Shown: positions 1 through 64,000 of the stretch, one piece after another
Position numbering within the stretch: position 1 is the first letter of the stretch
Layout: each line of letters starts with the position of its first letter
Origin: Bythopirellula goksoeyrii
Lineage (GTDB): Bacteria; Planctomycetota; Planctomycetia; Pirellulales; Lacipirellulaceae
Length of the DNA: 64,000 nt
NCBI RefSeq assembly: GCF_008065115.1
Contig: NZ_CP042913.1
Span: 3,321,658-3,385,657 of the forward strand
Direction of reading: 5' to 3'
Notes under the pieces: model-generated
The model's input: only the letters and a program-made list of their open reading frames with translations
The model's database searches: none
Told to the model about the DNA's origin: nothing
Translations under genes and position numbers: made by a program

Positions 1-879
1 TTCATTTTTAGCTATTCGCTAGCCGCTTTGACATGAGGCTAATCATGGCGATGTAGGTGATCGGCTCACTGGAAGCAGTGGTTTTTTCGTAGTCTTTGCT
101 GTGGCGTCGGTGTCTTGCCAGCCATGCGAATGTGCGTTCGACAATCCACCGCTTGGGCAAAATGACGAATCCTTTCACATTTGCCGGTCGCAGGACCGTT
201 TGAAGGACCCAACCAAAAGTTCCCTTCACCCAATCCGGCAATCCCGAGCGACCGTAGGCCGAATCGCCGAAGACAACTTTTAGCCGACGGAAATGTTCTC
301 CCAGTTGATCCATGACCCATTCGGCACCATATTAGTCCTGGCATTCGGCACTATGTACCACCACTGCCAACAACATTCCCAAAGTGTCAACGGCGATGTG
401 TCGTTTGCGACCAGTAATTTTCTTGCCTGCATCATAGCCTCTCTCTTCTCCCCCCTCGGCGGTGCGGATTGACTGACTATCGACAATGGCCGCCGTGGGA
501 GTGGATTTCTTACCGGCTGCCTTACGCACTTTTTCTCGCAACCTATCGTGAATCCGTTGCCATACGCCGTCGTTTCTCCAATTCCAGAAGATTCCGTAAA
601 CCGTACTCCAATTCGGCAAGTTCTTCGGCAGCATCCGCCACTGGCAACCGGTTCGCACAACATACAAAATAGCATTAATGATTTTTCGTCGATCGATTGG
701 CCGACGCCCCAGTCGCGAACGTTGTGGAAGCAACTGACGAATCAATTGCCATTGCCGATCGGTCAAATCACTGGAATACTGCGTCCTACGTTTCATGCTG
801 CGGCTCCTTCCCAATGGCTGCTACCAAAAGAGGGAGCCGTAGCTGATTTTCGCTAACTTGGCAATTTCAAAACACGCTC
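1..879 (-). mobile_element. IS5-family insertion sequence, copy 1 (cut by window edge)
   Basis: This element appears identical to the complete copy at 38103-38996, in opposite orientation. Its inner terminal inverted repeat is TTCAAAACACGCTC at 866-879, followed by TAA at 880-882, which fits the TNA target duplication of IS5-type elements. The other end lies about 15 bases left of the window, so the full length would be 894 bp, the same as the other two related elements here. It carries one transposase gene split by an in-frame stop. Together with copy 2 it forms a large inverted repeat bracketing about 37 kb, a substrate for inversion by homologous recombination. Confidence 0.93.
8..814 (-). 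pseudogene. IS5-type DDE transposase split by an in-frame TAA
   Basis: The gene starts at the ATG at 814 (MKRRTQYSSDLTDRQWQLI), and the first part ends at a TAA at 332-334. The same frame continues on the other side as YGAEWVMDQLGEHF and ends at 8. The first half has the N-terminal DUF4096-like domain and the first catalytic Asp (AIVDSQSIRTAEGG). The second half has the second Asp (VVFGDSAYG) and the Glu (WIVERTFAW). The stop therefore separates the catalytic triad. The related element at 43771-44664 has CAA (Gln) at this point, so the ancestral codon was probably CAA. Neither half should be active alone unless the stop is read through. Confidence 0.88.
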
Positions 880-882
880 TAA

Positions 883-1045
883 AAAATGTGGAGCCTTCAC
901 CACTTAAGTATAGCTATTCCCTAATATAGATGGCCGCTTGAATTGTAGCAAATATTGCACATCAAACGTTTCAGGAGGAACGCCAAAAATGACGGATGAC
1001 TTAGGGATTATCTTGAGTTCCAACTTCATGTGATGCCTCGTCAGC
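883..1045. other. Intergenic, nothing recognised
   Basis: Short AT-rich stretch between the insertion sequence and the 3' end of the sugar porter gene. I see no conserved motif, hairpin terminator or coding remnant in it. Confidence 0.5.
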
Positions 1046-2377
1046 TCACTCTATGCCTAGGCGCTCCTGCATTTGCTCCAGCGGAACTCCCTTGGTTTCG
1101 GGGACCATTGTCAGAACCCAGATTAGTTGCAGGATCATCATGCCGCAGAAGAAGGCAAACACGGTCCCTGCCGGGAAGGCAGTTACCATCCGTGGGAAAA
1201 ATAAGGTCAACAGGGCGGCAAAGATCCAGTGAGTGAAACTTCCCAGAGATTGGCCGGTAGCTCGATACTGATTGGGGAAGATCTCGGAAATGAACACCCA
1301 GATTACCGCTCCTTGTCCCACGGCGTGCGCAGCGATAAATGCGAAGATGCAGGCCGGCACAATCGAAAACGTCTCCGAGTAAAATGCCCAGGAGCACAAT
1401 CCGAGTGACGCGATATATCCCAGTGAACCGATGATGAGTAGGGTTTTCCTTCCCAGTCGGTCAATGAGGTACAGTCCGACGAACGTGAAAATAAGATTTG
1501 TGATCCCAATGCCTACCGATTGGAGCAGTGCTGCCTGTGCTCCCAATCCAGTCAACTCAAAAATGCGTGGTGCGAAATACAGTATTGCGTTGATGCCAGA
1601 GAGCTGATTGAAAAACGCAATTAAGAACGCCAGGAGAATGGGGACGCGATGCCGCATCGTCCAGAACCCACTCGCAACGGTGTCCTCACGTGCCGCTTGG
1701 GAAATCTCTTCCGCTATCGCAGCCACTTTCGCTTCTGAATAGTCCGCATTCACCTGCTGCAAGACTTTCAGTGCTTCTTCGGTGTTGCCTCGGACGCCAA
1801 TTAACCACCGGGGACTCTCAGGGATTGTCAGGCAAGCCAGCGTATAGAACAGGGCGGGAATCGCCTCCACTGCTAACATCCAACGCCAGGCATGTTCACC
1901 GATTCCCTTGAGAAGGAAATTCGACAAGAACGCCAGCAAGATACCGAACACGATATTGAATTGAAACATCCCCGCCAAACGTCCACGAAGATGTGCCGGT
2001 GAGATTTCCGAAATGTACAACGGGGAGGCCACGGTTGAGATGCCAATGCCTAAACCCCCAATGAAGCGGGCGATCATGAAGGCCGTCACGTTTTTCGCCA
2101 AGCCAGACCAGATGGCCGAGACTAGAAACAAAATGCCAATCCAGATTAACGTCTGCTTGCGGCCATAGCGATCCGCGGGCCAATAGCCGACGAGCGATCC
2201 CAGCACAGTTCCCCAAAGTGCAGCGCTGATGGCCAAACCATGCTGTGTGTTGCTCAGTTGCCAGAGTTTCTGGATGGACTGCTCAGCGCCAGAAATCACT
2301 ACCGTATCGAATCCGAATAACAGTCCTCCCAGGGCAGCGATGATTGAACTGGAGAGAAGAGTTCTTGACGGCTTCAT
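1046..2377 (-). CDS. MFS sugar porter (XylE/GalP-like sugar:H+ symporter)
   Basis: Inner-membrane transporter of about 443 residues with the marks of the sugar porter family: GGLLFGFDTVVISG in the first membrane segment, DRYGRKQ between TM2 and TM3, PESPRWL after TM6, DRLGRKTLL in the matching loop of the second half, and PETKGVPLE after TM12. Twelve membrane segments are expected. The substrate is probably a hexose or pentose but cannot be told from sequence. The start at 2377 gives an ATGA overlap with the stop of the PhoX gene upstream; an ATG at 2386 is also possible. The overlap points to translational coupling with phoX. Confidence 0.9.
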   Translation of the reverse strand: MKPSRTLLSSSIIAALGGLLFGFDTVVISGAEQSIQKLWQLSNTQHGLAISAALWGTVLGSLVGYWPADRYGRKQTLIWIGILFLVSAIWSGLAKNVTAFMIARFIGGLGIGISTVASPLYISEISPAHLRGRLAGMFQFNIVFGILLAFLSNFLLKGIGEHAWRWMLAVEAIPALFYTLACLTIPESPRWLIGVRGNTEEALKVLQQVNADYSEAKVAAIAEEISQAAREDTVASGFWTMRHRVPILLAFLIAFFNQLSGINAILYFAPRIFELTGLGAQAALLQSVGIGITNLIFTFVGLYLIDRLGRKTLLIIGSLGYIASLGLCSWAFYSETFSIVPACIFAFIAAHAVGQGAVIWVFISEIFPNQYRATGQSLGSFTHWIFAALLTLFFPRMVTAFPAGTVFAFFCGMMILQLIWVLTMVPETKGVPLEQMQERLGIE

Positions 2378-3738
2378 GACAACCATGGTCCCGTGATGGC
2401 CATGGTCATTCCACTATGCTGTAAATTGACAAACAAGGTACTCCCATCGGGTGAGAAAGTGCTTCCTGCAAATTCCGTCTGCAAATGATTGCTGGCAAAC
2501 AGGTAGGGCTTGCCCTCGGGCGTAATGCCAACAATGCGAATTTCCATCCCGGGGTGGTCCTCACATACGATTAGATCTCCCCACGGCGCGACGGTTAGGT
2601 TGTCAGCTGCTTCTAGCAGCGCCGAATCGTTGGGCTCGATGAACAATTCGAGCGAATCGCCTTCTTCGCCGGGAATCAGACGCCAGATTTGGCCCGTCTT
2701 ATTTTCGCCACCGCTGGTACATGCAAAGAAGATCTGTCCCTCGCTGTACCACATCCCTTCCCCCCGTGCGAAGCGGGCTGCGCCATTAGCAAAACCCCGG
2801 TAGCGTAGATCATCTTCAGGTGCAGTGACGTCAGTCATATCGATCCAGTCGACGGAATTCTGTTTGCCAATTTCCACAATCTGCTGATCCCAGTTGCGAG
2901 TATCGATCGAAGAGACCTCTCTGAAGCGTAGGGCTTGCAACTGGCCTCCGTCGACCAACTTGCCGGGAGTCTTGGGCAAGAATCGGTACAGGAGGCCATC
3001 CTCTCGGTCTTCGGTCAGATAGACAATTCCTGTTTCCGGATCGACCGCGATCGCCTCATGATTGAATCGTCCCATATCAACCAAAGGGACAGCAGGAGCG
3101 AGTGAAGCTTCGGCAGTAGCGGGTACCTCAAAACAGTAGCCATGATCCTTCTCGATCAGGCTCTCGCCATCGGTTTTCTCACCGGGGCGGATCACTGTTT
3201 CTTCGCAAGTGATCCAGCTGTTCCAAGGTGTCGGTCCCCCCGCACAATTGCGCGTCGTACCAGCTAAGGAGAGAAACTCGCGGACCACATTCTGCTTCTG
3301 GGTGTCATAAACGAGAGTCGTTGTACCGCCCCGGTGCGGCATCTTATCACCACCTCGATCGTAGAGACGCTCAGCATCTACCTTTTCGAAGAGTTCGTTT
3401 AGTTTACCAAATGCGCCTGGTCCCTCATAAGGCATCAACTCATGATTGCGGACAATAATGGTCAAACCATCAGGTCCCTCGAAGGTGGCCATGCCATCGG
3501 GTTTTCCTGGAGTGATAAATCCATCACTCATCGGCTGACCACTGGTGGAAATCACTCGATACTTGAAACCTGCTGGCAGATCAAGGATTCCGTTGGGATC
3601 GTTTACCAAAGGACCATAGGGGGAAAAAGCGGACGGCTCTTTCCCCCAGACGGTTTCTTGGAACGTTTGACGCAAGGCAAAAAAGCCAGCGGCAAAAGCT
3701 GAGGATTGGACCAAGAACGAGCGACGCGATGAACCCAT
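2374..3738 (-). CDS. PhoX-family (DUF839) Tat-exported phosphatase
   Basis: 454-residue protein with a twin-arginine signal (MGSSRRSFLVQSSAFAAGFF), so probably folded in the cytoplasm and exported by Tat. The rest matches the PhoX/DUF839 family, six-bladed propeller enzymes that in characterised members are Ca/Fe-dependent alkaline phosphatases. Supporting stretches are NGILDLPAGFKYRVIS near the start, an acidic TEDREDGLLYRFLP segment, and VCEDHPGMEIR near the C-terminus. It sits first in a two-gene unit with the sugar porter and overlaps it by four bases. That pairing suggests, but does not prove, release of sugar from an external phosphoester followed by uptake. Exact substrate unknown. Confidence 0.87.
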   Translation of the reverse strand: MGSSRRSFLVQSSAFAAGFFALRQTFQETVWGKEPSAFSPYGPLVNDPNGILDLPAGFKYRVISTSGQPMSDGFITPGKPDGMATFEGPDGLTIIVRNHELMPYEGPGAFGKLNELFEKVDAERLYDRGGDKMPHRGGTTTLVYDTQKQNVVREFLSLAGTTRNCAGGPTPWNSWITCEETVIRPGEKTDGESLIEKDHGYCFEVPATAEASLAPAVPLVDMGRFNHEAIAVDPETGIVYLTEDREDGLLYRFLPKTPGKLVDGGQLQALRFREVSSIDTRNWDQQIVEIGKQNSVDWIDMTDVTAPEDDLRYRGFANGAARFARGEGMWYSEGQIFFACTSGGENKTGQIWRLIPGEEGDSLELFIEPNDSALLEAADNLTVAPWGDLIVCEDHPGMEIRIVGITPEGKPYLFASNHLQTEFAGSTFSPDGSTLFVNLQHSGMTMAITGPWLS

Positions 3739-3800
3739 AGGAAACCCTTTGAATCGGCAGCTGGAGACGACTTTTTATCAGTCAATACGTTACGTCAAGG

Positions 3801-3818
3801 GACTTGAGAATTCAAGTC
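3801..3818. promoter_or_regulatory. 18-bp inverted repeat upstream of phoX
   Basis: GACTTGAGAATTCAAGTC is a perfect inverted repeat with 7-base arms and a 4-base centre. It lies 63 bases upstream of the PhoX start and downstream of the epimerase stop, so it could be an operator for phoX-MFS or part of a weak terminator for the epimerase. No T-run follows on either side, which favours a protein-binding site slightly. Confidence 0.3.
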
Positions 3819-3898
3819 ACTCAATAATAACAGGTAAACTCCGCGTGACGTAGCATATTTCCTGACGGCACACGAAATGAGCCTGCTACTTTGGTAGG

Positions 3899-4840
3899 TT
3901 AATTATTCGCGAAGAGGCTGCGATAGTAGTCAATCGAGCGCTCCAGCCCCTCGTCGAAGGAGATCTGCGGTTTGTACCCCAGCAATTCCTGGGCTAGAGA
4001 AATATCGGCGAGACTCTCGCGGACATCCCCGGGTCGCGGATCAGCAAACACGGCTTCAATCGTTGTGCCCAGAACGCGATTGATTGAGGCCACCAAATCC
4101 AGCAGCGTGAATTGTTTGCCGGTTGCCACGTTAATTGATTTCCCCACGGCCTCAGGAGATTCAGCCGCAAGCAAATTACCTCGTACGATATCCTCGACGA
4201 AAGTGAAGTCTCGGGATTGAAGGCCATCGCCGTACATCGTGGGCCGTTTTCCTTGAAGCATCAGAGAGACAAAGATAGGGATCACTGCCGAATACTCGCT
4301 CGTCGGATCCTGTCGCGGGCCGAACACGTTGAAGTAGCGGATCGTAACCGTTTCCAATCCGTATGTCTCGGTAAATGCTTGGCAATAATACTCCGCTGCC
4401 AGCTTGGCTGCTGCGTACGGAGACAAGGGCGCTGGTAGATCCTGCTCACTCTTGGCTGGTTGAGGTGTGTTTCCGTAGGCGCTGCTCGACCCCGCATACA
4501 CCACGCGTCGAACGCCACTCTTGCGTGCCGCATCGAGAAGCGTCAAGGTCCCTGTCACACAGGCCGCATTGGTATCCAGCGGAGCGGCTACGCTTCGCGG
4601 AACCGAGGCAAGAGCCGCTTGATGGAAAACTAACTCGATACCCTCGACTGCAGTCGCTGCTGCCTGGGAATCAGCAACATCGCCTTCAATAAAATCAATG
4701 TTGCCTTCTAAGTGTGCCAGGTTTTCACGTTTTCCCGCACATAGATTGTCGAGAATGCGAACTTCGTCACCTCGTTCAACGAGTGCCGTGGCGATATGCG
4801 ATCCGATGAAACCCGCTCCGCCAGTTACTAATACCTTCAA
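3899..4840 (-). CDS. NAD-dependent NDP-sugar epimerase (extended SDR)
   Basis: 313-residue cytoplasmic enzyme of the extended short-chain dehydrogenase family. It has the Rossmann nucleotide motif GGAGFIGSH at residues 7-15, a YAGSSSAYG strand with the catalytic Ser, the YxxxK pair in SPYAAAKLAAEYY, and YFNVFGPRQDP typical of UDP-sugar 4-epimerases. The closest general match is the WbpP/TviC type of UDP-GlcNAc or UDP-Glc C4 epimerase, which feed surface polysaccharide. The gene stands alone between phoX and a diguanylate cyclase, so the substrate is not indicated by context. Start at 4840 places the glycine-rich motif at the expected distance from the N-terminus. Confidence 0.88.
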   Translation of the reverse strand: MKVLVTGGAGFIGSHIATALVERGDEVRILDNLCAGKRENLAHLEGNIDFIEGDVADSQAAATAVEGIELVFHQAALASVPRSVAAPLDTNAACVTGTLTLLDAARKSGVRRVVYAGSSSAYGNTPQPAKSEQDLPAPLSPYAAAKLAAEYYCQAFTETYGLETVTIRYFNVFGPRQDPTSEYSAVIPIFVSLMLQGKRPTMYGDGLQSRDFTFVEDIVRGNLLAAESPEAVGKSINVATGKQFTLLDLVASINRVLGTTIEAVFADPRPGDVRESLADISLAQELLGYKPQISFDEGLERSIDYYRSLFANN

Positions 4841-4989
4841 TTCAGAATCTCCGTCATCTTTCTAGGAATTCCTTCTCAGAACTAGAAGCTAACTTTTATT
4901 CCGCAATGAGGCAATCGCAGGAAGAACTCTTCGCGATCCAGGCCCGAGAGGCAGCCTCACAAAAGCTGCCATTTCACTTAAGAACTCGG

Positions 4990-5811
4990 TCAGTTATCCG
5001 CCTGCTTTTGAACATACATGTCGTGATCAGCGGTTGCGAGCAGATCTTCCAAGGCAACTTCAATATCAGCGGCCAGTGCCAGGCCTATGCTTACCGATAC
5101 CGAGAACGAATTTTGTTCAACCTCTAGTGGAGCTGCTGTGCGAGCCTTTAGCCGCTGGATCACGGGCACCGCTTCTTCGGCAGTTCGAAGTCCAGGCAGG
5201 AGAATGACAAACTCATCTCCGCCATAGCGAACCACGAGATCCTCACTGCGAAGGGAATTCTGCCAACGTTTGGCCAGAATCGCCAGGATGCGGTCTCCGC
5301 AGGCATGGCCATGCTTGTCGTTGATCTGCTTGAAATCGTCTAAGTCCAGAAACAACAATGCATGGGGACACGGGGCTCCAGGGTTCTTGACTCGCCACTG
5401 CTGGCGCCAATCCTCCAACGCCCTGCGATCAGGCAGTCCGGTCACCACATCGGTATAGCTAGCAACTTGGCTGGACTGCTCGCATGGTTGCACCAGCAGC
5501 AGATGCCACGTCTGCTGGCCGCTAGCTAGCGGGCTGAGAAGGATCGTAGCCGGGATAGGTGGTTCACCACATCTTTGCAGAATACTTTTCCTAGTAAAGC
5601 TCTGAGGTGCAACGATAGATGAAGTGATCTCCGTGAAATCCAGATCGGGAAACAAATCACTAATCTGACCAAGCGAAGTTGAATCGCATTGCTCTCCCAT
5701 CCATAGTCTCAGCTGATCATTCATTGCCAGGACACAGTTTTCGGGAATATTGAGTACACAAGCTCCCAAAGACAGGGTAGTGTTGCTCGGTAGAAAGCTG
5801 CAAGGTTCCAT
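4990..5811 (-). CDS. GGDEF diguanylate cyclase
   Basis: 273-residue protein that should make cyclic di-GMP from two GTP. The catalytic domain fills the second half: DVVTGLPDRRALE opens it, LDLDDFKQINDKHGHACGD holds the metal and nucleotide residues, and an intact GGDEF lies at 187-191. An RSED at 178-181, five residues before GGDEF, fits the RxxD inhibitory site, so product feedback is likely. The first 110 residues have no recognised domain and no membrane segment, and may be a divergent PAS-like sensor. No partner EAL/HD-GYP gene is next to it. Confidence 0.9.
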   Translation of the reverse strand: MEPCSFLPSNTTLSLGACVLNIPENCVLAMNDQLRLWMGEQCDSTSLGQISDLFPDLDFTEITSSIVAPQSFTRKSILQRCGEPPIPATILLSPLASGQQTWHLLLVQPCEQSSQVASYTDVVTGLPDRRALEDWRQQWRVKNPGAPCPHALLFLDLDDFKQINDKHGHACGDRILAILAKRWQNSLRSEDLVVRYGGDEFVILLPGLRTAEEAVPVIQRLKARTAAPLEVEQNSFSVSVSIGLALAADIEVALEDLLATADHDMYVQKQADN

Positions 5812-5898
5812 ACTCGATTCTCTTAGCTTAGTGCATCTGAGTGAAGACCTTATATTGTAACAGCCTTTTATATGACGAGTTTGTGTTGTGAAGAGAGA

Positions 5899-6123
5899 CT
5901 AATTCCCTGCTGAGACATGGGACTCTTCAAGTGGTTCGCCCTGGCATTCTGGAGAGGGATGCGTACATGCTTCGCACATGGTGTTCCCCTGGGAGTCGCG
6001 CATGTTGGCCAATCCGCCACAACTTCCCTTGATGCGGCGATTGGAGACGATCACGCCTATGGCCATCCCAGCCAGGGCGATAGCAAACACGAGGATCGTT
6101 ACCAAAATGGTTGTGCCTGTCAC
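5899..6123 (-). CDS. nqrM: NqrM, Nqr maturation protein
   Basis: 74-residue protein with one N-terminal membrane helix (residues about 5-26) followed by RRIKGSCGGLANMR and CEAC. NqrM (DUF539) proteins have this layout with four cysteines and are needed to deliver the iron that sits between NqrD and NqrE. It is the last gene of the nqr operon here, after apbE, which is the usual order in bacteria carrying Nqr. Nothing suggests truncation. Confidence 0.9.
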   Translation of the reverse strand: MTGTTILVTILVFAIALAGMAIGVIVSNRRIKGSCGGLANMRDSQGNTMCEACTHPSPECQGEPLEESHVSAGN

Positions 6124-6157
6124 TTCTCTACCTTTTAATTTGCATACAGAAAATTTG

Positions 6158-6240
6158 AAACGCAGAGTGCACAGAGGCGCAGAGAATATGAGAAGTTCAT
6201 TTCCCCGTATTACTCTGCACCTCTGCGGCCTTTGCGTTTA
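6158..6240. repeat. Long imperfect palindrome overlapping the 3' end of apbE
   Basis: The left arm at 6158-6186 (AAACGCAGAGTGCACAGAGG...) pairs imperfectly with the right arm at 6211-6240 (...CCTCTGCGGCCTTTGCGTTT). Arms are about 28 bases with about 25 between. Repeats of this cgcagaggcgcagag kind occur between genes in many bacteria. Here the right arm lies inside apbE and encodes its last residues ([14 protein letters not shown]), so the repeat has extended or replaced the original C-terminus. It could also act as a transcript hairpin between apbE and nqrM. Confidence 0.7.
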
Positions 6241-7306
6241 ACCCTACTCGTTCTACGAAAGCAGAAGTGGCTTGCTGTCCGATCTGGTCATTTGCTTTGC
6301 GTATTAGAAACATGGCGGCTACATCATGCTCCACACACCAATCATATCCCTTTTCCTCTCCCATGACCAATAAGGCGGTTGCCAGCGCATCGGCCTCCAT
6401 ACAGGTGTCGGCAACGACCGAAACTGTGGCTACCTGGTGCTGAACGGGACGGCCAGTCGTTGGGTCAATCGTGTGGGAATAGCGGACACCGTCCTGCTCG
6501 AAGTAGTTGCGGTAATCTCCCGACGTAGCCAGTGCTGCATCTTCCAATTCCAACACCTCGCGAATTGCACGGCCAGATTCATCGGGCTGTTCGATGCCAA
6601 TCTTCCAGGGGATGTCTCCCGGTTTTTCTCCCTGGGTACGAACTTCCCCTCCGATTTCCACCATCGAGGATTCGATGCCCTGCTCGGCGAGCAACTCCGT
6701 CACGGCATCGACGGCGTACCCCTTGGCCACTGCCGATAGATCGAGATAGACATTGGGGTTGCTCTTGCGAAGGGCAGGGGGATCCAGGCGTGCCTCGACA
6801 TGGTGGTAGCCGATACGAGCAAGGGCCGCTTCGATTGCTTCGTCATTCGGCGGCTTTCTGCGCCGTCCATCGGGTCCGAAGCCCCAGAGATTCACTGCCG
6901 GGCCAACTGTCGGATCGAATGCACCACCAGAATCCTCTGCTACCTGCAGAGCGTAGCGTACAACCTTGGCAGTTTCGGGGGAGACATCGAACCAATCAAC
7001 TCCCTCGTATTGATTGAACCGAGAGAGTTCCGAATCAGGATCGTAGGTGGACATCTGCCGATTAATCTCAGTGAGTAGATCATCGACGGCCTTTTGAAGT
7101 TTGTCTGCCTTAACTTCCAGATCTGGGAACACAATGCTAACTGAATAGCGAGTTCCCATCGTTGGTCCAGAAAATGACTCAAGCTTCGCACCAGAGCCTA
7201 CCTTCCACATCGCGGCGATAGGAGGAACAATAAGTAGAAACAAGACAATGTATAAGCACCCTTTGTCTTGTTCATGTACATAGAATCTATCCCCCGAAGT
7301 CGTCAT
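6197..7306 (-). CDS. apbE: ApbE, FAD:protein FMN transferase
   Basis: About 369 residues. ApbE transfers FMN from FAD to a threonine of target proteins; its Nqr targets are NqrB and NqrC. One N-terminal membrane helix ([18 protein letters not shown]) anchors it on the outer face. Family motifs are present: [61 protein letters not shown] and [12 protein letters not shown]. The start at 7306 overlaps nqrF by about 20 bases; a start at 7330 is also open. The last dozen codons come from an intergenic-type palindromic repeat, which probably does not affect the catalytic core. Confidence 0.9.
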
Positions 7307-8510
7307 ACGCGATGTTTTCTTTCTCGACACCCAGATCGTCGAGCATCTTAAATACGGCCGCGTTCATCATTGGAGGGCCGCAGATGTAGTACTCGATATC
7401 CTCCGGCGCGGGATGGTCCTTCAGATAGTTTTCTAACAGCACCTGATGGATGAAGCCTGTGTAGCCGTCCCAATTGTCTTCGGGTTGCGGTTCAGAGAGG
7501 GCGATATTGAATTTGAAGTTAGGAAACTCCTTTTCAATGTCGCGGAAGTGATCGACATAGAAAAGTTCGCGCAAACTACGGCCACCGTACCAGTAGGAGA
7601 CCTTACGGTTGGTCTTGCGGCGTTTGAAAAGTTCGAAGATATGACTCCGCAAGGGTGCCATACCAGCACCACCACCGATGTAGACCATCTCGGCGTCCGT
7701 GTCCTTGATAAAAAACTCACCATAGGGACCAGAGATTGTGACTTCGTCACCAGGCTTACGGCTGAAAATATAGGACGACATTTTTCCAGGGGGCGTGCCG
7801 TCTGGGGCACGCGGCGGAGGACTCGCAACACGGACGTTGAGCATGATGATCCCCTTCTCGCCGGGATAGTTGGCCATCGAGTAGGCGCGTGTCACTGTCT
7901 CGTCTACCTTCGACACGTACCGCCAAACGTTGTACTTGTCCCAATCGCCGCGGAATTTTTCTTCGATGTCGAAATCCTTGTAGGCCACCTCATGAGGAGG
8001 ACATTCGATCTGGATGTACCCACCCGCCTTGAAATCGACTTCTTCGCCCTCAGGCAATTCGAGCAAAAACTCCTTGATGAACGTGGCCACGTTTCGATTC
8101 GATCGCACCTTGCAACGCCACTTCTTCGTGTCGAAGGCTTCGGGCGGGACTTCGACATCCATGTCTTGCTTGACTGCGACCTGACAAGAGAGTCGCATCC
8201 CTTCTCGGGCTTCGAGCTTGCTGATATGGGCCTTCTCGGTCGGTAGAATCTCTCCCCCACCGGAGTGAATGTGCACTTTGCATTGGGCGCAAGTACCACC
8301 TCCACCACACGCAGACGAGACAAACACCCCTGCATCCGCTAGCGCCCCCAAGAGTTTACCTCCTGCGGGAACCTGCACTTCCTTCTGCTCGTTGATGCGG
8401 ATGTTCACATTCCCCGTGGCAACCAGCTTGGCTTTTGCTGCAAGAATCATCAGCACCAAGGCCAATACGACCACGGTAAACATCAACATGCCTATTAAGA
8501 CTTCAAACAT
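7287..8510 (-). CDS. nqrF: NqrF, NADH-oxidising subunit of Na+-NQR
   Basis: 407-residue electron entry subunit. It has an N-terminal membrane helix (residues about 5-26), then a ferredoxin domain with [13 protein letters not shown] and a later LSCQV cysteine for the 2Fe-2S cluster. A flavin reductase domain follows with RAYSMANYP for FAD and [14 protein letters not shown] and YICGPPMMN for NADH. The C-terminal YDDFGG is typical of NqrF. Length agrees with the usual 405-410. It is sixth in nqrABCDEF and is followed by apbE with overlap. Confidence 0.95.
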
Positions 8511-8530
8511 GGGGTTGTCCTTTGTCCGTT

Positions 8531-8593
8531 GTCAGTAGTCCGTTGTGAGAGGTCCAAGTTATGGCATTTTGCAATTGACCACTGACTACTGAC
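8531..8593. repeat. Hairpin-forming repeat between nqrE and nqrF
   Basis: GTCAGTAGTC at 8531-8540 is the exact reverse complement of GACTACTGAC at 8584-8593, with 43 bases between. It fills the longest gap inside the nqr coding units after nqrA-nqrB. It may stabilise or process the polycistronic transcript. Evidence is limited to the symmetry. Confidence 0.4.
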
Positions 8594-8598
8594 CAATA

Positions 8599-9207
8599 TC
8601 ACATTCCACCGAACGACATAAATGCCAGGGCCATTAAGCCTGCCGTCATGAAAGTAATGCCTAGGCCTTTTAGCCCGTCGGGGACGTCGCTGTATTTCAT
8701 CTTTTCGCGAATGCCGGCCAAGGCTGCGATGGCCAGTGCCCAGCCCAGTCCAGCGCCAAATCCGAATACGCAGCTTTCAGGGAAATTGTAGTCTCGCTCC
8801 TGCATGAACAACGACCCGGCGAGAATTGCACAGTTCACGGTGATCAGAGGCAGAAAGATTCCGAGAGCGTTGTAGAGGGGAGGGAAGTAGCGATCCAGTG
8901 TCATCTCCAGGATCTGCACCATTGCCGCGATCGTGCCGATATAGGTGATCAGCGAGAGGAATGTGAGGTCCATATCGCTCCACTCGGTGCTAATCCAACT
9001 CAATGCACCCGGCTTAAGCAGATAATTCAGGAGCAGATTGTTAGCCGGCACGGTGATGGTGAGGATCACGATGACCGCGACTCCCAAGCCAAGCGCAGTC
9101 TTCACGGATTTAGACACAGCGATGAAGGTACACATGCCCAGAAAAAACGCGAGGGCCATGTTCTCGACGAACACCGACTTCAAGAGAATTGAGAGATAAT
9201 GTTCCAT
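8599..9207 (-). CDS. nqrE: NqrE, membrane subunit of Na+-NQR
   Basis: 202-residue integral membrane protein, the usual NqrE length, with about six hydrophobic segments. Recognisable NqrE stretches are [20 protein letters not shown] at the start, [14 protein letters not shown], and [20 protein letters not shown], which holds one of the conserved cysteines. NqrE and NqrD form the inverted membrane pair that holds an iron centre between them. The gene follows nqrD by only four bases. Confidence 0.95.
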
Positions 9208-9211
9208 GGCG

Positions 9212-9841
9212 TTAGGCTCCGTGTTCCACTTGTTCCGGTTTCCAGGTCCGTTGCGCCCAGATTAGCAAGCCAATGAGGAAAAAAGCACTGGGTGGGAGCA
9301 GCAGCAAGCCGTTGGGGACATACCAGCCGCCGTCGTTGACCGCGGGAAACACCGGGTAGCCCCAAAGTTTGCCAGCCCCAATCAATTCGCGACAGAAACC
9401 GACGATCAATAATACCAAGCTGTATCCCAAGCCAGCCCCAATTCCATCGGCAGCACTCAGCAGGGGAGGGCTCTTCATCGCAAACGCCTCGGCACGGCCC
9501 ATGACGATGCAGTTGGTGATGATCAGTCCAACAAAAACGGAAAGCTGTTTGCTGATGTCGTAAAAATACGCCTTCAAGAATTGGTCGACGATAATCACCA
9601 ACGAAGCGATGATCGTCATTTGCACGATGATACGGATGCTGCTGGGGATGTACTTGCGAATCAAACTGACTGCTGCGTTAGAGCATCCCGTCACCAGGAC
9701 GACTGCCAAGGCCATCACGGCCGCCGTTTGTAATTTACTTGTCACCGCCAGTGCAGAGCAAATCCCCAGGACTCCCACCGTGATCTGATTCTTATCAACC
9801 AGAGAACTCAGGATCGCTTCTTTGTATTTTGCGTCAGCCAC
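9212..9841 (-). CDS. nqrD: NqrD, membrane subunit of Na+-NQR
   Basis: 209-residue membrane protein matching NqrD. It has [31 protein letters not shown], and [21 protein letters not shown], which holds a conserved cysteine. It pairs with NqrE around the membrane iron centre. The gene lies five bases after nqrC and four before nqrE, so the three are surely one transcript. Confidence 0.95.
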
Positions 9842-9846
9842 GAGTC

Positions 9847-10656
9847 TTATTCTCCTGTCTGTGCGGTTAGATTGTCCAAGAATGGGCCAAAGCCTTCAGG
9901 CCCTAGCCAGTATTGTACCAACTCCGTAACCCCGTTACTTGTTAGCGTAGCGCCGGAAAGTCCGTCTACTTTGTACTCAGCATCCGGATCATCAGCGGGA
10001 ACACTTCCCTTGACGACATGCAATTCGACATGCTCCTCGTCGCCATCGGAATAGAGGTGTTTGCCGGACCAGATATCAGTCCAGAGGGGGTTTTCGATTT
10101 CACCACCCAAGCCGGGGGTTTCGCCGTGTTCGTAAAAGGTAATTCCTCTCACGGTGTTGCCATCGGCATCGATGGAAATAAATCCATACAGCGTTGACCA
10201 CAATCCTTTGCCAACGACGGGTAACACTACTTGGTCGAGCTTCTCTTGGTCGTCCTTAACCTCATAAGCGAACGCGTACTTGGCCCTCCGTTTGATTCCT
10301 CCCAACGCAGTGGGAGGTTCTACGAGAACACTCATTTCAGGATCACGGACCGCATCACGTTGGTTGTAATTTGCCACATTGATCTCGTCGCTCTCGCTAT
10401 TAATCGGTTCGCCCGTTTCCAAATCGACCAGTACCGCCTCAATCTTTTCTGCGAAGATGTCGTCGATCTCAGAGGGAGTATTCTCACCTTCTTTGTAGAG
10501 TTCCGCAGCTAAGAGAACATTCTTTTTTTGATCGAGCTGCTTATTGAACTCTTGTCTACTGCGCAGGCCAACTGCAGCACTGGCGACCAGCACGGAACAG
10601 ACCACGCAGAGGACCGTGGCAACCAACAGAGTGTAAGGAACGCTATCACGCCGCAT
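9847..10656 (-). CDS. nqrC: NqrC, FMN-carrying subunit of Na+-NQR
   Basis: 269 residues from the ATG at 10656, which overlaps the nqrB stop by 11 bases and places the membrane anchor ([20 protein letters not shown]) at the N-terminus. A longer frame starts at 10704 but would run deep into nqrB. The FMN is covalently held on the threonine of [12 protein letters not shown] at about residue 235, the target of ApbE. The middle region has [26 protein letters not shown] cut by the usual FMN_bind domain layout. Confidence 0.93.
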
Positions 10657-11866
10657 AGCGAGCTGCCCTCCTCTTGATGTTTGATTGAACCACGAAGTAA
10701 TCAATCAACGGAGCGAAGGTGTTGCCGAAAAGAATAGCGAGCATGATTCCTTCCGGGTAGGCGGGATTGATGACTCGAATCAGAATGGTGAGCACACCTA
10801 TCAAGATGCCATAGCACCAACGGCCAACGTCGGTCATCGCTGCTGAGACCGGATCGGTCGCCATGAAAACCGTACCGAAGGCAAAGCCGCCGATCACAAA
10901 ATGCCAGAAGGGATTGAGCGTTATCATAGCGTTTTGGGTCGCGTTGCCACTGAAAATCCAAAACAAGCCAGAAGTCACAAAGGCTCCAGCTACGACACCT
11001 GCCATCACGCGCCAGGAGCCGATTCCGACTGCGATCAGCAAGATGGCACCCAGAATACACGCCAAGGTAGAAGTCTCACCCATCGAACCTTGAATGTAGC
11101 CGATAAAGCAGTCCCACCAACTGTAGCCGGTGAGAGCAGGTATCGTGTCTGAAACCTTGGCGGTGGCCATCGCCCCTAAAGGTGTGGCCGCTGAGAAACC
11201 ATCGGCAGCGGTCCAAATGGCCATCCCTGTGAGTTGCGTGGGGTAGGCGAAATAAAGGAACGCGCGGCCTGTGAGTGCAGGGTTGAGGAAGTTCTTTCCA
11301 ATGCCGCCATAGATTTCCTTCCCGATGACCACGCCAAAAGATATTCCCAGGGCGACTTGCCACAAGGGAATCGTTGGCGGCAACGTTAGTGGAAACAGGG
11401 CGCTAGTAACAAGAAAACCTTCGTTGATTTCGTGCTTGCGGACACTGGCAAACAAGCCCTCCCAGGCACCACCCACTGCGACTGTGACAAAATACACGGG
11501 GATAAAATAGAGCCCGCCCAGTACGAAGTTATCCAGGAAACTTCCCGGATCGTGGCCTAAACCCAAGGCCGTTAGCACGCTTTCACGCCACCCTTCGGTC
11601 GGAGTGCCTTGACCGTTCTCGATCGCCAGGTTGGCTTGATACCCCGTGTTGTCAAACGCCATGAAAAAACAAGGCAGCAATGCGACCACCACCAGCGACA
11701 TCATCCGCTTAAGATTCATCCCATCTCGAACGTGGGACGGCCCCTGGGTGGTATCGCTGGGCGTGTAGAGAAACGTATCGATCGCTTCATACATGGGATA
11801 AAGCTTCTCCAGCTTACTTCCCTTGCTGAAGGCAGGATGCAGTCGATCTAAAAGTTTCCGCAACAC
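10646..11866 (-). CDS. nqrB: NqrB, ubiquinone and Na+ channel subunit of Na+-NQR
   Basis: 406-residue polytopic membrane subunit. The covalent FMN site is seen as [16 protein letters not shown], with the modified Thr at residue 228; most homologues have Ser-Gly/Thr-Ala-Thr here, so Ser-Ala-Ala-Thr is a mild variant. Other NqrB signatures are [61 protein letters not shown] and [16 protein letters not shown]. It is separated from nqrA by a 109-base gap. Confidence 0.95.
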
Positions 11867-11975
11867 AAAAGAGTCCTTGGATAAAATCTGTTAGCGAGTC
11901 AAAACCCAAATAACATTATTTAGCTAAATAAACTAAGTCCGGAAGCTGACGCATCCGCCTCGCCGAAAAAATTGT

Positions 11976-13349
11976 CTATCCCTCTACTTCAATTCTTGTC
12001 AGTGCATCCCGTAGCATGGGGCCAAACTCGTGTTTGCCGGGGTCCACATAGGTACACAAGGCCAAATCTTCTTCGTCCAGTTCTAAGACTCCTAACTGTT
12101 GGGCAAACTCGGTATCGCCCACGGTCAGTGATTTCAGGAGTGGCGTGGCAACAATGTCCAGTGGCATCACTTGCTCGTACATGCCGATCGGCACGATTGC
12201 CCGTGGGCTTCCTTCGGTGCTGGTATTGAACTTAAATCGCGACGAATCACCAACGACGCTGCTCCACGCCGAGGAGAAGACTCGTCGCACGGAGAACTTG
12301 TCCGCACCGGGTTTCATCCAACCAAGAAAATCGCGTTCTCCCCCTTCGGCTAGCACGGTCACCTGGTTGTGGAAGCGGCCCAGGTATCCTGTGGGATCCA
12401 CACTGCGCCTGCCTGAGAAAACCGAACCCGAGATTATCCTCGCTCCAAATTCCGAAGGCGACGTGTATTGACCCTCTGTGAGTTCGGCTAGCGAAGCCCC
12501 GAGTTGAGTCTTCACCAAGCGTGGGTTGTTCACCACAGGACCCGCCAGTGAAACAACCCGCTCAGTCAGCAGCTTGCCGGTCAGGAATAAGTGTCCCACC
12601 GCGATCACGTCCTGATAGCTGATGTGCCACACTGTCCTCTGGCGATCTACCGGCATCAGCGTGTGAATGTGTGTACCGACTAAGCCTGCCGGATGGGGGC
12701 CATCAAAGGCATGGAACTCGACTGGCGTTTTTCCTTCGCCAGGGATGTCAGCGCCGGCTCGGCGACAGACGTAGGTTGGTCCATCGCTTAGTTGGCTCAG
12801 CACTTCCAGGCCCGCTACAAAGTCAGCCGGCCGTTCGGCTATGACGATACTTGGGTTGGGTGCCAGGGGATTGGTGTCAATTGCCGTAATGAACAGAGCA
12901 TTGGGAATCGAGTCAATTTCAGGGACCTTGCTAAAGGGCCTGGTTCGCAAGGCCGTCCACATTCCCGAGGCGACCAGTTGTTCGCATACATGCTGGCGGT
13001 CGAGTTGGGTGAGATTTTGGTCTCGATGTGCCGTAAAGGTCTCTTGGTCGTCACCTTCGATCTCGATCACCAGCGAAAGAAACTTGCGCTTGGCACCACG
13101 GTTGACCCCCACGACTTTCCCGGAAGCGGGGGCCGTGAATTGAACTCCTGAGGTCTTTTTGTCGGTAAAAACTGGTTGACCAAGTCGTACACGGTCTCCC
13201 TCCGACACGAGCATGGTCGGCTTCATACCCACGTAGTCCGCGGCAACTAGGGCAACGTGCCGAATCACCGGACTCTCGGAAATCGCCTGCGCAGGCTCTC
13301 CCACAATAGGCAGGTTCAAACCTCGAGCGATCTGATGGACGCTGGTCAT
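11976..13349 (-). CDS. nqrA: NqrA, cytoplasmic subunit of Na+-NQR
   Basis: 457-residue soluble subunit, first gene of the operon. It has the biotinyl-lipoyl-like N-terminal region (YVGMKPTMLVSEGDRVRLGQ and GKVVGVNRGAKRKFLSLVIE), a central QDVIAVGHLFLTGKL segment and the C-terminal LCTYVDPGKHEFGPMLRDAL. The complex oxidises NADH, reduces quinone and pumps Na+ outwards. A perfect Rex-type operator lies 62 bases upstream of the start, so expression of the whole operon may follow the NADH/NAD+ ratio. Confidence 0.94.
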   Translation of the reverse strand: MTSVHQIARGLNLPIVGEPAQAISESPVIRHVALVAADYVGMKPTMLVSEGDRVRLGQPVFTDKKTSGVQFTAPASGKVVGVNRGAKRKFLSLVIEIEGDDQETFTAHRDQNLTQLDRQHVCEQLVASGMWTALRTRPFSKVPEIDSIPNALFITAIDTNPLAPNPSIVIAERPADFVAGLEVLSQLSDGPTYVCRRAGADIPGEGKTPVEFHAFDGPHPAGLVGTHIHTLMPVDRQRTVWHISYQDVIAVGHLFLTGKLLTERVVSLAGPVVNNPRLVKTQLGASLAELTEGQYTSPSEFGARIISGSVFSGRRSVDPTGYLGRFHNQVTVLAEGGERDFLGWMKPGADKFSVRRVFSSAWSSVVGDSSRFKFNTSTEGSPRAIVPIGMYEQVMPLDIVATPLLKSLTVGDTEFAQQLGVLELDEEDLALCTYVDPGKHEFGPMLRDALTRIEVEG

Positions 13350-13410
13350 GGTGGTGAAAAATGTCCTAAATAGCTAGGATTTATGCATGTGCGAATCCGC
13401 TCGGCAGGGA

Positions 13411-13428
13411 TTGTGAATTTTTTCACAA
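13411..13428. promoter_or_regulatory. Rex-type redox operator upstream of nqrA
   Basis: TTGTGAATTTTTTCACAA is a perfect match to the Rex box described in several phyla (TTGTGAA, four A/T-rich bases, TTCACAA). Rex is a repressor that leaves DNA when NADH is high. The site is 62 bases upstream of nqrA, whose complex consumes NADH, so target and regulator agree in logic. A second perfect palindrome, GACTCGCGAGTC, follows at 13432-13443. No rex gene is in this window. Confidence 0.65.
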
Positions 13429-13545
13429 ATAGACTCGCGAGTCAATAACCTACTACTGGCAAAGGCTTTGTGCAAGACTGACATAAGAATAGAGTGCATT
13501 CCGGGTGCGATTTTTTTCATAATTGAGCGTCGGGGGAGCGTTTAA

Positions 13546-13605
13546 TGTCATACCGAGGGAATCCCAGAAATCAGGCCAGATCCCTCGGAATAAATCGTGA
13601 TAACA
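13546..13605. repeat. Dispersed palindromic repeat, copy R1
   Basis: This segment shares its core with the elements at 35589-35721 and 45732-45889. It has CCGAGGGAATC, then a centre containing GGCCAGATC and the pairing arm CCCTCGG, then a GATAACAA tail comparable to GATGACAA in the others. Unlike those, I could not see clear outer inverted repeats or a target duplication, so it may be an old, worn copy. It lies between the nqr promoter and the 3' end of the glucoamylase gene and could also work as a terminator hairpin. Confidence 0.5.
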
Positions 13606-13629
13606 ACTATCAGGTTCCCCGAGACACCT

Positions 13630-16023
13630 TTACGCGATCTCAATCGAAAAGTCCCTACCTTCCCACCGCCGTGCACTGAGCCACAGGAAAGTGAACTGAA
13701 CCGGGCCAATACCATAGTTCTCTGGCATGATGTCGCAGAAATAGACTCCAACGCCTGCATCGGATGAATCCAGGTCACCTTGGGACTTCCATCCGTCACA
13801 AGAGTAGCGCAGGCGAAATGGGGCCTGTGCTTGAATACGAAGCGTTCGGCCCCGACTCATTTTGCCGATTTGACGGTTAAATTTCCACACTTCCCAGTCG
13901 ATACGTTTGCGGGGTTTGAGATAGCGGTCTGCCACGGCGGGAATTCGATCAAAGATCGCCCCATCTTTGATCGAACGCAGAAGCTTGATGTATTCTGCAT
14001 GAGCCCACATCAGTGGCATTGCGGCACCAGTCGGTCGACCAAAGAACATCCGCAACTCAGGATCGTCGGCGGTGTCCCAGACCTGTTCGGGGAGGAGCCC
14101 TGTGCTGCTGGCGAAGGACTCGATGGCATGAACAAGCGGTTTCACATCGCGTCCGGCAGCCAATTCGTAGTGCGCCCGTTCACCGGTTAATAGTGGCCAT
14201 GCGCGGCCCTGGCCCCAACCGACGAATGGTCCGCCGTCGGCGCGCTGTCCGTAGCCGTCGCGGTTGTAGCGACGCCAACAGGGCCCAAAAGGTGTTTCGA
14301 CCTTGAGAACCGAGTCGACTACTTTTAAGGAATCTACAATCACAGGGTCGTTCGGCGGTCGAATGCCATAGCGCACGAACTCAAGAAAACCGGCGTCCAC
14401 GATTTCCTTGGCTGGAAATGCTGCCTTCAAACCAGGCGCACGGTTCTTGACTAAGAGTGTCCCGCAATTGGGATCCTCATTCGGAGACGCATCACTCAAG
14501 TCGAGAGGACGAATTCGGATGAAGTGCCGAGGAATTCCTTCAACAAGTTTTCCCTCCGTCGTGACCGTCCATTGCTCAATATGGCTTTCCAGAAAGTCGG
14601 CGTACTCGCTCAGATAGTTTGCAGTCTCCGACTCTCCCCGGCTGTCTGCCAACTGGGCCGCACACACCAACGCGGCAATGTTTGAGGCAAGCGTTGAGGG
14701 GGAATAGCCGCTGTTTTCTTCCCAACGTTCCTGAGGGGTCGCGGGACCTTGGCGAATTAAATATCCCGCGGCAGCTCGAACCATGGGCCATGGGTCAAAG
14801 TCCTTTAAGCAATCCGCCTCGTGTAGCTTCCAGGCAAGCAAGATCGGAAACGCAACCTCATCGAGTTGAATGCCTGACCAGTAGGGTTCGCCATCGATCC
14901 AAAAGTTTTGAGGAAAACCGCCATTGGGGCACAGTGAACTGGCCAAGTAGACCAAAGCCCGAAATGGTGTCTCGGTATTGCCCGAGGCAAGCAGCCCCAG
15001 GGCGCTATTGACCATGTCACGGGTCCAAACGAGATGATATCCCCCGAGATCGTCGTCCCCTTTGGCTTCTCCCCAAGGGATGCTCAGTGAGGCAATCATG
15101 GCTCCGGGATAACTCTTGTCTTCGTGGGCAAGCAGCAGACTATGGCTCGTGCGATAGAGACGACCACCGTCCTGGGAGACGTCGTCGAGATCGAGAACCG
15201 TGCGGCATGCACGCGACCACTGGTCGCTAAACCTTGCCTGCTGGTCTTCAAAAGGAATCGCGAGTGATTGCCACAAGGAGGTAATCGCCCCATGCAGATG
15301 ATCCCCAAATCCCAATCCGAGTGTAAACTCCGCGCCATCGCCCACGGAGATTTCAGCGATCATTGCCACATTGCCGTCGGCAGCGATGTTGAATTGCCAA
15401 TCGAGCTTTTTGTTGCTCGACAGATCCTGCCAGCCGTCGGAGATGCCCACGTAGCCACACGACGCAGTTGTGAATGCCCGAGTACAACCCATGGCAAGCC
15501 AGCGCCGCTCAGAGTTGGCCACCAAGATGCGCTGGTCATTCACAGATGCGACCTGGGCTGTGTTATTCCAACCTCCACCTCCCAGATGAGGAGCCAACAG
15601 AGCATAGAGTCGGAGTTTGCCTCGCCACTTGGGTGAAGGAAAAAACCGAGTATGGATTAGCACACACGCGGCATGCGGGGCAGAGATTATTTGTTTTTCG
15701 ATCCGGTAGCGCCCTGCATCATCTTCATTGACGATTCGATAACCGAGTGAATTGTCGCACATCCGTTCGATGGAATTCTTGGTATGCCGGCGCTCATCAT
15801 GGCAGAAAGTCTCCCCGTCGGTGACCATGTATTGCAAGTCGCGAATTTGCGGCTCGTCGATCGTTGGATAATAGACTTCGTTGAGAATCCCGCCAGACAC
15901 GGTCCACCAAATCAGGCTGGATGCCGAATAGGCGGTACCTACACCTTGCTTGTCACTGCGCGTCCAGCGTGGCTGAATACCCGGGCGACCGAATGCGGGG
16001 CGATTGCTGAGTAGCTCGGTCAT
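13630..16023 (-). CDS. GH15 glucoamylase/glucodextranase-type alpha-glucosidase
   Basis: 797-residue enzyme with the two-part layout of bacterial glucan 1,4-alpha-glucosidases. There is an N-terminal beta-sandwich (GGILNEVYYPTIDEPQIRD) and an alpha/alpha-barrel with GGYHLVWTRDMVNSALGLLA. The likely catalytic glutamates lie in ERWEENSGYSPST and LLPEQVWD. It should release glucose from the non-reducing ends of alpha-glucans such as glycogen or starch. No signal peptide is seen, so it probably acts on internal glycogen. A C-terminal beta domain of about 80 residues follows the barrel. It is separated from the MarC gene upstream by a short gap. Confidence 0.9.
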   Translation of the reverse strand: MTELLSNRPAFGRPGIQPRWTRSDKQGVGTAYSASSLIWWTVSGGILNEVYYPTIDEPQIRDLQYMVTDGETFCHDERRHTKNSIERMCDNSLGYRIVNEDDAGRYRIEKQIISAPHAACVLIHTRFFPSPKWRGKLRLYALLAPHLGGGGWNNTAQVASVNDQRILVANSERRWLAMGCTRAFTTASCGYVGISDGWQDLSSNKKLDWQFNIAADGNVAMIAEISVGDGAEFTLGLGFGDHLHGAITSLWQSLAIPFEDQQARFSDQWSRACRTVLDLDDVSQDGGRLYRTSHSLLLAHEDKSYPGAMIASLSIPWGEAKGDDDLGGYHLVWTRDMVNSALGLLASGNTETPFRALVYLASSLCPNGGFPQNFWIDGEPYWSGIQLDEVAFPILLAWKLHEADCLKDFDPWPMVRAAAGYLIRQGPATPQERWEENSGYSPSTLASNIAALVCAAQLADSRGESETANYLSEYADFLESHIEQWTVTTEGKLVEGIPRHFIRIRPLDLSDASPNEDPNCGTLLVKNRAPGLKAAFPAKEIVDAGFLEFVRYGIRPPNDPVIVDSLKVVDSVLKVETPFGPCWRRYNRDGYGQRADGGPFVGWGQGRAWPLLTGERAHYELAAGRDVKPLVHAIESFASSTGLLPEQVWDTADDPELRMFFGRPTGAAMPLMWAHAEYIKLLRSIKDGAIFDRIPAVADRYLKPRKRIDWEVWKFNRQIGKMSRGRTLRIQAQAPFRLRYSCDGWKSQGDLDSSDAGVGVYFCDIMPENYGIGPVQFTFLWLSARRWEGRDFSIEIA

Positions 16024-16062
16024 GGTTTACCTACTATTGAAATGGCCACTTCCCTGGTTTGC

Positions 16063-16680
16063 TTACGCTCCGTCAAACATTGGCTTAAGTTCAACTAACG
16101 CTTCGAGAATCATCTCCACTGCTAACCCAGCCAATACCATTCCCATGACACGAACCACAAGACTCGATCCAGCTTTGCCAAGGTAGGCATAGATTCGGTT
16201 CGCCTGCAGAAGCATGATTAAGGTGATACCGAGTACGGCTAGAAGCAGACAACTCGTGGTCACCTGCTCGGCGAACGTAAACTCGCGATTGTCGGTAAGC
16301 ACGACCGAGGCGAGAATTGCTCCCGGACTGGCAATCGACGGCACTGCAAGAGGATACACAGCAACATCGTGGTCTCTATCTCTTGCGGGATTTTCCGCCG
16401 CAGCGCCAGAACCAAACACCATCTGCAACCCAAATAGAAAGAAGATGATTCCTCCCGCAAGCTGGAAAGCAGCGAGTTGAATGCCGATTGACCCCAGAAA
16501 TAGTTGCCCCAACGCGATGAACACCAGCAGAATCGCGGCAGAATAGACAATCGCTCGCTTTGCAATACGCCTTCGATCTTCCGGAGCAACACTAGCCGTC
16601 AGACCGACGAACAGAGTTAGCGTCCCTATCGGATCGATGGTGGTAAAAAACGTCAGAAAATCGGCAACAAGTTGATCCAT
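16063..16680 (-). CDS. MarC-family integral membrane protein
   Basis: 205-residue protein with about six hydrophobic segments and the MarC signature FFTTIDPIGTLTLFVGLTA near the N-terminus, and YPLAVPSIASPGAILASVVL in the middle. Family function is unknown; the old link to multidrug resistance in E. coli was not upheld. Length is normal for the family. It may share a transcript with the glucoamylase gene downstream, since only 39 bases separate them. Confidence 0.88.
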   Translation of the reverse strand: MDQLVADFLTFFTTIDPIGTLTLFVGLTASVAPEDRRRIAKRAIVYSAAILLVFIALGQLFLGSIGIQLAAFQLAGGIIFFLFGLQMVFGSGAAAENPARDRDHDVAVYPLAVPSIASPGAILASVVLTDNREFTFAEQVTTSCLLLAVLGITLIMLLQANRIYAYLGKAGSSLVVRVMGMVLAGLAVEMILEALVELKPMFDGA

Positions 16681-16812
16681 GGGGTTCTAACATGGCTATT
16701 TGACGACAAGATTGCAATAGACCCGTAGGCACTGCAGGCACCATGTTAGCCGCGACGCGGTAGCCGAGCCTCACGAGGCCTAGCGCGCCAGCTTCGTCCT
16801 CCCCCAAAGAAT

Positions 16813-17862
16813 TTACTCCTCGTTTCTCCGAAGGCGCCGTTTGGAGGCCAGCACCGATTTGATGAATTGGCCCTGCTTGCGAGATTTCTGGTGACGTTCA
16901 TGAAGGGATTGAGCATTGCGTGCTTGCTCAGCCTGGAGTTTTAGGTAGTTCTTCAGTCGTCTCACGTCGAGTTCGCCAGACTCAATTGCCGCTTGCACAG
17001 CACAGTCAGGCTCTTCTCCGTGGGTGCAATCGCGAAATCTACAAGACACGGCCAATTCCACGATCTCATCAAAAACCTCAGCTACCCCCTCTTCGCAGTC
17101 TGCCAACTGCAACTCACGCATGCCGGGGGTATCGATCAACAGGCCGCCAGTATCGAGCCGATGGATCGAACGGGCTGTTGTCGTATGGCGGCCTCTGCCG
17201 TCGTCTTCGCGAATAGCTTGTGTGGCCAGATGTCCCGCACCAAGACTCATCGCCAGAGTGGATTTCCCCACACCCGAGGAACCTACCAGAGCCACGGTCT
17301 TACCAACTCCACACCAGTCGGCCAGAAGATCCATTTGCTCTGGGTCGCGAGCATCGAGCGTAATCACCGAGAGCCCATGCTTTAATCGCCGCGTTTCCTG
17401 AAGGAATGAATTCGGATCTTCGCACATATCTGCTTTGGTCAACACGACAACAGGAAATACCTCGGCTTCCGCAGCCAATGCCAAATAACGCTCCAATCGC
17501 GAGGGATTGAAATCCGGATTGCACGAACTGACGATGAAGAGCGTATCAAGATTCGCCGCGATCAGTTGCGTTTGGACCTTCTCTCCGGCAGCCTTTCTGG
17601 CGACGAGAGATTCGCGTTGCAGTCTGCGAATCCCACGCTGGGTGCTCGGTTCGAGCAGCAGCCAATCGCCCACGGCGACTTCGCCACAGGCATGAATCAG
17701 CCCGGTCGGTAGCGAAAACTCAGTTCCGGCACCTAAGCATAGGATGGAGCTCCCCAAGTGCGCTGCGACACGCGCTGCAAGCAACTCAGCTGACTCGTAG
17801 GGCGACAATTGCTGCTCAAACCAGGGTTTCCATCCCAGGGCTTGTAGACCGGCTGAATCCAT
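16813..17862 (-). CDS. rsgA: RsgA, ribosome small-subunit GTPase
   Basis: 349-residue circularly permuted GTPase that helps late maturation of the 30S subunit. After an OB-fold region the GTPase motifs occur in permuted order: TKAD (G4), GSSGVGKSTL (G1), RHTTTAR (G2) and DTPGMREL (G3). The C-terminal zinc region CRFRDCTHGEEPDC follows. A basic tail (RHQKSRKQGQFIKSVLASKR) closes the protein. All key residues are present. Confidence 0.93.
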   Translation of the reverse strand: MDSAGLQALGWKPWFEQQLSPYESAELLAARVAAHLGSSILCLGAGTEFSLPTGLIHACGEVAVGDWLLLEPSTQRGIRRLQRESLVARKAAGEKVQTQLIAANLDTLFIVSSCNPDFNPSRLERYLALAAEAEVFPVVVLTKADMCEDPNSFLQETRRLKHGLSVITLDARDPEQMDLLADWCGVGKTVALVGSSGVGKSTLAMSLGAGHLATQAIREDDGRGRHTTTARSIHRLDTGGLLIDTPGMRELQLADCEEGVAEVFDEIVELAVSCRFRDCTHGEEPDCAVQAAIESGELDVRRLKNYLKLQAEQARNAQSLHERHQKSRKQGQFIKSVLASKRRLRRNEE

Positions 17863-18009
17863 GATTCGGCTCTCCGAGGAGTTGGTTTGCCGAGAAAGAC
17901 ACGACTTCTAGTCGCAAGGTTCACGACTCTTCCGGTCGACTTGGAATTCAGAGGCTGATAGATCCCGGCCACATCAATTGATACGACCGAAATCTAAAAC
18001 AACCGAATG

Positions 18010-18666
18010 TTAATTGAAAATCCTGAGAAAGCCGAAGCTGATTCCGACAAGCAGGAGCAAGCCAGTCGCTGGCTCCGGTACAAGCGTTCCCTCTAAACGA
18101 AATGCCATGTCGTCGGCCCCCACTTCTCCGGTGAAGAACCCAAACGTCGTTCCAGTGAATTGTGCCATCGTGCCGGTTGGATCGACTCCTGAGAGTCCGG
18201 TCAAATCCAGATCCTTGGATGTCCCACTCATGCCGATCCAATATGTCTTAGCCGCGTCTAACGAGATTGGGGTGGTAAAGTCGGCATGAACGCGGACGTT
18301 TCCCGTAACTGCGCCCTCGGAATCAATGATAGCAATCTCTTCAATCAATTCAGTTAGTAAAGTGCCCGGTATGCCTGAAGTATCCTCATAAAGTCGAATC
18401 GTCACTGAGTCGCCAACAACTGGCAGAAGTGGTGACATGTAGATATCCATTGCAGTCAGGCTAGCAGCAGATGAGAAAGAAAAGTCTTCGGCAAAATTCT
18501 GGGAGGTGCTGGCATTGCCGAGAGCGTTGGTGATCACAGTAGCACCGGTCGTCGCCGGGCTCTTGTCAAGAAGTATCGCTGCACCTGCCGGCTCGCAGAA
18601 GAAGATAATGGCTACCATCGCTATAGCCATGAACAAATAGGATGCGCGAGATTGATTACAAAGCAT
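18010..18666 (-). CDS. PEP-CTERM secreted protein
   Basis: 218-residue exported protein with an N-terminal signal (LFMAIAMVAIIFFCEPAGA) and a C-terminal PEP-CTERM sorting tail: VPEPATG, a hydrophobic stretch, then an Arg near the end. Such proteins are processed by an exosortase and belong to the cell surface. The middle (FSFSSAASLTAMDIYMS, GDSVTIRLYED, KTYWIGMSG) looks like a choice-of-anchor beta-sandwich of unknown ligand. A GGAG ribosome site precedes the start. It stands alone with a long empty region upstream. Confidence 0.85.
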   Translation of the reverse strand: MLCNQSRASYLFMAIAMVAIIFFCEPAGAAILLDKSPATTGATVITNALGNASTSQNFAEDFSFSSAASLTAMDIYMSPLLPVVGDSVTIRLYEDTSGIPGTLLTELIEEIAIIDSEGAVTGNVRVHADFTTPISLDAAKTYWIGMSGTSKDLDLTGLSGVDPTGTMAQFTGTTFGFFTGEVGADDMAFRLEGTLVPEPATGLLLLVGISFGFLRIFN

Positions 18667-19490
18667 TAGTCATTCTCCAGAAAAGATTGGGGGAAGTTGG
18701 GTGCTCCTTAGATTGGCTTGCCTTCCGCTTACTGTTCGAACGCTGTAAAGCTTAGTCTATACGGAATTGATCTCAGAACAATCAAATTAGCGAGTTTTCT
18801 GAGAAAAGTTTCCTGGAAAGCTCTGTCCTCGTCTCCTAATTCACGTCTGACCGTGGTCTTCTAGGTTCATTGCGTTTTCATCATATCCCGAGGGGGTTTA
18901 CATCCCTTAGCCCGTACAGAATAAGTCGAGCGACAGCTAGAATTTTCGCTACCCCATTTTTCCGATACCGAATTTAAAGTTGACCGAGGAGTTGACTTCG
19001 TGTGTAGCTCAAACCATGCCAAGGACGAAATGAACGAACCTCCTACCCCCTTGGGAACACTCTTCTCCCCGTAACCGGTACCACACATTTTTTGCTGGAA
19101 AGTGTGCCACCCTTTCTGTTAGGATCGTCAGCGCGCACCGTTGGCGCTAGAGATCCGTCTTTCGTTGCCAATGGCTTTGCTGGCTCGAAGCAGTCCGAGT
19201 TTTGTCAGTGAGGAGTCGAGTATTGTTTTCAAAACTATTTCGCTATTATCAGAAAACCACCATGAAATAAGTTCAAGACGAGATCAGGGCGCCGAGTTTT
19301 GTATTTTGTTTTTCCGTTCTCCAGAAAATGGCCACGACAAAATTCCTCCTTCGATGCGCAGAATCGAAAGAGAATCGTGGGCTTGTCACAGACCGCCGGT
19401 TGTGATGACCGGAGTACCTTGATTGTAGAAACCTATCCCATCCACGAAACTGCGATCCTAGGAACCGCATCGAGGGGAGATAGGTAGACG
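18667..19490. other. Long gene-poor intergenic region
   Basis: About 820 bases without a convincing gene. Open frames here lack family resemblance and ribosome sites. It should hold the promoter of the PEP-CTERM gene at its left edge. Otherwise nothing is recognised. Confidence 0.5.
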
Positions 19491-19677
19491 TTAACCCAAC
19501 AGAATCAACGCGTCGTCATCACCTTTGCGTTCAGTCCACTGCTTGCAAACCTCACCCAATCCGTATACGCAGAGTTCTAACCGATCACTCAGTCGTTCCA
19601 GCATATCACCGGGCGTGGAGCTAATATCGGCAGGGAGTTGACTGGCCAACGAATAGATGCCAAGAGGGACTTGCTAC
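19491..19677 (-). pseudogene. Possible 3' fragment of an unidentified gene
   Basis: A minus-strand frame of about 61 codons with protein-like composition reads GIYSLASQLPADISSTPGD, then MLERLSDRLELC, then QWTERKGDDDALILLG and a TAA at 19491. It is bounded upstream by an in-frame TAG near 19680 and has no good start codon apart from an internal ATG. Even codon use and a plausible C-terminus suggest the tail of a lost gene, but I do not recognise the family. It may also be chance. Confidence 0.3.
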
Positions 19678-19868
19678 CCTAAAATTTGTGCCAACAACAA
19701 GATAAAAGTGAAAACACGCGCCCAGAATGTCCAGGTTGACCATCATGGTAATCGTCGCTTGCGAATATGTGCCAGAATTCCTTGAAAAACGGCCCCGTTG
19801 ACCACCCTCCACTGGCAGCGCTATACTCGCCAAACTCGCTTAATGTCACTGTTTGAAAGTAAATCACG
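19678..19868. promoter_or_regulatory. Presumed promoter region of sucCD
   Basis: Non-coding stretch directly upstream of sucC. No clear sigma70-type boxes or operator symmetry could be picked out by eye. It is listed because the sucC-sucD-polX unit must be transcribed from here or from the gap to its left. Confidence 0.3.
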
Positions 19869-21053
19869 ATGAAAATACACGAATATCAAGCCAAAGAGCT
19901 TCTTCGACGTGCCAAAGTTGCCGTTCCGGAGAGCATTGTCGCTCGCACTGCCGCCGAAGCCGCGGCTGCCTTCAAGAAGCTAGGTGGTGAAATTGCCGTC
20001 GTTAAGGCACAGATCCATGCCGGCGGACGCGGCAAAGGGACGATCAAATCCAACTCTGAGCAGCGCGGCGTGCAACTCGTCAAATCGGCCGACGAAGCCG
20101 AGAAGGTCGCCAAGAATATCCTCGGCAACGAGTTGGTCACCATTCAGACTGGAGCCGAGGGGAAAACTGTTAACCAAGTGCTCGTTGAAGCTGGTTGCGA
20201 TATCGCTCGGGAGTTGTATCTGGGTATTGTGATCGACCGAGCAGTTGGGCTACCGGTGTTGATGGTCTCTAGCGAGGGAGGCATGAATATCGAAGACGTG
20301 GCTGCCGAGACTCCCGAATTGATCTTTAAGGAACACTTTGATCCCGACACCGGCTTGCAGCCCTATCAGGTCCGCAAGCTGTGTCATAAGCTCGCCATCA
20401 CGGGCAAGAGTGTTCGCAGTGCCGAATCCTTCATGCGTTCGATGTGCAAGCTGTTCGTTGAGCTCGATTGCAGCCTCGTGGAGATCAATCCGCTGGTGGT
20501 TACTGGCTCGGGTGAGCTGATCGCTCTGGACGCGAAGATTACCTTCGATGAAAACGCCATGTTCCGTCATCCTGATTTGGCAGAACTACGCGACATTGCC
20601 GAAGAAGACCCTGCCGAAGTGCGTGCTGGCCAGGCGGGTCTCAGCTACGTGCAACTTGAAGGCAACATCGGTTGCCTCGTGAATGGTGCCGGCTTGGCAA
20701 TGAGCACGATGGATCTGATCAAACTGCATGGCGGTGAGCCTGCCAACTTCCTCGATGTCGGCGGTGGTGCTCAGGTCGATCAGGTGACTGAAGCATTTCG
20801 CATTTTACTTGCCGACAAGAACGTAAAAGCCGTGTTGGTCAACATCTTTGGCGGTATCATGCGTTGCACAACAATCGCAAACGCCGTCCTAGAAGCCTAC
20901 AAGCAAGTCGGTTTCAACGTTCCGTTGGTCGTGCGATTGGAAGGGACCGAGGTCGCTGAGGGGCGCAAGATTCTATCGGAAAGCGACGTGGACATTATTA
21001 CAGCGACGGATCTGACGGACGCAGCGAATAAGGTAGTTGCTGCAGCGGGATAA
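19869..21053 (+). CDS. sucC: Succinyl-CoA synthetase beta subunit
   Basis: 394-residue TCA-cycle enzyme subunit that, with SucD, converts succinyl-CoA to succinate while making ATP or GTP. The ATP-grasp domain starts [20 protein letters not shown] and has [14 protein letters not shown]. The C-terminal ligase domain has [29 protein letters not shown] and NIFGGIMRC. Length and motifs are normal. sucD follows after 35 bases. Confidence 0.96.
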
Positions 21054-21088
21054 CTAAAGACTAAAAGCTAACAGCCAAAGACTTAATC

Positions 21089-21964
21089 ATGAGCATATTG
21101 ATAAATAAGAACACCCGCGTCATCTGCCAAGGAATTACCGGCAAGGTTGGTGAATTTCACACGAAGGGCTGCCTGGAATACGGCACGAAAATGGTAGGTG
21201 GTGTCACACCAGGCAAGGGTGGCCAGGAAGTGATTGGCCTACCAGTGTTCGACACGGTTGTGGAAGCCGTCGAGAAAGAAGGCGCTGATGCCACGATGAT
21301 ATTCGTCCCGCCAGCTTTTACGGCCGACGCCATTCTCGAGGCGGTCGATGCAGGCATCAAAGTCGTGATCGCGGTCACCGAGGGTGTACCCGTGATCGAC
21401 ATGGTACGTGTATACGACGTGATCAAGGATCGTGATGATGTACATCTTGTTGGTCCGAACTGCCCTGGCGTCATCACGCCCGAGGAATGCAAGATTGGAA
21501 TCATGCCTGGTTACATTCACAAGAAGGGCCCTGTCGGCGTGATGAGCCGTAGTGGTACGCTCACCTACGAAGCCGTGTGGCAACTCTCAGAACTTGGGCT
21601 AGGCCAATCGACTTGCGTTGGCCTCGGTGGCGATCCGATCGTTGGCACTTCGTTCATTGATCTCTTGAAGATGTACCAAGCCGACGACGAAACCGAAGCG
21701 ATCATCATGATGGGCGAGATCGGCGGCACTGCCGAAGAAGAGGCCGCCGCGTTTGCAAAAGAACACGTCACGAAACCCATGGCGGCTTTCATTGCTGGCC
21801 GGACTGCTCCTCCAGGAAAGAGAATGGGCCATGCTGGCGCGATCATCTCCGGCGGCAAAGGTACCGCTGAGGAAAAAATCGCTGCTCTCGAGGGCGCTGG
21901 CATCGAAGTTGCTCAAAGCCCCGCTGACATGGGAGCCGCTGTGAAGCGAGCGATGTCACGGTAG
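21089..21964 (+). CDS. sucD: Succinyl-CoA synthetase alpha subunit
   Basis: 291-residue CoA-binding subunit. It has the N-terminal CoA domain ([20 protein letters not shown]), [20 protein letters not shown], and the phosphorylated histidine in [17 protein letters not shown]. Normal length. It is co-transcribed with sucC and probably with polX, which begins 21 bases after its stop. Confidence 0.96.
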
Positions 21965-21984
21965 TTGAAAATAGTCCCCTACCA

Positions 21985-23712
21985 ATGACCAATCAAGAAA
22001 TCGCCGCCGCGTTTGAACAGGTTGCCGACCTGCTGGAGTTCCAAGGGGCTAATCCCTTCCGAGTGCGGGCGTATCGCAATGGGGCACGCAAGATCGTTGA
22101 TCTGGGAGAGCGAGTCTCTGAGATAGTCGCCGACGAGTCTCGTCAATTGACCGATCTGGATGGCATCGGCAAGGACTTGGCCGAGAAAATCGAGCAACTG
22201 GTCACCACGGGTCGGCTTACACAGCTCGAAGAACTGCAATCACAGGTCCCCGGCACGGTGTTGGCCATGCTCCGCGTGCCGGGACTCGGTCCCAAGAAGG
22301 CGGCCGTTCTATTCAAGGAATTGGGAGTCGAGTCACTCGACCAACTCCGCGCTGCTTGCGATCAACAACAGGTGCGTGACCTCAAGGGATTCGGCGCGAA
22401 AACTGAAGAGGCGATCCTCAAGGGCCTCGCTATCGCCGAACAGGGCGATCAACGGACCAAGTGGGCAAAAGCCGATGAAATCGTGACCGAAGTGCTAGAA
22501 CATCTCCGCAGCGAGAAAAGCATTAAGCGAGTCGAGCCAGCCGGCAGCTATCGACGGGGCTGCGAAACCGTGGGTGATTTGGATTTCTTGGTTGAAGCGA
22601 CTGACGCAGTAAAAGTGATGGACCACTTTGGCAATTACCCAGGGATCGTGGAAGTAATCGCCCGCGGAGACACCAAGATGTCGGTTCGCCTGGCGAGTGG
22701 TATGCAAATGGACCTGCGCGTGGTGCCCAAAGAATCATTTGGCGCAGCTTCGCAATACTTCACAGGTTCGAAGGCGCACAACGTGGAGCTACGCGGCCGA
22801 GCTAAGCAAAGAGGATTGAAGATCAACGAATGGGGCGTCTTCCAGGTAGAGACCGATGGGACCGAAACGTATCTCGCGGGTCGCACTGAAAAAGATGTTT
22901 ACAAGACTATGGACTTGCCGTGTTTTCCGCCTGAGATACGCGAAGACCGGGAGGAGTTTCAATGGGCTGAGGCAGGTAAGCTTCCCAAGTTGTTGGAACA
23001 GAAAGATATTCGTGCCGACTTGCACATGCACACAAATGCGACTGACGGCAAGGCAACGCTTGAAGAGATGATTGCGGCAGCAAAAGAGCGTGGGTTGGAA
23101 TACATCGCCATTACCGATCATTCCCAGCGAGTGTCCATGGCAAACGGACTCGATGCTAAACGTGCCCTGGCCCAATGGAAGGAAATCGACAAGCTGCAAA
23201 AGAAGCACGACGACATCAGGATTCTCAAGGGAATCGAGTGCGACATCCTGGAGAAGGGTGGCATGGATCTGCCTGACGACGTGCTTGCCCAGGCAGACTG
23301 GGTGATTGCCAGCGTTCACTATGGCCAAAATCAACCGAGTGAGCAAATTACAGAAAGAATTCTTGGTGCTTTGGAGAATCCACACGTCGACATCATTGCC
23401 CATCCAACGGGACGACTGATCAATCGCCGTGAGCCGTATGCCGTCGACATGGATCAGGTGTTCAATGCAGCTGTTAAACACAAAAAGATGTTGGAACTCA
23501 ATGCGAATCCAGCCAGGCTTGATTTGCATGATCAGCACTGCGCGGCTGCTCGGCGGTTGGGAATCCCAATCGTGATCTCCACCGACGCCCACAGCACCGG
23601 GGGACTCGATGTGATGCGCTACGGCGTGCTACAGGCCCGCCGGGGAGGCCTCACGGCAAAAGATGTGGCTAACACACTACCGTGGGAGAAGTTCGCGAAG
23701 TTATTGAATTAA
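21985..23712 (+). CDS. polX: PolX-type DNA polymerase / 3'-5' exonuclease
   Basis: 575-residue repair enzyme with three parts: helix-hairpin-helix repeats ([28 protein letters not shown]), a family X polymerase domain with the metal-binding GDLDFLVEA and KAHNVELR, and a C-terminal PHP nuclease domain ([31 protein letters not shown]). It likely fills short gaps in base excision repair. Its stop overlaps the stop of the convergent RND gene by three to four bases. Confidence 0.94.
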
Positions 23713-26700
23713 CCGGTGGCTACTTGTGATCGTGAAGGTTGCTTGTTGCGGACAAACAATCCGAAGAACGAACGAATGTTCTCAGGCAGGGTGTACGATA
23801 CACTGTAGCAGACCGGAATCATGATCAAGGTGAGCACCGTCGCAAACGCCAGGCCGAAAATTATTGCAGCAGTAAGGGGTTGCCAAAATTCGGCTCCGCC
23901 AGAGATGTTTAGTAGCAAGGGTAGCAACCCACCGATGGTGGTCACCGTGGTCAGGAGAACAGGCCTGAAACGATTGATTCCTGCTTCAACAATCGCATCG
24001 CGCAGAGGCAGGCCTCGTTCGCGGGCCTGATTGGTGAAGTCGACCATTACGATGGCGTCGTTGACAACAATGCCAGTGAGTGCGACCAAGCCAATGAACG
24101 AAGCGAGGCTAAAGGGATAGCCGAGAAACCACATCCCAATCGTTACCCCGATGAAACTCAATGGAACAGTGACCATGACAATCAAGCTCTGGCGAAAACT
24201 GTTGAATTGGGTTACGAGAATGGCGAAGATGAGCACAACTCCGAGAATCATGCTGCGGACCAAATAGCCAAAATTCTTGTCTCGTTCCTCATTCTCACCC
24301 GTGAATTCGGCTTTGACTCCTTCGGCTGGCGTTGTTGGTTTGCCAAGGAACACCATGGAATTGCCTTTGGCAGGTCGGAAACCCAGTTCTGGCAGTATAT
24401 CATCTCGCAGCACCTTGAAGATGTCGTCTGGCAGTGTGGGTTTCTCGACATCGCACTTCGCTACCACTGCTCGATCACGTTCGTAGCGGTTGATGCTGAA
24501 AAGGCTTACGTCGTTGCGGATGTCGGCAAGTTCCGCTATCGATGCCTGTCGACCATCTGGTGCAGAGATCATCAATCGCTTGAGGCTGTTGGGATAGCGC
24601 TGATATTCAGGGGCCAATTGCAGACGCAAGGTTACATCTTCATCGTCGAGAGTGAGTTGAATCTGCGAGTCGCCCGCAATCGCTACTTGTATGGCTTGAG
24701 CAATCTGCGCTTCAGTCAAGCCATAGAGTCCCACGACTTCGGGCTTGGGTTCGATAATCAACTCAGGATGATCATCACGATAGTCGGTCGAAGCATCCAC
24801 GGTTCCACGCATGTTCTTGAACCGATCCGCAAGTAATTTGCCGAGGCTGCCCAACTGCTCGAGATCGTCCCCTGTGAGTCGAACAGCGACATCCGAACCT
24901 CCTGGTGGTCCATCTTCGATTTCCTTAATCGAATACTTCATCCCGGGCAGTGGACGAATCTCGCGACGAAGATCGTTGATCACCTCCTGTTCGTGGATGG
25001 TACGGTCAAGTGGCGAGAGCAGATCGACCATGATCTCACCGAATTCAGGCCCAGATGCTGGATCATTTTCAATTCTTGTAGCCAATCCTCCCGAGGAGCC
25101 GACCGCGGTCACGTAGTGCTGTAAAATGCCGCGGTCCTCCCATTTCTTGAGTGGATCGGTTAGCACTTTAGCAGCGGCGAGAGTTTCCTCGATGCTGTAG
25201 CCCAAAGGGAGTTCGTATTTGATCCCGAATTGCCCACGATCGCTGGCCGGGAAGAACTCGAAGCCGAGTTTGAAGAAAAGATGGGTGGCGCTGAACAATG
25301 CAACACCCGCCAAGACTATGACCGCCAACCGATTCGCCAAAGCTGTCCGCAGTACTCCTGCATAGAGCCGCGTCCAGAGCCCTAAGTTGGGCCGTACGCG
25401 TGTTGCCTCAGCGTGGAGACTCGTCGATTCACCTTTTGTGACCGCTGCGAAAACGGCAGATTCGTCATGCACTGGTTCGCGCTTCTGATACCAGCGAGCC
25501 GCCAGCGTTGGCAGAATAAAGTGGTCAACCAGAATTGAGCCAAACAAAGCCACGCTCACCACCTTCGGCATCACCCCCATAAAGTCTCCCATGATGCCGG
25601 GCACGAGCAGCATAGGTAAAAAAGCGGCAATTGTAGTCAGATCGGCCGCGATCACAGGAAGTCCTACTTCCTCGATGCCTGTCTTAGCAGCGGTCACAGG
25701 ATCTTCGCCCCGCTCAATATGTCGATGGATGTTTTCGGCAACGATAATCGCCCCATCAACAACCATACCTAGGGCAAGTATGAAACTGAACACAACCATG
25801 TTCGAGACGGGGATTCCAGCAAAGTATAGAAACACGAGCCCCACAGCCGAACTAAACGGGATTGCGAGCAATACGAGGATCGAGATTCGCAGTCCCATCG
25901 ACCAGGCAAGGATGACCAAGACGAGCATTGCCCCAAAGAGCGCACTGGACCCAAGTACTCGGAACATGATCCAGATCTCTTGCGAAGTATCCCGAGATGT
26001 TGTGAAGGAGATATTCGGATACTGCTGCCGTAAGTCGTCTACTAGAGCATTGACAGCCCGGGCAGCCCCCAACGTATTGATATTCGATTCTTTGTTGACG
26101 ATGATTGTGGCACAATCCTCACCGTCGAGCTGTGCCACGTTCAAAAGTCGGCGATGAGAGTCGATCACCTCAGCTACATCGCTGACTCGAATCACTCGTC
26201 CCCCTTCGCTAGAGACGATCGCTTCACGAATGTCGTCGACTCCACGGAACTTGGATTCATTGCGGATTGTGCGATCAACTTTTCCCGTATCAAACGAACC
26301 AGCGGGGACCTTGGCATTGAAATCACTGAGAGCCTGTCGGAGAGAACGCAAGGTCAGGCCATATTGTGTCATCAGATCGGGATTCACGTTGACGTGAATC
26401 TCGCGTTCCTTACCGCCAAAGAGTTGCGTGTTGGCAATGCCATCAACGGAGGAGATCTGCTTTTCAACTTCCTCGGCGATTTGCTTGAGAGCGCGCTCGT
26501 CGAAACCCTTGGGACCTGCGAGAGTGACCAGCATCAGGGGCGCACTCTCGAAGTCGATCTTCCGCACATCAGGTTGCACCTCTCGACCGAGGGGCAGTTC
26601 GTTGCGAATGCGGTCAATCAGGTCTTTGACTTCACGTTTGGCATCGTCGGGGTCGACGCCGTCGAGAAAGATTACTTGTGTGATTGAAGCTCCACGCAAG

Positions 26701-26951
26701 CTGGTCGAAGCAATAAAGTCAACGCTCTGCAATTCGGTGAGCGCCTCCTCGACTTTACGAGCGATTTCGTTTTCCGACTCATTAGGTTGAGAATCGGGAT
26801 AAGGAATCGCCACAAGTACAACCGCCTTGGAGATTGCCGGGGTACGCTGCACAGGTATTAGGTACGCAGCAAACAGGGCCAGGAGCAATACCATGACCGT
26901 CGCTACAAGCACAAAGCGAGGATGATCGACAGCTTTGGCGCTGAGTTTCAT
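23709..26951 (-). CDS. RND-family efflux permease (AcrB-like)
   Basis: 1080-residue inner-membrane pump of the HAE-type RND family. It has 12 expected membrane segments and two large periplasmic loops ([20 protein letters not shown] opens the first). TM4 carries [19 protein letters not shown] cut to one aspartate where many AcrB proteins have an Asp-Asp pair; this D-G form occurs in some subfamilies. TM11 region [17 protein letters not shown] is intact. The start lies seven bases after the adaptor gene. No outer membrane channel gene is adjacent. Substrate unknown. Confidence 0.92.
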
Positions 26952-26958
26952 TGCTATG

Positions 26959-28269
26959 CTATCGTCCGGGTGATCCGCTTTTGATTGATGAAGACGAAGC
27001 GGCTACAGTCGGTGTTATAGTTGGAGAATCTACGATGCGAACCAATTGGCCATCTGAAAGACGAAACTGACCTCGCACGATTGCGTTCTCCAATTCTACC
27101 GAATCGGCTGGCACAACGATCTTAGGCCCTTGATCCACCCATTGAGGAAGTTCGATTTGACGAGCGCGATAGACCTTGGCCGAGCCTAAATTCCAGTACA
27201 AGAGTTCCATTTCGGCACGCTCAGGTTCTACAGCGAACATGTAGGCACGATGGGCTCGAAACAGAACAGCCGCCTCGGGAATTGCGTAGCCCGGGAGACG
27301 GGCAGTTACCACATCAGCTGTTGCGACCATTCCTGGTCGAAGATGGCGATCATCATTTGCTAATTCGATCTCCACGGGAAAGAGTCCCGTTCGTGAATCC
27401 GCAACTTCTGGGATGCGAAAGACTTCTCCAGAAAGCTCGGGCCAGGAATTACCGAAACTGTCGGTTCCTTCCAAATGAACATGCGCTCGAAAGACGCATG
27501 ACTCAGCATCCTCTTGCCGGGTGACATTGCCCCGACATTCCGCAACCTCTCTCTGGCGAGTTTCCAATTCGCGGATTTGTGCTTCTGGTACATCGACGAC
27601 CAGGAGCACCTTATCATTTTGAACAAGCTCGAAAACAATTTGGTTTCCGCTGACAGATTCACCAGATTTCACCATCCGCTTGGAAATAGTAGCGTTGACT
27701 GGTGCCCGAAGCGTAGCGTCCTCCAAATTCTTCACCGCAACTTGAAGTTGTGACTTCGCTAGAGCGACCTCAGTGACGAGGCGTTGTAATTCGGCTGCGG
27801 AGAGTGCCGAAGGGCTCGTTTGTCGAACTTGCTGAGCTCGATCCAGATCCGACTCGGCTTGGGCGACTCGTGCTGCTGCCTCATCTTTGCGTGCCACAAA
27901 TACCCGGTCATCCATTAGGGCTAACACTTGGCCTTTGACAACTCGATCTCCTTCATCAAGTGGTTGACCTGCTTCGTTTTCACCAAGGCGGTATACTCGT
28001 CCGGGAACTTCAAATCCTACTTGGTAGGTTTCCCATGGCTGGATCTTTCCTGCATAGGTGGAATAGATTTCACAAGTTTCAACCTCTAACGATTCGACGG
28101 CCACAGGGGCTTTAGGTACGGCAATCGCCGAAAGGGGGCGAATCCCACTTTCGGTGTGGGACTCGGCCTGCTGCGATTTGGCGCTGAGTTTCCACATAAC
28201 TATCGCGGAAAAAACCGTGACGACTATAAGAATAGTGTAGTGGAGAATTCGTTCGGTGAGAGCCTTCAT
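26959..28269 (-). CDS. RND periplasmic adaptor (membrane fusion protein)
   Basis: 436-residue adaptor with an N-terminal membrane anchor ([19 protein letters not shown]). A split lipoyl-type domain ([13 protein letters not shown] before the coil, [20 protein letters not shown] after it) flanks an alpha-helical hairpin of about 70 residues rich in Ala, Glu and Arg. Beta-barrel and membrane-proximal domains follow. It bridges the RND permease to an outer-membrane channel. Same transcript as the permease. Confidence 0.9.
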
Positions 28270-28477
28270 GGATGCAGCAAGAATTCCTGTCTAGGTGGGG
28301 ATTGCGGCGGGAAAGTGAGATGTGAAGGCCGGAGGATAGATTGATCGGAGCCGGAAATGTGCTGTCTTGTCTCTCCATTTCAACTACTTCTATCATAGGT
28401 AGAAATGGACATCGCGGCAATCCTAGATAACCGCGTTCTAGTAAGCGTGATTAACAGCTAAAAGTCGAAGCCTAAGA

Positions 28478-29185
28478 TCAAATCTGAACACCCTCGAAAA
28501 GAATAGACCCCAGTCGCACCATAGTGGAACCCGCCCGAATAGCGGCCTCAAAGTCCTGGCTCATTCCCATGGAAAGCTCTCTCAACTGAATTCCAGAGGG
28601 ACACTCGGATTGAACTGTATCACGTAGTTTCCGCAAGTCTGCAAAGTTCTGTTCTGCCACGTCAGGTCCTCCCTTGAGTGATGCCATCGTCATCAAACCG
28701 CAAGCTGAGACATGGTTCAAATCAGCAAGTGACGGGAGTAACCGTCGCAATGCATCGGACGTCATACCATGCTTGGCCCTGTCGCCAGAGCAATTGACTT
28801 CCAATAGTACTTGAGTCGGACGCTGCAGTTCAGAAGCACACTGTTCTATAGCTTCTAGAAGTCGCAAACTATCGACGCTGTGAATCATGTGCACAACCGG
28901 AAGCGTTCTGCGTACTTTGTTACGTTGCAAGTGGCCGATAAGATGCCACTTTGCTGAAGCGAGTTCTGCAGATTCCGCTTTTTCCCAAAGTTGCTGAGGA
29001 CGACTCTCCCCTAGATCTAAGCATCCGGATTGCAAGAGGGCTGCCGTCTCCTCGACACCTACGTATTTGCTCACGCCTATGAGCTGAATCTCGCTGGGGT
29101 CACGGTTAACTGAATTAGCTGCAACAGCAATTCGCTCGCGCACTCGCGCCAGGTTGTCGGCAATGCGTTGGATTGCTTGGGCCAT
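28478..29185 (-). CDS. YggS/PLPBP-family pyridoxal phosphate homeostasis protein
   Basis: 235-residue TIM-barrel protein of the alanine-racemase-N fold. The PLP lysine is in LIGVSKYVG, and the family stretches WHLIGHLQRNK, HSVDS, EVNCSGDRAKHGM, LMTMASL and SMGMSQDFEAAI are intact. These proteins buffer PLP and have no known catalysis. It lies 63 bases after the 615-residue unknown gene and may share its transcript. Confidence 0.93.
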   Translation of the reverse strand: MAQAIQRIADNLARVRERIAVAANSVNRDPSEIQLIGVSKYVGVEETAALLQSGCLDLGESRPQQLWEKAESAELASAKWHLIGHLQRNKVRRTLPVVHMIHSVDSLRLLEAIEQCASELQRPTQVLLEVNCSGDRAKHGMTSDALRRLLPSLADLNHVSACGLMTMASLKGGPDVAEQNFADLRKLRDTVQSECPSGIQLRELSMGMSQDFEAAIRAGSTMVRLGSILFEGVQI

Positions 29186-29248
29186 ACTACTATTCTATGC
29201 CGAAAGGCCTGGTAGTGAGGTCATCGACGATTCTGACTGTTGCCCTGG

Positions 29249-31096
29249 TTAGCCGTCGACTTGCAGCAACTCTTCTACCTCGCCGCCTGGAGCCAAGAAC
29301 CGACCGACGAGACACTCCACAGAAGTGTTCTGACCCAGCACCGACCGGTTCATTGGAGCATCTAGGGAACGGTAAATGAGCCATTGCGCTTTGCCACATT
29401 GAACACGATAGCCTACCGCCACGTCATGAGGCTGAATCTCCAACGATTGTGCGATAGTCAATTGTCTCCAAGTGCATTGCTTTCCCAGTCGCTCTTGGGC
29501 GAGATCGATTACGAGCGGACAAGCTAATCGCTTACCTGGCCGTTCTTGCGTGAGTTGTATGTGATCCCCGACTTGCGTGAGTTCGCCAATGCGAGGGTCA
29601 CTCCGCCATTCGGGCAGTGCAAGTGGTAAAACTCGCCCTAGAGGTTTGCTCGCAGACAACATGCCTTCACGGGTATCGGCTTCAGGTGAGAAATGGATAC
29701 TTGGGGCGAGAGGAAAACTCATCTGATGGCGAATCGAATCGCCTTGCACATCCAACACATTATCGGCCAAGAGCAGGAATCGGTCATCGCGCGCCAGGAG
29801 GATTTGGCGTTCCAGCCGGGCACCATTGGAAAGTTCAATAGCCAGCTCCAAATAATCGACATCTTCGTCGCTAAACCAGCAGGTTTGCTCCCAAGATCCG
29901 ACCGGCTCAAGCTTGCTGCCGGCTGATGTGGTCTCAGCAGACCAAGTCCCAGCGAGTAGACGTTGCGAGCCACTCCATACATCAATTCTCAATTCTGGGG
30001 ACGAGTAGTCCACTGCCACAACCGGCGCACTGCGGCTGAACTCGGTTCGCAGGATCGCCAAGCCTGCCCATTCACATTGGTAGGAGGTCTCGGAGACCAC
30101 CTTTCCGCTCTTTCCCGTGAGATGCTTGCTCAGTTTCTTCTCAAAAAGATCGTGTGCCGCAGTCCAATCAGCCGCGTCTCCCCCCAAACGTAGTGCGGCT
30201 TCGAGGAAATCAGGCGACCATTTGCCACTCTGGTTTTCAACAAGCAAAGGTGCTCCGGTCGTTGTGGATAGCAGAACCGACTTAGAAACCGCCCAGCGAT
30301 ATTGTTGCTCAGCTTTTCTACTCCATGAGCCTTTCTTGATCTCAACCCCCATGGCTCGGCAGCGTGTCCAGCATGCCAGCAACGCGCGGAACTGTTCAAG
30401 ATGGCTTGCACGCGGCAGGCCTTCTCCATTGGTGAGTTCGACCAAGCCCTCGTTCAAGGAATCGAGTGCAGATTTTCGCAGTTTCAGCAGGGGGCGCATC
30501 TCAGGAAACGAATACGCCAGAGCCAGCGGCAATTCACCTGCAAGTAATTGATGCACTAAGCAATGTTCCGCAGGCATCTCTGCATCGATTTCCCAGCCAT
30601 CGGTGCGATTTGCTATCTCCCAAAGGGCATCGACAATCGACCACCAGAGATCCTTCTCAACGACCATAGCCAAGCTTGGTAGGAGACGGACCACTGCCAG
30701 GCAATCAATCGCGAATTCGACACTTTGAGGCTGCGTTACGATTCCGTCTCGCCAACCCAGTAGGACTTCTTCAATCCCTACCTGACTAAGCTTACCCTTG
30801 CTATTCACCCGAATGACAAGGTGCAGTAGATCCGACGACAGACGGTCCTCATCGAGACCCCATGCAAGAGAGGTCTCCTTTGCACCACATAAAGCGTCAA
30901 TGCGTGCAGGCTTGCTCCGTTTTTCTAAATAGCGAATCCAGTTCTCCCAGTGTTTTTCTCCGATGACTTTCTTGGCGACAGAGTCATTCCAGAAACTGGT
31001 CCGCTCAATAAGCGAGGAAAGTCGCTTCGCTTGTTTCTCCGAGACTCCGGCTTTGGTAGAACGGGGGTCGCTGACAGATTCAATGGTTGTTGACAT
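29249..31096 (-). CDS. Conserved-looking protein of unknown function, 615 residues
   Basis: I do not recognise the family. The first 280 residues are helical and Trp-rich (FWNDSVAKKVIGEKHWENW, WWSIVDALWEIANRTDGWE). The second half looks like a beta-sandwich (AVDYSSPELRIDVWSGSQRL, LELAIELSNGARLERQILLA, DRFLLLADNVLD), which recalls the C-terminal sheets of heparinase II/III-like lyases, though no catalytic Tyr/His pattern can be fixed. There is no signal peptide or membrane segment. It starts at 31096, divergent from the YdjY gene. The good codon composition over 1.8 kb supports a real gene. Confidence 0.75.
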   Translation of the reverse strand: MSTTIESVSDPRSTKAGVSEKQAKRLSSLIERTSFWNDSVAKKVIGEKHWENWIRYLEKRSKPARIDALCGAKETSLAWGLDEDRLSSDLLHLVIRVNSKGKLSQVGIEEVLLGWRDGIVTQPQSVEFAIDCLAVVRLLPSLAMVVEKDLWWSIVDALWEIANRTDGWEIDAEMPAEHCLVHQLLAGELPLALAYSFPEMRPLLKLRKSALDSLNEGLVELTNGEGLPRASHLEQFRALLACWTRCRAMGVEIKKGSWSRKAEQQYRWAVSKSVLLSTTTGAPLLVENQSGKWSPDFLEAALRLGGDAADWTAAHDLFEKKLSKHLTGKSGKVVSETSYQCEWAGLAILRTEFSRSAPVVAVDYSSPELRIDVWSGSQRLLAGTWSAETTSAGSKLEPVGSWEQTCWFSDEDVDYLELAIELSNGARLERQILLARDDRFLLLADNVLDVQGDSIRHQMSFPLAPSIHFSPEADTREGMLSASKPLGRVLPLALPEWRSDPRIGELTQVGDHIQLTQERPGKRLACPLVIDLAQERLGKQCTWRQLTIAQSLEIQPHDVAVGYRVQCGKAQWLIYRSLDAPMNRSVLGQNTSVECLVGRFLAPGGEVEELLQVDG

Positions 31097-31469
31097 GCTG
31101 TTTCTCTGGTCCGAGATCCTTTAAAATGACGATGCAAACGATCCTTCAGTGGAAGGTCGCTATTCTACGCTCCAAACCCTGCTCAATCACGGGGGGTACA
31201 CAAGATTTCTTCAGATAAAGAGCAGCGAGACAAACAGTTCCAAAACCGCTACAATTTCAGTTCCTTGCCTGCCACTTCAATGGGTCATGAAATTGGCTTT
31301 TTTGAAACTAGCCGTCCAGCTTTTGGTCGAATGCACAGTTTCATCAAGAAGGGTCTCAATTATGGCCACGGATTTACACGTATTGGATTCAAACTTGCAT
31401 TTTATTCATGTCTCATCTGTGGAAATCCGTGGCCGAAGTGATCTTCAATTGCCAGAAAAGAGGTGTAAA
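31097..31469. promoter_or_regulatory. Divergent intergenic region between the 615-residue gene and the YdjY gene
   Basis: 373 bases that should hold back-to-back promoters. An open frame runs through the plus-strand half into the YdjY gene, but the residues before the GTG at 31470 do not resemble a signal peptide and the ribosome site lies just before that GTG, so I treat it as non-coding. Confidence 0.4.
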
Positions 31470-32240
31470 GTGTCAAGATTATCGGTCATCATGTGTCTGT
31501 TTGTTGGCATCAGTATTCTTCACGCAAATATTCACACCTGGGCACAGGTCGAAACCGCTGCACAAGACGCTGCGACATCTCCCACCAGCGAGTTTTTTGA
31601 CTCCGAAACTGGTGAGCCACTTCCGCCCAAACTTCCTGCTCCTGAAGGTGCGAAGGCATTCCCCAAACCTGACGTCGTTTGGGTCGACTCTGAAGAGAGA
31701 AAAGTCTACGTCGACGGCTATGTCTCACTCCGCGAGGGAATGCTGGAAATGTTTGCTTGCCCCGTCGGCACGAAGGAACATGAGTCGGTAGTTGCCGTCT
31801 TCAGTCGGGCGCAAACGATCCATGCGGCACTCTTGGCCGTAGGAGCCAAGGTAGGCCAGCCTGTCAGTTTTCGACCGAAGTTTCGCCCTGCTAGTGGCAC
31901 GGAAATCGACATCGAAGTCCGTTGGCAAGACGAAGCAAAAAAGTGGCAAAGTACCAAAGCCCAAGAGTGGATCAAGGATATCAAGACGGGCAAGTCAATG
32001 ACTCAACCCTGGGTATTCGCCGGCAGTGGATTCTGGAAGGATGAAGAAACCGGCAAGGAATACTACCAAGCCGAAGCAGGCGACCTCGTCTGCGTCTCGA
32101 ATTTCTCTACGGCAACGCTAGATATTCCCATTGAGAGCAGTCAAGGGAATGAGGGGCTGCTCTTCGAAGCCAACACCGACGAGATTCCCCACTTAGGTAC
32201 GCCCGTCCGCCTAGTCCTCAAACCAAAGCTCAAGCCATAG
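31470..32240 (+). CDS. YdjY-domain exported protein
   Basis: 256 residues from a GTG preceded by AGAGG eight bases upstream. This start gives a clean signal peptide (VSRLSVIMCLFVGISILH, cut near TWA-Q). A longer frame begins at 31149 but has no signal. The mature part (VVWVDSEERKVYVDGYVSLR, GMLEMFACPVGTKEHESVVA, SRAQTIHAALLAVGAKVGQP) matches the YdjY domain, common in planctomycetes, function unknown. It is convergent with the propeller gene, with 11 bases between stops. Confidence 0.75.
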   Translation: MSRLSVIMCLFVGISILHANIHTWAQVETAAQDAATSPTSEFFDSETGEPLPPKLPAPEGAKAFPKPDVVWVDSEERKVYVDGYVSLREGMLEMFACPVGTKEHESVVAVFSRAQTIHAALLAVGAKVGQPVSFRPKFRPASGTEIDIEVRWQDEAKKWQSTKAQEWIKDIKTGKSMTQPWVFAGSGFWKDEETGKEYYQAEAGDLVCVSNFSTATLDIPIESSQGNEGLLFEANTDEIPHLGTPVRLVLKPKLKP

Positions 32241-32251
32241 CCACCTACTCA

Positions 32252-33499
32252 CTACTCCCGCACATCAAAACAAAACAGCAAATCCTGATCCCGCAAATAA
32301 AGCCTCCCATCGGCGATCACCGGATGAACCCAGATTTTCCCCTTTGGCTTGCGTAGCTCGGTTTGCGGATCGAGCGTAAATCGCCCATGCTCCTGCCAAC
32401 CATCGGCACTCGCTGCGATGAGAACTAGGTCTCCTTCGTCTTCGCTCAGGCAATAGAATCGACCATCGGCGTAGGCAATCGCTCCTTTGCCAAGTGCCTC
32501 ACGTTCTCGCCAGACGATATCACCTGTCGCTTGGTCCTGACACACCCACCCTTTGCCATCGCTGTAGCCATAGAGGTGCCCATCAAGCAGGATGACCCCA
32601 CCATGATGGTTCGTCATGTTCTTATTGTCGTAGACCACCTCGGCTTCGTTACCCGTGACTTCGACAAGCGCGCAACCCGCTCCATACCCAGACGTCGCAT
32701 ACACCGTGTTTCCCGACACAATGGGTGTGGGAATTACCGCCACGTTGCCATTCCAGGGAATGGACCACAACCCAGCTCCATCTTCCGGATCGACCCCTAC
32801 TAGTTCTTTGTACAATAGTTGTACAAGAATTGTGCGTCCCTCGTGCTCCATTGGCACAATCGAACTGTAGTGAGCCGCGTCTGCATAATCCTTTGTTTGC
32901 CAAATGGTCTCACCTGTCTGTTTGTCGAGGGCCGCAATCGCCCCCGCCTCTCCACCCGGCGTGCAATACACGCGATCTCCCAACACTAAGGGAGACTCGG
33001 CGTAACCCCAGCTAGGAATACTCCCTCCCAACTCTTGCATCGCCTTCGACCACACGACACTACCGTCATCCGATTGCAGGCAATATAGCGTCCCCTTGGG
33101 AGTCATCGTAAAAATGTGTTCGCCGTCCACGGTAGGAGTTGATCGGGGACCATCTCCCCAATCGTTCTCTAACGTCGGCCCTAGAGGACTCGACCACAAC
33201 TTTTCTCCAGTTGTCACATCGATGCACAGCAGGTGATCGGTCCCATCGAAAGCGCCCAAGATATACAGTTTGTCCCCCACGATGGCGGGGCCCGCGTAGC
33301 CAATTCCGCACTCTTCAAACAACCACAGCTTCTTGGGGCCCTCCGCAGGGAAATCCTGCAAGAGTTCAGTCTCGGTTGAAACGGCATCCCGTCTTGGCCC
33401 CTGCCATTGCGGCCAAGGCCTTTCCGTCAATTCAACGGCTTGCACGGAAAGCATTGCGCAGTAGACAGCGAACAAAGTAAGACTAAGGCGGAGTGCCAT
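32252..33499 (-). CDS. PQQ-like beta-propeller exported protein
   Basis: 415 residues with a signal peptide (LRLSLTLFAVYCAMLSVQA). Repeated propeller blades of the PQQ-binding-like kind follow: LCIDVTTGEKLWSS, YCLQSDDGSVVWSK, AALDKQTGETIWQT, GWVCQDQATGDIVWRE. WPQWQGPRRDAVS near the mature start is typical of planctomycete family members. It probably lacks enzymatic PQQ ligands and serves as a periplasmic binding or scaffold protein. Function unknown. Confidence 0.82.
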   Translation of the reverse strand: MALRLSLTLFAVYCAMLSVQAVELTERPWPQWQGPRRDAVSTETELLQDFPAEGPKKLWLFEECGIGYAGPAIVGDKLYILGAFDGTDHLLCIDVTTGEKLWSSPLGPTLENDWGDGPRSTPTVDGEHIFTMTPKGTLYCLQSDDGSVVWSKAMQELGGSIPSWGYAESPLVLGDRVYCTPGGEAGAIAALDKQTGETIWQTKDYADAAHYSSIVPMEHEGRTILVQLLYKELVGVDPEDGAGLWSIPWNGNVAVIPTPIVSGNTVYATSGYGAGCALVEVTGNEAEVVYDNKNMTNHHGGVILLDGHLYGYSDGKGWVCQDQATGDIVWREREALGKGAIAYADGRFYCLSEDEGDLVLIAASADGWQEHGRFTLDPQTELRKPKGKIWVHPVIADGRLYLRDQDLLFCFDVRE

Positions 33500-33701
33500 C
33501 GTTAGCGTCCTCGCGTGGGCAGTCGGTAGAAAGTGGGGCAGGTGGGAAGCTCTTGTATAACGTCTTTCGAAAACATTTCCAAGGCAAACCCTGTATCCCT
33601 TCCGAACCCTCCATACTCAACCCCCAAACCATAGCGTCTGGACGAAATCCATCTAACTGTGTAGACTAGCGATCTTACAGAAAATCCAATTTTTCTAGCA
33701 C

Positions 33702-33775
33702 GCACCCGTAGCTCAATTGGATAGAGCATCGGACTACGAATCCGAAGGTTAGAGGTTCGACTCCTCTCGGGTGTA
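33702..33775 (+). tRNA. tRNA-Arg (anticodon ACG)
   Basis: 74 nucleotides fold as a tRNA. The acceptor stem is GCACCCG with CGGGTGT (one G-T pair) and a discriminator A. The D arm holds AGCTCAATTGGATAGAGC, the anticodon loop CTACGAA has ACG (read as ICG after deamination), and the T arm is GAGGTTCGACTCCTC. CCA is not encoded. The 3' end overlaps the end of a decayed integrase gene, so this is the likely attachment site of an integrated element. Confidence 0.95.
33749..33775. other. Probable attachment site core (tRNA-Arg 3' end)
   Basis: The integrase frame ends inside the last 27 bases of tRNA-Arg. Integrases that use tRNA genes usually recombine in this T-arm to 3'-end segment. I did not find a second copy of it in the window, so the far boundary of the element is unknown or lost. 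Confidence 0.4.
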
Positions 33776-34803
33776 CTTGTTTTTAAGGTCTTTTTGAGTG
33801 TCGGCAGTTTCGACTTTACCTAGGACACTCCATAGCTCGACAGCGGTGCTCTCTGCACTTTGTCCCACGTAGTAGGTCACGGGTGTATTGAAGTCGCTAT
33901 GTCGCATTTGCTCTCGCAACACGTTAGGCATGACGCGCCGACTCCATCGTTTGCCAAACGCCCGCCGCAGGTCGTGAGAGCTAGCAGATTTGCCGCTGGC
34001 AGCATCAACCAGGATATTTGCCGTCCTCCCGATTCTTGAGATTGTCTTGCTCGCTTGCAGGGAATCCCGGCGCATCGGTTTCCCAACTTCATGCAACGGA
34101 TCGAACACGTAGCCGCTGTTGAGTTGAATCGGTGACAGGAGTTGGACGGCTTCCGGCGCTAGGGGCACAGCTTGCGCCTTGCCAGACTTCTGAGAATCAC
34201 TATCGAACACCAAGACCGATTTCTGCCTGTTGAGAATCACATACGCCGCCCGGTTGCTTATCCCATCGCATCAAATGGCTTCAGAGATTCGCAGTCCCGA
34301 GGTCCACAAGCGTCGCAGGAGTAGTCTCCAGGATTCAGCCGCCACATTGCCTACAACTTTGGGGGTCACTTCAATCATGCGGTCGAATTCTTCCCCGGTA
34401 ATCGGTCGACCCCTCTTACGACTTGCTCCGCAAGCTTTCTTTAGCATATCGAACGTTGGCAGCTTCATTAGCACCCTTGTCGGTATGCTCATCGTGCCGC
34501 CGCTTTGAGGTGGCGCAGGTGCCTAGCAATCGTCGCCTCAGATCGTTTCGCCGTCCGGCTTGTCTGTTTGTCCCCGGTGCCCCGAGTGATTGTGTACGGC
34601 TTCCGTAGCTCACGTTAGAACAATGTGACACGTTCCGTTGTCAGGTCCGCAAGGTGCTTTGGATTGGTCATTTCCTCGAGCACCTTGAACGTCGAAAAGT
34701 AGTTTGCGGCAGTAGCATCACGCATGTCGTTTATGCCGTCCGATTCGAACTTTTCTCTTAACTCTTCCCACAATAATCGTGAACGCTTCTGGTTATATCT
34801 CAT
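33749..34803 (-). pseudogene. Tyrosine recombinase (phage-type integrase), decayed
   Basis: Three pieces of one integrase lie in order on the minus strand. 34615-34803 is the N-terminal DNA-binding part. A stretch with TAA, TGA and frame changes follows. 34271-34492 holds KRGRPITGEEFDRMIE and SGLRISEAI. 33749-34240 is the catalytic end with SSHDLRRAFGKRW (His-x-x-Arg), a later MRHSDFNTPVTYYVG with the nucleophile Tyr, and a C-terminus (KYTREESNL) coded by the tRNA-Arg T arm. The gene cannot make a whole protein. Planctomycete genomes carry many such integrases next to tRNAs. Confidence 0.85.
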
Positions 34804-34905
34804 CGCTGTTCACGTCGGCCGCCAGCAACGGTTATACTTCTCTCAGAACCGTCACAGCGGGTGGTCGGCAAGTGAATTTATCGATTGCGTGCAGGAGTAT
34901 CATCA

Positions 34906-35382
34906 ATGGCAATTGAACTCGACGACTTAAAAGCTAAACTCCGTCGCTGGACTCTGATCCTGGGCGTGCTCCAAATCACTGTGGGGTGCGCGATTGGATT
35001 CATACCACCCTCGGCCGTCGCTTGGTTTCGCGGCATCGTCATGGCCCATATCGAGTTCACCGCCAATGGTGTGATGATGGTGGCATTTGCGCTACTGGTG
35101 CGGGAATTGGCACTAGGACGGGCGGCGTTATGGGCTTGGTTCGTGTTGCTGCAAGTCGGCACATGGACAAATGGCACAGCAGGTGTGATCGCCGCGTTCG
35201 CGGGCGCCTCGTCGCAGCTGATGCCGACCATCAATGAGAAATTTCCACCACCCCACGGCACGGATCATCCACTAGTCTCGGGTTCGCTGCAGTTGTGCGG
35301 AGTTACCATCATGCTGGCACTAGTGCTCACCCTCTATGGTCTCGTACGTTCAAAATCCTCGAATAACTTGTGCGGCGAGTGA
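34906..35382 (+). CDS. Small four-helix membrane protein, HAB mutase / styrene-oxide-isomerase-like
   Basis: 158 residues from the ATG at 34906, with AGGAG just upstream. Four hydrophobic segments are seen: LILGVLQITVGCAIGF, TANGVMMVAFALLVRELAL, AALWAWFVLLQVGTWTNGTA and LQLCGVTIMLALVLTLYGL. The conserved AHIEFTANGVMM and GTWTNGTAGV with ASSQLMP resemble hydroxylaminobenzene mutase and styrene oxide isomerase proteins, which use haem in membrane isomerisation. Assignment rests on pattern memory, so the reaction is uncertain. It lies beside the decayed integrase and might be cargo. Confidence 0.55.
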   Translation: MAIELDDLKAKLRRWTLILGVLQITVGCAIGFIPPSAVAWFRGIVMAHIEFTANGVMMVAFALLVRELALGRAALWAWFVLLQVGTWTNGTAGVIAAFAGASSQLMPTINEKFPPPHGTDHPLVSGSLQLCGVTIMLALVLTLYGLVRSKSSNNLCGE

Positions 35383-35588
35383 CCTTTTGGGGTAGTGTAT
35401 TTTTTCAATTCGTTCCAGCCGTTTGGTGGCCTGCTGACTTCCTGCAGACGCATCTAGTTCTCGTAGGATTTGACGTTCGCTTACTCGGTTCAGTGTGTCG
35501 ACCTGGGAGTAAGCCAAAATCTGAATCTATCGAAGTTCAGGTTTGCCGCCTCTAGTTGAAGCTGTTTCGCATTCCTACCAAGCTAATT
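35383..35588. other. Intergenic, nothing recognised
   Basis: Left part of a gene-free stretch that runs to 35981. No coding remnant was identified. The repeat element beginning at 35589 occupies its middle. Confidence 0.45.
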
Positions 35589-35721
35589 GAGATTGGGGGG
35601 GTAATTCACGTTTCTGCTATTTCGAGATACTCCGAGAAATCTGGCCAGATCCCTCGGAGTACCTCGGGATGACAATGTGCTTCGAAGTTGGTTTTCATGA
35701 ATTCTATTTCCGGACACCCTC
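35589..35721. repeat. Small MITE-like repeat element, copy R2
   Basis: A 133-bp element flanked by exact 8-base direct repeats AGCTAATT (35581-35588 and 35722-35729), which look like a target duplication. The right end reads CCGGACACCCTC; its reverse complement GAGGGTGTCCGG matches the left end of copy R3, while the R2 left end (GAGATTGGGGGGGTAAT) is worn. The middle has a hairpin, ACTCCGAGAAATC with GATCCCTCGGAGT, and the tail CCTCGGGATGACAA also present in R3. No coding capacity, so it would depend on a transposase elsewhere. Confidence 0.7.
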
Positions 35722-35981
35722 AGCTAATTTAGAGCGGTGAACTTGCCCACTTGAAGGGCTGCAGTAAGCGTGATCTAATTCTGGAAGGTCTTTTCGAAAG
35801 GGGTAATCTGCGTCGGAATCCCTGAATTAATTCAAGTTCTTGGGCATTCTCTACTTCCATGGATGCACTGTCTCGCTTGTGATTCTGCAGACTCCTTAAA
35901 CTTGCGCTCTGCCACGGGTGAGAGGTGTGCAACAGTTTCTTATCGCTGAAAACATGCATTTCTCGATGAAAGGGGTGATTT

Positions 35982-37427
35982 ATGAAACGCCGGGAATTTC
36001 TGGAAACTTTGGCCGCCACAGGGCTGGTTGCCAGCACATCCATGAGTCGCTTAGTCAGTCAAGAAACACATCAGCACTTAGAAGGAGGCGCGGCATACTG
36101 TCATCCTACGTACGCGACGGTGGCCGACGCTATTGCTTCGCCCCCAGAGCGATTTGCGTTCGTGTCCGCCATCTTTACCGGCACATTGTCCGATAAGCCC
36201 GACTATATGGCCACCGTCGACCTCGATCCCAAGTCACCGACTTACAGCAAAGTCGTCGGCAGGCTTCAGATGCCCACGCCCGGTGATGAACTACACCATT
36301 ATGGCTGGAATGCCTGCAGCAGCTGCCATGGTCAGGGGCATCGGCGCTATCTCATAGTGCCTGGACTTGCCTCTGGCAACATTCACGTAGTCGACGCGAT
36401 CAATCCTGCGGAACTGAAACTCCAAAAGACGATTTCAGGAAAAATGATCGCAACTGAGTACGATCTTTCGACACCGCATACTGTGCACTGCCTTTCCGAC
36501 GGCAGCGTGGTGATCTCGATGCTGGGCAACGGTGCCGGCGAAGCGCCGGGAGGGTTCTTGGAACTCGACGCGGAATTGAATATCGTTGGCCCATGGCAAA
36601 AATCGCTGGAGGGGATGAACTTCAACTACGATTACTGGTATCAGCCGCGCCACAACGTGATGGTCAGTAGCGAGTGGGCTGCACCGAATACCGTCAGCCA
36701 GGGATTCTCGCTCGAAGATGTCAAAGCAGGCAAGTACGGCCAACACCTGCAGTTCTGGAACTGGAAGGAGCGCAAGATCGAGCAAACGGTTGACCTCGGC
36801 TCCGGTGGACTAATTCCGCTGGAGGTTCGCTTTTATCACAATCCCGACAGCACTCACGGGTTCGTCGGTGCGGCGCTCAGTAGCGCCATCTTTCATTGGC
36901 ACAAGAACGGCGATCGGTGGCAGGCAGACAAAGTGGTACAGGTCGATCCAGTCGAGACAGAAGGATGGCCATTCCCGGTTCCTGGGCTAATCACCGACTT
37001 GGTGCTCTCCATGGACGATCGATTTCTGTATCTCTCCAACTGGCTCCATGGTGATATCCGTCAATACGACGTCAGTGACCCTGCTAATCCCAAACTCACT
37101 GGGCAGGTGTGGTTGGGGGGCGTCATTGGACACCCCTCAAATACGGATCGCAATCTGACTGGTGGTCCGCAGATGCTGCAACTAAGTCTCGACGGTAAAC
37201 GGTTGTACGTTACCAGCTCGCTCTACAGCGTGTGGGACAACCAGTTTTATCCTAAAATTGCTGAAGAGGGCTCGTGGATGATGCGACTCGATTGCGATAC
37301 GGGGAGCGGCGGGCTCAAGCTGAACCGAGAATTCTTCGTCAACTTCGGCAAAGAGCCCTGGGGCCCAGTCCGCGCCCACGAAATCCGCTTCCCAGGCGGC
37401 GACTCGACGTCTGATATCTGGGTGTGA
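35982..37427 (+). CDS. SBP56 selenium-binding protein / methanethiol oxidase-like, Tat-exported
   Basis: 481 residues with a twin-arginine signal (MKRREFLETLAATGLVAST). It matches the SBP56 family: YCHPTYATVADAIASPPERF, DELHHYGWNACSSCHG with the conserved Cys pair, HTVHCLSDGSVVISMLG, and FPGGDSTSDIWV at the end. Bacterial members act as methanethiol oxidase, giving formaldehyde, sulfide and hydrogen peroxide, and are Cu-dependent. Periplasmic location agrees. If so, its formaldehyde could feed the H4MPT pathway implied by the cluster at 58787-63925. This link is inference. Confidence 0.88.
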   Translation: MKRREFLETLAATGLVASTSMSRLVSQETHQHLEGGAAYCHPTYATVADAIASPPERFAFVSAIFTGTLSDKPDYMATVDLDPKSPTYSKVVGRLQMPTPGDELHHYGWNACSSCHGQGHRRYLIVPGLASGNIHVVDAINPAELKLQKTISGKMIATEYDLSTPHTVHCLSDGSVVISMLGNGAGEAPGGFLELDAELNIVGPWQKSLEGMNFNYDYWYQPRHNVMVSSEWAAPNTVSQGFSLEDVKAGKYGQHLQFWNWKERKIEQTVDLGSGGLIPLEVRFYHNPDSTHGFVGAALSSAIFHWHKNGDRWQADKVVQVDPVETEGWPFPVPGLITDLVLSMDDRFLYLSNWLHGDIRQYDVSDPANPKLTGQVWLGGVIGHPSNTDRNLTGGPQMLQLSLDGKRLYVTSSLYSVWDNQFYPKIAEEGSWMMRLDCDTGSGGLKLNREFFVNFGKEPWGPVRAHEIRFPGGDSTSDIWV

Positions 37428-37758
37428 CTTCTATTTAGGGGCGGCTATATGCATTCCGACGCAAGTGCTGCGGTCACATCGACCACCCTCAGTTAAAGCC
37501 AAAACAAACTGGCAGCGACTGGACCAATTCCAGCAAGTTCGCTCTCAGTCTGACCCGCACTGGAGTGGTCTCGGCGAGGACACCGCCAGCAGTTTGCAGA
37601 AATCCTTCACGGCAGAGAGTGATGCATCTGCTGCGGCTTGCATTGATAGAGAATTGAGGTCGGTCAGATTTACCCCCGTGGGCAAGGGAATCAGGCCAAG
37701 TACCCTAGAAGTGCCACTCTCACGTTCCGATTCGTGAACGCGCAATCGATGACTACAA
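37428..37758. other. Intergenic, no convincing gene
   Basis: 331 bases between the SBP56 gene and the PPK2 remnant. Short frames exist on both strands (37465-37737 plus, 37545-37745 minus) but neither has a ribosome site or a recognisable family. Confidence 0.4.
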
Positions 37759-38102
37759 TCACCAGACCTCGAGGATGAACGTTTGATTTTCTAGAGGCGG
37801 GCGAAGGTAGGCGCCGTCATTCGGCCGCGGTGGCAATTTCGGAGGCGTCGGCGTCAAGTCCTGGTACGGAATCAAGTTCAGTAGGTGTGTGATGCAGTTC
37901 AGGCGAGCGCATTTCTTGACGTCCGCTTTCACCACATACCAACGCGCTTGCTTGATGTCGGTGCGTGCGAACATTGTATCTTTCGCCTTAGAATATTCGA
38001 TCCAACGAGAGCGAGATTGAACGTCCATAGGGCTCAATTTCCAACTCCGAGTCGGATCGTCCATGCGTTTTTGAAACCGTCGTTCTTGCTCTTCGTCGCT
38101 TA
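37759..38102 (-). pseudogene. Polyphosphate kinase 2, C-terminal fragment
   Basis: About 113 residues matching the end of PPK2: SDEEQERRFQKRMDDPTRSW, then KLSPMDVQSRSRWIEYSKAK, MFARTDIKQARWYVVKADVK and NCITHLLNLIPY. PPK2 uses polyphosphate to phosphorylate nucleotides. The N-terminal part, with the Walker motifs, is missing: the gene stops at the IS at 38103. The first nine or so codons of the open frame belong to the insertion sequence. Non-functional. Confidence 0.85.
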
Positions 38103-38996
38103 GAGCGTGTTTTGAAATTGCCAAGTTAGCGAAAATCAGCTACGGCTCCCTCTTTTGGTAGCAGCCATTGGGAAGGAGCCGCAGCATGAAACGTAGGACG
38201 CAGTATTCCAGTGATTTGACCGATCGGCAATGGCAATTGATTCGTCAGTTGCTTCCACAACGTTCGCGACTGGGGCGTCGGCCAATCGATCGACGAAAAA
38301 TCATTAATGCTATTTTGTATGTTGTGCGAACCGGTTGCCAGTGGCGGATGCTGCCGAAGAACTTGCCGAATTGGAGTACGGTTTACGGAATCTTCTGGAA
38401 TTGGAGAAACGACGGCGTATGGCAACGGATTCACGATAGGTTGCGAGAAAAAGTGCGTAAGGCAGCCGGTAAGAAATCCACTCCCACGGCGGCCATTGTC
38501 GATAGTCAGTCAATCCGCACCGCCGAGGGGGGAGAAGAGAGAGGCTATGATGCAGGCAAGAAAATTACTGGTCGCAAACGACACATCGCCGTTGACACTT
38601 TGGGAATGTTGTTGGCAGTGGTGGTACATAGTGCCGAATGCCAGGACTAATATGGTGCCGAATGGGTCATGGATCAACTGGGAGAACATTTCCGTCGGCT
38701 AAAAGTTGTCTTCGGCGATTCGGCCTACGGTCGCTCGGGATTGCCGGATTGGGTGAAGGGAACTTTTGGTTGGGTCCTTCAAACGGTCCTGCGACCGGCA
38801 AATGTGAAAGGATTCGTCATTTTGCCCAAGCGGTGGATTGTCGAACGCACATTCGCATGGCTGGCAAGACACCGACGCCACAGCAAAGACTACGAAAAAA
38901 CCACTGCTTCCAGTGAGCCGATCACCTACATCGCCATGATTAGCCTCATGTCAAAGCGGCTAGCGAATAGCTAAAAATGAACTTCAAAACACGTTC
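38103..38996 (+). mobile_element. IS5-family insertion sequence, copy 2 (complete)
   Basis: 894 bp, with inverted repeats GAGCGTGTTTTGAA (38103-38116) and its imperfect partner TTCAAAACACGTTC (38983-38996). TTA occurs on both sides (38100-38102 and 38997-38999), which fits a 3-base TNA duplication. It appears identical to copy 1, including the in-frame stop. The gene fragments on its two sides are different genes in the same orientation, so the site is a rearrangement point and not a simple insertion. Confidence 0.95.
38168..38974 (+). pseudogene. IS5-type DDE transposase split by an in-frame TAA (copy 2)
   Basis: Same product as the transposase at 8-814: the first part is 38168-38650 (160 residues, stop TAA) and the remainder is 38669-38974 in the same frame. 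The gap is only the stop plus six sense codons (YGAEWV). Readthrough or a restart at the ATG at 38669 would give two polypeptides holding one and two of the three acidic catalytic residues. Confidence 0.88.
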
Positions 38997-39334
38997 TTAG
39001 GTGTCTGCTCGTCCATGTCCTCCTTGCGGATAAGCTCCTTGCGATCGTCCTCAAGGTAAACAATCCGCTGCCGGGCATCCCTGTAGCGCAGCCCAACCTG
39101 CAACTCGTTAGTCGTGGGATGACGATAACCACCCCGATTGGCGATCGTGATGCGGAAACCGAGCTCGGCCAGCGTTTGGGTGAAAATGTTGATGAACATG
39201 TTCTGCCCACCCGTATCGGGAAGCCCCGGAACCACGTCCCACTGGTGAATGCCGTGATTGGTGATCATCAGTGCGTGAGGGCTATCTTGGTTCGTGAAAG
39301 CATGATGAGTGGGGTCATTCGTATATTCAAACAT
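38997..39334 (-). pseudogene. Sucrose-phosphate-synthase-like glycosyltransferase, N-terminal fragment
   Basis: About 112 residues remain of a GT-B (GT4 type) glycosyltransferase. The start MFEYTNDPTHHAF leads to MITNHGIHQWDVVPGLPDTG and GQNMFINIFTQTLAELGF; the PDTGGQ loop is the hallmark of sucrose synthase and sucrose-phosphate synthase relatives. The frame breaks at the insertion sequence after DEQTP. The rest of the gene, some 350 or more residues, is absent from the other side of the IS. The next gene upstream on this strand is a sugar phosphatase, the usual partner. Confidence 0.75.
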
Positions 39335-39452
39335 GGCATTTATTTCGAGATAGGAGAGTCTCCTGCCGCTGACGAACAGCAGAGAGTGTCCTTGTTCTTT
39401 AACTAAGACCGGCTTACTGTGGGCGAGAACACGACTTCTGTCAGCACCTACA

Positions 39453-40211
39453 CTACAAAGCGAAGACGCCGTAGTTCTCCAGTCCCTCTTCTACGCCGCA
39501 GGCGTGTGGCGTGCTTGCCAGATAGACAGTCTCCTTGTCCATTTCTTTGGCTATCTGCAACAACTCGGGTTGGGCGTTAGAGACGACGACCCCGCGGCGG
39601 AAGTGTTGGAACATGGTGGCATCGTTACCACTGTCGCCGGCCACGATAACCTGATCAGCACGCATATCACGAAACTCGATCAAGAACTCGATGGCCTTTC
39701 CTTTTCCGGAAGACGCCGGCAGGATGTCTAGGTCCCGACCGCTCGACCACACGACTTGATAGCGATCCGACAGGGGCTCGACTCTGCGGATAATCTCTGC
39801 AGCGGCTCGCTCCGGTTCATTGCACCTGTCCAGGTAACAACTGGTCTTGAGCTCAGTGTTGTATTCTGGTGGCTGCAACAGCAGACCTTCGATCCCCTCC
39901 AGAAAGGAGAGGGCCTCTTCCCGCCTGTACTGGGCTATCAAACGCCGACGCCACTCTTCGAGAGGGTGACTTTCCTCTTGGTAGGGTGGCAAGTAGATCT
40001 CCGTGCCAACCTGACAAATCACTGCGTCCGGTTCGGGCAGACCCTCGTGGGCGACACCTGAGATCACCTGAGACAAATTCCTGCCCGTTGAGAAAATAAG
40101 AAACAGATTGCCGTCATCCCGCAGTCTCTGGAGCCGAGCCGCGAGATGATCGAGCGCTTCCCGATCTCCCGTGAGCGTGCCATCGACGTCGGAAGCAAGT
40201 ATCCAATACAC
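39453..40211 (-). CDS. HAD-IIB sugar phosphatase, sucrose-phosphate-phosphatase-like
   Basis: 252-residue cytoplasmic hydrolase. Motif I is DVDGTLT at residues 8-14, motif II FSTGRN, the motif III lysine in GKGKAIEFL, and motif IV VAGDSGNDATMFQ. The cap placement and TPHACGVEEGLENYG end match sucrose-6-phosphate phosphatases. It likely completes sugar synthesis begun by the adjacent glycosyltransferase, which is now broken, so its role may be lost or filled by another enzyme. Confidence 0.85.
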   Translation of the reverse strand: MYWILASDVDGTLTGDREALDHLAARLQRLRDDGNLFLIFSTGRNLSQVISGVAHEGLPEPDAVICQVGTEIYLPPYQEESHPLEEWRRRLIAQYRREEALSFLEGIEGLLLQPPEYNTELKTSCYLDRCNEPERAAAEIIRRVEPLSDRYQVVWSSGRDLDILPASSGKGKAIEFLIEFRDMRADQVIVAGDSGNDATMFQHFRRGVVVSNAQPELLQIAKEMDKETVYLASTPHACGVEEGLENYGVFAL

Positions 40212-40800
40212 AGAATTCCTTGATTAGCAGATTAGATAGGATAGAAATAGGACATCAACTTAAAAACTTAGAGAACTACAGTTGGTTTTGGTTTAGCATA
40301 CCAATGGAAGAATGATCTGCAAGCAACCAGGTAGATAGTTTCTTCAAATTGAAGGAATACACGACAGAATGACTGCGTTGAGGGTCAATGAGGAATCCTG
40401 ATCCCTTCATGGAGTGCAATGCAAATCACCGGGTACTCTTGGCTGCAACTAGTTTCCTGCGTAGAACAATCGCGTAGAATCTGTGCAATCGTCTTCCTTC
40501 AGAACTGCAATCACGGTAGTCAGGTAGTCAGTGATATTTGGAAGTGCAAGAGTGGAGTTCCAGACATCGCCAGGAACACGTCACTTGACCAGAATTCCTG
40601 TCACCCAGCACCGTTCGCAAGCCCCTCCCCAGGTAATTAGCCAACTCCGCTCGAATTGCTGTCCACAGTAAATCGAAGAAGTGAAAACGTAACGGCGGTG
40701 AAAGACAATACCTAATTTCCACAAAGGCACTGCACCCGACTCAGCTTTATACTGCGTCAAATCGCGAGCGATGTCCGCAACTACGCTCTCTTCAGAACCC
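40212..40800. other. Gene-poor stretch with a possible coding remnant
   Basis: 589 bases between the HAD gene and the IS30 left end. On the minus strand, 40581-40799 is open for about 73 codons with a protein-like start (SEESVVADIARDLTQYKAES, then GAVPLWKLGIVFHRRYVF), ending in a TGA at 40581. It faintly recalls the N-terminal helices of serine acetyltransferases, but I cannot confirm it. The rest shows nothing. Confidence 0.3.
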
Positions 40801-41875
40801 GGTGATGTCAGACTTCAAATGCAACCGTGTCGAAAACTGATATTGTTGAAAGGATCGCTGGGTCGTTTGAATGTCGTGGTTGTAACAAGCTACGACGTTC
40901 GCACGGAGGCCCAGCGATGGCTAAACATCTTACTTTTGAGGATCGGAAAATCCTATATCGTTTGCAGCAGAAAGGGAAATCGAATTCGGAAATTGCAGAG
41001 TTGATGGGACGTCACCGCAGTACCATTGGCCGTAAACTGACCCGCAACACAGGCCAACGCGGTTATCGACCCCAGCAAGCTCAACGCCTGGCGGACGAGC
41101 GTCGTTTGGCCAGCCGCCGACCGCACAAAATGAAAAACCCCGAAGTGCATCAGTACGTGCAAGACAAACTGGAAAAATACTGGTCGCCCGACCAAATCGC
41201 TGGCCGCGCGCGATGCGACTTTCCACGCACTAGTTGGCGCTGGTTGTCGCGGCAAACAATTTACGATTGGATCAATGACTATCGGCCCGAATGGCAAGCC
41301 TGGTTGCGACGAAGTGGACGGCCGATAGAAAGACGTGGGAAACTGACGGATTGTGTGCGTATCGACGGTAGGCCTGAAGTGATTAACAAGAGACGACGCT
41401 ACGGTGATTGGGAAGGCGACACGGTCGTTGGCTACGGTCGCCGTAGTGCGCTGGTGACGATGGTGGAGCGAGAAAGTGGTTACCTGCGAACGGGACGCGT
41501 TGACAGCATGAAGTCGGCCAGCACCATGCGTGTGGCGAATCGGCGGATGAAAGATCTCCCCAAAGGCCTTCGGCGCAGTATGACTTTCGACAACGGAAAA
41601 GAGTTTGCAGAACATCAGAGGTTAACTCGCAGCACGGGAATGGAGGTCTACTTCACCGATCCTTATGCGTCCTGGCAAAAGGGCACCAACGAAAACACGA
41701 ACGGATTGCTCAGGCAGTTCTTTCCCAAAGGCACCGATTTCACGCAGGTCAGTCACCACGAGGTGGCCCACGTGGAACAATTAATCAACGAACGTCCACG
41801 CCGACGACTCGGCTATCGAACACCGGCAGAAGTCCTCGAAAAACACTTGTGTTGCATTTGATTCTTGACATCACC
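40801..41875 (+). mobile_element. IS30-family insertion sequence
   Basis: About 1075 bp. The left end GGTGATGTCAGACTTCAAAT at 40801 and the reverse complement of the right end, GGTGATGTCAAGAATCAAAT, are imperfect inverted repeats that continue with GCAAC. No clear target duplication was seen. The right end lies inside the 3' end of the acetate kinase gene and supplies its stop codon. Confidence 0.88.
40917..41861 (+). CDS. IS30-family transposase
   Basis: 314 residues from the ATG at 40917, preceded by GGAGG in gcacggaggcccagcg. An N-terminal helix-turn-helix (HLTFEDRKILYRLQQKGKSN, then SEIAELMGRHRSTIGR) recognises the ends. The DDE triad is seen in DWEGDTVVG, MTFDNGKEF and NENTNGLLRQFFPKGTDF. 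The frame is intact, so the element may be active. Confidence 0.93.
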   Translation: MAKHLTFEDRKILYRLQQKGKSNSEIAELMGRHRSTIGRKLTRNTGQRGYRPQQAQRLADERRLASRRPHKMKNPEVHQYVQDKLEKYWSPDQIAGRARCDFPRTSWRWLSRQTIYDWINDYRPEWQAWLRRSGRPIERRGKLTDCVRIDGRPEVINKRRRYGDWEGDTVVGYGRRSALVTMVERESGYLRTGRVDSMKSASTMRVANRRMKDLPKGLRRSMTFDNGKEFAEHQRLTRSTGMEVYFTDPYASWQKGTNENTNGLLRQFFPKGTDFTQVSHHEVAHVEQLINERPRRRLGYRTPAEVLEKHLCCI

Positions 41876-43124
41876 CATTTGATTTACTCAAGTTATTTCC
41901 ATCTTCCGAGGAATCGTCTTTTGACCTTAAGCTCAGACTCAAAAGGCCTCTGGACTGTATGACGGCGAGCGTGTGCTGGGCGATCATCAATTCTTCATTG
42001 GTTGGGACGACCCATACAGATATCTTGCTGTTCGCGCTGGAGATCGTTGATTGATTTTGTTGGTTTGCAGTTTCTTCCAACTCGATGCCCAGTGGAGTAA
42101 GCCGGCGGCATATGGCCGAACGAATTGCCGTGGAATTCTCGCCAATACCCCCCGTGAATACGAATGCGTCAAGCCCACCCAAGACGGCAATGTAGGCACC
42201 TGTGTATTTCGCGACTTGATAGATGAAGTGGTTGACTGCCAGGGTTGCCTCCGGTGCGGAGCTGCCTAGTAATTCAAGCATGTCGCCACTGAGTCTGGAC
42301 AACCCCCTAAGCCCCGATTCATTGTATAGGGTCTTCTCCAGCGACTTCGCGTCGTAGCCTCTGCGTAACAAGTAAAACAGAACCTCCGGCGGCAAATCTC
42401 CCGACCTTGTCGACATGGGAAGACCAGACAGTCCAGAGAAGCCCATCGTCGTGTCAATGCTGTTGCCATCTAGCATGGCGCACAGACTGCAACCGCCACC
42501 GAGGTGCGCGATAATTACGCGCCGAGCTGTAGGAATTAGATGTTTAATTTGGCTGCCGATATATTCGAAAGACAGGCCGTGATACCCCCAATGCCGGACA
42601 CCAAGTTGCCGCAGGTCTGACGATACAGCATAAACCTGGGCGACCTCTGGCATGCTCCGATGGAAAGAATTGTCGAAGCACGCTACCTGCGGCAAATCTT
42701 CGAAGGCCTTTTCGAGTGCCCGGGCGCCGGTAACATTCGCGGGCTGATGCGAGGGCTCCATGACACTCAGTCCATCGAGGTAGTCAAGTACGTCACCCTC
42801 AATGAAGACAGGACCTGAATAACGATCGCCTCCCAACACGATGCGATGACCGACTGCGGCGATACTCACACCGTCGGCCTTGTGAGCCAGCCAGCGGACA
42901 ATAAATAACAGCGCCTTGGTATGGTCGATGGGCTGGTTCTCAGGCCATGTGTGTGTATCCAGGGGCTGATGGTCTGGTCCGAACGCCTCAAATTGTGTTT
43001 TGGACTGCAAGTTCTTGACCTGTCCCCGATACTCCATGGTCAGAGGTGCGTCCTTCGCAAAGTTGTAGATGGCGAACTTCACGCTCGTGGAACCGGAATT
43101 GATGACCAAGATTCCATCAGCCAT
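41871..43124 (-). CDS. ackA: Acetate kinase with an IS-derived stop
   Basis: 417 residues from the ATG at 43124, which follows GAGGA and the stop of the upstream acyltransferase. It forms acetyl phosphate and ADP from acetate and ATP, or the reverse. Family motifs are intact: ILVINSGSTSVKFAIYNF, VIIAHLGGGCSLCAM, MSTRSGDLPPEV and FTGGIGENS. The last codons run to the IS30 border and the TGA lies inside the IS right end, so the tail (DSSEDGNNLSKSNG) may be altered. The catalytic core should be unaffected. Confidence 0.93.
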   Translation of the reverse strand: MADGILVINSGSTSVKFAIYNFAKDAPLTMEYRGQVKNLQSKTQFEAFGPDHQPLDTHTWPENQPIDHTKALLFIVRWLAHKADGVSIAAVGHRIVLGGDRYSGPVFIEGDVLDYLDGLSVMEPSHQPANVTGARALEKAFEDLPQVACFDNSFHRSMPEVAQVYAVSSDLRQLGVRHWGYHGLSFEYIGSQIKHLIPTARRVIIAHLGGGCSLCAMLDGNSIDTTMGFSGLSGLPMSTRSGDLPPEVLFYLLRRGYDAKSLEKTLYNESGLRGLSRLSGDMLELLGSSAPEATLAVNHFIYQVAKYTGAYIAVLGGLDAFVFTGGIGENSTAIRSAICRRLTPLGIELEETANQQNQSTISSANSKISVWVVPTNEELMIAQHTLAVIQSRGLLSLSLRSKDDSSEDGNNLSKSNG

Positions 43125-43128
43125 GACG

Positions 43129-43767
43129 TCATTCCTCAATGTTCGGACAGATCGTGGCGAAGTCCCGCTTCAACGCCGCGGCATAAAGAACCGCAACCGC
43201 TGCTGAGAACCGACGAGCCTCCTCACGGTCGGCAAGGCTGGTCAGGATCAATGGCACGCGCGCGCCAACCACTAGGCTGGCAGTTTGAGCGTATGCCATA
43301 AAAGCGAGCTCCTTGTAGACCATGTTGCCAGCTTCGATGTTGGGTGCGATGAGTAGATTAGCACGATCTGCGACTGGCGAGTCGATGTTATTGATCTGAG
43401 CCGCCTCGGCATCAACTGCCGCATCAGGGTCAAGCGGCTCGTCGACCGATGCTCCGGTAATTTGACCACGGTCTGCCATCTTGGCGAGCACGGCGGCGTC
43501 AAGTGTCGACGCCATTTTCGTTATCACCATCTCCACAACTGAGAGAACTGCTATCTTAGGCTCCGCGATACTCATAGCTCGGACAAATCCGATGGCGTTC
43601 TGACAGATGTCGCGTTTCTGCTCGATATCGGGAGCGATGTTAAGCGCGACGGCACTTAGAACGATTCGCTCCGAATACGTTGGGGCCGCGATCAATGCGC
43701 AGTGACTGAGCGTACTGCCAGTAGTCAGTCGTGACTTACTCTGAAAGGTTGCGTGAAGAAAAGTGTC
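43129..43767 (-). pseudogene. Phosphate acyl(butyryl)transferase, N-terminus lost
   Basis: The last 210 or so residues of a phosphotransacylase (Ptb/Pta-like) are readable: IAAPTYSERIVLSAVALNIA, PDIEQKRDICQNAIGF, PVADRANLLIAPNIEAGNMV and YKELAFMAYAQTASLVVGAR. These proteins exchange CoA for phosphate on acyl groups and pair with acetate or butyrate kinase. The first part of the family is missing, since the gene enters the decayed IS at 43771. A frame continues into the IS but those residues are IS sequence. Probably inactive. Confidence 0.8.
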
Positions 43768-43770
43768 TGA

Positions 43771-44664
43771 GAACATGTCCCGATAGCGTGAAAAGATAAA
43801 AGTGCTCCGGCTTCTCCTTTGGTTTTTGCGATCCAAGGATGGAGAAGCCGCAGCATGAAGACTGAGAGACAGTATCCCAGTGATTTGACTTACAGGCAAT
43901 GGCAAGTTATCCGACGCCTGCTACCACGATGGAGTGGATTTGGCCGAGAACCGATCTGTCGTCGATAGGTGATTGACGCCATCCTGTACGTGTCACGCAC
44001 CGGCTGCCAGTGGCGACAATTACCGCATGACTTTCCGAATTGGAAAACGTTGTACAACAATTTTTGGACATGGCGGAACGTTGGAACTTGGCAGCGGATT
44101 CACAACACACTTCGCGAAAAGGTGCGGAAGTCGGAAGGCAAGAAACCAAATCCCACAGCAGCCATCATCAATAGCCAGTCGATTCGCTCGGCCGAGGGAG
44201 GAGAAGAACGGAGCTATGCTCCGGGCAAAAAAATCACTGGCCCCAAACGACACTTGGCAGTGGATACGTTGGGAATGGGCTGACGGTGGTCGTCCATAGC
44301 GTGAGTTGCCTAGATCAATATAAAGCGCAGTGGGTGATGAACAAACTTGGGGAACAATTCCGTCGGCTGAGAGTTGTGTTTGGCGATTCGGCTTACGGAA
44401 GGTCGAGGCTTCCCGATTGAGTGCGTGAAACTTTTGGCTGGGTCCTACAAACCGTGCTGCGACCCATTCACACTAAAGGATTCGTTGTGCTACCCAAACG
44501 ATGGATCGTCGATCGAACCTTCGCCTTGCTTGCGAGATATCGCAGGCACAGCAAAGACTATGAAAAAACTACAGAGTTGGCAGAAGCAATTACCTACATC
44601 GCCATGATTAACTTGAAGTCGAAGCGAATAGAAAAATCATGAAAAACCCTATCAGGACACGTTC
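43771..44664 (+). mobile_element. IS5-family insertion sequence, copy 3 (diverged, decayed)
   Basis: Exactly 894 bp like copies 1 and 2, with ends GAACATGTCCCGATAGCG and, from the right, GAACGTGTCCTGATAGGG. The flanks are TGA on the left and TTA on the right, so the target duplication does not match, which suggests that it was involved in a rearrangement. It is related to but clearly different from copies 1 and 2 along its length. Confidence 0.88.
43855..44642 (+). pseudogene. IS5-type transposase, multiply disrupted
   Basis: Starts MKTERQYPSDLTYRQWQ. Damage: TAG at 43966-43968, a frame change after VDTLGMG near 44280, and a TGA where copies 1 and 2 have Trp (LPD-stop-VRETFGW). In addition the first catalytic Asp is Asn (AIINSQSIRS). 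At the codon that is TAA in copies 1 and 2 this element has CAA (LDQYKAQWVM), which helps infer the ancestral sequence. Confidence 0.87.
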
Positions 44665-44855
44665 TTACTGTTTCTATTATGGGATGTGCTAGACATGTAC
44701 TCAAGTAACTAATCGCATTCAGTGCCTTTGCGCCGTCCTGCGAGAGATGGGAATTACGTTTGGCTAATCACTGTGAAATCACTCAAGCGAATAACTTGAG
44801 ACGAAGCGATCGAGGCAAGGAGATCTAGTAGGCTAATAGGTCTAAAAACTCTCCG
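44665..44855. other. Intergenic, nothing recognised
   Basis: 191 bases between the decayed IS and the PEP-CTERM remnant. The missing N-terminus of the phosphate acyltransferase was looked for here and not found. Confidence 0.4.
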
Positions 44856-45725
44856 CTATTGACGCAGCCGATTTCGAGTACGCCAACAGCCCAATCCAAG
44901 CAATCCGACAGTTGCGAGCAAAAGTCCATTCGGTTCAGGTACTGCGACGTATCCAAACCAGCCATATAGGCCAGCTAAGGAACGATTGCCAGAAAGCTCG
45001 CCGAGTTCGCCGAAGTTTAGGGCGTCGAGCGACAGTGTTTGCGCGGTGCCTTGAAGTCGCACTTTGCCCTCCACGATTGCCAACGCTGCACTGCTTCCGG
45101 CAGAGAATCCACCGTCCAGATCGAGCGAAAGTTCGTCGTAACCCCTTTTGACCAAAGTGCCATTCTAATTCCAGGCGTCGCTGACCAGCAGGTTAGCAGG
45201 TACATCAAAGTTCCCTGTTAGTTCCTCCCCTGCAGCTTCCCACTCACCTACAAATGGCAAGCACCCTGGTGTTGTCGTAGTGGACGCTGAAACTCAGTCC
45301 CGGTTGGATCTCTTCAACAATAACCTCGTCGCACGCGTCACTCCTGGAGGAAAACGACATGATCTCATAGGTATCAGAAAGTGAGGGTTTGGGGCCTTGG
45401 GTGCTAAGCCTGAGGGTGCCGGCGAGGCTTGCCGATCCGGAAGCGAGAACCTGACCGACGGAGCTCTTTCCCAACTCAACCTCGATACCCCCTAAAGTGC
45501 CGATCCAAAGGTCACCGATGTTAGCGGTTTGTCCTCTTTCAACGCCCAGCAGCATCGAGTTCGTAACACCGTCGATCGTCAGATCATCGATCGTAACATC
45601 GGCAGAAACAGTGACGATCTGGTTTGTCAACTCGGTGTTGATCAGGCGGAGGTGATTTTGACCTCAGCAGGAAGACGCCTTTTGGCCAAGAAAACCCTCT
45701 GAATGAGAGAGTTTCAAATACTATA
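44856..45725 (-). pseudogene. PEP-CTERM surface protein, broken
   Basis: The C-terminal part (SLDLDGGFSAGSSAALAIVE, then VPEPNGLLLATVGLLGLG and an Arg-rich end) is a PEP-CTERM sorting tail. Upstream, 45244-45630 codes beta-helix-like repeats (VTVSADVTIDDLTIDGV, GNIGDL-type strands) and ends in another frame. A TAG (SDAWN-stop-NGTL) and a one-base shift near 45245 separate the two. The coding sense fades at about 45720, right beside the repeat element at 45732. A signal peptide is missing. It was probably an autotransporter-like or passenger protein of the cell surface. Confidence 0.75.
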
Positions 45726-45731
45726 ATATCT

Positions 45732-45889
45732 GAGGGTGTCCGGGAATACGTTTTCTGTCATTTCGAAGTACTCCGAGGAATCGGGCTAGATCTCGCCACG
45801 GCGAGTCACCCGTGGAGACCCTCGGAGTACCTCGGGATGACAATTCACTTTGCCTTTGAATGAAGCGGATGCAATTCCCGGACACCCCC
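45732..45889. repeat. Small MITE-like repeat element, copy R3
   Basis: 158 bp with good terminal inverted repeats: GAGGGTGTCCGGGAAT at the left and the reverse complement GGGGGTGTCCGGGAAT at the right. Flanks TAATATCT (45724-45731) and AAATATCT (45890-45897) agree in 7 of 8 bases, as a worn 8-base target duplication. The core hairpin is shared with R1 and R2 but holds an extra small stem (CTCGCCACGGCGAG). No coding capacity. Confidence 0.75.
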
Positions 45890-45897
45890 AAATATCT

Positions 45898-46095
45898 CAC
45901 ACTTCGCACAGAGCACGAAACGGGGGGGGAAGGTCATAGCACCGAAAGTGATTCCCCATATTCGCAGAGATCCATCCGTCGTCACTCAATGCGACAGTTG
46001 CTCGATGCAGTTCACTTCAAAACAAGTGTGATACTTGCACTTGCCGCAGTGCGCAGGTGCGCGAAATGATAATTGGTTTTTACGATTTACTTTTG
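45898..46095. other. Intergenic, nothing recognised
   Basis: Right part of a gene-free stretch between element R3 and the GH18 gene. No feature seen. Confidence 0.4.
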
Positions 46096-48408
46096 CTATC
46101 GAAGCCAAAGCAAAAAGGTCATTCCCAAGAAGAGACTGAAGAATGTTCCTGGTTCCGGCACAGGGGCTGTGGCAAGAAGGGATTCGTAAGTCGCGCCGTA
46201 GTTTAGTTGCCAGTCGGATAATTCAGCTTGGCTAAGAGAGCTAGGCGACAAGCCTCGCTGCCACATGAGAAAATCAGCTCCATCGACGTCTCCATCGAGA
46301 TCAAAGTCTCCCAGCAACGGGTTTTCGAAAAAGAGAGTTGCGGGGCCAATCTGAATGTTGCTCACGGTGTAGTTCGCTTCATAAAGACTAGCGAATTGCA
46401 ACTTGGAGATGACTGGATCAAAACCGAGGCTACTTTCTGCGGTGAGCATCCAGGGAAAGCTTGCGTCGGTAAAGTCGGATACTGCCGAACCCTCAGGGAA
46501 AAATGCAAGCTGCATCGTGTTGGCATCAGCCGCGTTGCCAGAGAGCTTCCCGATGATGAGGTATGTGGTGTCTGGTGAGAATCCACTTGTTGAATCATTC
46601 TCACCACTTTCATCTGCTCGGCTATTGATCCCCACTTCTCCTGTCAAACCAGTCAGCGAGACATCAAATTGATTCGTACCCGTCGGATCCTGGAACTGGA
46701 GAAAGAGATCGCGATCACCTGAAGACGCTTGAGACGGCAACAGTGATCCAGTGTTTTGTTTCACCAGGAATGTAAAGTACTGTTGCACGTTTTGTCCCAT
46801 GTCGACCGGCGTAATGAGACTGGCTTCCAGGACTCGCGGGTCGGTATTCAAGGAGTCAAAAGCTTCAGCGGAGTTCTGATTGCGAATAGTTAGCGACGAA
46901 TCGCTGTGCTTATCGAATCCGACGCCGCTACCTGTGAACGTCAAATGTCCGGAACCGTGCTGCTTGAAGTTGCCCGTTTCGGGAAGGTCTCCGCCGAGAT
47001 CTCGCAGCACTTGCCAACGATCTGCCAGTCCCGCACTATCCTGAAAGTTTTCAAAGGTGCCCGAGTAGGCCAAGCGGTCGGGAATGTTCACTCCCAATGC
47101 AGCAAATCGACTCGCCAGCCAATCGGCATCTGCCTGATTCACAAAGCCGTTGCCGTTGTGGTCTCCCTGCTCCCAATTGCCTTGCCGATAGAACTCATCG
47201 AATCGGGCCGCTGTATTCGTGCCTGTCCAACCAGGAACGGATCCCATGTTGTCCGAGAGTGTCAGGGCGTCGGCGGCGTTGACCTTGCCATCCAGATTGA
47301 GATCGGGCACATCGCGTTGGTAGACGATGTATTGATGGGCAACCCGATGCAGTCCAAGATCCGTAGGGGAGTCGTAGTGCAGAGTCCAGTTCATGACTCC
47401 AGCCATGCTGCGATCGAGTGCAAGTTGTACCTTTTCTCTCACTTGCTGACGACTCTCAATCGTCCAGGTATTTGTTCCGTCAGACCATGTTGTGGCATCG
47501 TAAGGTAAATTAGGATCGGCTTCGATGATCGACTTCAGAGTCTTAGTTGATGGTCCTTTGCCCCAAGTGCCAATGCCGAGTACGAGTTGCTCGTCGGTGA
47601 ATGCTTTTTCCGGGCCTTGCCCCGTGAGGGCGAGTTTTCCATTGGCGAAGGTCACATTGCTAGCGGCGCCGTAGTGGTATCCCATGATGAAGAGCTGGTC
47701 ATAGGTCCTCGCGTCGAATACGGGAGTGTCATCCCAGTCGGAATCGGCGAATCCGTAGTCGTCGACGGAGACGTCCATGCTCAGCGGCCCAATCGCAGCT
47801 TTCAGGTCTTTTGCGAGTTGTGTGTAATTGGCCCATTCCGTATCGGTGGCCGGACGCTCCCAATCGAGATTGAAACCAGTCATGTTGTTCGCAAGGAGGA
47901 AATCTTTCACATTGGAAACGAAATTGGCTCGATTGGTCGAGCTCGACACGATCGAATTCCAAACGTCATCGGTGCTTCCCGGTCCAGCCGTGTCGAACAT
48001 GCTCATGTGATAGCGAAAGTCATGTGCAGCCTGCTGAGCGGCGAGAGTTGCAAGGTGCTGGGCTGCCCACGGATGGTAGTTCAAGTCGCCATTTGCAGTC
48101 GGCCGGACTCCAGAAAAATAGAGTACGTCGGAGACATGATCGTACATCCCGTCGCCGGAAAAAGATTGAAGTTGTGCCTGACTCGTCCAATAGGGAATAA
48201 AGCTCCAAGTGCGAAAATCCGCAGCCTCCCATGCCGAGAGAGACTCTTGCTGGGCTTGAACCGAAGGGCACAATGCAACCGCAAGCAAGACTGTCGCGAA
48301 GGCTAGCTCGACGAGCCGTTTTGACGTTAATAGATACCGTCCCAGGAATGTTCTATTAGAAAGTACTCTTCGAAATACGTTCATGCTGTCAGATCTATAG
48401 AATTTCAT
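46096..48408 (-). CDS. GH18 chitinase-like protein with dockerin-like repeat and PEP-CTERM tail
   Basis: 770 residues from the ATG at 48408; a longer frame starts at 48471. A long signal region ends at LCPSVQAQ. The first 350 residues form a GH18 barrel, with the catalytic Glu in MTGFNLDWERPA and GVMNWTLHYDSPTDLG near its end. Next come dockerin-like calcium loops (DLNLDGKVNAADALTLSDNM, DHNGNGFVNQADADWL), a beta-sandwich domain, a second DFDLDGDVDGADFLMW loop and a PEP-CTERM end (VPEPGTFFSLFLGMTFLLWL). It may cut chitin or peptidoglycan-like glycans, or only bind them, since DxxDxDxE is reduced to NLDWE. Confidence 0.85.
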   Translation of the reverse strand: MKFYRSDSMNVFRRVLSNRTFLGRYLLTSKRLVELAFATVLLAVALCPSVQAQQESLSAWEAADFRTWSFIPYWTSQAQLQSFSGDGMYDHVSDVLYFSGVRPTANGDLNYHPWAAQHLATLAAQQAAHDFRYHMSMFDTAGPGSTDDVWNSIVSSSTNRANFVSNVKDFLLANNMTGFNLDWERPATDTEWANYTQLAKDLKAAIGPLSMDVSVDDYGFADSDWDDTPVFDARTYDQLFIMGYHYGAASNVTFANGKLALTGQGPEKAFTDEQLVLGIGTWGKGPSTKTLKSIIEADPNLPYDATTWSDGTNTWTIESRQQVREKVQLALDRSMAGVMNWTLHYDSPTDLGLHRVAHQYIVYQRDVPDLNLDGKVNAADALTLSDNMGSVPGWTGTNTAARFDEFYRQGNWEQGDHNGNGFVNQADADWLASRFAALGVNIPDRLAYSGTFENFQDSAGLADRWQVLRDLGGDLPETGNFKQHGSGHLTFTGSGVGFDKHSDSSLTIRNQNSAEAFDSLNTDPRVLEASLITPVDMGQNVQQYFTFLVKQNTGSLLPSQASSGDRDLFLQFQDPTGTNQFDVSLTGLTGEVGINSRADESGENDSTSGFSPDTTYLIIGKLSGNAADANTMQLAFFPEGSAVSDFTDASFPWMLTAESSLGFDPVISKLQFASLYEANYTVSNIQIGPATLFFENPLLGDFDLDGDVDGADFLMWQRGLSPSSLSQAELSDWQLNYGATYESLLATAPVPEPGTFFSLFLGMTFLLWLR

Positions 48409-48774
48409 CTCTTCTGTTCCAGTCGGTTCCGAACTTGAATTCGAACCCGTCGCCTGACTTTTATTATACACTTCCGTATTACTCTGATGCTAGGAATAAT
48501 CGATGATATTCGAGCTTTCCAGCGTATTTCAACCTGATCGCCGAGCGAGTTTTCTAATCTCGCGTTGCCAATCGCGGCTTACTCAGTAAGATGACTTTCC
48601 CCAGCAACATGACTTTATTCTACGACGAAGGATCTAAGATAATTGTCTGGAATCCCTGCAATTTGGAAATCCCCTATGAGGCGAGTAGCCCGTTGAGATC
48701 TTTTGCCCTTCGAATGCTGAGCCTTGGTCACTTCTGTAATATGTCACTTGTTCAGGGTCGACAAATTTAATCCG
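48409..48774. promoter_or_regulatory. Divergent intergenic region between GH18 and ABC-F genes
   Basis: 366 bases that should carry two back-to-back promoters. No clear boxes or operator symmetry were picked out. Confidence 0.35.
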
Positions 48775-50574
48775 ATGGCTCTCATTCAGCTCAGCGACGT
48801 TACGGTTGGCTTTCGTGGGCCAGCTCTTCTGGATAATGTTTCTTGTCAGATCGAGGCGCGCCAGCGAATTGGGCTCTTAGGACGCAATGGGGCGGGAAAA
48901 ACCACCCTCATGCGGATCCTGCTAGGAGAAATTGTTCCGGATCATGGCCGTTGTGAGCTGTCGCCTGGCGTGACCGTGGGGCTCTTGCCGCAGGAGGTTC
49001 CGCAGAATTTGCCGGGGACGGTCAATGAAGTGGTCCGCCAGGGCTATCAGGGGCATGAAGAACACGACGGCCACGACTGGAAATTCGAGGTGCGGGTCGA
49101 ACGGTTGTTGAACGAGATGGATCTAGACGGGGACTTGGTCGTTTCTTCCTTGTCGGCTGGGATGAAGCGGCGGGTACTATTGGCACAGCAATTGGCCCGC
49201 GACCCGAGTGTGTTGCTGCTTGATGAACCGACAAACCACCTCGATATCTCTGCAATCAATTGGCTCGAAGACTTCCTGCAGCGCTGGCCGGGGACTTTGC
49301 TCTTTGTGACCCACGATCGGGCGTTCTTGCGCAGACTTGCGACGCGTATTTTAGAAATCGATCGAGGACACTTGTTTGATTGGTCATGTGACTATCCTAC
49401 GTTCCTCGTGCGCAAAGAGGCTGCCCTATCTGCCGAGGAAAAACAGAATGCCCTGTTTGACAAAAAACTAGCCCAGGAAGAAGCGTGGATTCGGCAGGGG
49501 ATCAAGGCACGCCGTACTCGCAACGAAGGTCGTGTGCGCGCCTTGAAAACAATGCGTGAGAAGCGATCGGAACGCAGAGAACTCGTCGGCAAGGCTAAGC
49601 TCGAAATTCAAACCGAAGAGCGCTCTGGTGCCCTGGTCGCCCGAGTGGAGGATATTTCATTCAGTTATGGAGACCATCCGATCGTCGAGGAGTTTTCGAC
49701 GGAGATCATGCGCGGCGATAAGATCGGCTTGATCGGTCCTAATGGCGTCGGCAAATCGACCCTACTGCGACTCTTGCTCGGCGAGCTGCAACCACAATCG
49801 GGATCAGTCCGTTTAGGAACCAATCTCCAGATTGCCTACTTCGATCAACTACGAGGGCAACTAGATGAAGAACAAACTGTACAAGACAATGTCGGCGAGG
49901 GAAGTGATCAACTCTCAATCGGAGGACGGCAACGTCATGTGCTGGGATATTTGCAGGATTTTCTGTTCACTCCCGATCGAGCTCGCACTCAGGTGCGCTT
50001 TCTTTCCGGAGGGGAACGAAACCGGGTGTTGCTCGCCAAGTTGTTCGCCAAGCCTGCCAACATCATCGTGCTGGACGAACCGACCAACGATCTCGATGCG
50101 GAGACGTTGGAACTGCTTGAGGAGCAACTGATCGATTTTGCGGGTACGCTCCTCATCGTGAGTCACGATCGGGTGTTTCTCAATAATGTTGTTACTAGCA
50201 CGATAGTTTTTGAGGAGACCGGCCCCAGGGAATATGTTGGTGGTTACGACGATTGGCTGCGGCAACGCGAGCAACCTCAGCAGGTCATGGATTCCCTACA
50301 GAAGAGTTCTCAAACTGTACCTCCCAAAGTCTCAGCGAAGTCGAAGCAGCGACTTTCTTATCAAGATCAACGCGAACTTAGTAGTCTACCGGCGAAAATT
50401 GAAAAGCTCGAAAATGAGATTGCCGGAATCCATGCCACGATGGCTGATCCGGAATTCTACAAGCAACCTGCAGAGACCATTGCAAGTCAAGGCATCGAGT
50501 TGAAGGCTCGAGAGGAAGAGTTGGCTGCTGTGTTTGCTCGTTGGGAAGTGTTGGAGTCAATCAGTGAAAGTTAG
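48775..50574 (+). CDS. uup: ABC-F ATPase, Uup-like
   Basis: 599 residues from the ATG at 48775. It has two nucleotide-binding domains without membrane parts: Walker A GRNGAGKTT and GPNGVGKST, signatures LSAGMKRRV and LSGGERNRV, Walker B LLLDEPTNHLD and IVLDEPTNDLD. The charged ABC-F linker lies between (RQGIKARRTRNEGRVRALKT). A C-terminal coiled coil (LSSLPAKIEKLENEIAGIHA onwards) is typical of Uup rather than EttA. Acts on ribosomes or branched DNA, affecting translation and transposon excision. Confidence 0.88.
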   Translation: MALIQLSDVTVGFRGPALLDNVSCQIEARQRIGLLGRNGAGKTTLMRILLGEIVPDHGRCELSPGVTVGLLPQEVPQNLPGTVNEVVRQGYQGHEEHDGHDWKFEVRVERLLNEMDLDGDLVVSSLSAGMKRRVLLAQQLARDPSVLLLDEPTNHLDISAINWLEDFLQRWPGTLLFVTHDRAFLRRLATRILEIDRGHLFDWSCDYPTFLVRKEAALSAEEKQNALFDKKLAQEEAWIRQGIKARRTRNEGRVRALKTMREKRSERRELVGKAKLEIQTEERSGALVARVEDISFSYGDHPIVEEFSTEIMRGDKIGLIGPNGVGKSTLLRLLLGELQPQSGSVRLGTNLQIAYFDQLRGQLDEEQTVQDNVGEGSDQLSIGGRQRHVLGYLQDFLFTPDRARTQVRFLSGGERNRVLLAKLFAKPANIIVLDEPTNDLDAETLELLEEQLIDFAGTLLIVSHDRVFLNNVVTSTIVFEETGPREYVGGYDDWLRQREQPQQVMDSLQKSSQTVPPKVSAKSKQRLSYQDQRELSSLPAKIEKLENEIAGIHATMADPEFYKQPAETIASQGIELKAREEELAAVFARWEVLESISES

Positions 50575-50653
50575 TTTGATGTGAGCGGATCGGCGCTAAC
50601 CGCCGGTATTCAAGTTGTCACTGGTGACTAACGCCAATGCTATCGAAATTGCT

Positions 50654-52141
50654 CTATTCGATGAGCTCAATCGGAATTGGATCAATAAGCATCCCGTCAG
50701 GCGTATGCAGGACAATTCCGATCAAGTATCCATCCTCTGCCGAGAGTACACTGGCGCCATGCCAGTCCACGTCCAAGGGAATCGCAGGATCGATTTTCCA
50801 TTGATCTTTCTGGATTTCCATTCGGTCGGTTGACAAGGGTATCGTGAGATTGTCCGTGCCGCAGGTAACAACCAATTCGGCTGGTAGATTAGCACCGTCG
50901 GTGATCGAGCGGATGCGTGCAGCTGGCCAAACAGAGTCATTGCCGGAAAGGTTTTCTGCAATTCTTCGAGTAGCCAATCTATGAGACGTGGTAGACTCCG
51001 GGATGTTGAGGTCAAGCGTCTTGCCGCTAATTTCCAACTCGCGATTCTCCTCATCCTCCGCGGTGAGCAAATCTGCAGGTCCTAGAAGTTTCTCGTTTTC
51101 CAATACCAATATCCAGCCGCGCCGTTGTCGTCCGCCGAACAGACCTAGTTGTTTCTCGCCACGAGAGACACCCAGCATAGGTTGCGGAATCGGCACGTTT
51201 TCTGGAAGTAAGGCGCTGCCGATAGCCAAGTGGGGTTGCCAGCGGAGCCATTCGTCTCGGGGCGATTTTACCAGCTCAAAGCGGTGTCCCGTCGCCACGC
51301 GGTTGCCGGGGACATCGGGCGTTGCCATGGCTACCCCGCCGGCGGCGATGGTGGCGAGTGTTTCGGCATCAAGTTCTAATCCGTGGATACCAAATCGCAG
51401 ATCGATGCCACTGTTGCTCCAGAATCGAGTGTTCTCGCGAACCAGGGAGCGATATTCACCTTGAATGAAGGTGCGGGCCACGACACGAGACGAATTGTTC
51501 GTGAGACCCACACTGATGACATGCCCGATCTCGACTCCCCGATAGCTGACCGGCGAACCTCGCTCCAATCCATAACGCTGGCTCGACTCCAACACGACCT
51601 CCAAACCGTCGAAGATGTTTTCCACGACAGTAGGTGGATCGCTGAGGCCCTCAAAATGATTGGCCCAGGGGGCATCTTTGGGGCCAGGGATCACACCGAC
51701 GTAGCGGCCTCCCATGAGTGTGTCCAACCCGCGGACCTGTCCCAAGCGAATGTCAGGCCGCTCGATCCAAAATCGAGTTCCTTCGCGTGCCAGCGGCGCA
51801 GATTCGGCGTTGAGTTCCACGGTCACGATCGCTTGATCTAGATCCGCATTGAGGACCACAGATTTTACTGCGCCGACGTCGATTCCCCGATAGCGTACCA
51901 TGTCACCTGGCACGAGGCCACTGCCGTCGGCAAAGGCAATCTCGATCTGGGTACCTGTTGAGCGAAATTCAGCCCAGACGAGCGCTGCTGCGATTGCCAG
52001 ACACGCAAGCGTGATACCCCAAAGACGCGATCTTAACTTGCCGACCATTTCCGCTGGCCCGGCTGAAGCTACGATATGCGCTGTAGGAAATTCAGATTCG
52101 GGTATTTGACTTTCGGGGGCTGGGTTAGGCACGTTCATCAC
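50654..52141 (-). CDS. pqiB: PqiB-type MCE-domain protein
   Basis: 495 residues with one N-terminal membrane helix (LWGITLACLAIAAALVWAEF) and two or more MCE (MlaD) domains: IEIAFADGSGLVPGDMVRYR, GIDVGAVKSV, and later LERGSPVSYRGVEIGHVISV. E. coli PqiB has three MCE domains and a long coil; this one is shorter. MCE proteins build lipid-transfer channels across the periplasm. It overlaps the end of pqiA by 17 bases, so the two are coupled. Confidence 0.85.
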   Translation of the reverse strand: MMNVPNPAPESQIPESEFPTAHIVASAGPAEMVGKLRSRLWGITLACLAIAAALVWAEFRSTGTQIEIAFADGSGLVPGDMVRYRGIDVGAVKSVVLNADLDQAIVTVELNAESAPLAREGTRFWIERPDIRLGQVRGLDTLMGGRYVGVIPGPKDAPWANHFEGLSDPPTVVENIFDGLEVVLESSQRYGLERGSPVSYRGVEIGHVISVGLTNNSSRVVARTFIQGEYRSLVRENTRFWSNSGIDLRFGIHGLELDAETLATIAAGGVAMATPDVPGNRVATGHRFELVKSPRDEWLRWQPHLAIGSALLPENVPIPQPMLGVSRGEKQLGLFGGRQRRGWILVLENEKLLGPADLLTAEDEENRELEISGKTLDLNIPESTTSHRLATRRIAENLSGNDSVWPAARIRSITDGANLPAELVVTCGTDNLTIPLSTDRMEIQKDQWKIDPAIPLDVDWHGASVLSAEDGYLIGIVLHTPDGMLIDPIPIELIE

Positions 52142-52718
52142 CCCAAATCGAATGTGGATCGAAGGAGAGGGAGGCCCACATGCTCATCGCCACACAGAGG
52201 ACGAAGGCCCAAACCGCGGGCCCAAAATGAAATTCTACGAGCGAACCGAGTTTCACCAGCATGACCATGAACGCGATCAACATCACATCCATCATACTCC
52301 ATTTGCCAGCCTGTTCCATGATGCGGTAGGTGATCGCTTTGTGTTTTCGGTGCATAATTCCCAATAGGCTCAGTTCTAGTAGCAAGACAATTTTCACAAG
52401 TGGGAAGACAATTGAGAAGAGCAGAACAACCGTTCCGACAAACCAGCTTCCTTCCCGCAGCAGATCGATGGTGCCCATGAGCAAGCTAGATTGATGATGA
52501 CGTCCAAGTCGTTCGATTTGCAAAATGGGCAGCAGTATCGCGGGCCAATAGAGAATAAAGGCGGCAGTCGCCAACGCCGCCGTACGGCTGGCGGAGTGCG
52601 TACTGTAGCGACAGACTGTGGAACCACACCGAGCACAGGCGGCCAATTGACGCGGCGCCAAAGGCGGCGTGTGCTGGATTTGGCCACAGCAGTGACAGGC
52701 TTTGAGGTCGGTGAGCAT
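52125..52718 (-). CDS. pqiA: PqiA-like membrane protein
   Basis: 197 residues from the ATG at 52718; the open frame extends much further upstream but that part lacks PqiA similarity. A zinc-ribbon-like N-terminus (ACHCCGQIQH and ACARCGSTV) precedes four membrane helices (FILYWPAILLPILQIERLG, GTVVLLFSIVFPLVKIVLLL, KWSMMDVMLIAFMVMLVKLG, FGPAVWAFVLCVAMSMWASL). It has one PqiA unit whereas E. coli PqiA has two. It should anchor the PqiB lipid-transfer channel. Confidence 0.85.
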   Translation of the reverse strand: MLTDLKACHCCGQIQHTPPLAPRQLAACARCGSTVCRYSTHSASRTAALATAAFILYWPAILLPILQIERLGRHHQSSLLMGTIDLLREGSWFVGTVVLLFSIVFPLVKIVLLLELSLLGIMHRKHKAITYRIMEQAGKWSMMDVMLIAFMVMLVKLGSLVEFHFGPAVWAFVLCVAMSMWASLSFDPHSIWGDERA

Positions 52719-52893
52719 GGGGTGGATAGATTTGATTAATGAATTGTAGATAGTATGTTGAGATGATGTGGGAAGAACTTCCCTTTCTGAACTTCTATTA
52801 TCACGGAACAAGGGAGTGATATCTACAACGGTTTCCGGGGGAATTATGCAAACAAAGTCAGAATTCTGCAGCGGATAACACTTGCTGCAAAGT

Positions 52894-53528
52894 TTACTTG
52901 GACGGCTTGCGGCCAATGAGGAGTGCGAGCTCGCGCCATTTCCAGTAGCAGTCGACGTCTGCGAATCCGAGTTCTCGTAACCACTGAAGTTGGCTTTCCA
53001 CATCAAGCAATTTATTGGAGGGGTCTTCTTCTGAGGGATCCGTGTCCAGTGCATGGAAAAAGCGAAAGTGGACTCTTTCGTTTGGCGAGGCGACGTGTTC
53101 CAGATTACAAAATACTCCAGCCGGCTCCAGGAGATTCCAGATTTCTTGGTAGAGACTTTGTTTGCGTGCGTCTTCGCAATGGTGAATGGCAAAACTCGAG
53201 ACTACGACATCGAATGACCCTAGGTTCGGAAGCGGATCGTCCATGTTGTGTTCAGCCAAGCTTACAAGAGAGGGTTTTCGGCGAACCGCTTTTTCGCTTT
53301 TTCAAGCATCGTAGGAGAGAAATCAAGCCCGACGCCCTCGGCCTTGGGGCAGTGGGCGAGCACGATACTCAGAAGATGGCCATCCCCGCACCCCAGATCC
53401 AGCACGCGAGTCGCCTCGGGGGGAACTTCGGAGATCAGAGTGGCTTCTCCCTCTTGGCGGTGAGGGATTTGAGTCAATCGGCCAAGATACTCCAAGGCAT
53501 GTTCGGGCTTGGTCCACTCATTGGTCAT
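52894..53528 (-). pseudogene. SAM-dependent methyltransferase, frameshifted
   Basis: Two consecutive frames make one class I methyltransferase. 53262-53528 holds the SAM loop (RVLDLGCGDGHLLSIVLAHC) and ends ENPLL. 52894-53259 continues with [40 protein letters not shown] and ends [10 protein letters not shown] single indel near GAAAACCCTCTCTTG (around 53265) would restore one frame of about 210 residues. It is either a recent mutation, a sequencing error, or a slippage site. Substrate unknown. Confidence 0.78.
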
Positions 53529-53770
53529 CTGTGAAACTCCCAGCAAAACATAGGCAGCAGAACCCTGTACCAGGCGAGTAGGTCCTGCTTGCCGAGCGAG
53601 AACTTGCTGAATTCGTATCCGGTAGAGAGGAACTAACTTCTTTCCATCAGAAACCCATTATCGCGGATCGGAAGGCCAACTTCTACTAGGATTCTTGGGC
53701 CAAGGCTCGGGGCGGCAGTGACGCGTTCCTCCTTATCGAGCAGGTCTCTTCTGCCGAGTCGTGGCTAAAC

Positions 53771-54511
53771 CTACTCTTCGTCGAAGAGTTCATCAGTGGG
53801 GTAGGGGAGGGGTTTGCCGGCTAGTTCGTTGATGGCGTTGTGGGCGGCACGTTGTTCGGATTCTTTCTTGCTACGGCCCCAAGCAGGAGCAAATTGTTGT
53901 GAGGCGACCTGGGCGGCGATCTTGAAGCACTTGCTGTGGTCGGGGCCTTTTTCGTCGAGCAGGTTGTAGACGGGTGTGAGGCTATGTTCGCGCTGGGCGA
54001 AGTGTTGGAGCTGGGATTTATAGTTGCCACGGAACTCGCCCGAGGTGGTCGCTTCGATCTCGGATTCCATATTCTTGATAACGAACTGGCGGGCCGGCTC
54101 AATGCCACCGTCCAAATAGATTGCGCAGATCAGTGATTCCAATGCTGCCGCGACTACGGACCGTGGGATTTCGGGATCGGCGGCCATTCCTTTGCCTAAC
54201 ATGAGGAACTCAGGAAGGCCAAGTTTCTCGGCGACATTCGCACAGGTATCTCTGCTCACCACGACCGACTTTATCTTGGTCATGTCCCCTTCGAGATAGT
54301 CAGGGTACTGTTGGTAGAGTTGTTCGCAGACGGCATAGCCGAGAATTGCATCGCCAAGGAATTCCATTCGCTCGTTGGAGGCCAAGCGGTGCGAAACCCC
54401 CGAGGCGTGTTGCAGGGCAGCACTCAGCAAAGAGGGATCGTGAAATTGATACCCGATTTTTCGCTGGCAATCTTCCAGATCGGGTTGCAGGGTAGAATTT
54501 TCTTCAGACAA
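53771..54511 (-). CDS. rnc: Ribonuclease III
   Basis: 246 residues. The nuclease domain starts DCQRKIGYQFHDPSLLSAAL and has the metal-binding signature ERMEFLGDAILG. The second acidic site is in ALESLICAIYLDGG. A double-stranded RNA binding domain (NYKSQLQHFAQREHSLTPVY onwards, GRSKKESEQRAAHNAINEL) forms the C-terminus. It processes rRNA and structured RNAs. Normal length. Confidence 0.94.
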   Translation of the reverse strand: MSEENSTLQPDLEDCQRKIGYQFHDPSLLSAALQHASGVSHRLASNERMEFLGDAILGYAVCEQLYQQYPDYLEGDMTKIKSVVVSRDTCANVAEKLGLPEFLMLGKGMAADPEIPRSVVAAALESLICAIYLDGGIEPARQFVIKNMESEIEATTSGEFRGNYKSQLQHFAQREHSLTPVYNLLDEKGPDHSKCFKIAAQVASQQFAPAWGRSKKESEQRAAHNAINELAGKPLPYPTDELFDEE

Positions 54512-54776
54512 CGGAGAACTCTATTAGGAAAGCGGGACGCAACAATACACTATTAGGTCCGGCTTGCGAATTGTCCTCTAGATTACGGGGACAATCGGCA
54601 AGACGGGGGCAAATTGCCCGAGGGAATGTAACTACTACGAGGTAGACAATGTCTCGCTCGCTCCTTTAGGCTAGCTGTTACTATGGAAAATGTCAATTCA
54701 AGCGTTTTGGGTCGATTTTGAAGCCTAGTTAGACTGGCAAAAGTGGTCCTGCCAAGTAGGGGTACTTGTCGATACA
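54512..54776. promoter_or_regulatory. Upstream region of rnc
   Basis: Left part of a 414-base gap between rnc and mgtE. It should hold the rnc promoter. No clear element was identified before the palindromic repeat at 54777. Confidence 0.35.
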
Positions 54777-54886
54777 CTAGTGCTTTGACAACTCTTATAA
54801 ATTAGGGTGCGAGACGTCAGAACTATTTTGCAGGTTTAAGTTTGCGACGTCTCGCACCCTAATTCCTAGCAATGACAAAGCACTAG
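54777..54886. repeat. MITE-like nested palindrome with CTAG ends
   Basis: 110 bp. The outer inverted repeat is CTAGTGCTTTGACA at 54777-54790 and, from the right end (54873-54886), CTAGTGCTTTGTCA. The inner perfect 18-base inverted repeat is ATTAGGGTGCGAGACGTC (54801-54818) with GACGTCTCGCACCCTAAT (54845-54862). CTAG at each border could be a 4-base target duplication as made by some IS5-group elements. It lies just upstream of mgtE and could affect its promoter. Confidence 0.72.
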
Positions 54887-54925
54887 CACGACCGCCAGTC
54901 TCCCAACCAACGCCCAGTGCACACT

Positions 54926-56281
54926 ATGAATACGCTCTACCTTCCTGAACTCCGTGAAATGTTGGCCGCCAACAATTTGGCGGAATTGCAAGAGTTCTGT
55001 ACTGCTTTGCATCCGGCAAGAACAGCAGAGTTTATGGAGGGGCTTTCCCCAACGGAAGCCTGGGGAGTACTACGGGCTGCCGACGGCTCGACTCGCGTGG
55101 AGATTTTCACGTATCTGCCTGAAGAGATGCAGATTGAAATTCTCGAGGCGGTTGAGCCGGCCGAGTTGAGCCATCTCATTGCCGACATGGCACCCGACGA
55201 TCGGGTCGACTTGATCAAAAAAGTTGACCCAACTGTGGTGGAGAAAGTACTCAAACTGGTACCCACCAAAGAACGGCGCGATATTCTGCGGCTGCGGGCC
55301 TATCCAGAGGGGACTGCAGGTGCGTTGATGACCTCCGAGGTGGCCTGCCTTACGGAGGACTTGACTGTTCGCCAGGCACTTGAGGAGATCAGTCGAGAGG
55401 GGCATGAGTTCGAAACGGTCTACTATATTTATATCGTCGACGCAGAAATGCATCTGCGAGGGCTAGTGTCTGCCCGGCAGTTGGTTACTCATCTTAACAA
55501 GCCGCAGATGTTACTGTCAGACTTGATGTCGCGGGATCTGGTCACGGTAGGAGCCAGCGACGACCAGGAAACCGTCGCAGAGAAAGTTGCAGATTACAAT
55601 TTCCTCGCCATTCCGGTCGTTGACGCTGAACAGCGATTGGTAGGCATCATTACTCACGACGACATCATCGATGTGTTGCAGGAAGAGGCCTCGAAGGACG
55701 CTTATCAAGCAGGTGCGGTAGAGCCGCTCAAAGAAAGTTACTTGGCGACTCCGTGGCTGCAACTCACGCGATATCGAGTAGGTTGGTTGTCTTTGCTGTT
55801 CGGAGGTGCATTGCTGACGGCGCTAGCGATGAAATCGTACAATGAAAATGTACAACGTTTCGCTTGGATCGCATGGTTTCTCCCTTTAGTGATATCCACG
55901 GGAGGGAATTCTGGTAGTCAATCGGCGACGCTGATGATTCGAGCTTTGACGACCAAAGAAATCACGCCTGCAGATTGGCGGCGAGTTTTCTTTCGAGAAT
56001 TGGTGATCGGATTCTTGCTGGGGAGTTGCCTCTCGTTGATCGGATATCTGGTCGGATGCTTCATGGCTCCCACTGTTTTCGACGCACTCGTGCTTCCGCT
56101 GACGATCGTATTGGTAGTGACTTGCAGCACAATTGTGGGATCGCTGTTGCCCCTGATGTTCGATCGACTGGGATTCGACCCCGCGTTGATGAGTACCCCC
56201 TTCATCGCTGGGATAAGCGATATCGTGGGTATCGTGCTCTACATGAACGTGGCGGGCTGGCTGCTCAGCGAAGGGATTTGA
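54926..56281 (+). CDS. mgtE: Magnesium transporter MgtE
   Basis: 451 residues from the ATG at 54926; a GTG at 54917 is also open. Layout: an MgtE N-domain of helical repeats (FLTYLPEEMQIEILEAVEPA region, DDRVDLIKKVDP, LRLRAYPEGTAGALMTSE), a CBS pair (LMSRDLVTVGASDDQETVAE, VVDAEQRLVGIITHDDIIDV) and five membrane helices with the ion pore ISTGGNSGSQSATLMIRAL. Mg binding by the N- and CBS domains closes the channel when internal Mg is high. Normal length. Confidence 0.94.
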   Translation: MNTLYLPELREMLAANNLAELQEFCTALHPARTAEFMEGLSPTEAWGVLRAADGSTRVEIFTYLPEEMQIEILEAVEPAELSHLIADMAPDDRVDLIKKVDPTVVEKVLKLVPTKERRDILRLRAYPEGTAGALMTSEVACLTEDLTVRQALEEISREGHEFETVYYIYIVDAEMHLRGLVSARQLVTHLNKPQMLLSDLMSRDLVTVGASDDQETVAEKVADYNFLAIPVVDAEQRLVGIITHDDIIDVLQEEASKDAYQAGAVEPLKESYLATPWLQLTRYRVGWLSLLFGGALLTALAMKSYNENVQRFAWIAWFLPLVISTGGNSGSQSATLMIRALTTKEITPADWRRVFFRELVIGFLLGSCLSLIGYLVGCFMAPTVFDALVLPLTIVLVVTCSTIVGSLLPLMFDRLGFDPALMSTPFIAGISDIVGIVLYMNVAGWLLSEGI

Positions 56282-56296
56282 CCCGAAGCACATGTT

Positions 56297-56356
56297 AACC
56301 CGAAGCGTAAGCGAGGGAACAACTTGCAGCAATTTTCCTCGCTTACGCTTCGGGTT
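56297..56356. terminator. 20-bp perfect inverted repeat, likely two-way terminator or REP
   Basis: AACCCGAAGCGTAAGCGAGG at 56297-56316 pairs perfectly with CCTCGCTTACGCTTCGGGTT at 56337-56356, with a 20-base loop. It lies between the convergent ends of mgtE (stop at 56281) and the 111-residue gene (stop at 56363). Repeats with the core CCGAAGCGTAAGCGAGG are frequent in planctomycete genomes, so it is probably a REP-type repeat that also ends transcription from both sides. No T-run follows. Confidence 0.65.
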
Positions 56357-56362
56357 GCCAAT

Positions 56363-56698
56363 TTACACGTCCAAGGCAGGCTGGCCCACGTACATTTGCA
56401 ATACTTGGCTTTGCACCTTGATGGCGCGGATAAGAATCCAAATCTGCTCACGGTTGAATTGCTCGGGATCGGAACTTGCCAACTCTTCGAGTTCCTGGGT
56501 CATGGCTGCATGTTGATCCGTCGCGGCTTGCAGCTTGAGACCAACTTCACTCCAGGCAGCTCGCAGTGTCTGTTCATCCTGCAGCTCTTCGAGCTTCTCG
56601 GTGTCATGTGATAGTAGTAGGCACAGCCGAGCGATATCTTGGGTGGAAGATTCTGGTTGGAGCCGTTGAACAAGGGTGGCGAGTTTTTGACAGTTCAT
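56363..56698 (-). CDS. Small helical protein of unknown function, 111 residues
   Basis: I do not recognise the family. From the ATG at 56698 the product is almost all helix, with heptad-like acidic stretches (SHDTEKLEELQDEQTLRAAW, TQELEELASSDPEQFNREQI, then WILIRAIKVQSQVLQMY). No signal or membrane segment. A longer frame to 56800 is open, but the added residues look non-coding. It may be a small coiled-coil adaptor. Confidence 0.55.
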   Translation of the reverse strand: MNCQKLATLVQRLQPESSTQDIARLCLLLSHDTEKLEELQDEQTLRAAWSEVGLKLQAATDQHAAMTQELEELASSDPEQFNREQIWILIRAIKVQSQVLQMYVGQPALDV

Positions 56699-57085
56699 GT
56701 CGATTCGATCCTGGATTGCGAAACAAGTTGTAGATCTTGGGTGTAGTACGGCGTACGTCTCGGAGAGATTGTTCTCTGTTCTGAGAGGAGAAAGTTCCAA
56801 ACTGGTGATAAGGTTTGAGCAACCCTCGGAATTGGTGACTAATCGACTTCGGGTCGCTTCAGAAAAGTCTAGCTTACAAACTGCGAAGGGCCTTGTATGA
56901 TGTAAATGACTTGGAAAACTAGGGCTGCTATGTCAAGTTTCCTCGTCGAACCTGTTCTGCTGCAGAGTGTCAGGGTAATTGTGTGGAAAGCTCGATTCAT
57001 GATGAGCTGGCAGGACTGTTATGAGCCCTATTATCGATCCCAGCGGACTTCAGTACGTATTGACCAGCGAATAGAAAGACCCACC
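56699..57085. promoter_or_regulatory. Divergent intergenic region upstream of pdxJ
   Basis: 387 bases between the small helical gene and pdxJ. It should hold the promoters for both. An open plus-strand frame enters pdxJ from 56906 but does not match the PdxJ N-terminus, so it is treated as non-coding. Confidence 0.35.
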
Positions 57086-57796
57086 ATGCCAACGCTTGGA
57101 GTAAATATCGATCACGTGGCGACGGTACGTCAGGCTCGGATGACGAACGAGCCCGATCCCGTATGGGCTGCGACTCTTGCCGAGTTGGGGGGGGCGGATG
57201 GGATTACGCTCCACTTGCGGGAGGACCGACGGCATATTCAGGAGCGGGATTTGCATCTGCTGGGGCAAACGGTTGCCGTGAAACTGAACTTGGAACTGGC
57301 TTGTAGCGAGGATGTGCTTGCGATTGCTTGCCAGAGCCATCCCTATCAAGCAACGTTGGTTCCTGAGCGGCGCGAGGAAGTCACGACCGAGGGGGGGCTG
57401 GATGTGGCTGGCAATCAAGATCAAGTGCGCGACGCCGTCAAGCGCCTGCAAGACGCCGGGATTATAGTGAGTTTATTCTTAGATCCGGATCCTATTCAGA
57501 TCGAGGCCGGCGTTGCCACGGGGGCCACGGCAGTTGAGCTTCATACGGGGGCTTACGCCGAAGCGAGATTCAAGACTCAAGAACAGCTTGGAATCCTGCT
57601 CAACGCCGGTCGGTTAGTCCATGAGGAGGGACTCACGCTCCATGCTGGGCATGGTCTCACCTACCGCAATGTGCGTCCTGTTGCTGAAATCCCTCATATG
57701 TGTGAGTTGAATATCGGTCACAGCATTATTTCTCGGGCAATTATGGTCGGGCTGGAACAAGCCGTGAGGGATATGAAACGTTTGATCAAGTTGTAG
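57086..57796 (+). CDS. pdxJ: Pyridoxine 5'-phosphate synthase
   Basis: 236 residues from the ATG at 57086, where the family start [18 protein letters not shown] appears. It joins 3-amino-2-oxopropyl phosphate with deoxyxylulose 5-phosphate to make vitamin B6 phosphate. Signatures: [64 protein letters not shown] and [13 protein letters not shown]. Normal length. Probably co-transcribed with dapA after 99 bases. Confidence 0.95.
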
Positions 57797-57895
57797 TGCA
57801 GGCGATTGCAAGTCCTGCCATTCTGTCGCTATCATGCTTGGTTTACCTGCCGAACTCTAACCCCACTACCTAGCTCCAAGGAGGAGAATTCTCGC

Positions 57896-58783
57896 ATGGC
57901 TACCAAGGGAGAAGCATTTGCTGGCTTGTCGGTCGCAATCGTCACCCCATTCAAGAACGATGAGGTGGATTACGCTCGATTTAAGGAGCAGATCGAATTT
58001 CAGATTGCCGCGGGGACGAATTGCTTATGCCCTGTGGGAACGACAGGTGAATCGCCCACGCTGTCTCACGAGGAACATGAGCGTGTGATTGCCTTCGTAT
58101 GTGAAACTGTGGCAGGACGGATCAAGGTAATGCCGGGCACAGGTTCTAATAGCACGGCAGAAGCGCTGCGGCTGACGAAATCGGCAGAAAAAGCGGGAGC
58201 CGATGCTGCCTTGCAGGTTGCGCCCTACTATAACAAGCCAACGCAGCAAGGATTTTACGAGCACTTCAAATGTCTGGCCGAGGAAACGGGGATTCCTCAG
58301 TGTATCTACAATATCCCAGGTCGAACGGGCAAGAACATTGAACCGGAAACAATCATCTGGCTGGCGGAGCTAGACAATATTGCCATGGTGAAAGAAGCCA
58401 CGGGCTCGATGGATCAGGCTTCGGCAATTCTGGGGAATACAAATCTTACGGTGCTTAGCGGCGACGACAGCTTGACTCTGCCACTGCTCTCCGTTGGGGC
58501 CAGCGGAGTGATTTCGGTCGTAGGCAACATTGTCCCCCAAGACATGGTTTCCCTTCTTAGCGCTTTCAAGGCAGGGAAGCTGTCCGAGGCTCAGCAGTGG
58601 CATCACAAGCTATTTGCCCTCTGTCGCGATATGCTAGGGCTCTCGACGAATCCGATTCCCATCAAGGCCGCCATGAAGATGCTCACGCGTGACACGGGCG
58701 AACTGCGATTGCCAATGACGCCGCTTACAAGTGATGAAGAAGTCTCTTTGCGCAAGACGCTCACGAACTATGGGTTGCTGTAG
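57896..58783 (+). CDS. dapA: 4-hydroxy-tetrahydrodipicolinate synthase
   Basis: 295 residues from the ATG at 57896, which has AAGGAGGAG nine bases upstream. It condenses pyruvate with aspartate semialdehyde for lysine and diaminopimelate. Motifs: [45 protein letters not shown], the Tyr in [12 protein letters not shown], the Schiff-base Lys in AMVKEATGS, and [20 protein letters not shown]. Normal length. The stop is three bases from the stop of the convergent H4MPT cluster. Confidence 0.95.
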
Positions 58784-58786
58784 ACG

Positions 58787-59752
58787 TTAATCAAATACTT
58801 CTACTTGGACTCCCGTGTTGGAGGCTGGCCCGAGTTGAATTTCGTAGTCACTATAGATTTCGTGCGCCTTGGCGGCAGTCTTGAGTCGGTGGGCTTCTTT
58901 CAGACTAGGTGTCATGGCGAAGATAGTAGGCCCCCACGAGGATTGTCCGACCCCCTGAAAACCTATCTCGCGGAGCCAGGCAACTAGTCTGGCAGTCGCA
59001 GGCGAGTAGAAAGTGCCCCCTTGGGCTGCAGCGAAGCAGTCTCCTGCGATACAGCCGAACTGATAAATCGATTGAGAAAAAAGCTCAAAATCAGTAGCTT
59101 CAACAGCAGGTATTATTTCGTCCGCTACAAGTGATTCTAGTTGCTGAGTTACTTCTACCGAGACCTGTGGCAGGTCGGCAATAGTAAGGTCTTCGTCTTT
59201 CCCTGAAAGACCTTCAAGACTTGGAGGAGTGAGCAAGACAAAGTGCCAGTCATCGGGTAGTGCTCCATGGTAGGTAAGTCGCCCCAGAGGTTCATGTTGC
59301 AAATGGCCGCCATCAACAACGAGCCCCCCCATAAGAAAACCATAGGTTCCTACGGCAGACCGTCGGCCTCTTCCCGTTAATTGACATAGCCTGCTCGGAT
59401 CGCGCCAGGGAAATCCCAACGACTCAGCCAACCCGGCAGCCACAGCCAGGCCAAGCTGGGAACCGACGCCTAAACCCGTATGTTCTCGTGGGGCTGATAG
59501 GACCTGTATGCATAGCTCTGGAGGAAAGCTGAACTGAAGCCGATGGAAAATGCTGTTGGAAAAATATGCAACGCGTTCACTTAGGGGCCCTTCGATACCG
59601 AAGCGTTTGGCGGGAACAATTTCCAAGTGAACACCTGGGACGTCGATCATCACGCCGACTCCCCCAAACTGAGGCCGCTCACAGGAGTGCCCCAGACTGG
59701 TGAGTCCGAAGTGAAGACGACAGGGAGTGCGAACCAACACGCGGCGACTCAT
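58787..59752 (-). CDS. Beta-ribofuranosylaminobenzene 5'-phosphate synthase-like protein (GHMP fold)
   Basis: 321 residues of the GHMP family matching beta-RFAP synthase (MptG type): RTPCRLHFGLTSLGHSCERP at the start, then EHTGLGVGSQLGLAVAAGLA and GRGRRSAVGTYGFLMGGLVV. The enzyme joins p-aminobenzoate with PRPP, losing CO2, the first committed step of H4MPT synthesis. The upstream pabA/pabB supply PABA. It overlaps the end of the DUF447 gene by four bases (ATGA). Last gene of the cluster. Confidence 0.85.
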   Translation of the reverse strand: MSRRVLVRTPCRLHFGLTSLGHSCERPQFGGVGVMIDVPGVHLEIVPAKRFGIEGPLSERVAYFSNSIFHRLQFSFPPELCIQVLSAPREHTGLGVGSQLGLAVAAGLAESLGFPWRDPSRLCQLTGRGRRSAVGTYGFLMGGLVVDGGHLQHEPLGRLTYHGALPDDWHFVLLTPPSLEGLSGKDEDLTIADLPQVSVEVTQQLESLVADEIIPAVEATDFELFSQSIYQFGCIAGDCFAAAQGGTFYSPATARLVAWLREIGFQGVGQSSWGPTIFAMTPSLKEAHRLKTAAKAHEIYSDYEIQLGPASNTGVQVEVFD

Positions 59753-60375
59753 CTTGGCAAGATCTCCGATTCGAAAGGAACCGCAAGTTCTTGATGCACA
59801 AAGGATTGCAGTAGAGCGAAGGCTTGGAGTTCATCGGCACCGCCGGTTTTTTGAATCGGAGATGCCAAGCGGTCCAATTCGGATAGCAAGAGCTTCGCGT
59901 CCAAGATATGGATCCGGGTTGCCAAGATAGCAGCTTCGAGAACAGCATGTTTAGCGCGATTGAACCCGAAAAACTCTCGGATATGGCCGCGCTTGGTCGT
60001 GTGGCCGACAACTATCGAGCGTTCTGCAGAATCATCGACGGACACGATTTCAAATTTCAGCCAGCGACATGCCGCTGCCAACACCATGGGATCGGACTCG
60101 AGGAACTCAGGTATTGGCTTGATTGTGCCAATCGCAGCTTTCGCAAAAAGCAGTACATCGTCGGTGATATGCAGTACACCTTGCGAGGTCCGTATCAGAT
60201 TCTTGTAAGTCGTGGAAGTGCGAAACGGACGCAATACGAGCCTTTCTAGACCGTCATCGACGAGGGGGCCCATCGGGGCAATGTTGATCGTGCCATCTTT
60301 GTTGGACGTCGTAACAATCGCTTCGAGAATTCGCCCGTCGGATCCAAGTTGAGGTAGCGATGTTTTCGACATCAT
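59749..60375 (-). CDS. DUF447-family protein (H4MPT gene-cluster member)
   Basis: 208 residues with RILEAIVTTSNKDGTINIAP, MGPLVDDGLERLVLRPFRTS and HITDDVLLFAKAAIG. This fits DUF447, a split-barrel flavin-reductase-like fold found beside H4MPT genes in methylotrophs, archaea and planctomycetes. The reaction is not known to me. Overlap with the beta-RFAP synthase gene and 12-base spacing to pabA tie it to the pathway. Confidence 0.75.
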   Translation of the reverse strand: MMSKTSLPQLGSDGRILEAIVTTSNKDGTINIAPMGPLVDDGLERLVLRPFRTSTTYKNLIRTSQGVLHITDDVLLFAKAAIGTIKPIPEFLESDPMVLAAACRWLKFEIVSVDDSAERSIVVGHTTKRGHIREFFGFNRAKHAVLEAAILATRIHILDAKLLLSELDRLASPIQKTGGADELQAFALLQSFVHQELAVPFESEILPR

Positions 60376-60386
60376 GAACTCGCTCC

Positions 60387-61052
60387 TTAAAATGTCACAG
60401 GGGCAACGGGAAGAGGAGAAGGTTTGTATTCTGCGAAGCGATATTCCGAAGCTGATAGTTGATCGAGCGATTCGTCGAACGGAATTTCAGCCATTCCTAA
60501 AAAATTAGCCAGCAGTCGATAGCCGTCGTGCGTCAATATCGCTTCAGGATGGAATTGTACTCCGGCCAGAGGGAATTCAATATGCTCAATAGCCATGACT
60601 GTTCCGTCAACAGATTGTGCCGTGACGACTAATTCATCGGAAAGCGAGCTTGGACCAATAATCAAGGAGTGATAGCGACATACATCAAAAGGCGAGGGGA
60701 TTTTATAAAAGAGAGGAGTCTCTTGGTGTGTGACGGCTGAAGTGCGACCATGCATGGGTTCTCTCGCGCGGATGACATTCGCGCCAAACGCGGTTGCGAT
60801 TGCTTGATGTCCCAGGCAAACACCGAGGATAGGAATTCTTGCGTAGAAAGTTCTGACGAGGTCGACGCTGATGCCAGCTTCTTGTGGCGAGCCTGGACCA
60901 GGTGATATGACAATTGCCTGTGGAGAGAGTTGGGCGAGCTCGTCAAGCGAAACTGCATCGTTTCGCACAACAAGCGTCTCGCATCCTAGTCGGCGAAAGT
61001 AGCGCGCAAGGTTGTGAACAAAACTATCGTAGTTATCGATGAGCAGAATCAT
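60387..61052 (-). CDS. pabA: Aminodeoxychorismate/anthranilate synthase glutaminase subunit
   Basis: 221-residue class I glutamine amidotransferase. It starts MILLIDNYDSFVHNLARYFR, has the nucleophile Cys in LGVCLGHQAIATAFG, and HPEAIL with the catalytic His-Glu pair (VQFHPEAILTHDG). It supplies ammonia to PabB. TrpG and PabA cannot be told apart by sequence; the pabB and H4MPT context favours PabA. Confidence 0.9.
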   Translation of the reverse strand: MILLIDNYDSFVHNLARYFRRLGCETLVVRNDAVSLDELAQLSPQAIVISPGPGSPQEAGISVDLVRTFYARIPILGVCLGHQAIATAFGANVIRAREPMHGRTSAVTHQETPLFYKIPSPFDVCRYHSLIIGPSSLSDELVVTAQSVDGTVMAIEHIEFPLAGVQFHPEAILTHDGYRLLANFLGMAEIPFDESLDQLSASEYRFAEYKPSPLPVAPVTF

Positions 61053-61085
61053 TGTGGATGGTAGCTTGTTGGTAGCGATGGACTG

Positions 61086-62507
61086 TTAGAGATCTAGTGA
61101 GGCGATCATGCCGCGCGCCTTGTGCCAGGTTTCACGGTACTCATCTTGAGGATCAGATTGAGCAACGATACCGCCTCCGACGGGCATCTGCCACCAACCG
61201 CCGCCTGCTGTAATGGTTCTTATTAGGATACTGCTGTCCATCTGTCCGTTAAAGCCTAGATAACCAAGTGAACCGCAATAAGCCCCACGAGCAGTTGGCT
61301 CGAGTTCGGCAATGATTTCCATCGCCCGAATTTTGGGAGCACCGGTAATCGAGCCACCTGGGAAGCAGGCCCGCAACAAGTCCAATGGCGTGGCGTTTGG
61401 AGCTAATTCGCCTCTAACTGAGGAAACCAAGTGTTTCACATGGGCATAGGTTTCCACTTGGCAGAATTCGGCGACATGCACGCTATCACTAGTACAGACT
61501 CGCGAGAAGTCGTTCCTCATCAGATCGACTATCATGACGTTCTCCGCACGGTCTTTCTCGCTCAACTGGAGTTCATTACCTGTGAAGAGGTCTGCCTCGG
61601 GCGAATGCGTACGGCCGCGGGTTCCTTTGATGGGACGCGTCTCTGCCCAGTGGTCTCGTACCTGCAAAAAGCATTCGGGGGAACTGCTGCATATCTGCCA
61701 GTCCCCTAGATCAAAATATCCCGCGTAGGGAGCCGGATTTCTCTTCCGAAGTTTGAGATAGAGTTCTGGAGAAGAAGTTTTCGCAGGGCAAAGCAGTCGT
61801 TGGGATAGATTTACTTGGAATACGTCGCCAGCATGAATGTATTCAACGGCGCGTTCGATCATGTGCTGGTAATTGATCGCAGAAAGGTTACTAGTCACCT
61901 CGCCGAGGCCAACATCAAACTGTGGTGCGAGCGAGTTTATTGGATACTTTTCATTAGTCGATGTTGCCTGCGGAGGATTTTCCAGCCAGTTGAGAAATTG
62001 TGTGATTCGTTCCTGTGCCCGCCGTCTTCGAGCGGAAAGTTCTTTTTCTGGAAACCCTTGAGAGATCAGCCAGGTCTGATCCTGTTCATGGTCAAAAGCG
62101 ATGACCACGTCATAGAAACCAATAGCGAGTGCAGGAATGGGGAAGTCTGTCATTCGTGGAACAGGAATTCGCTCAAGGGAACGTCCTAGCTCGTACCCAA
62201 ACAACCCCGCCAGTCCTCCCTGAAAAGGGGGCAGATCCTTTCTGCTTGCAGCCTGATATTGGTCGACTCGGGATTGGAGTTCTCCTAGTGGGCCAAACTC
62301 AATATCACATTGCTGGATCCAATCAAAAGGGTCGGCAGCGATGAAAGAATACCGCCCCAATCGCCCAAAACCTACACCGCTGTCGAAATAGATCATATGC
62401 GGCAAATTTGACAATCGCCTGAAAGCGTCAACTGCAGTCAGCGTTGAGGGCAATTCCATGACAATGGGAAAAGAATCTTCGTCACCTTTTAGATTGGTTG
62501 AGGGCAC
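61086..62507 (-). CDS. pabB: Aminodeoxychorismate synthase component I
   Basis: 473 residues of the chorismate-binding family. TRPIKGTRGRTHSPEAD carries the Lys of PIKGT that marks aminodeoxychorismate synthase, where anthranilate synthase has PIAGT. Other motifs: VSSVRGELAPNATPLDLLRA, FPGGSITGAPKIRAMEII and YCGSLGYLGFNGQMD. With PabA it turns chorismate into aminodeoxychorismate, the PABA precursor. No pabC lyase is in the window. Confidence 0.93.
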   Translation of the reverse strand: MPSTNLKGDEDSFPIVMELPSTLTAVDAFRRLSNLPHMIYFDSGVGFGRLGRYSFIAADPFDWIQQCDIEFGPLGELQSRVDQYQAASRKDLPPFQGGLAGLFGYELGRSLERIPVPRMTDFPIPALAIGFYDVVIAFDHEQDQTWLISQGFPEKELSARRRRAQERITQFLNWLENPPQATSTNEKYPINSLAPQFDVGLGEVTSNLSAINYQHMIERAVEYIHAGDVFQVNLSQRLLCPAKTSSPELYLKLRKRNPAPYAGYFDLGDWQICSSSPECFLQVRDHWAETRPIKGTRGRTHSPEADLFTGNELQLSEKDRAENVMIVDLMRNDFSRVCTSDSVHVAEFCQVETYAHVKHLVSSVRGELAPNATPLDLLRACFPGGSITGAPKIRAMEIIAELEPTARGAYCGSLGYLGFNGQMDSSILIRTITAGGGWWQMPVGGGIVAQSDPQDEYRETWHKARGMIASLDL

Positions 62508-62512
62508 TGCGG

Positions 62513-63925
62513 CTAGTCCTGCTGTCTAGATTGCGACTTCGGTTTGAGATAGTGTCGATGTTCTGGTACGGTAGCAAGCCCCCAGTTAAGTGATTCGTCC
62601 TGAACGTAGTTCTTTCCTAAGGTCAAAGCGATCCGAGCTTTGGCCATCTCGTATCCCAAATAGAAGGCGTGATCGGCATCGAGGTTCTTGGGCAAGCCTC
62701 CGTCAGTCCCTGCGGTGCGCAATGCTTCCATCAAAGTAAACGGGTCGGAGTCGTGAAGATGCAAGTCGCGCGCGATGAGATGAATCTCATCTCCTGAGAC
62801 ATAGATGCGATAATTGTTGTCGCGAACTTCGGTAGCTAGTTGTTCGAGTTGCTCCTCAGTGGGAGCGATCACTTCTTCATCGCGAAGCATTAGGAGATCA
62901 GGTTCAACATGTTTGGGCAACACTTGGTTGCTAACAGCATGATACATGAGTCGACGAGCCAAATCGCATTCCTTCACACTTGTGCGGGCCCAGTTGATCA
63001 CTTCCGTGGTCAAGATGCTACGAATGCCCAATTCTTGACAGAAGCCCAAGAGCAAGGCGTTGATCCCAGCTGAATCGACGTCGGTCAGTTCCGTTAGGTT
63101 GCCTATGCCCATCATCATTTCAGCATCGGGATAGCGCCGGTGAATTTCGAGATAGCGACCCAGGCTATTGGCAAAGCCAAACGAGATCGGTTCCAAAATC
63201 GGGTCGATTCGCAGGGGCACGTTGGCGCTCGCGAGGAACTCGACGGTCTCGTCGAGACCGGCCAAGGTACGAGGGTCATCAGGTATGGCTACGACTTCTG
63301 CGCCCCACTCGAGCGCCGCAGCGCGATTGATGGAGTTGACACTTAGCACGAGCTCGGCGCCGGCCTTGGTGGCGGGAGCAATTTCCTCGGGATTCAAGCT
63401 ATCGATAGAGACTCGCATTCCATGATCTCTGAGCATCTGGACTGCCGCTGCTACATCGGTCCACGTGTTTCCGGGATCACAACCAAGATCGATGACATCG
63501 GCTCCACTTTGGGAATAATGTTCTGCAACGGAAAGTATCTCAGTGAGCGACAATCTCGGGCAATTATTGATCTCTGCCAGGATCTCGATGTCATAGGCTC
63601 CGTAGTCGGTAGGAATAGATTGACGAGAAAAGAATTGCGGCAGCTGGCGCAAATCGCGGGGGCCCCGTTCCACAGTGGCGGTGGTCTCAGATTGCAATGG
63701 TGCCAGATCTCCTTCGCAGTAGCCAGGTACAAGGACCTTGGTTGCGTCGGGAGGCACTCGGATGTGCTTGGCGATCCAAGTTGGAGTCATGAGGGCCGCC
63801 ACAGTGATCGGCATGACGTCAACTGAATAGGAAAAACCTGACTCTTCGGCCAGCTCAGGAAGGATCTGTTCCAACGAGTGTCGCGCCAGTCGTCCCGTGA
63901 CGAAATGAATGTGTTCGATGGCCAT
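62513..63925 (-). CDS. Dihydropteroate-synthase-like protein (DUF6513 type, H4MPT cluster)
   Basis: 470 residues from the ATG at 63925, where the family start MAIEHIHFVTGRLARHSLEQ appears; a longer frame to 63982 is open. An N-terminal domain (LPITVAALMTPTWIAKHIRV) precedes a TIM-barrel with DHPS-like features: SQSGADVIDLGCDPGNTW, MRVSIDSLNPEEIAPATKAG, ELVLSVNS and PDAEMMMGIGNLTELTDVDS. Family members sit in H4MPT clusters and may act in joining the pterin to the arylamine. pabB starts five bases after it. Confidence 0.82.
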   Translation of the reverse strand: MAIEHIHFVTGRLARHSLEQILPELAEESGFSYSVDVMPITVAALMTPTWIAKHIRVPPDATKVLVPGYCEGDLAPLQSETTATVERGPRDLRQLPQFFSRQSIPTDYGAYDIEILAEINNCPRLSLTEILSVAEHYSQSGADVIDLGCDPGNTWTDVAAAVQMLRDHGMRVSIDSLNPEEIAPATKAGAELVLSVNSINRAAALEWGAEVVAIPDDPRTLAGLDETVEFLASANVPLRIDPILEPISFGFANSLGRYLEIHRRYPDAEMMMGIGNLTELTDVDSAGINALLLGFCQELGIRSILTTEVINWARTSVKECDLARRLMYHAVSNQVLPKHVEPDLLMLRDEEVIAPTEEQLEQLATEVRDNNYRIYVSGDEIHLIARDLHLHDSDPFTLMEALRTAGTDGGLPKNLDADHAFYLGYEMAKARIALTLGKNYVQDESLNWGLATVPEHRHYLKPKSQSRQQD

Positions 63926-64000
63926 GGAAGCTTGTGCGAATTGTGACTCAACGATTGTCGGCGGTACCGGCCCAACCGCCATTGACGTTGAGAATCTGGC

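Follow-up and report, generated by a model that had tools for sequence, protein, structure and literature searches.

The window, by which we mean the whole stretch of 64,000 nucleotides that was analysed, carries on its minus strand a complete Na+-NQR operon, with nqrABCDEF in order and then apbE, which overlaps the end of nqrF:

11976-13349, minus strand: nqrA (NF003759, 5.1e-201)
10646-11866, minus strand: nqrB (NF003756, 1.3e-175)
9847-10704, minus strand: nqrC (NF003749, 1.9e-96)
9212-9841, minus strand: nqrD (NF006777, 6.6e-101)
8599-9207, minus strand: nqrE (TIGR01940, 4.3e-99)
7287-8510, minus strand: nqrF (TIGR01941, 2e-205)
6197-7330, minus strand: apbE, FAD:protein FMN transferase family (NF007774, 280.6 bits against a cut-off of 498; PF02424, 5.2e-98)

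Judged by NqrA, the closest named relative is Bythopirellula polymerisocia (86%; Pirellulales, Lacipirellulaceae). Upstream of nqrA and on the same strand there is a glucoamylase-like gene (13630-16023, minus strand), whose score against TIGR01535, 720 bits, falls just under the cut-off. Also upstream of nqrA stands TTGTGAATTTTTTCACAA, an exact 7-4-7 inverted repeat at 13411-13428, together with two predicted promoter elements:

13411-13428, strand not assigned: candidate Rex-type operator TTGTGAA-TTTT-TTCACAA, a perfect palindrome (sequence and conservation)
13440-13445, minus strand: predicted -35 box TTGACT, 11 bp from the operator (promoter scan and home-family conservation)
13417-13422, minus strand: predicted -10 box AAAAAT, within the operator (17-bp spacer, 9 of 12 matches, preceded by TG)

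The first-pass annotation had reported a palindrome perfect in both arms, and the 18-mer is indeed where it was said to be, although the distance to nqrA, given there as 62 bases, is 61 when counted from the ATG at 13349. It had also called the site an exact match to the published Rex operator. This holds as well: within the accessible parts of the papers concerned, the site agrees with the S. aureus consensus TTGTGAAW4TTCACAA (PMC2883068) and, more generally, is an exact TTGTGAA-N4-TTCACAA palindrome (PMC2883068, PMC5355995). In the window, the Rex pattern is matched once at 0 mismatches and once at 3, with no other match below 3; the 3-mismatch site, at 44088, is within chance and was rejected. 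A scan of the whole 6.47 Mb genome for further such sites, as had been proposed, returned 2 exact matches and, at no more than 2 mismatches, 40 places (12 with the pattern reversed as a control), some of them in front of other redox operons. One site, G000:C1:3705276, was not counted as an operator, since it lies inside a 758-codon ORF.

How well is the palindrome preserved in relatives? Its absence upstream of nqrA in related planctomycetes had been set beforehand as a result that would speak against a Rex operator. The order sampled, which we infer from named relatives to be the Pirellulales, was represented by 146 genomes, 54 of them with NqrA over the cut-off, 46 outside family f17 and 8 within it. 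Allowing up to 2 mismatches in the 400 bp before nqrA (in G134, just 219 bp of upstream sequence), the site is present in all 46 genomes outside f17, perfect in 16 and with at most one mismatch in 43. In f17, the same search of up to 400 bp finds it in 0 of 8 genomes, and outside the order it precedes nqrA in 0 of the 52 genomes examined, these being the non-order genomes with NqrA over the cut-off in a phylum sample of 392 (53, less G510, whose nqrA match lacks the N terminus). Among 80 named nqrA loci, the site occurs in 10 of 22 planctomycete ones, several of which come from the same genomes as the order sample, and in 0 of 58 others; one of the 12 planctomycete loci without it is labelled Pirellulaceae (L407, 3 mismatches). 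As for controls, 60 palindromes with shuffled arms were run against the 46 upstream regions: they gave 0 matches when up to 2 mismatches were allowed, and a mean of 1.3, the largest being 16, at up to 3. What is more, the exact motif with 6-base arms occurs 47 times in 31 genomes and its reversed control 0 times. No other shared palindrome was evident by eye before nqrA in f17 or in the two genomes outside the order that have rex.

The position of the site with respect to the promoter is equally relevant. The promoter scan of 13300-13640 gave the -35/-10 pair above as its sole match, and shuffled sequences average 0.6 such matches, so that the pair is not above chance by itself. Of the 20 home-family genomes, 19 have TTGAC on the 5' side of the site at a distance of exactly 11 bp; the other flanking positions mostly agree with this genome in 10 of 19 or fewer, two of them in 12 and 15, and the -35 box and the palindrome alone stand out as conserved. 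Because TTGAC is found at exactly this distance, the site would cover the -10 element, and an operator so placed suggests, for the home family and on sequence grounds, the position of a repressor. Counting against this, none of the 26 genomes that have the site but belong to other families shows TTGAC at 11 bp. According to the accessible parts of the respective papers, Rex sites in S. aureus lie within or beside promoters (PMC2883068) and those of S. avermitilis overlap the promoter (PMC5355995).

A search with PF06971 yields one convincing rex gene in this genome (G000:C1:1964589-1964729). Its product of 224 residues is recognised by NF003995, the model for the redox-sensing transcriptional repressor Rex (1.7e-77), and joins the winged-helix domain PF06971 to a Rossmann CoA_binding domain with GxGxxG. 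Both QVRKDL and GxGxxG are preserved, and 8 PDB sequences match, the best at 1.4e-45; all of them, or almost all, bear the name Rex. The lack of a rex homologue, which had likewise been named in advance as fatal to the proposal, can thus be set aside: a Rex protein with both domains, and with solved Rex structures among its matches, is encoded in the same genome as the site. A second PF06971 match (L002) was rejected as Rex, being DeoR-like by sequence and also below the cut-off.

Across the order, 44 of the 46 site-bearing nqr genomes outside f17 have a rex match that passes the cut-off. The other two, G053 and G109, carry the nqr site and give no rex match in the genome search, which counts against Rex. 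In f17, rex is present in 6 of 8 genomes and is divergent in its DNA-binding part, reading QVRKDLAITG..RPKVGY against QVRKDLAHFG..HPGIGY in four of those aligned; the f17 loci (L308-L315) combine this altered region with no such operator before either nqrA or the Rieske gene. Outside the order, rex occurs in 2 of the 52 genomes, both distant and both without the site. Upstream of rex itself, the site is found neither in this genome nor in more than 1 of 30 relatives, and there is no sign of autoregulation here. A stop flagged in rex of G117, G121 and G004 was discounted, as the alignments show none in the aligned part. In G111, a member of the home family, rex is decayed, with internal stops (L319:965-1315), nqrA is absent and the cytochrome bc site is changed at position 7; in G139, rex and nqrA are both absent. 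Taken together, these two cases look like recent joint loss. That said, since the site-bearing genomes belong to one order, the correlation between site and rex rests on few independent events.

In this genome the motif also fronts a Rieske-cytochrome b operon, a CBS-domain protein and a 4Fe-4S ferredoxin. The first of these sites, at L179:4480-4497 (G000:C1:5205979-5205996), lies between purD and the Rieske-cytochrome b operon. Of 129 genomes that gave a match of any kind, the survey of this locus, with 6-base arms and up to 2 mismatches, took in the upstream sequence of 70, namely 60 outside f17 and 10 in it. The site precedes the Rieske gene in 59 of the 60, the exception being G090, and in 0 of the 10 f17 genomes. 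In 58 of the 59, TTGAC is found 29-38 bp before the site, which would therefore fall just after the -10 element. For 14 of the 60 loci, the genome shows no rex match over the cut-off; the site is kept in 13 of the 14 and is preserved there about as in rex-bearing genomes. Some of the rex-less genomes are in families whose other members have rex, and in family f14 neither of the 2 sampled genomes has a match. Gaps in draft assemblies likely account for the missing rex in some site-bearing genomes; overall, sites without a rex match may reflect such gaps, recent loss or another binder.

The ferredoxin site, L007:1501-1518 (G000:C1:5839488-5839505), is present in 8 of 10 home-family loci and 2 of 20 others (30 loci). 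Before the CBS-domain gene there are two Rex-type sites 26 bp apart, the second with 2 mismatches (L003:1501-1544; G000:C1:2734032-2734075); in a comparison of 30 loci, for one of which (G011) 354 bp were available before the gene, a site is found in 19 of 20 from the home family and 1 of 10 others. The Rieske locus was also surveyed in f21, a group we place, again by named relatives, within the Planctomycetales. Here, 20 of 27 genomes were looked at and 13 had clear orthologues (2.3e-60 or better). The 20 yielded one 2-mismatch site (6-base arms), which belongs to G432 and stands about 100 bp upstream of the gene's N-terminal piece. It lies at approximately 967323-967340 of G432:C1, in a genome without a rex match, and by our own arithmetic chance alone should give about one such match in that search.

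On this evidence, the sequence comparisons support the Rex interpretation put forward in the first-pass annotation, with rex present and the palindrome conserved before nqrA in relatives: the candidate site is most likely an operator of the Rex type, conserved at the promoter of nqr and bound by the genome's own Rex. Could another regulator be at work instead? One candidate, absent from the earlier annotation, is a member of the CRP/FNR family. Namely, the consensus core of this family, TGTGA-N6-TCACA, fits the same bases of the site; many relatives retain the 6-base arms TTGTGA/TCACAA alone, as at every bc site that is mismatched at position 7 or 12; some genomes that give no rex match still have sites; and this genome encodes a CRP-type HTH protein (G000:C1:2289268, 3.1e-15). 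However, CRP/FNR sites share only the inner core, without required T/A flanks or a preference for A-T, and CRP activates from sites upstream of the promoter, whereas here, at both nqr and bc, the site coincides with the expected -10 or follows it. Moreover, in a search with the single model PF13545, a CRP-type protein is found in this genome but not throughout the site-bearing ones: 6 of 19 nqr genomes with the site (G002, G053, G109, G117, G121 and G140) give no match that passes the cut-off. Conversely, 11 of 11 f21 class-mates have such a match (10 at 1.1e-14 or better, G497 weakly) and no rex, and none has the nqr site. We therefore regard binding by a CRP/FNR-type regulator rather than Rex as improbable. 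G117, in which PF13545 finds nothing, contains three more exact TTGTGA-N6-TCACAA sites of a more CRP-like kind (C11:237129, C87:4858 and C100:22800).

A different factor, sharing the Rex operator sequence and present also in genomes without rex, seems slightly less probable still. G053 and G109 keep the nqr site with neither a rex nor a CRP-type match, and the 13 bc sites kept in genomes without a rex match point the same way. Against these observations, the sequence in front of redox operons matches the published Rex consensus exactly, and 44 of 46 and 46 of 60 site contexts include a rex gene; the exceptions are mostly fragmented assemblies, and in G111 the rex gene is visibly decayed. Finally, a chance palindrome or a structural element (terminator or RNA hairpin) has next to no probability: a small inverted repeat could form a hairpin, but the motif is conserved in 46 of 46 genomes against 0 matches for 60 shuffled palindromes, bearing out the earlier view that chance is a very unlikely origin, only the -35 box and the palindrome are conserved in the home-family flank, and the arms are A+T-rich and placed at the expected transcription start.

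Returning to Rex, we consider it highly probable that the Rex encoded in this genome uses the palindrome as an operator, at which it would repress nqr and from which NADH would release it; binding, repression and NADH as the signal are attributed here by analogy with the known Rex family. While the NADH/NAD+ ratio is low, a dimer of Rex would sit on the operator, over the predicted -10 of the nqrA promoter, and block RNA polymerase. As NADH builds up, Rex would be released and nqrABCDEF-apbE transcribed, leading to more Na+-pumping NADH oxidation. The conserved palindrome suggests a respiratory chain that the bacteria tune to the level of NADH in their own cells. The same repressor probably also controls the cytochrome bc (Rieske-cytochrome b) operon, and being shared it would, as we propose, set NADH dehydrogenase and complex III together. 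A broader reading, which we hold with less assurance but still favour, is that Rex of the Pirellulales is an order-wide respiratory switch, with its operator on the promoters of Na+-NQR and complex III and, in the home family, paired sites at the CBS gene as well, and that where rex is lost or changed, as in f17 and G111, the operators or nqr are lost too. If true, this would bring the phylum into the range of the NADH/NAD+ sensor Rex and link that sensor to Na+-NQR and to the bc complex. Redox control of a respiratory chain based on Na+ could then be tested, and f17 and G111 would serve as natural experiments on the joint loss of a regulator and its sites.

It is instructive to set this picture beside known Rex systems, described here from the accessible parts of the papers cited. 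In the open literature searched, which takes in few subscription papers, we found neither Rex control of nqr nor a planctomycete Rex regulon; Rex control of nuo and ndh, on the other hand, is already published (PMC5355995). In S. avermitilis, the regulon comprises nuoA1-N1, ndh2, cyd, atp and rex-hem (PMC5355995). As here, the Rex motif, TTGTGAANNNNTTCACAA, stands at respiratory promoters, including that of an NADH dehydrogenase (PMC5355995), but in this actinobacterium the target is complex I and not Na+-NQR, and rex lies within its own regulon, of which there is no sign here. Its footprinted sites tolerate other bases at position 7 (TTGTGACC.., TTGTGATA..; PMC5355995), and in this they are like the sites of the relatives studied herein. 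The B. subtilis targets, named in PMC5355995 as ndh, cyd and ldh, likewise place an NADH dehydrogenase under Rex, although a non-pumping Ndh rather than the Na+ pump Nqr. Rex of S. aureus, by contrast, has mainly anaerobic and fermentative targets, with no nqr among those given in the accessible part of PMC2883068, and yet its consensus, TTGTGAAW4TTCACAA, is identical to the site described here (PMC2883068). The mechanism would be the ordinary one of Rex, while the lineage and the targets are new relative to the open literature searched.
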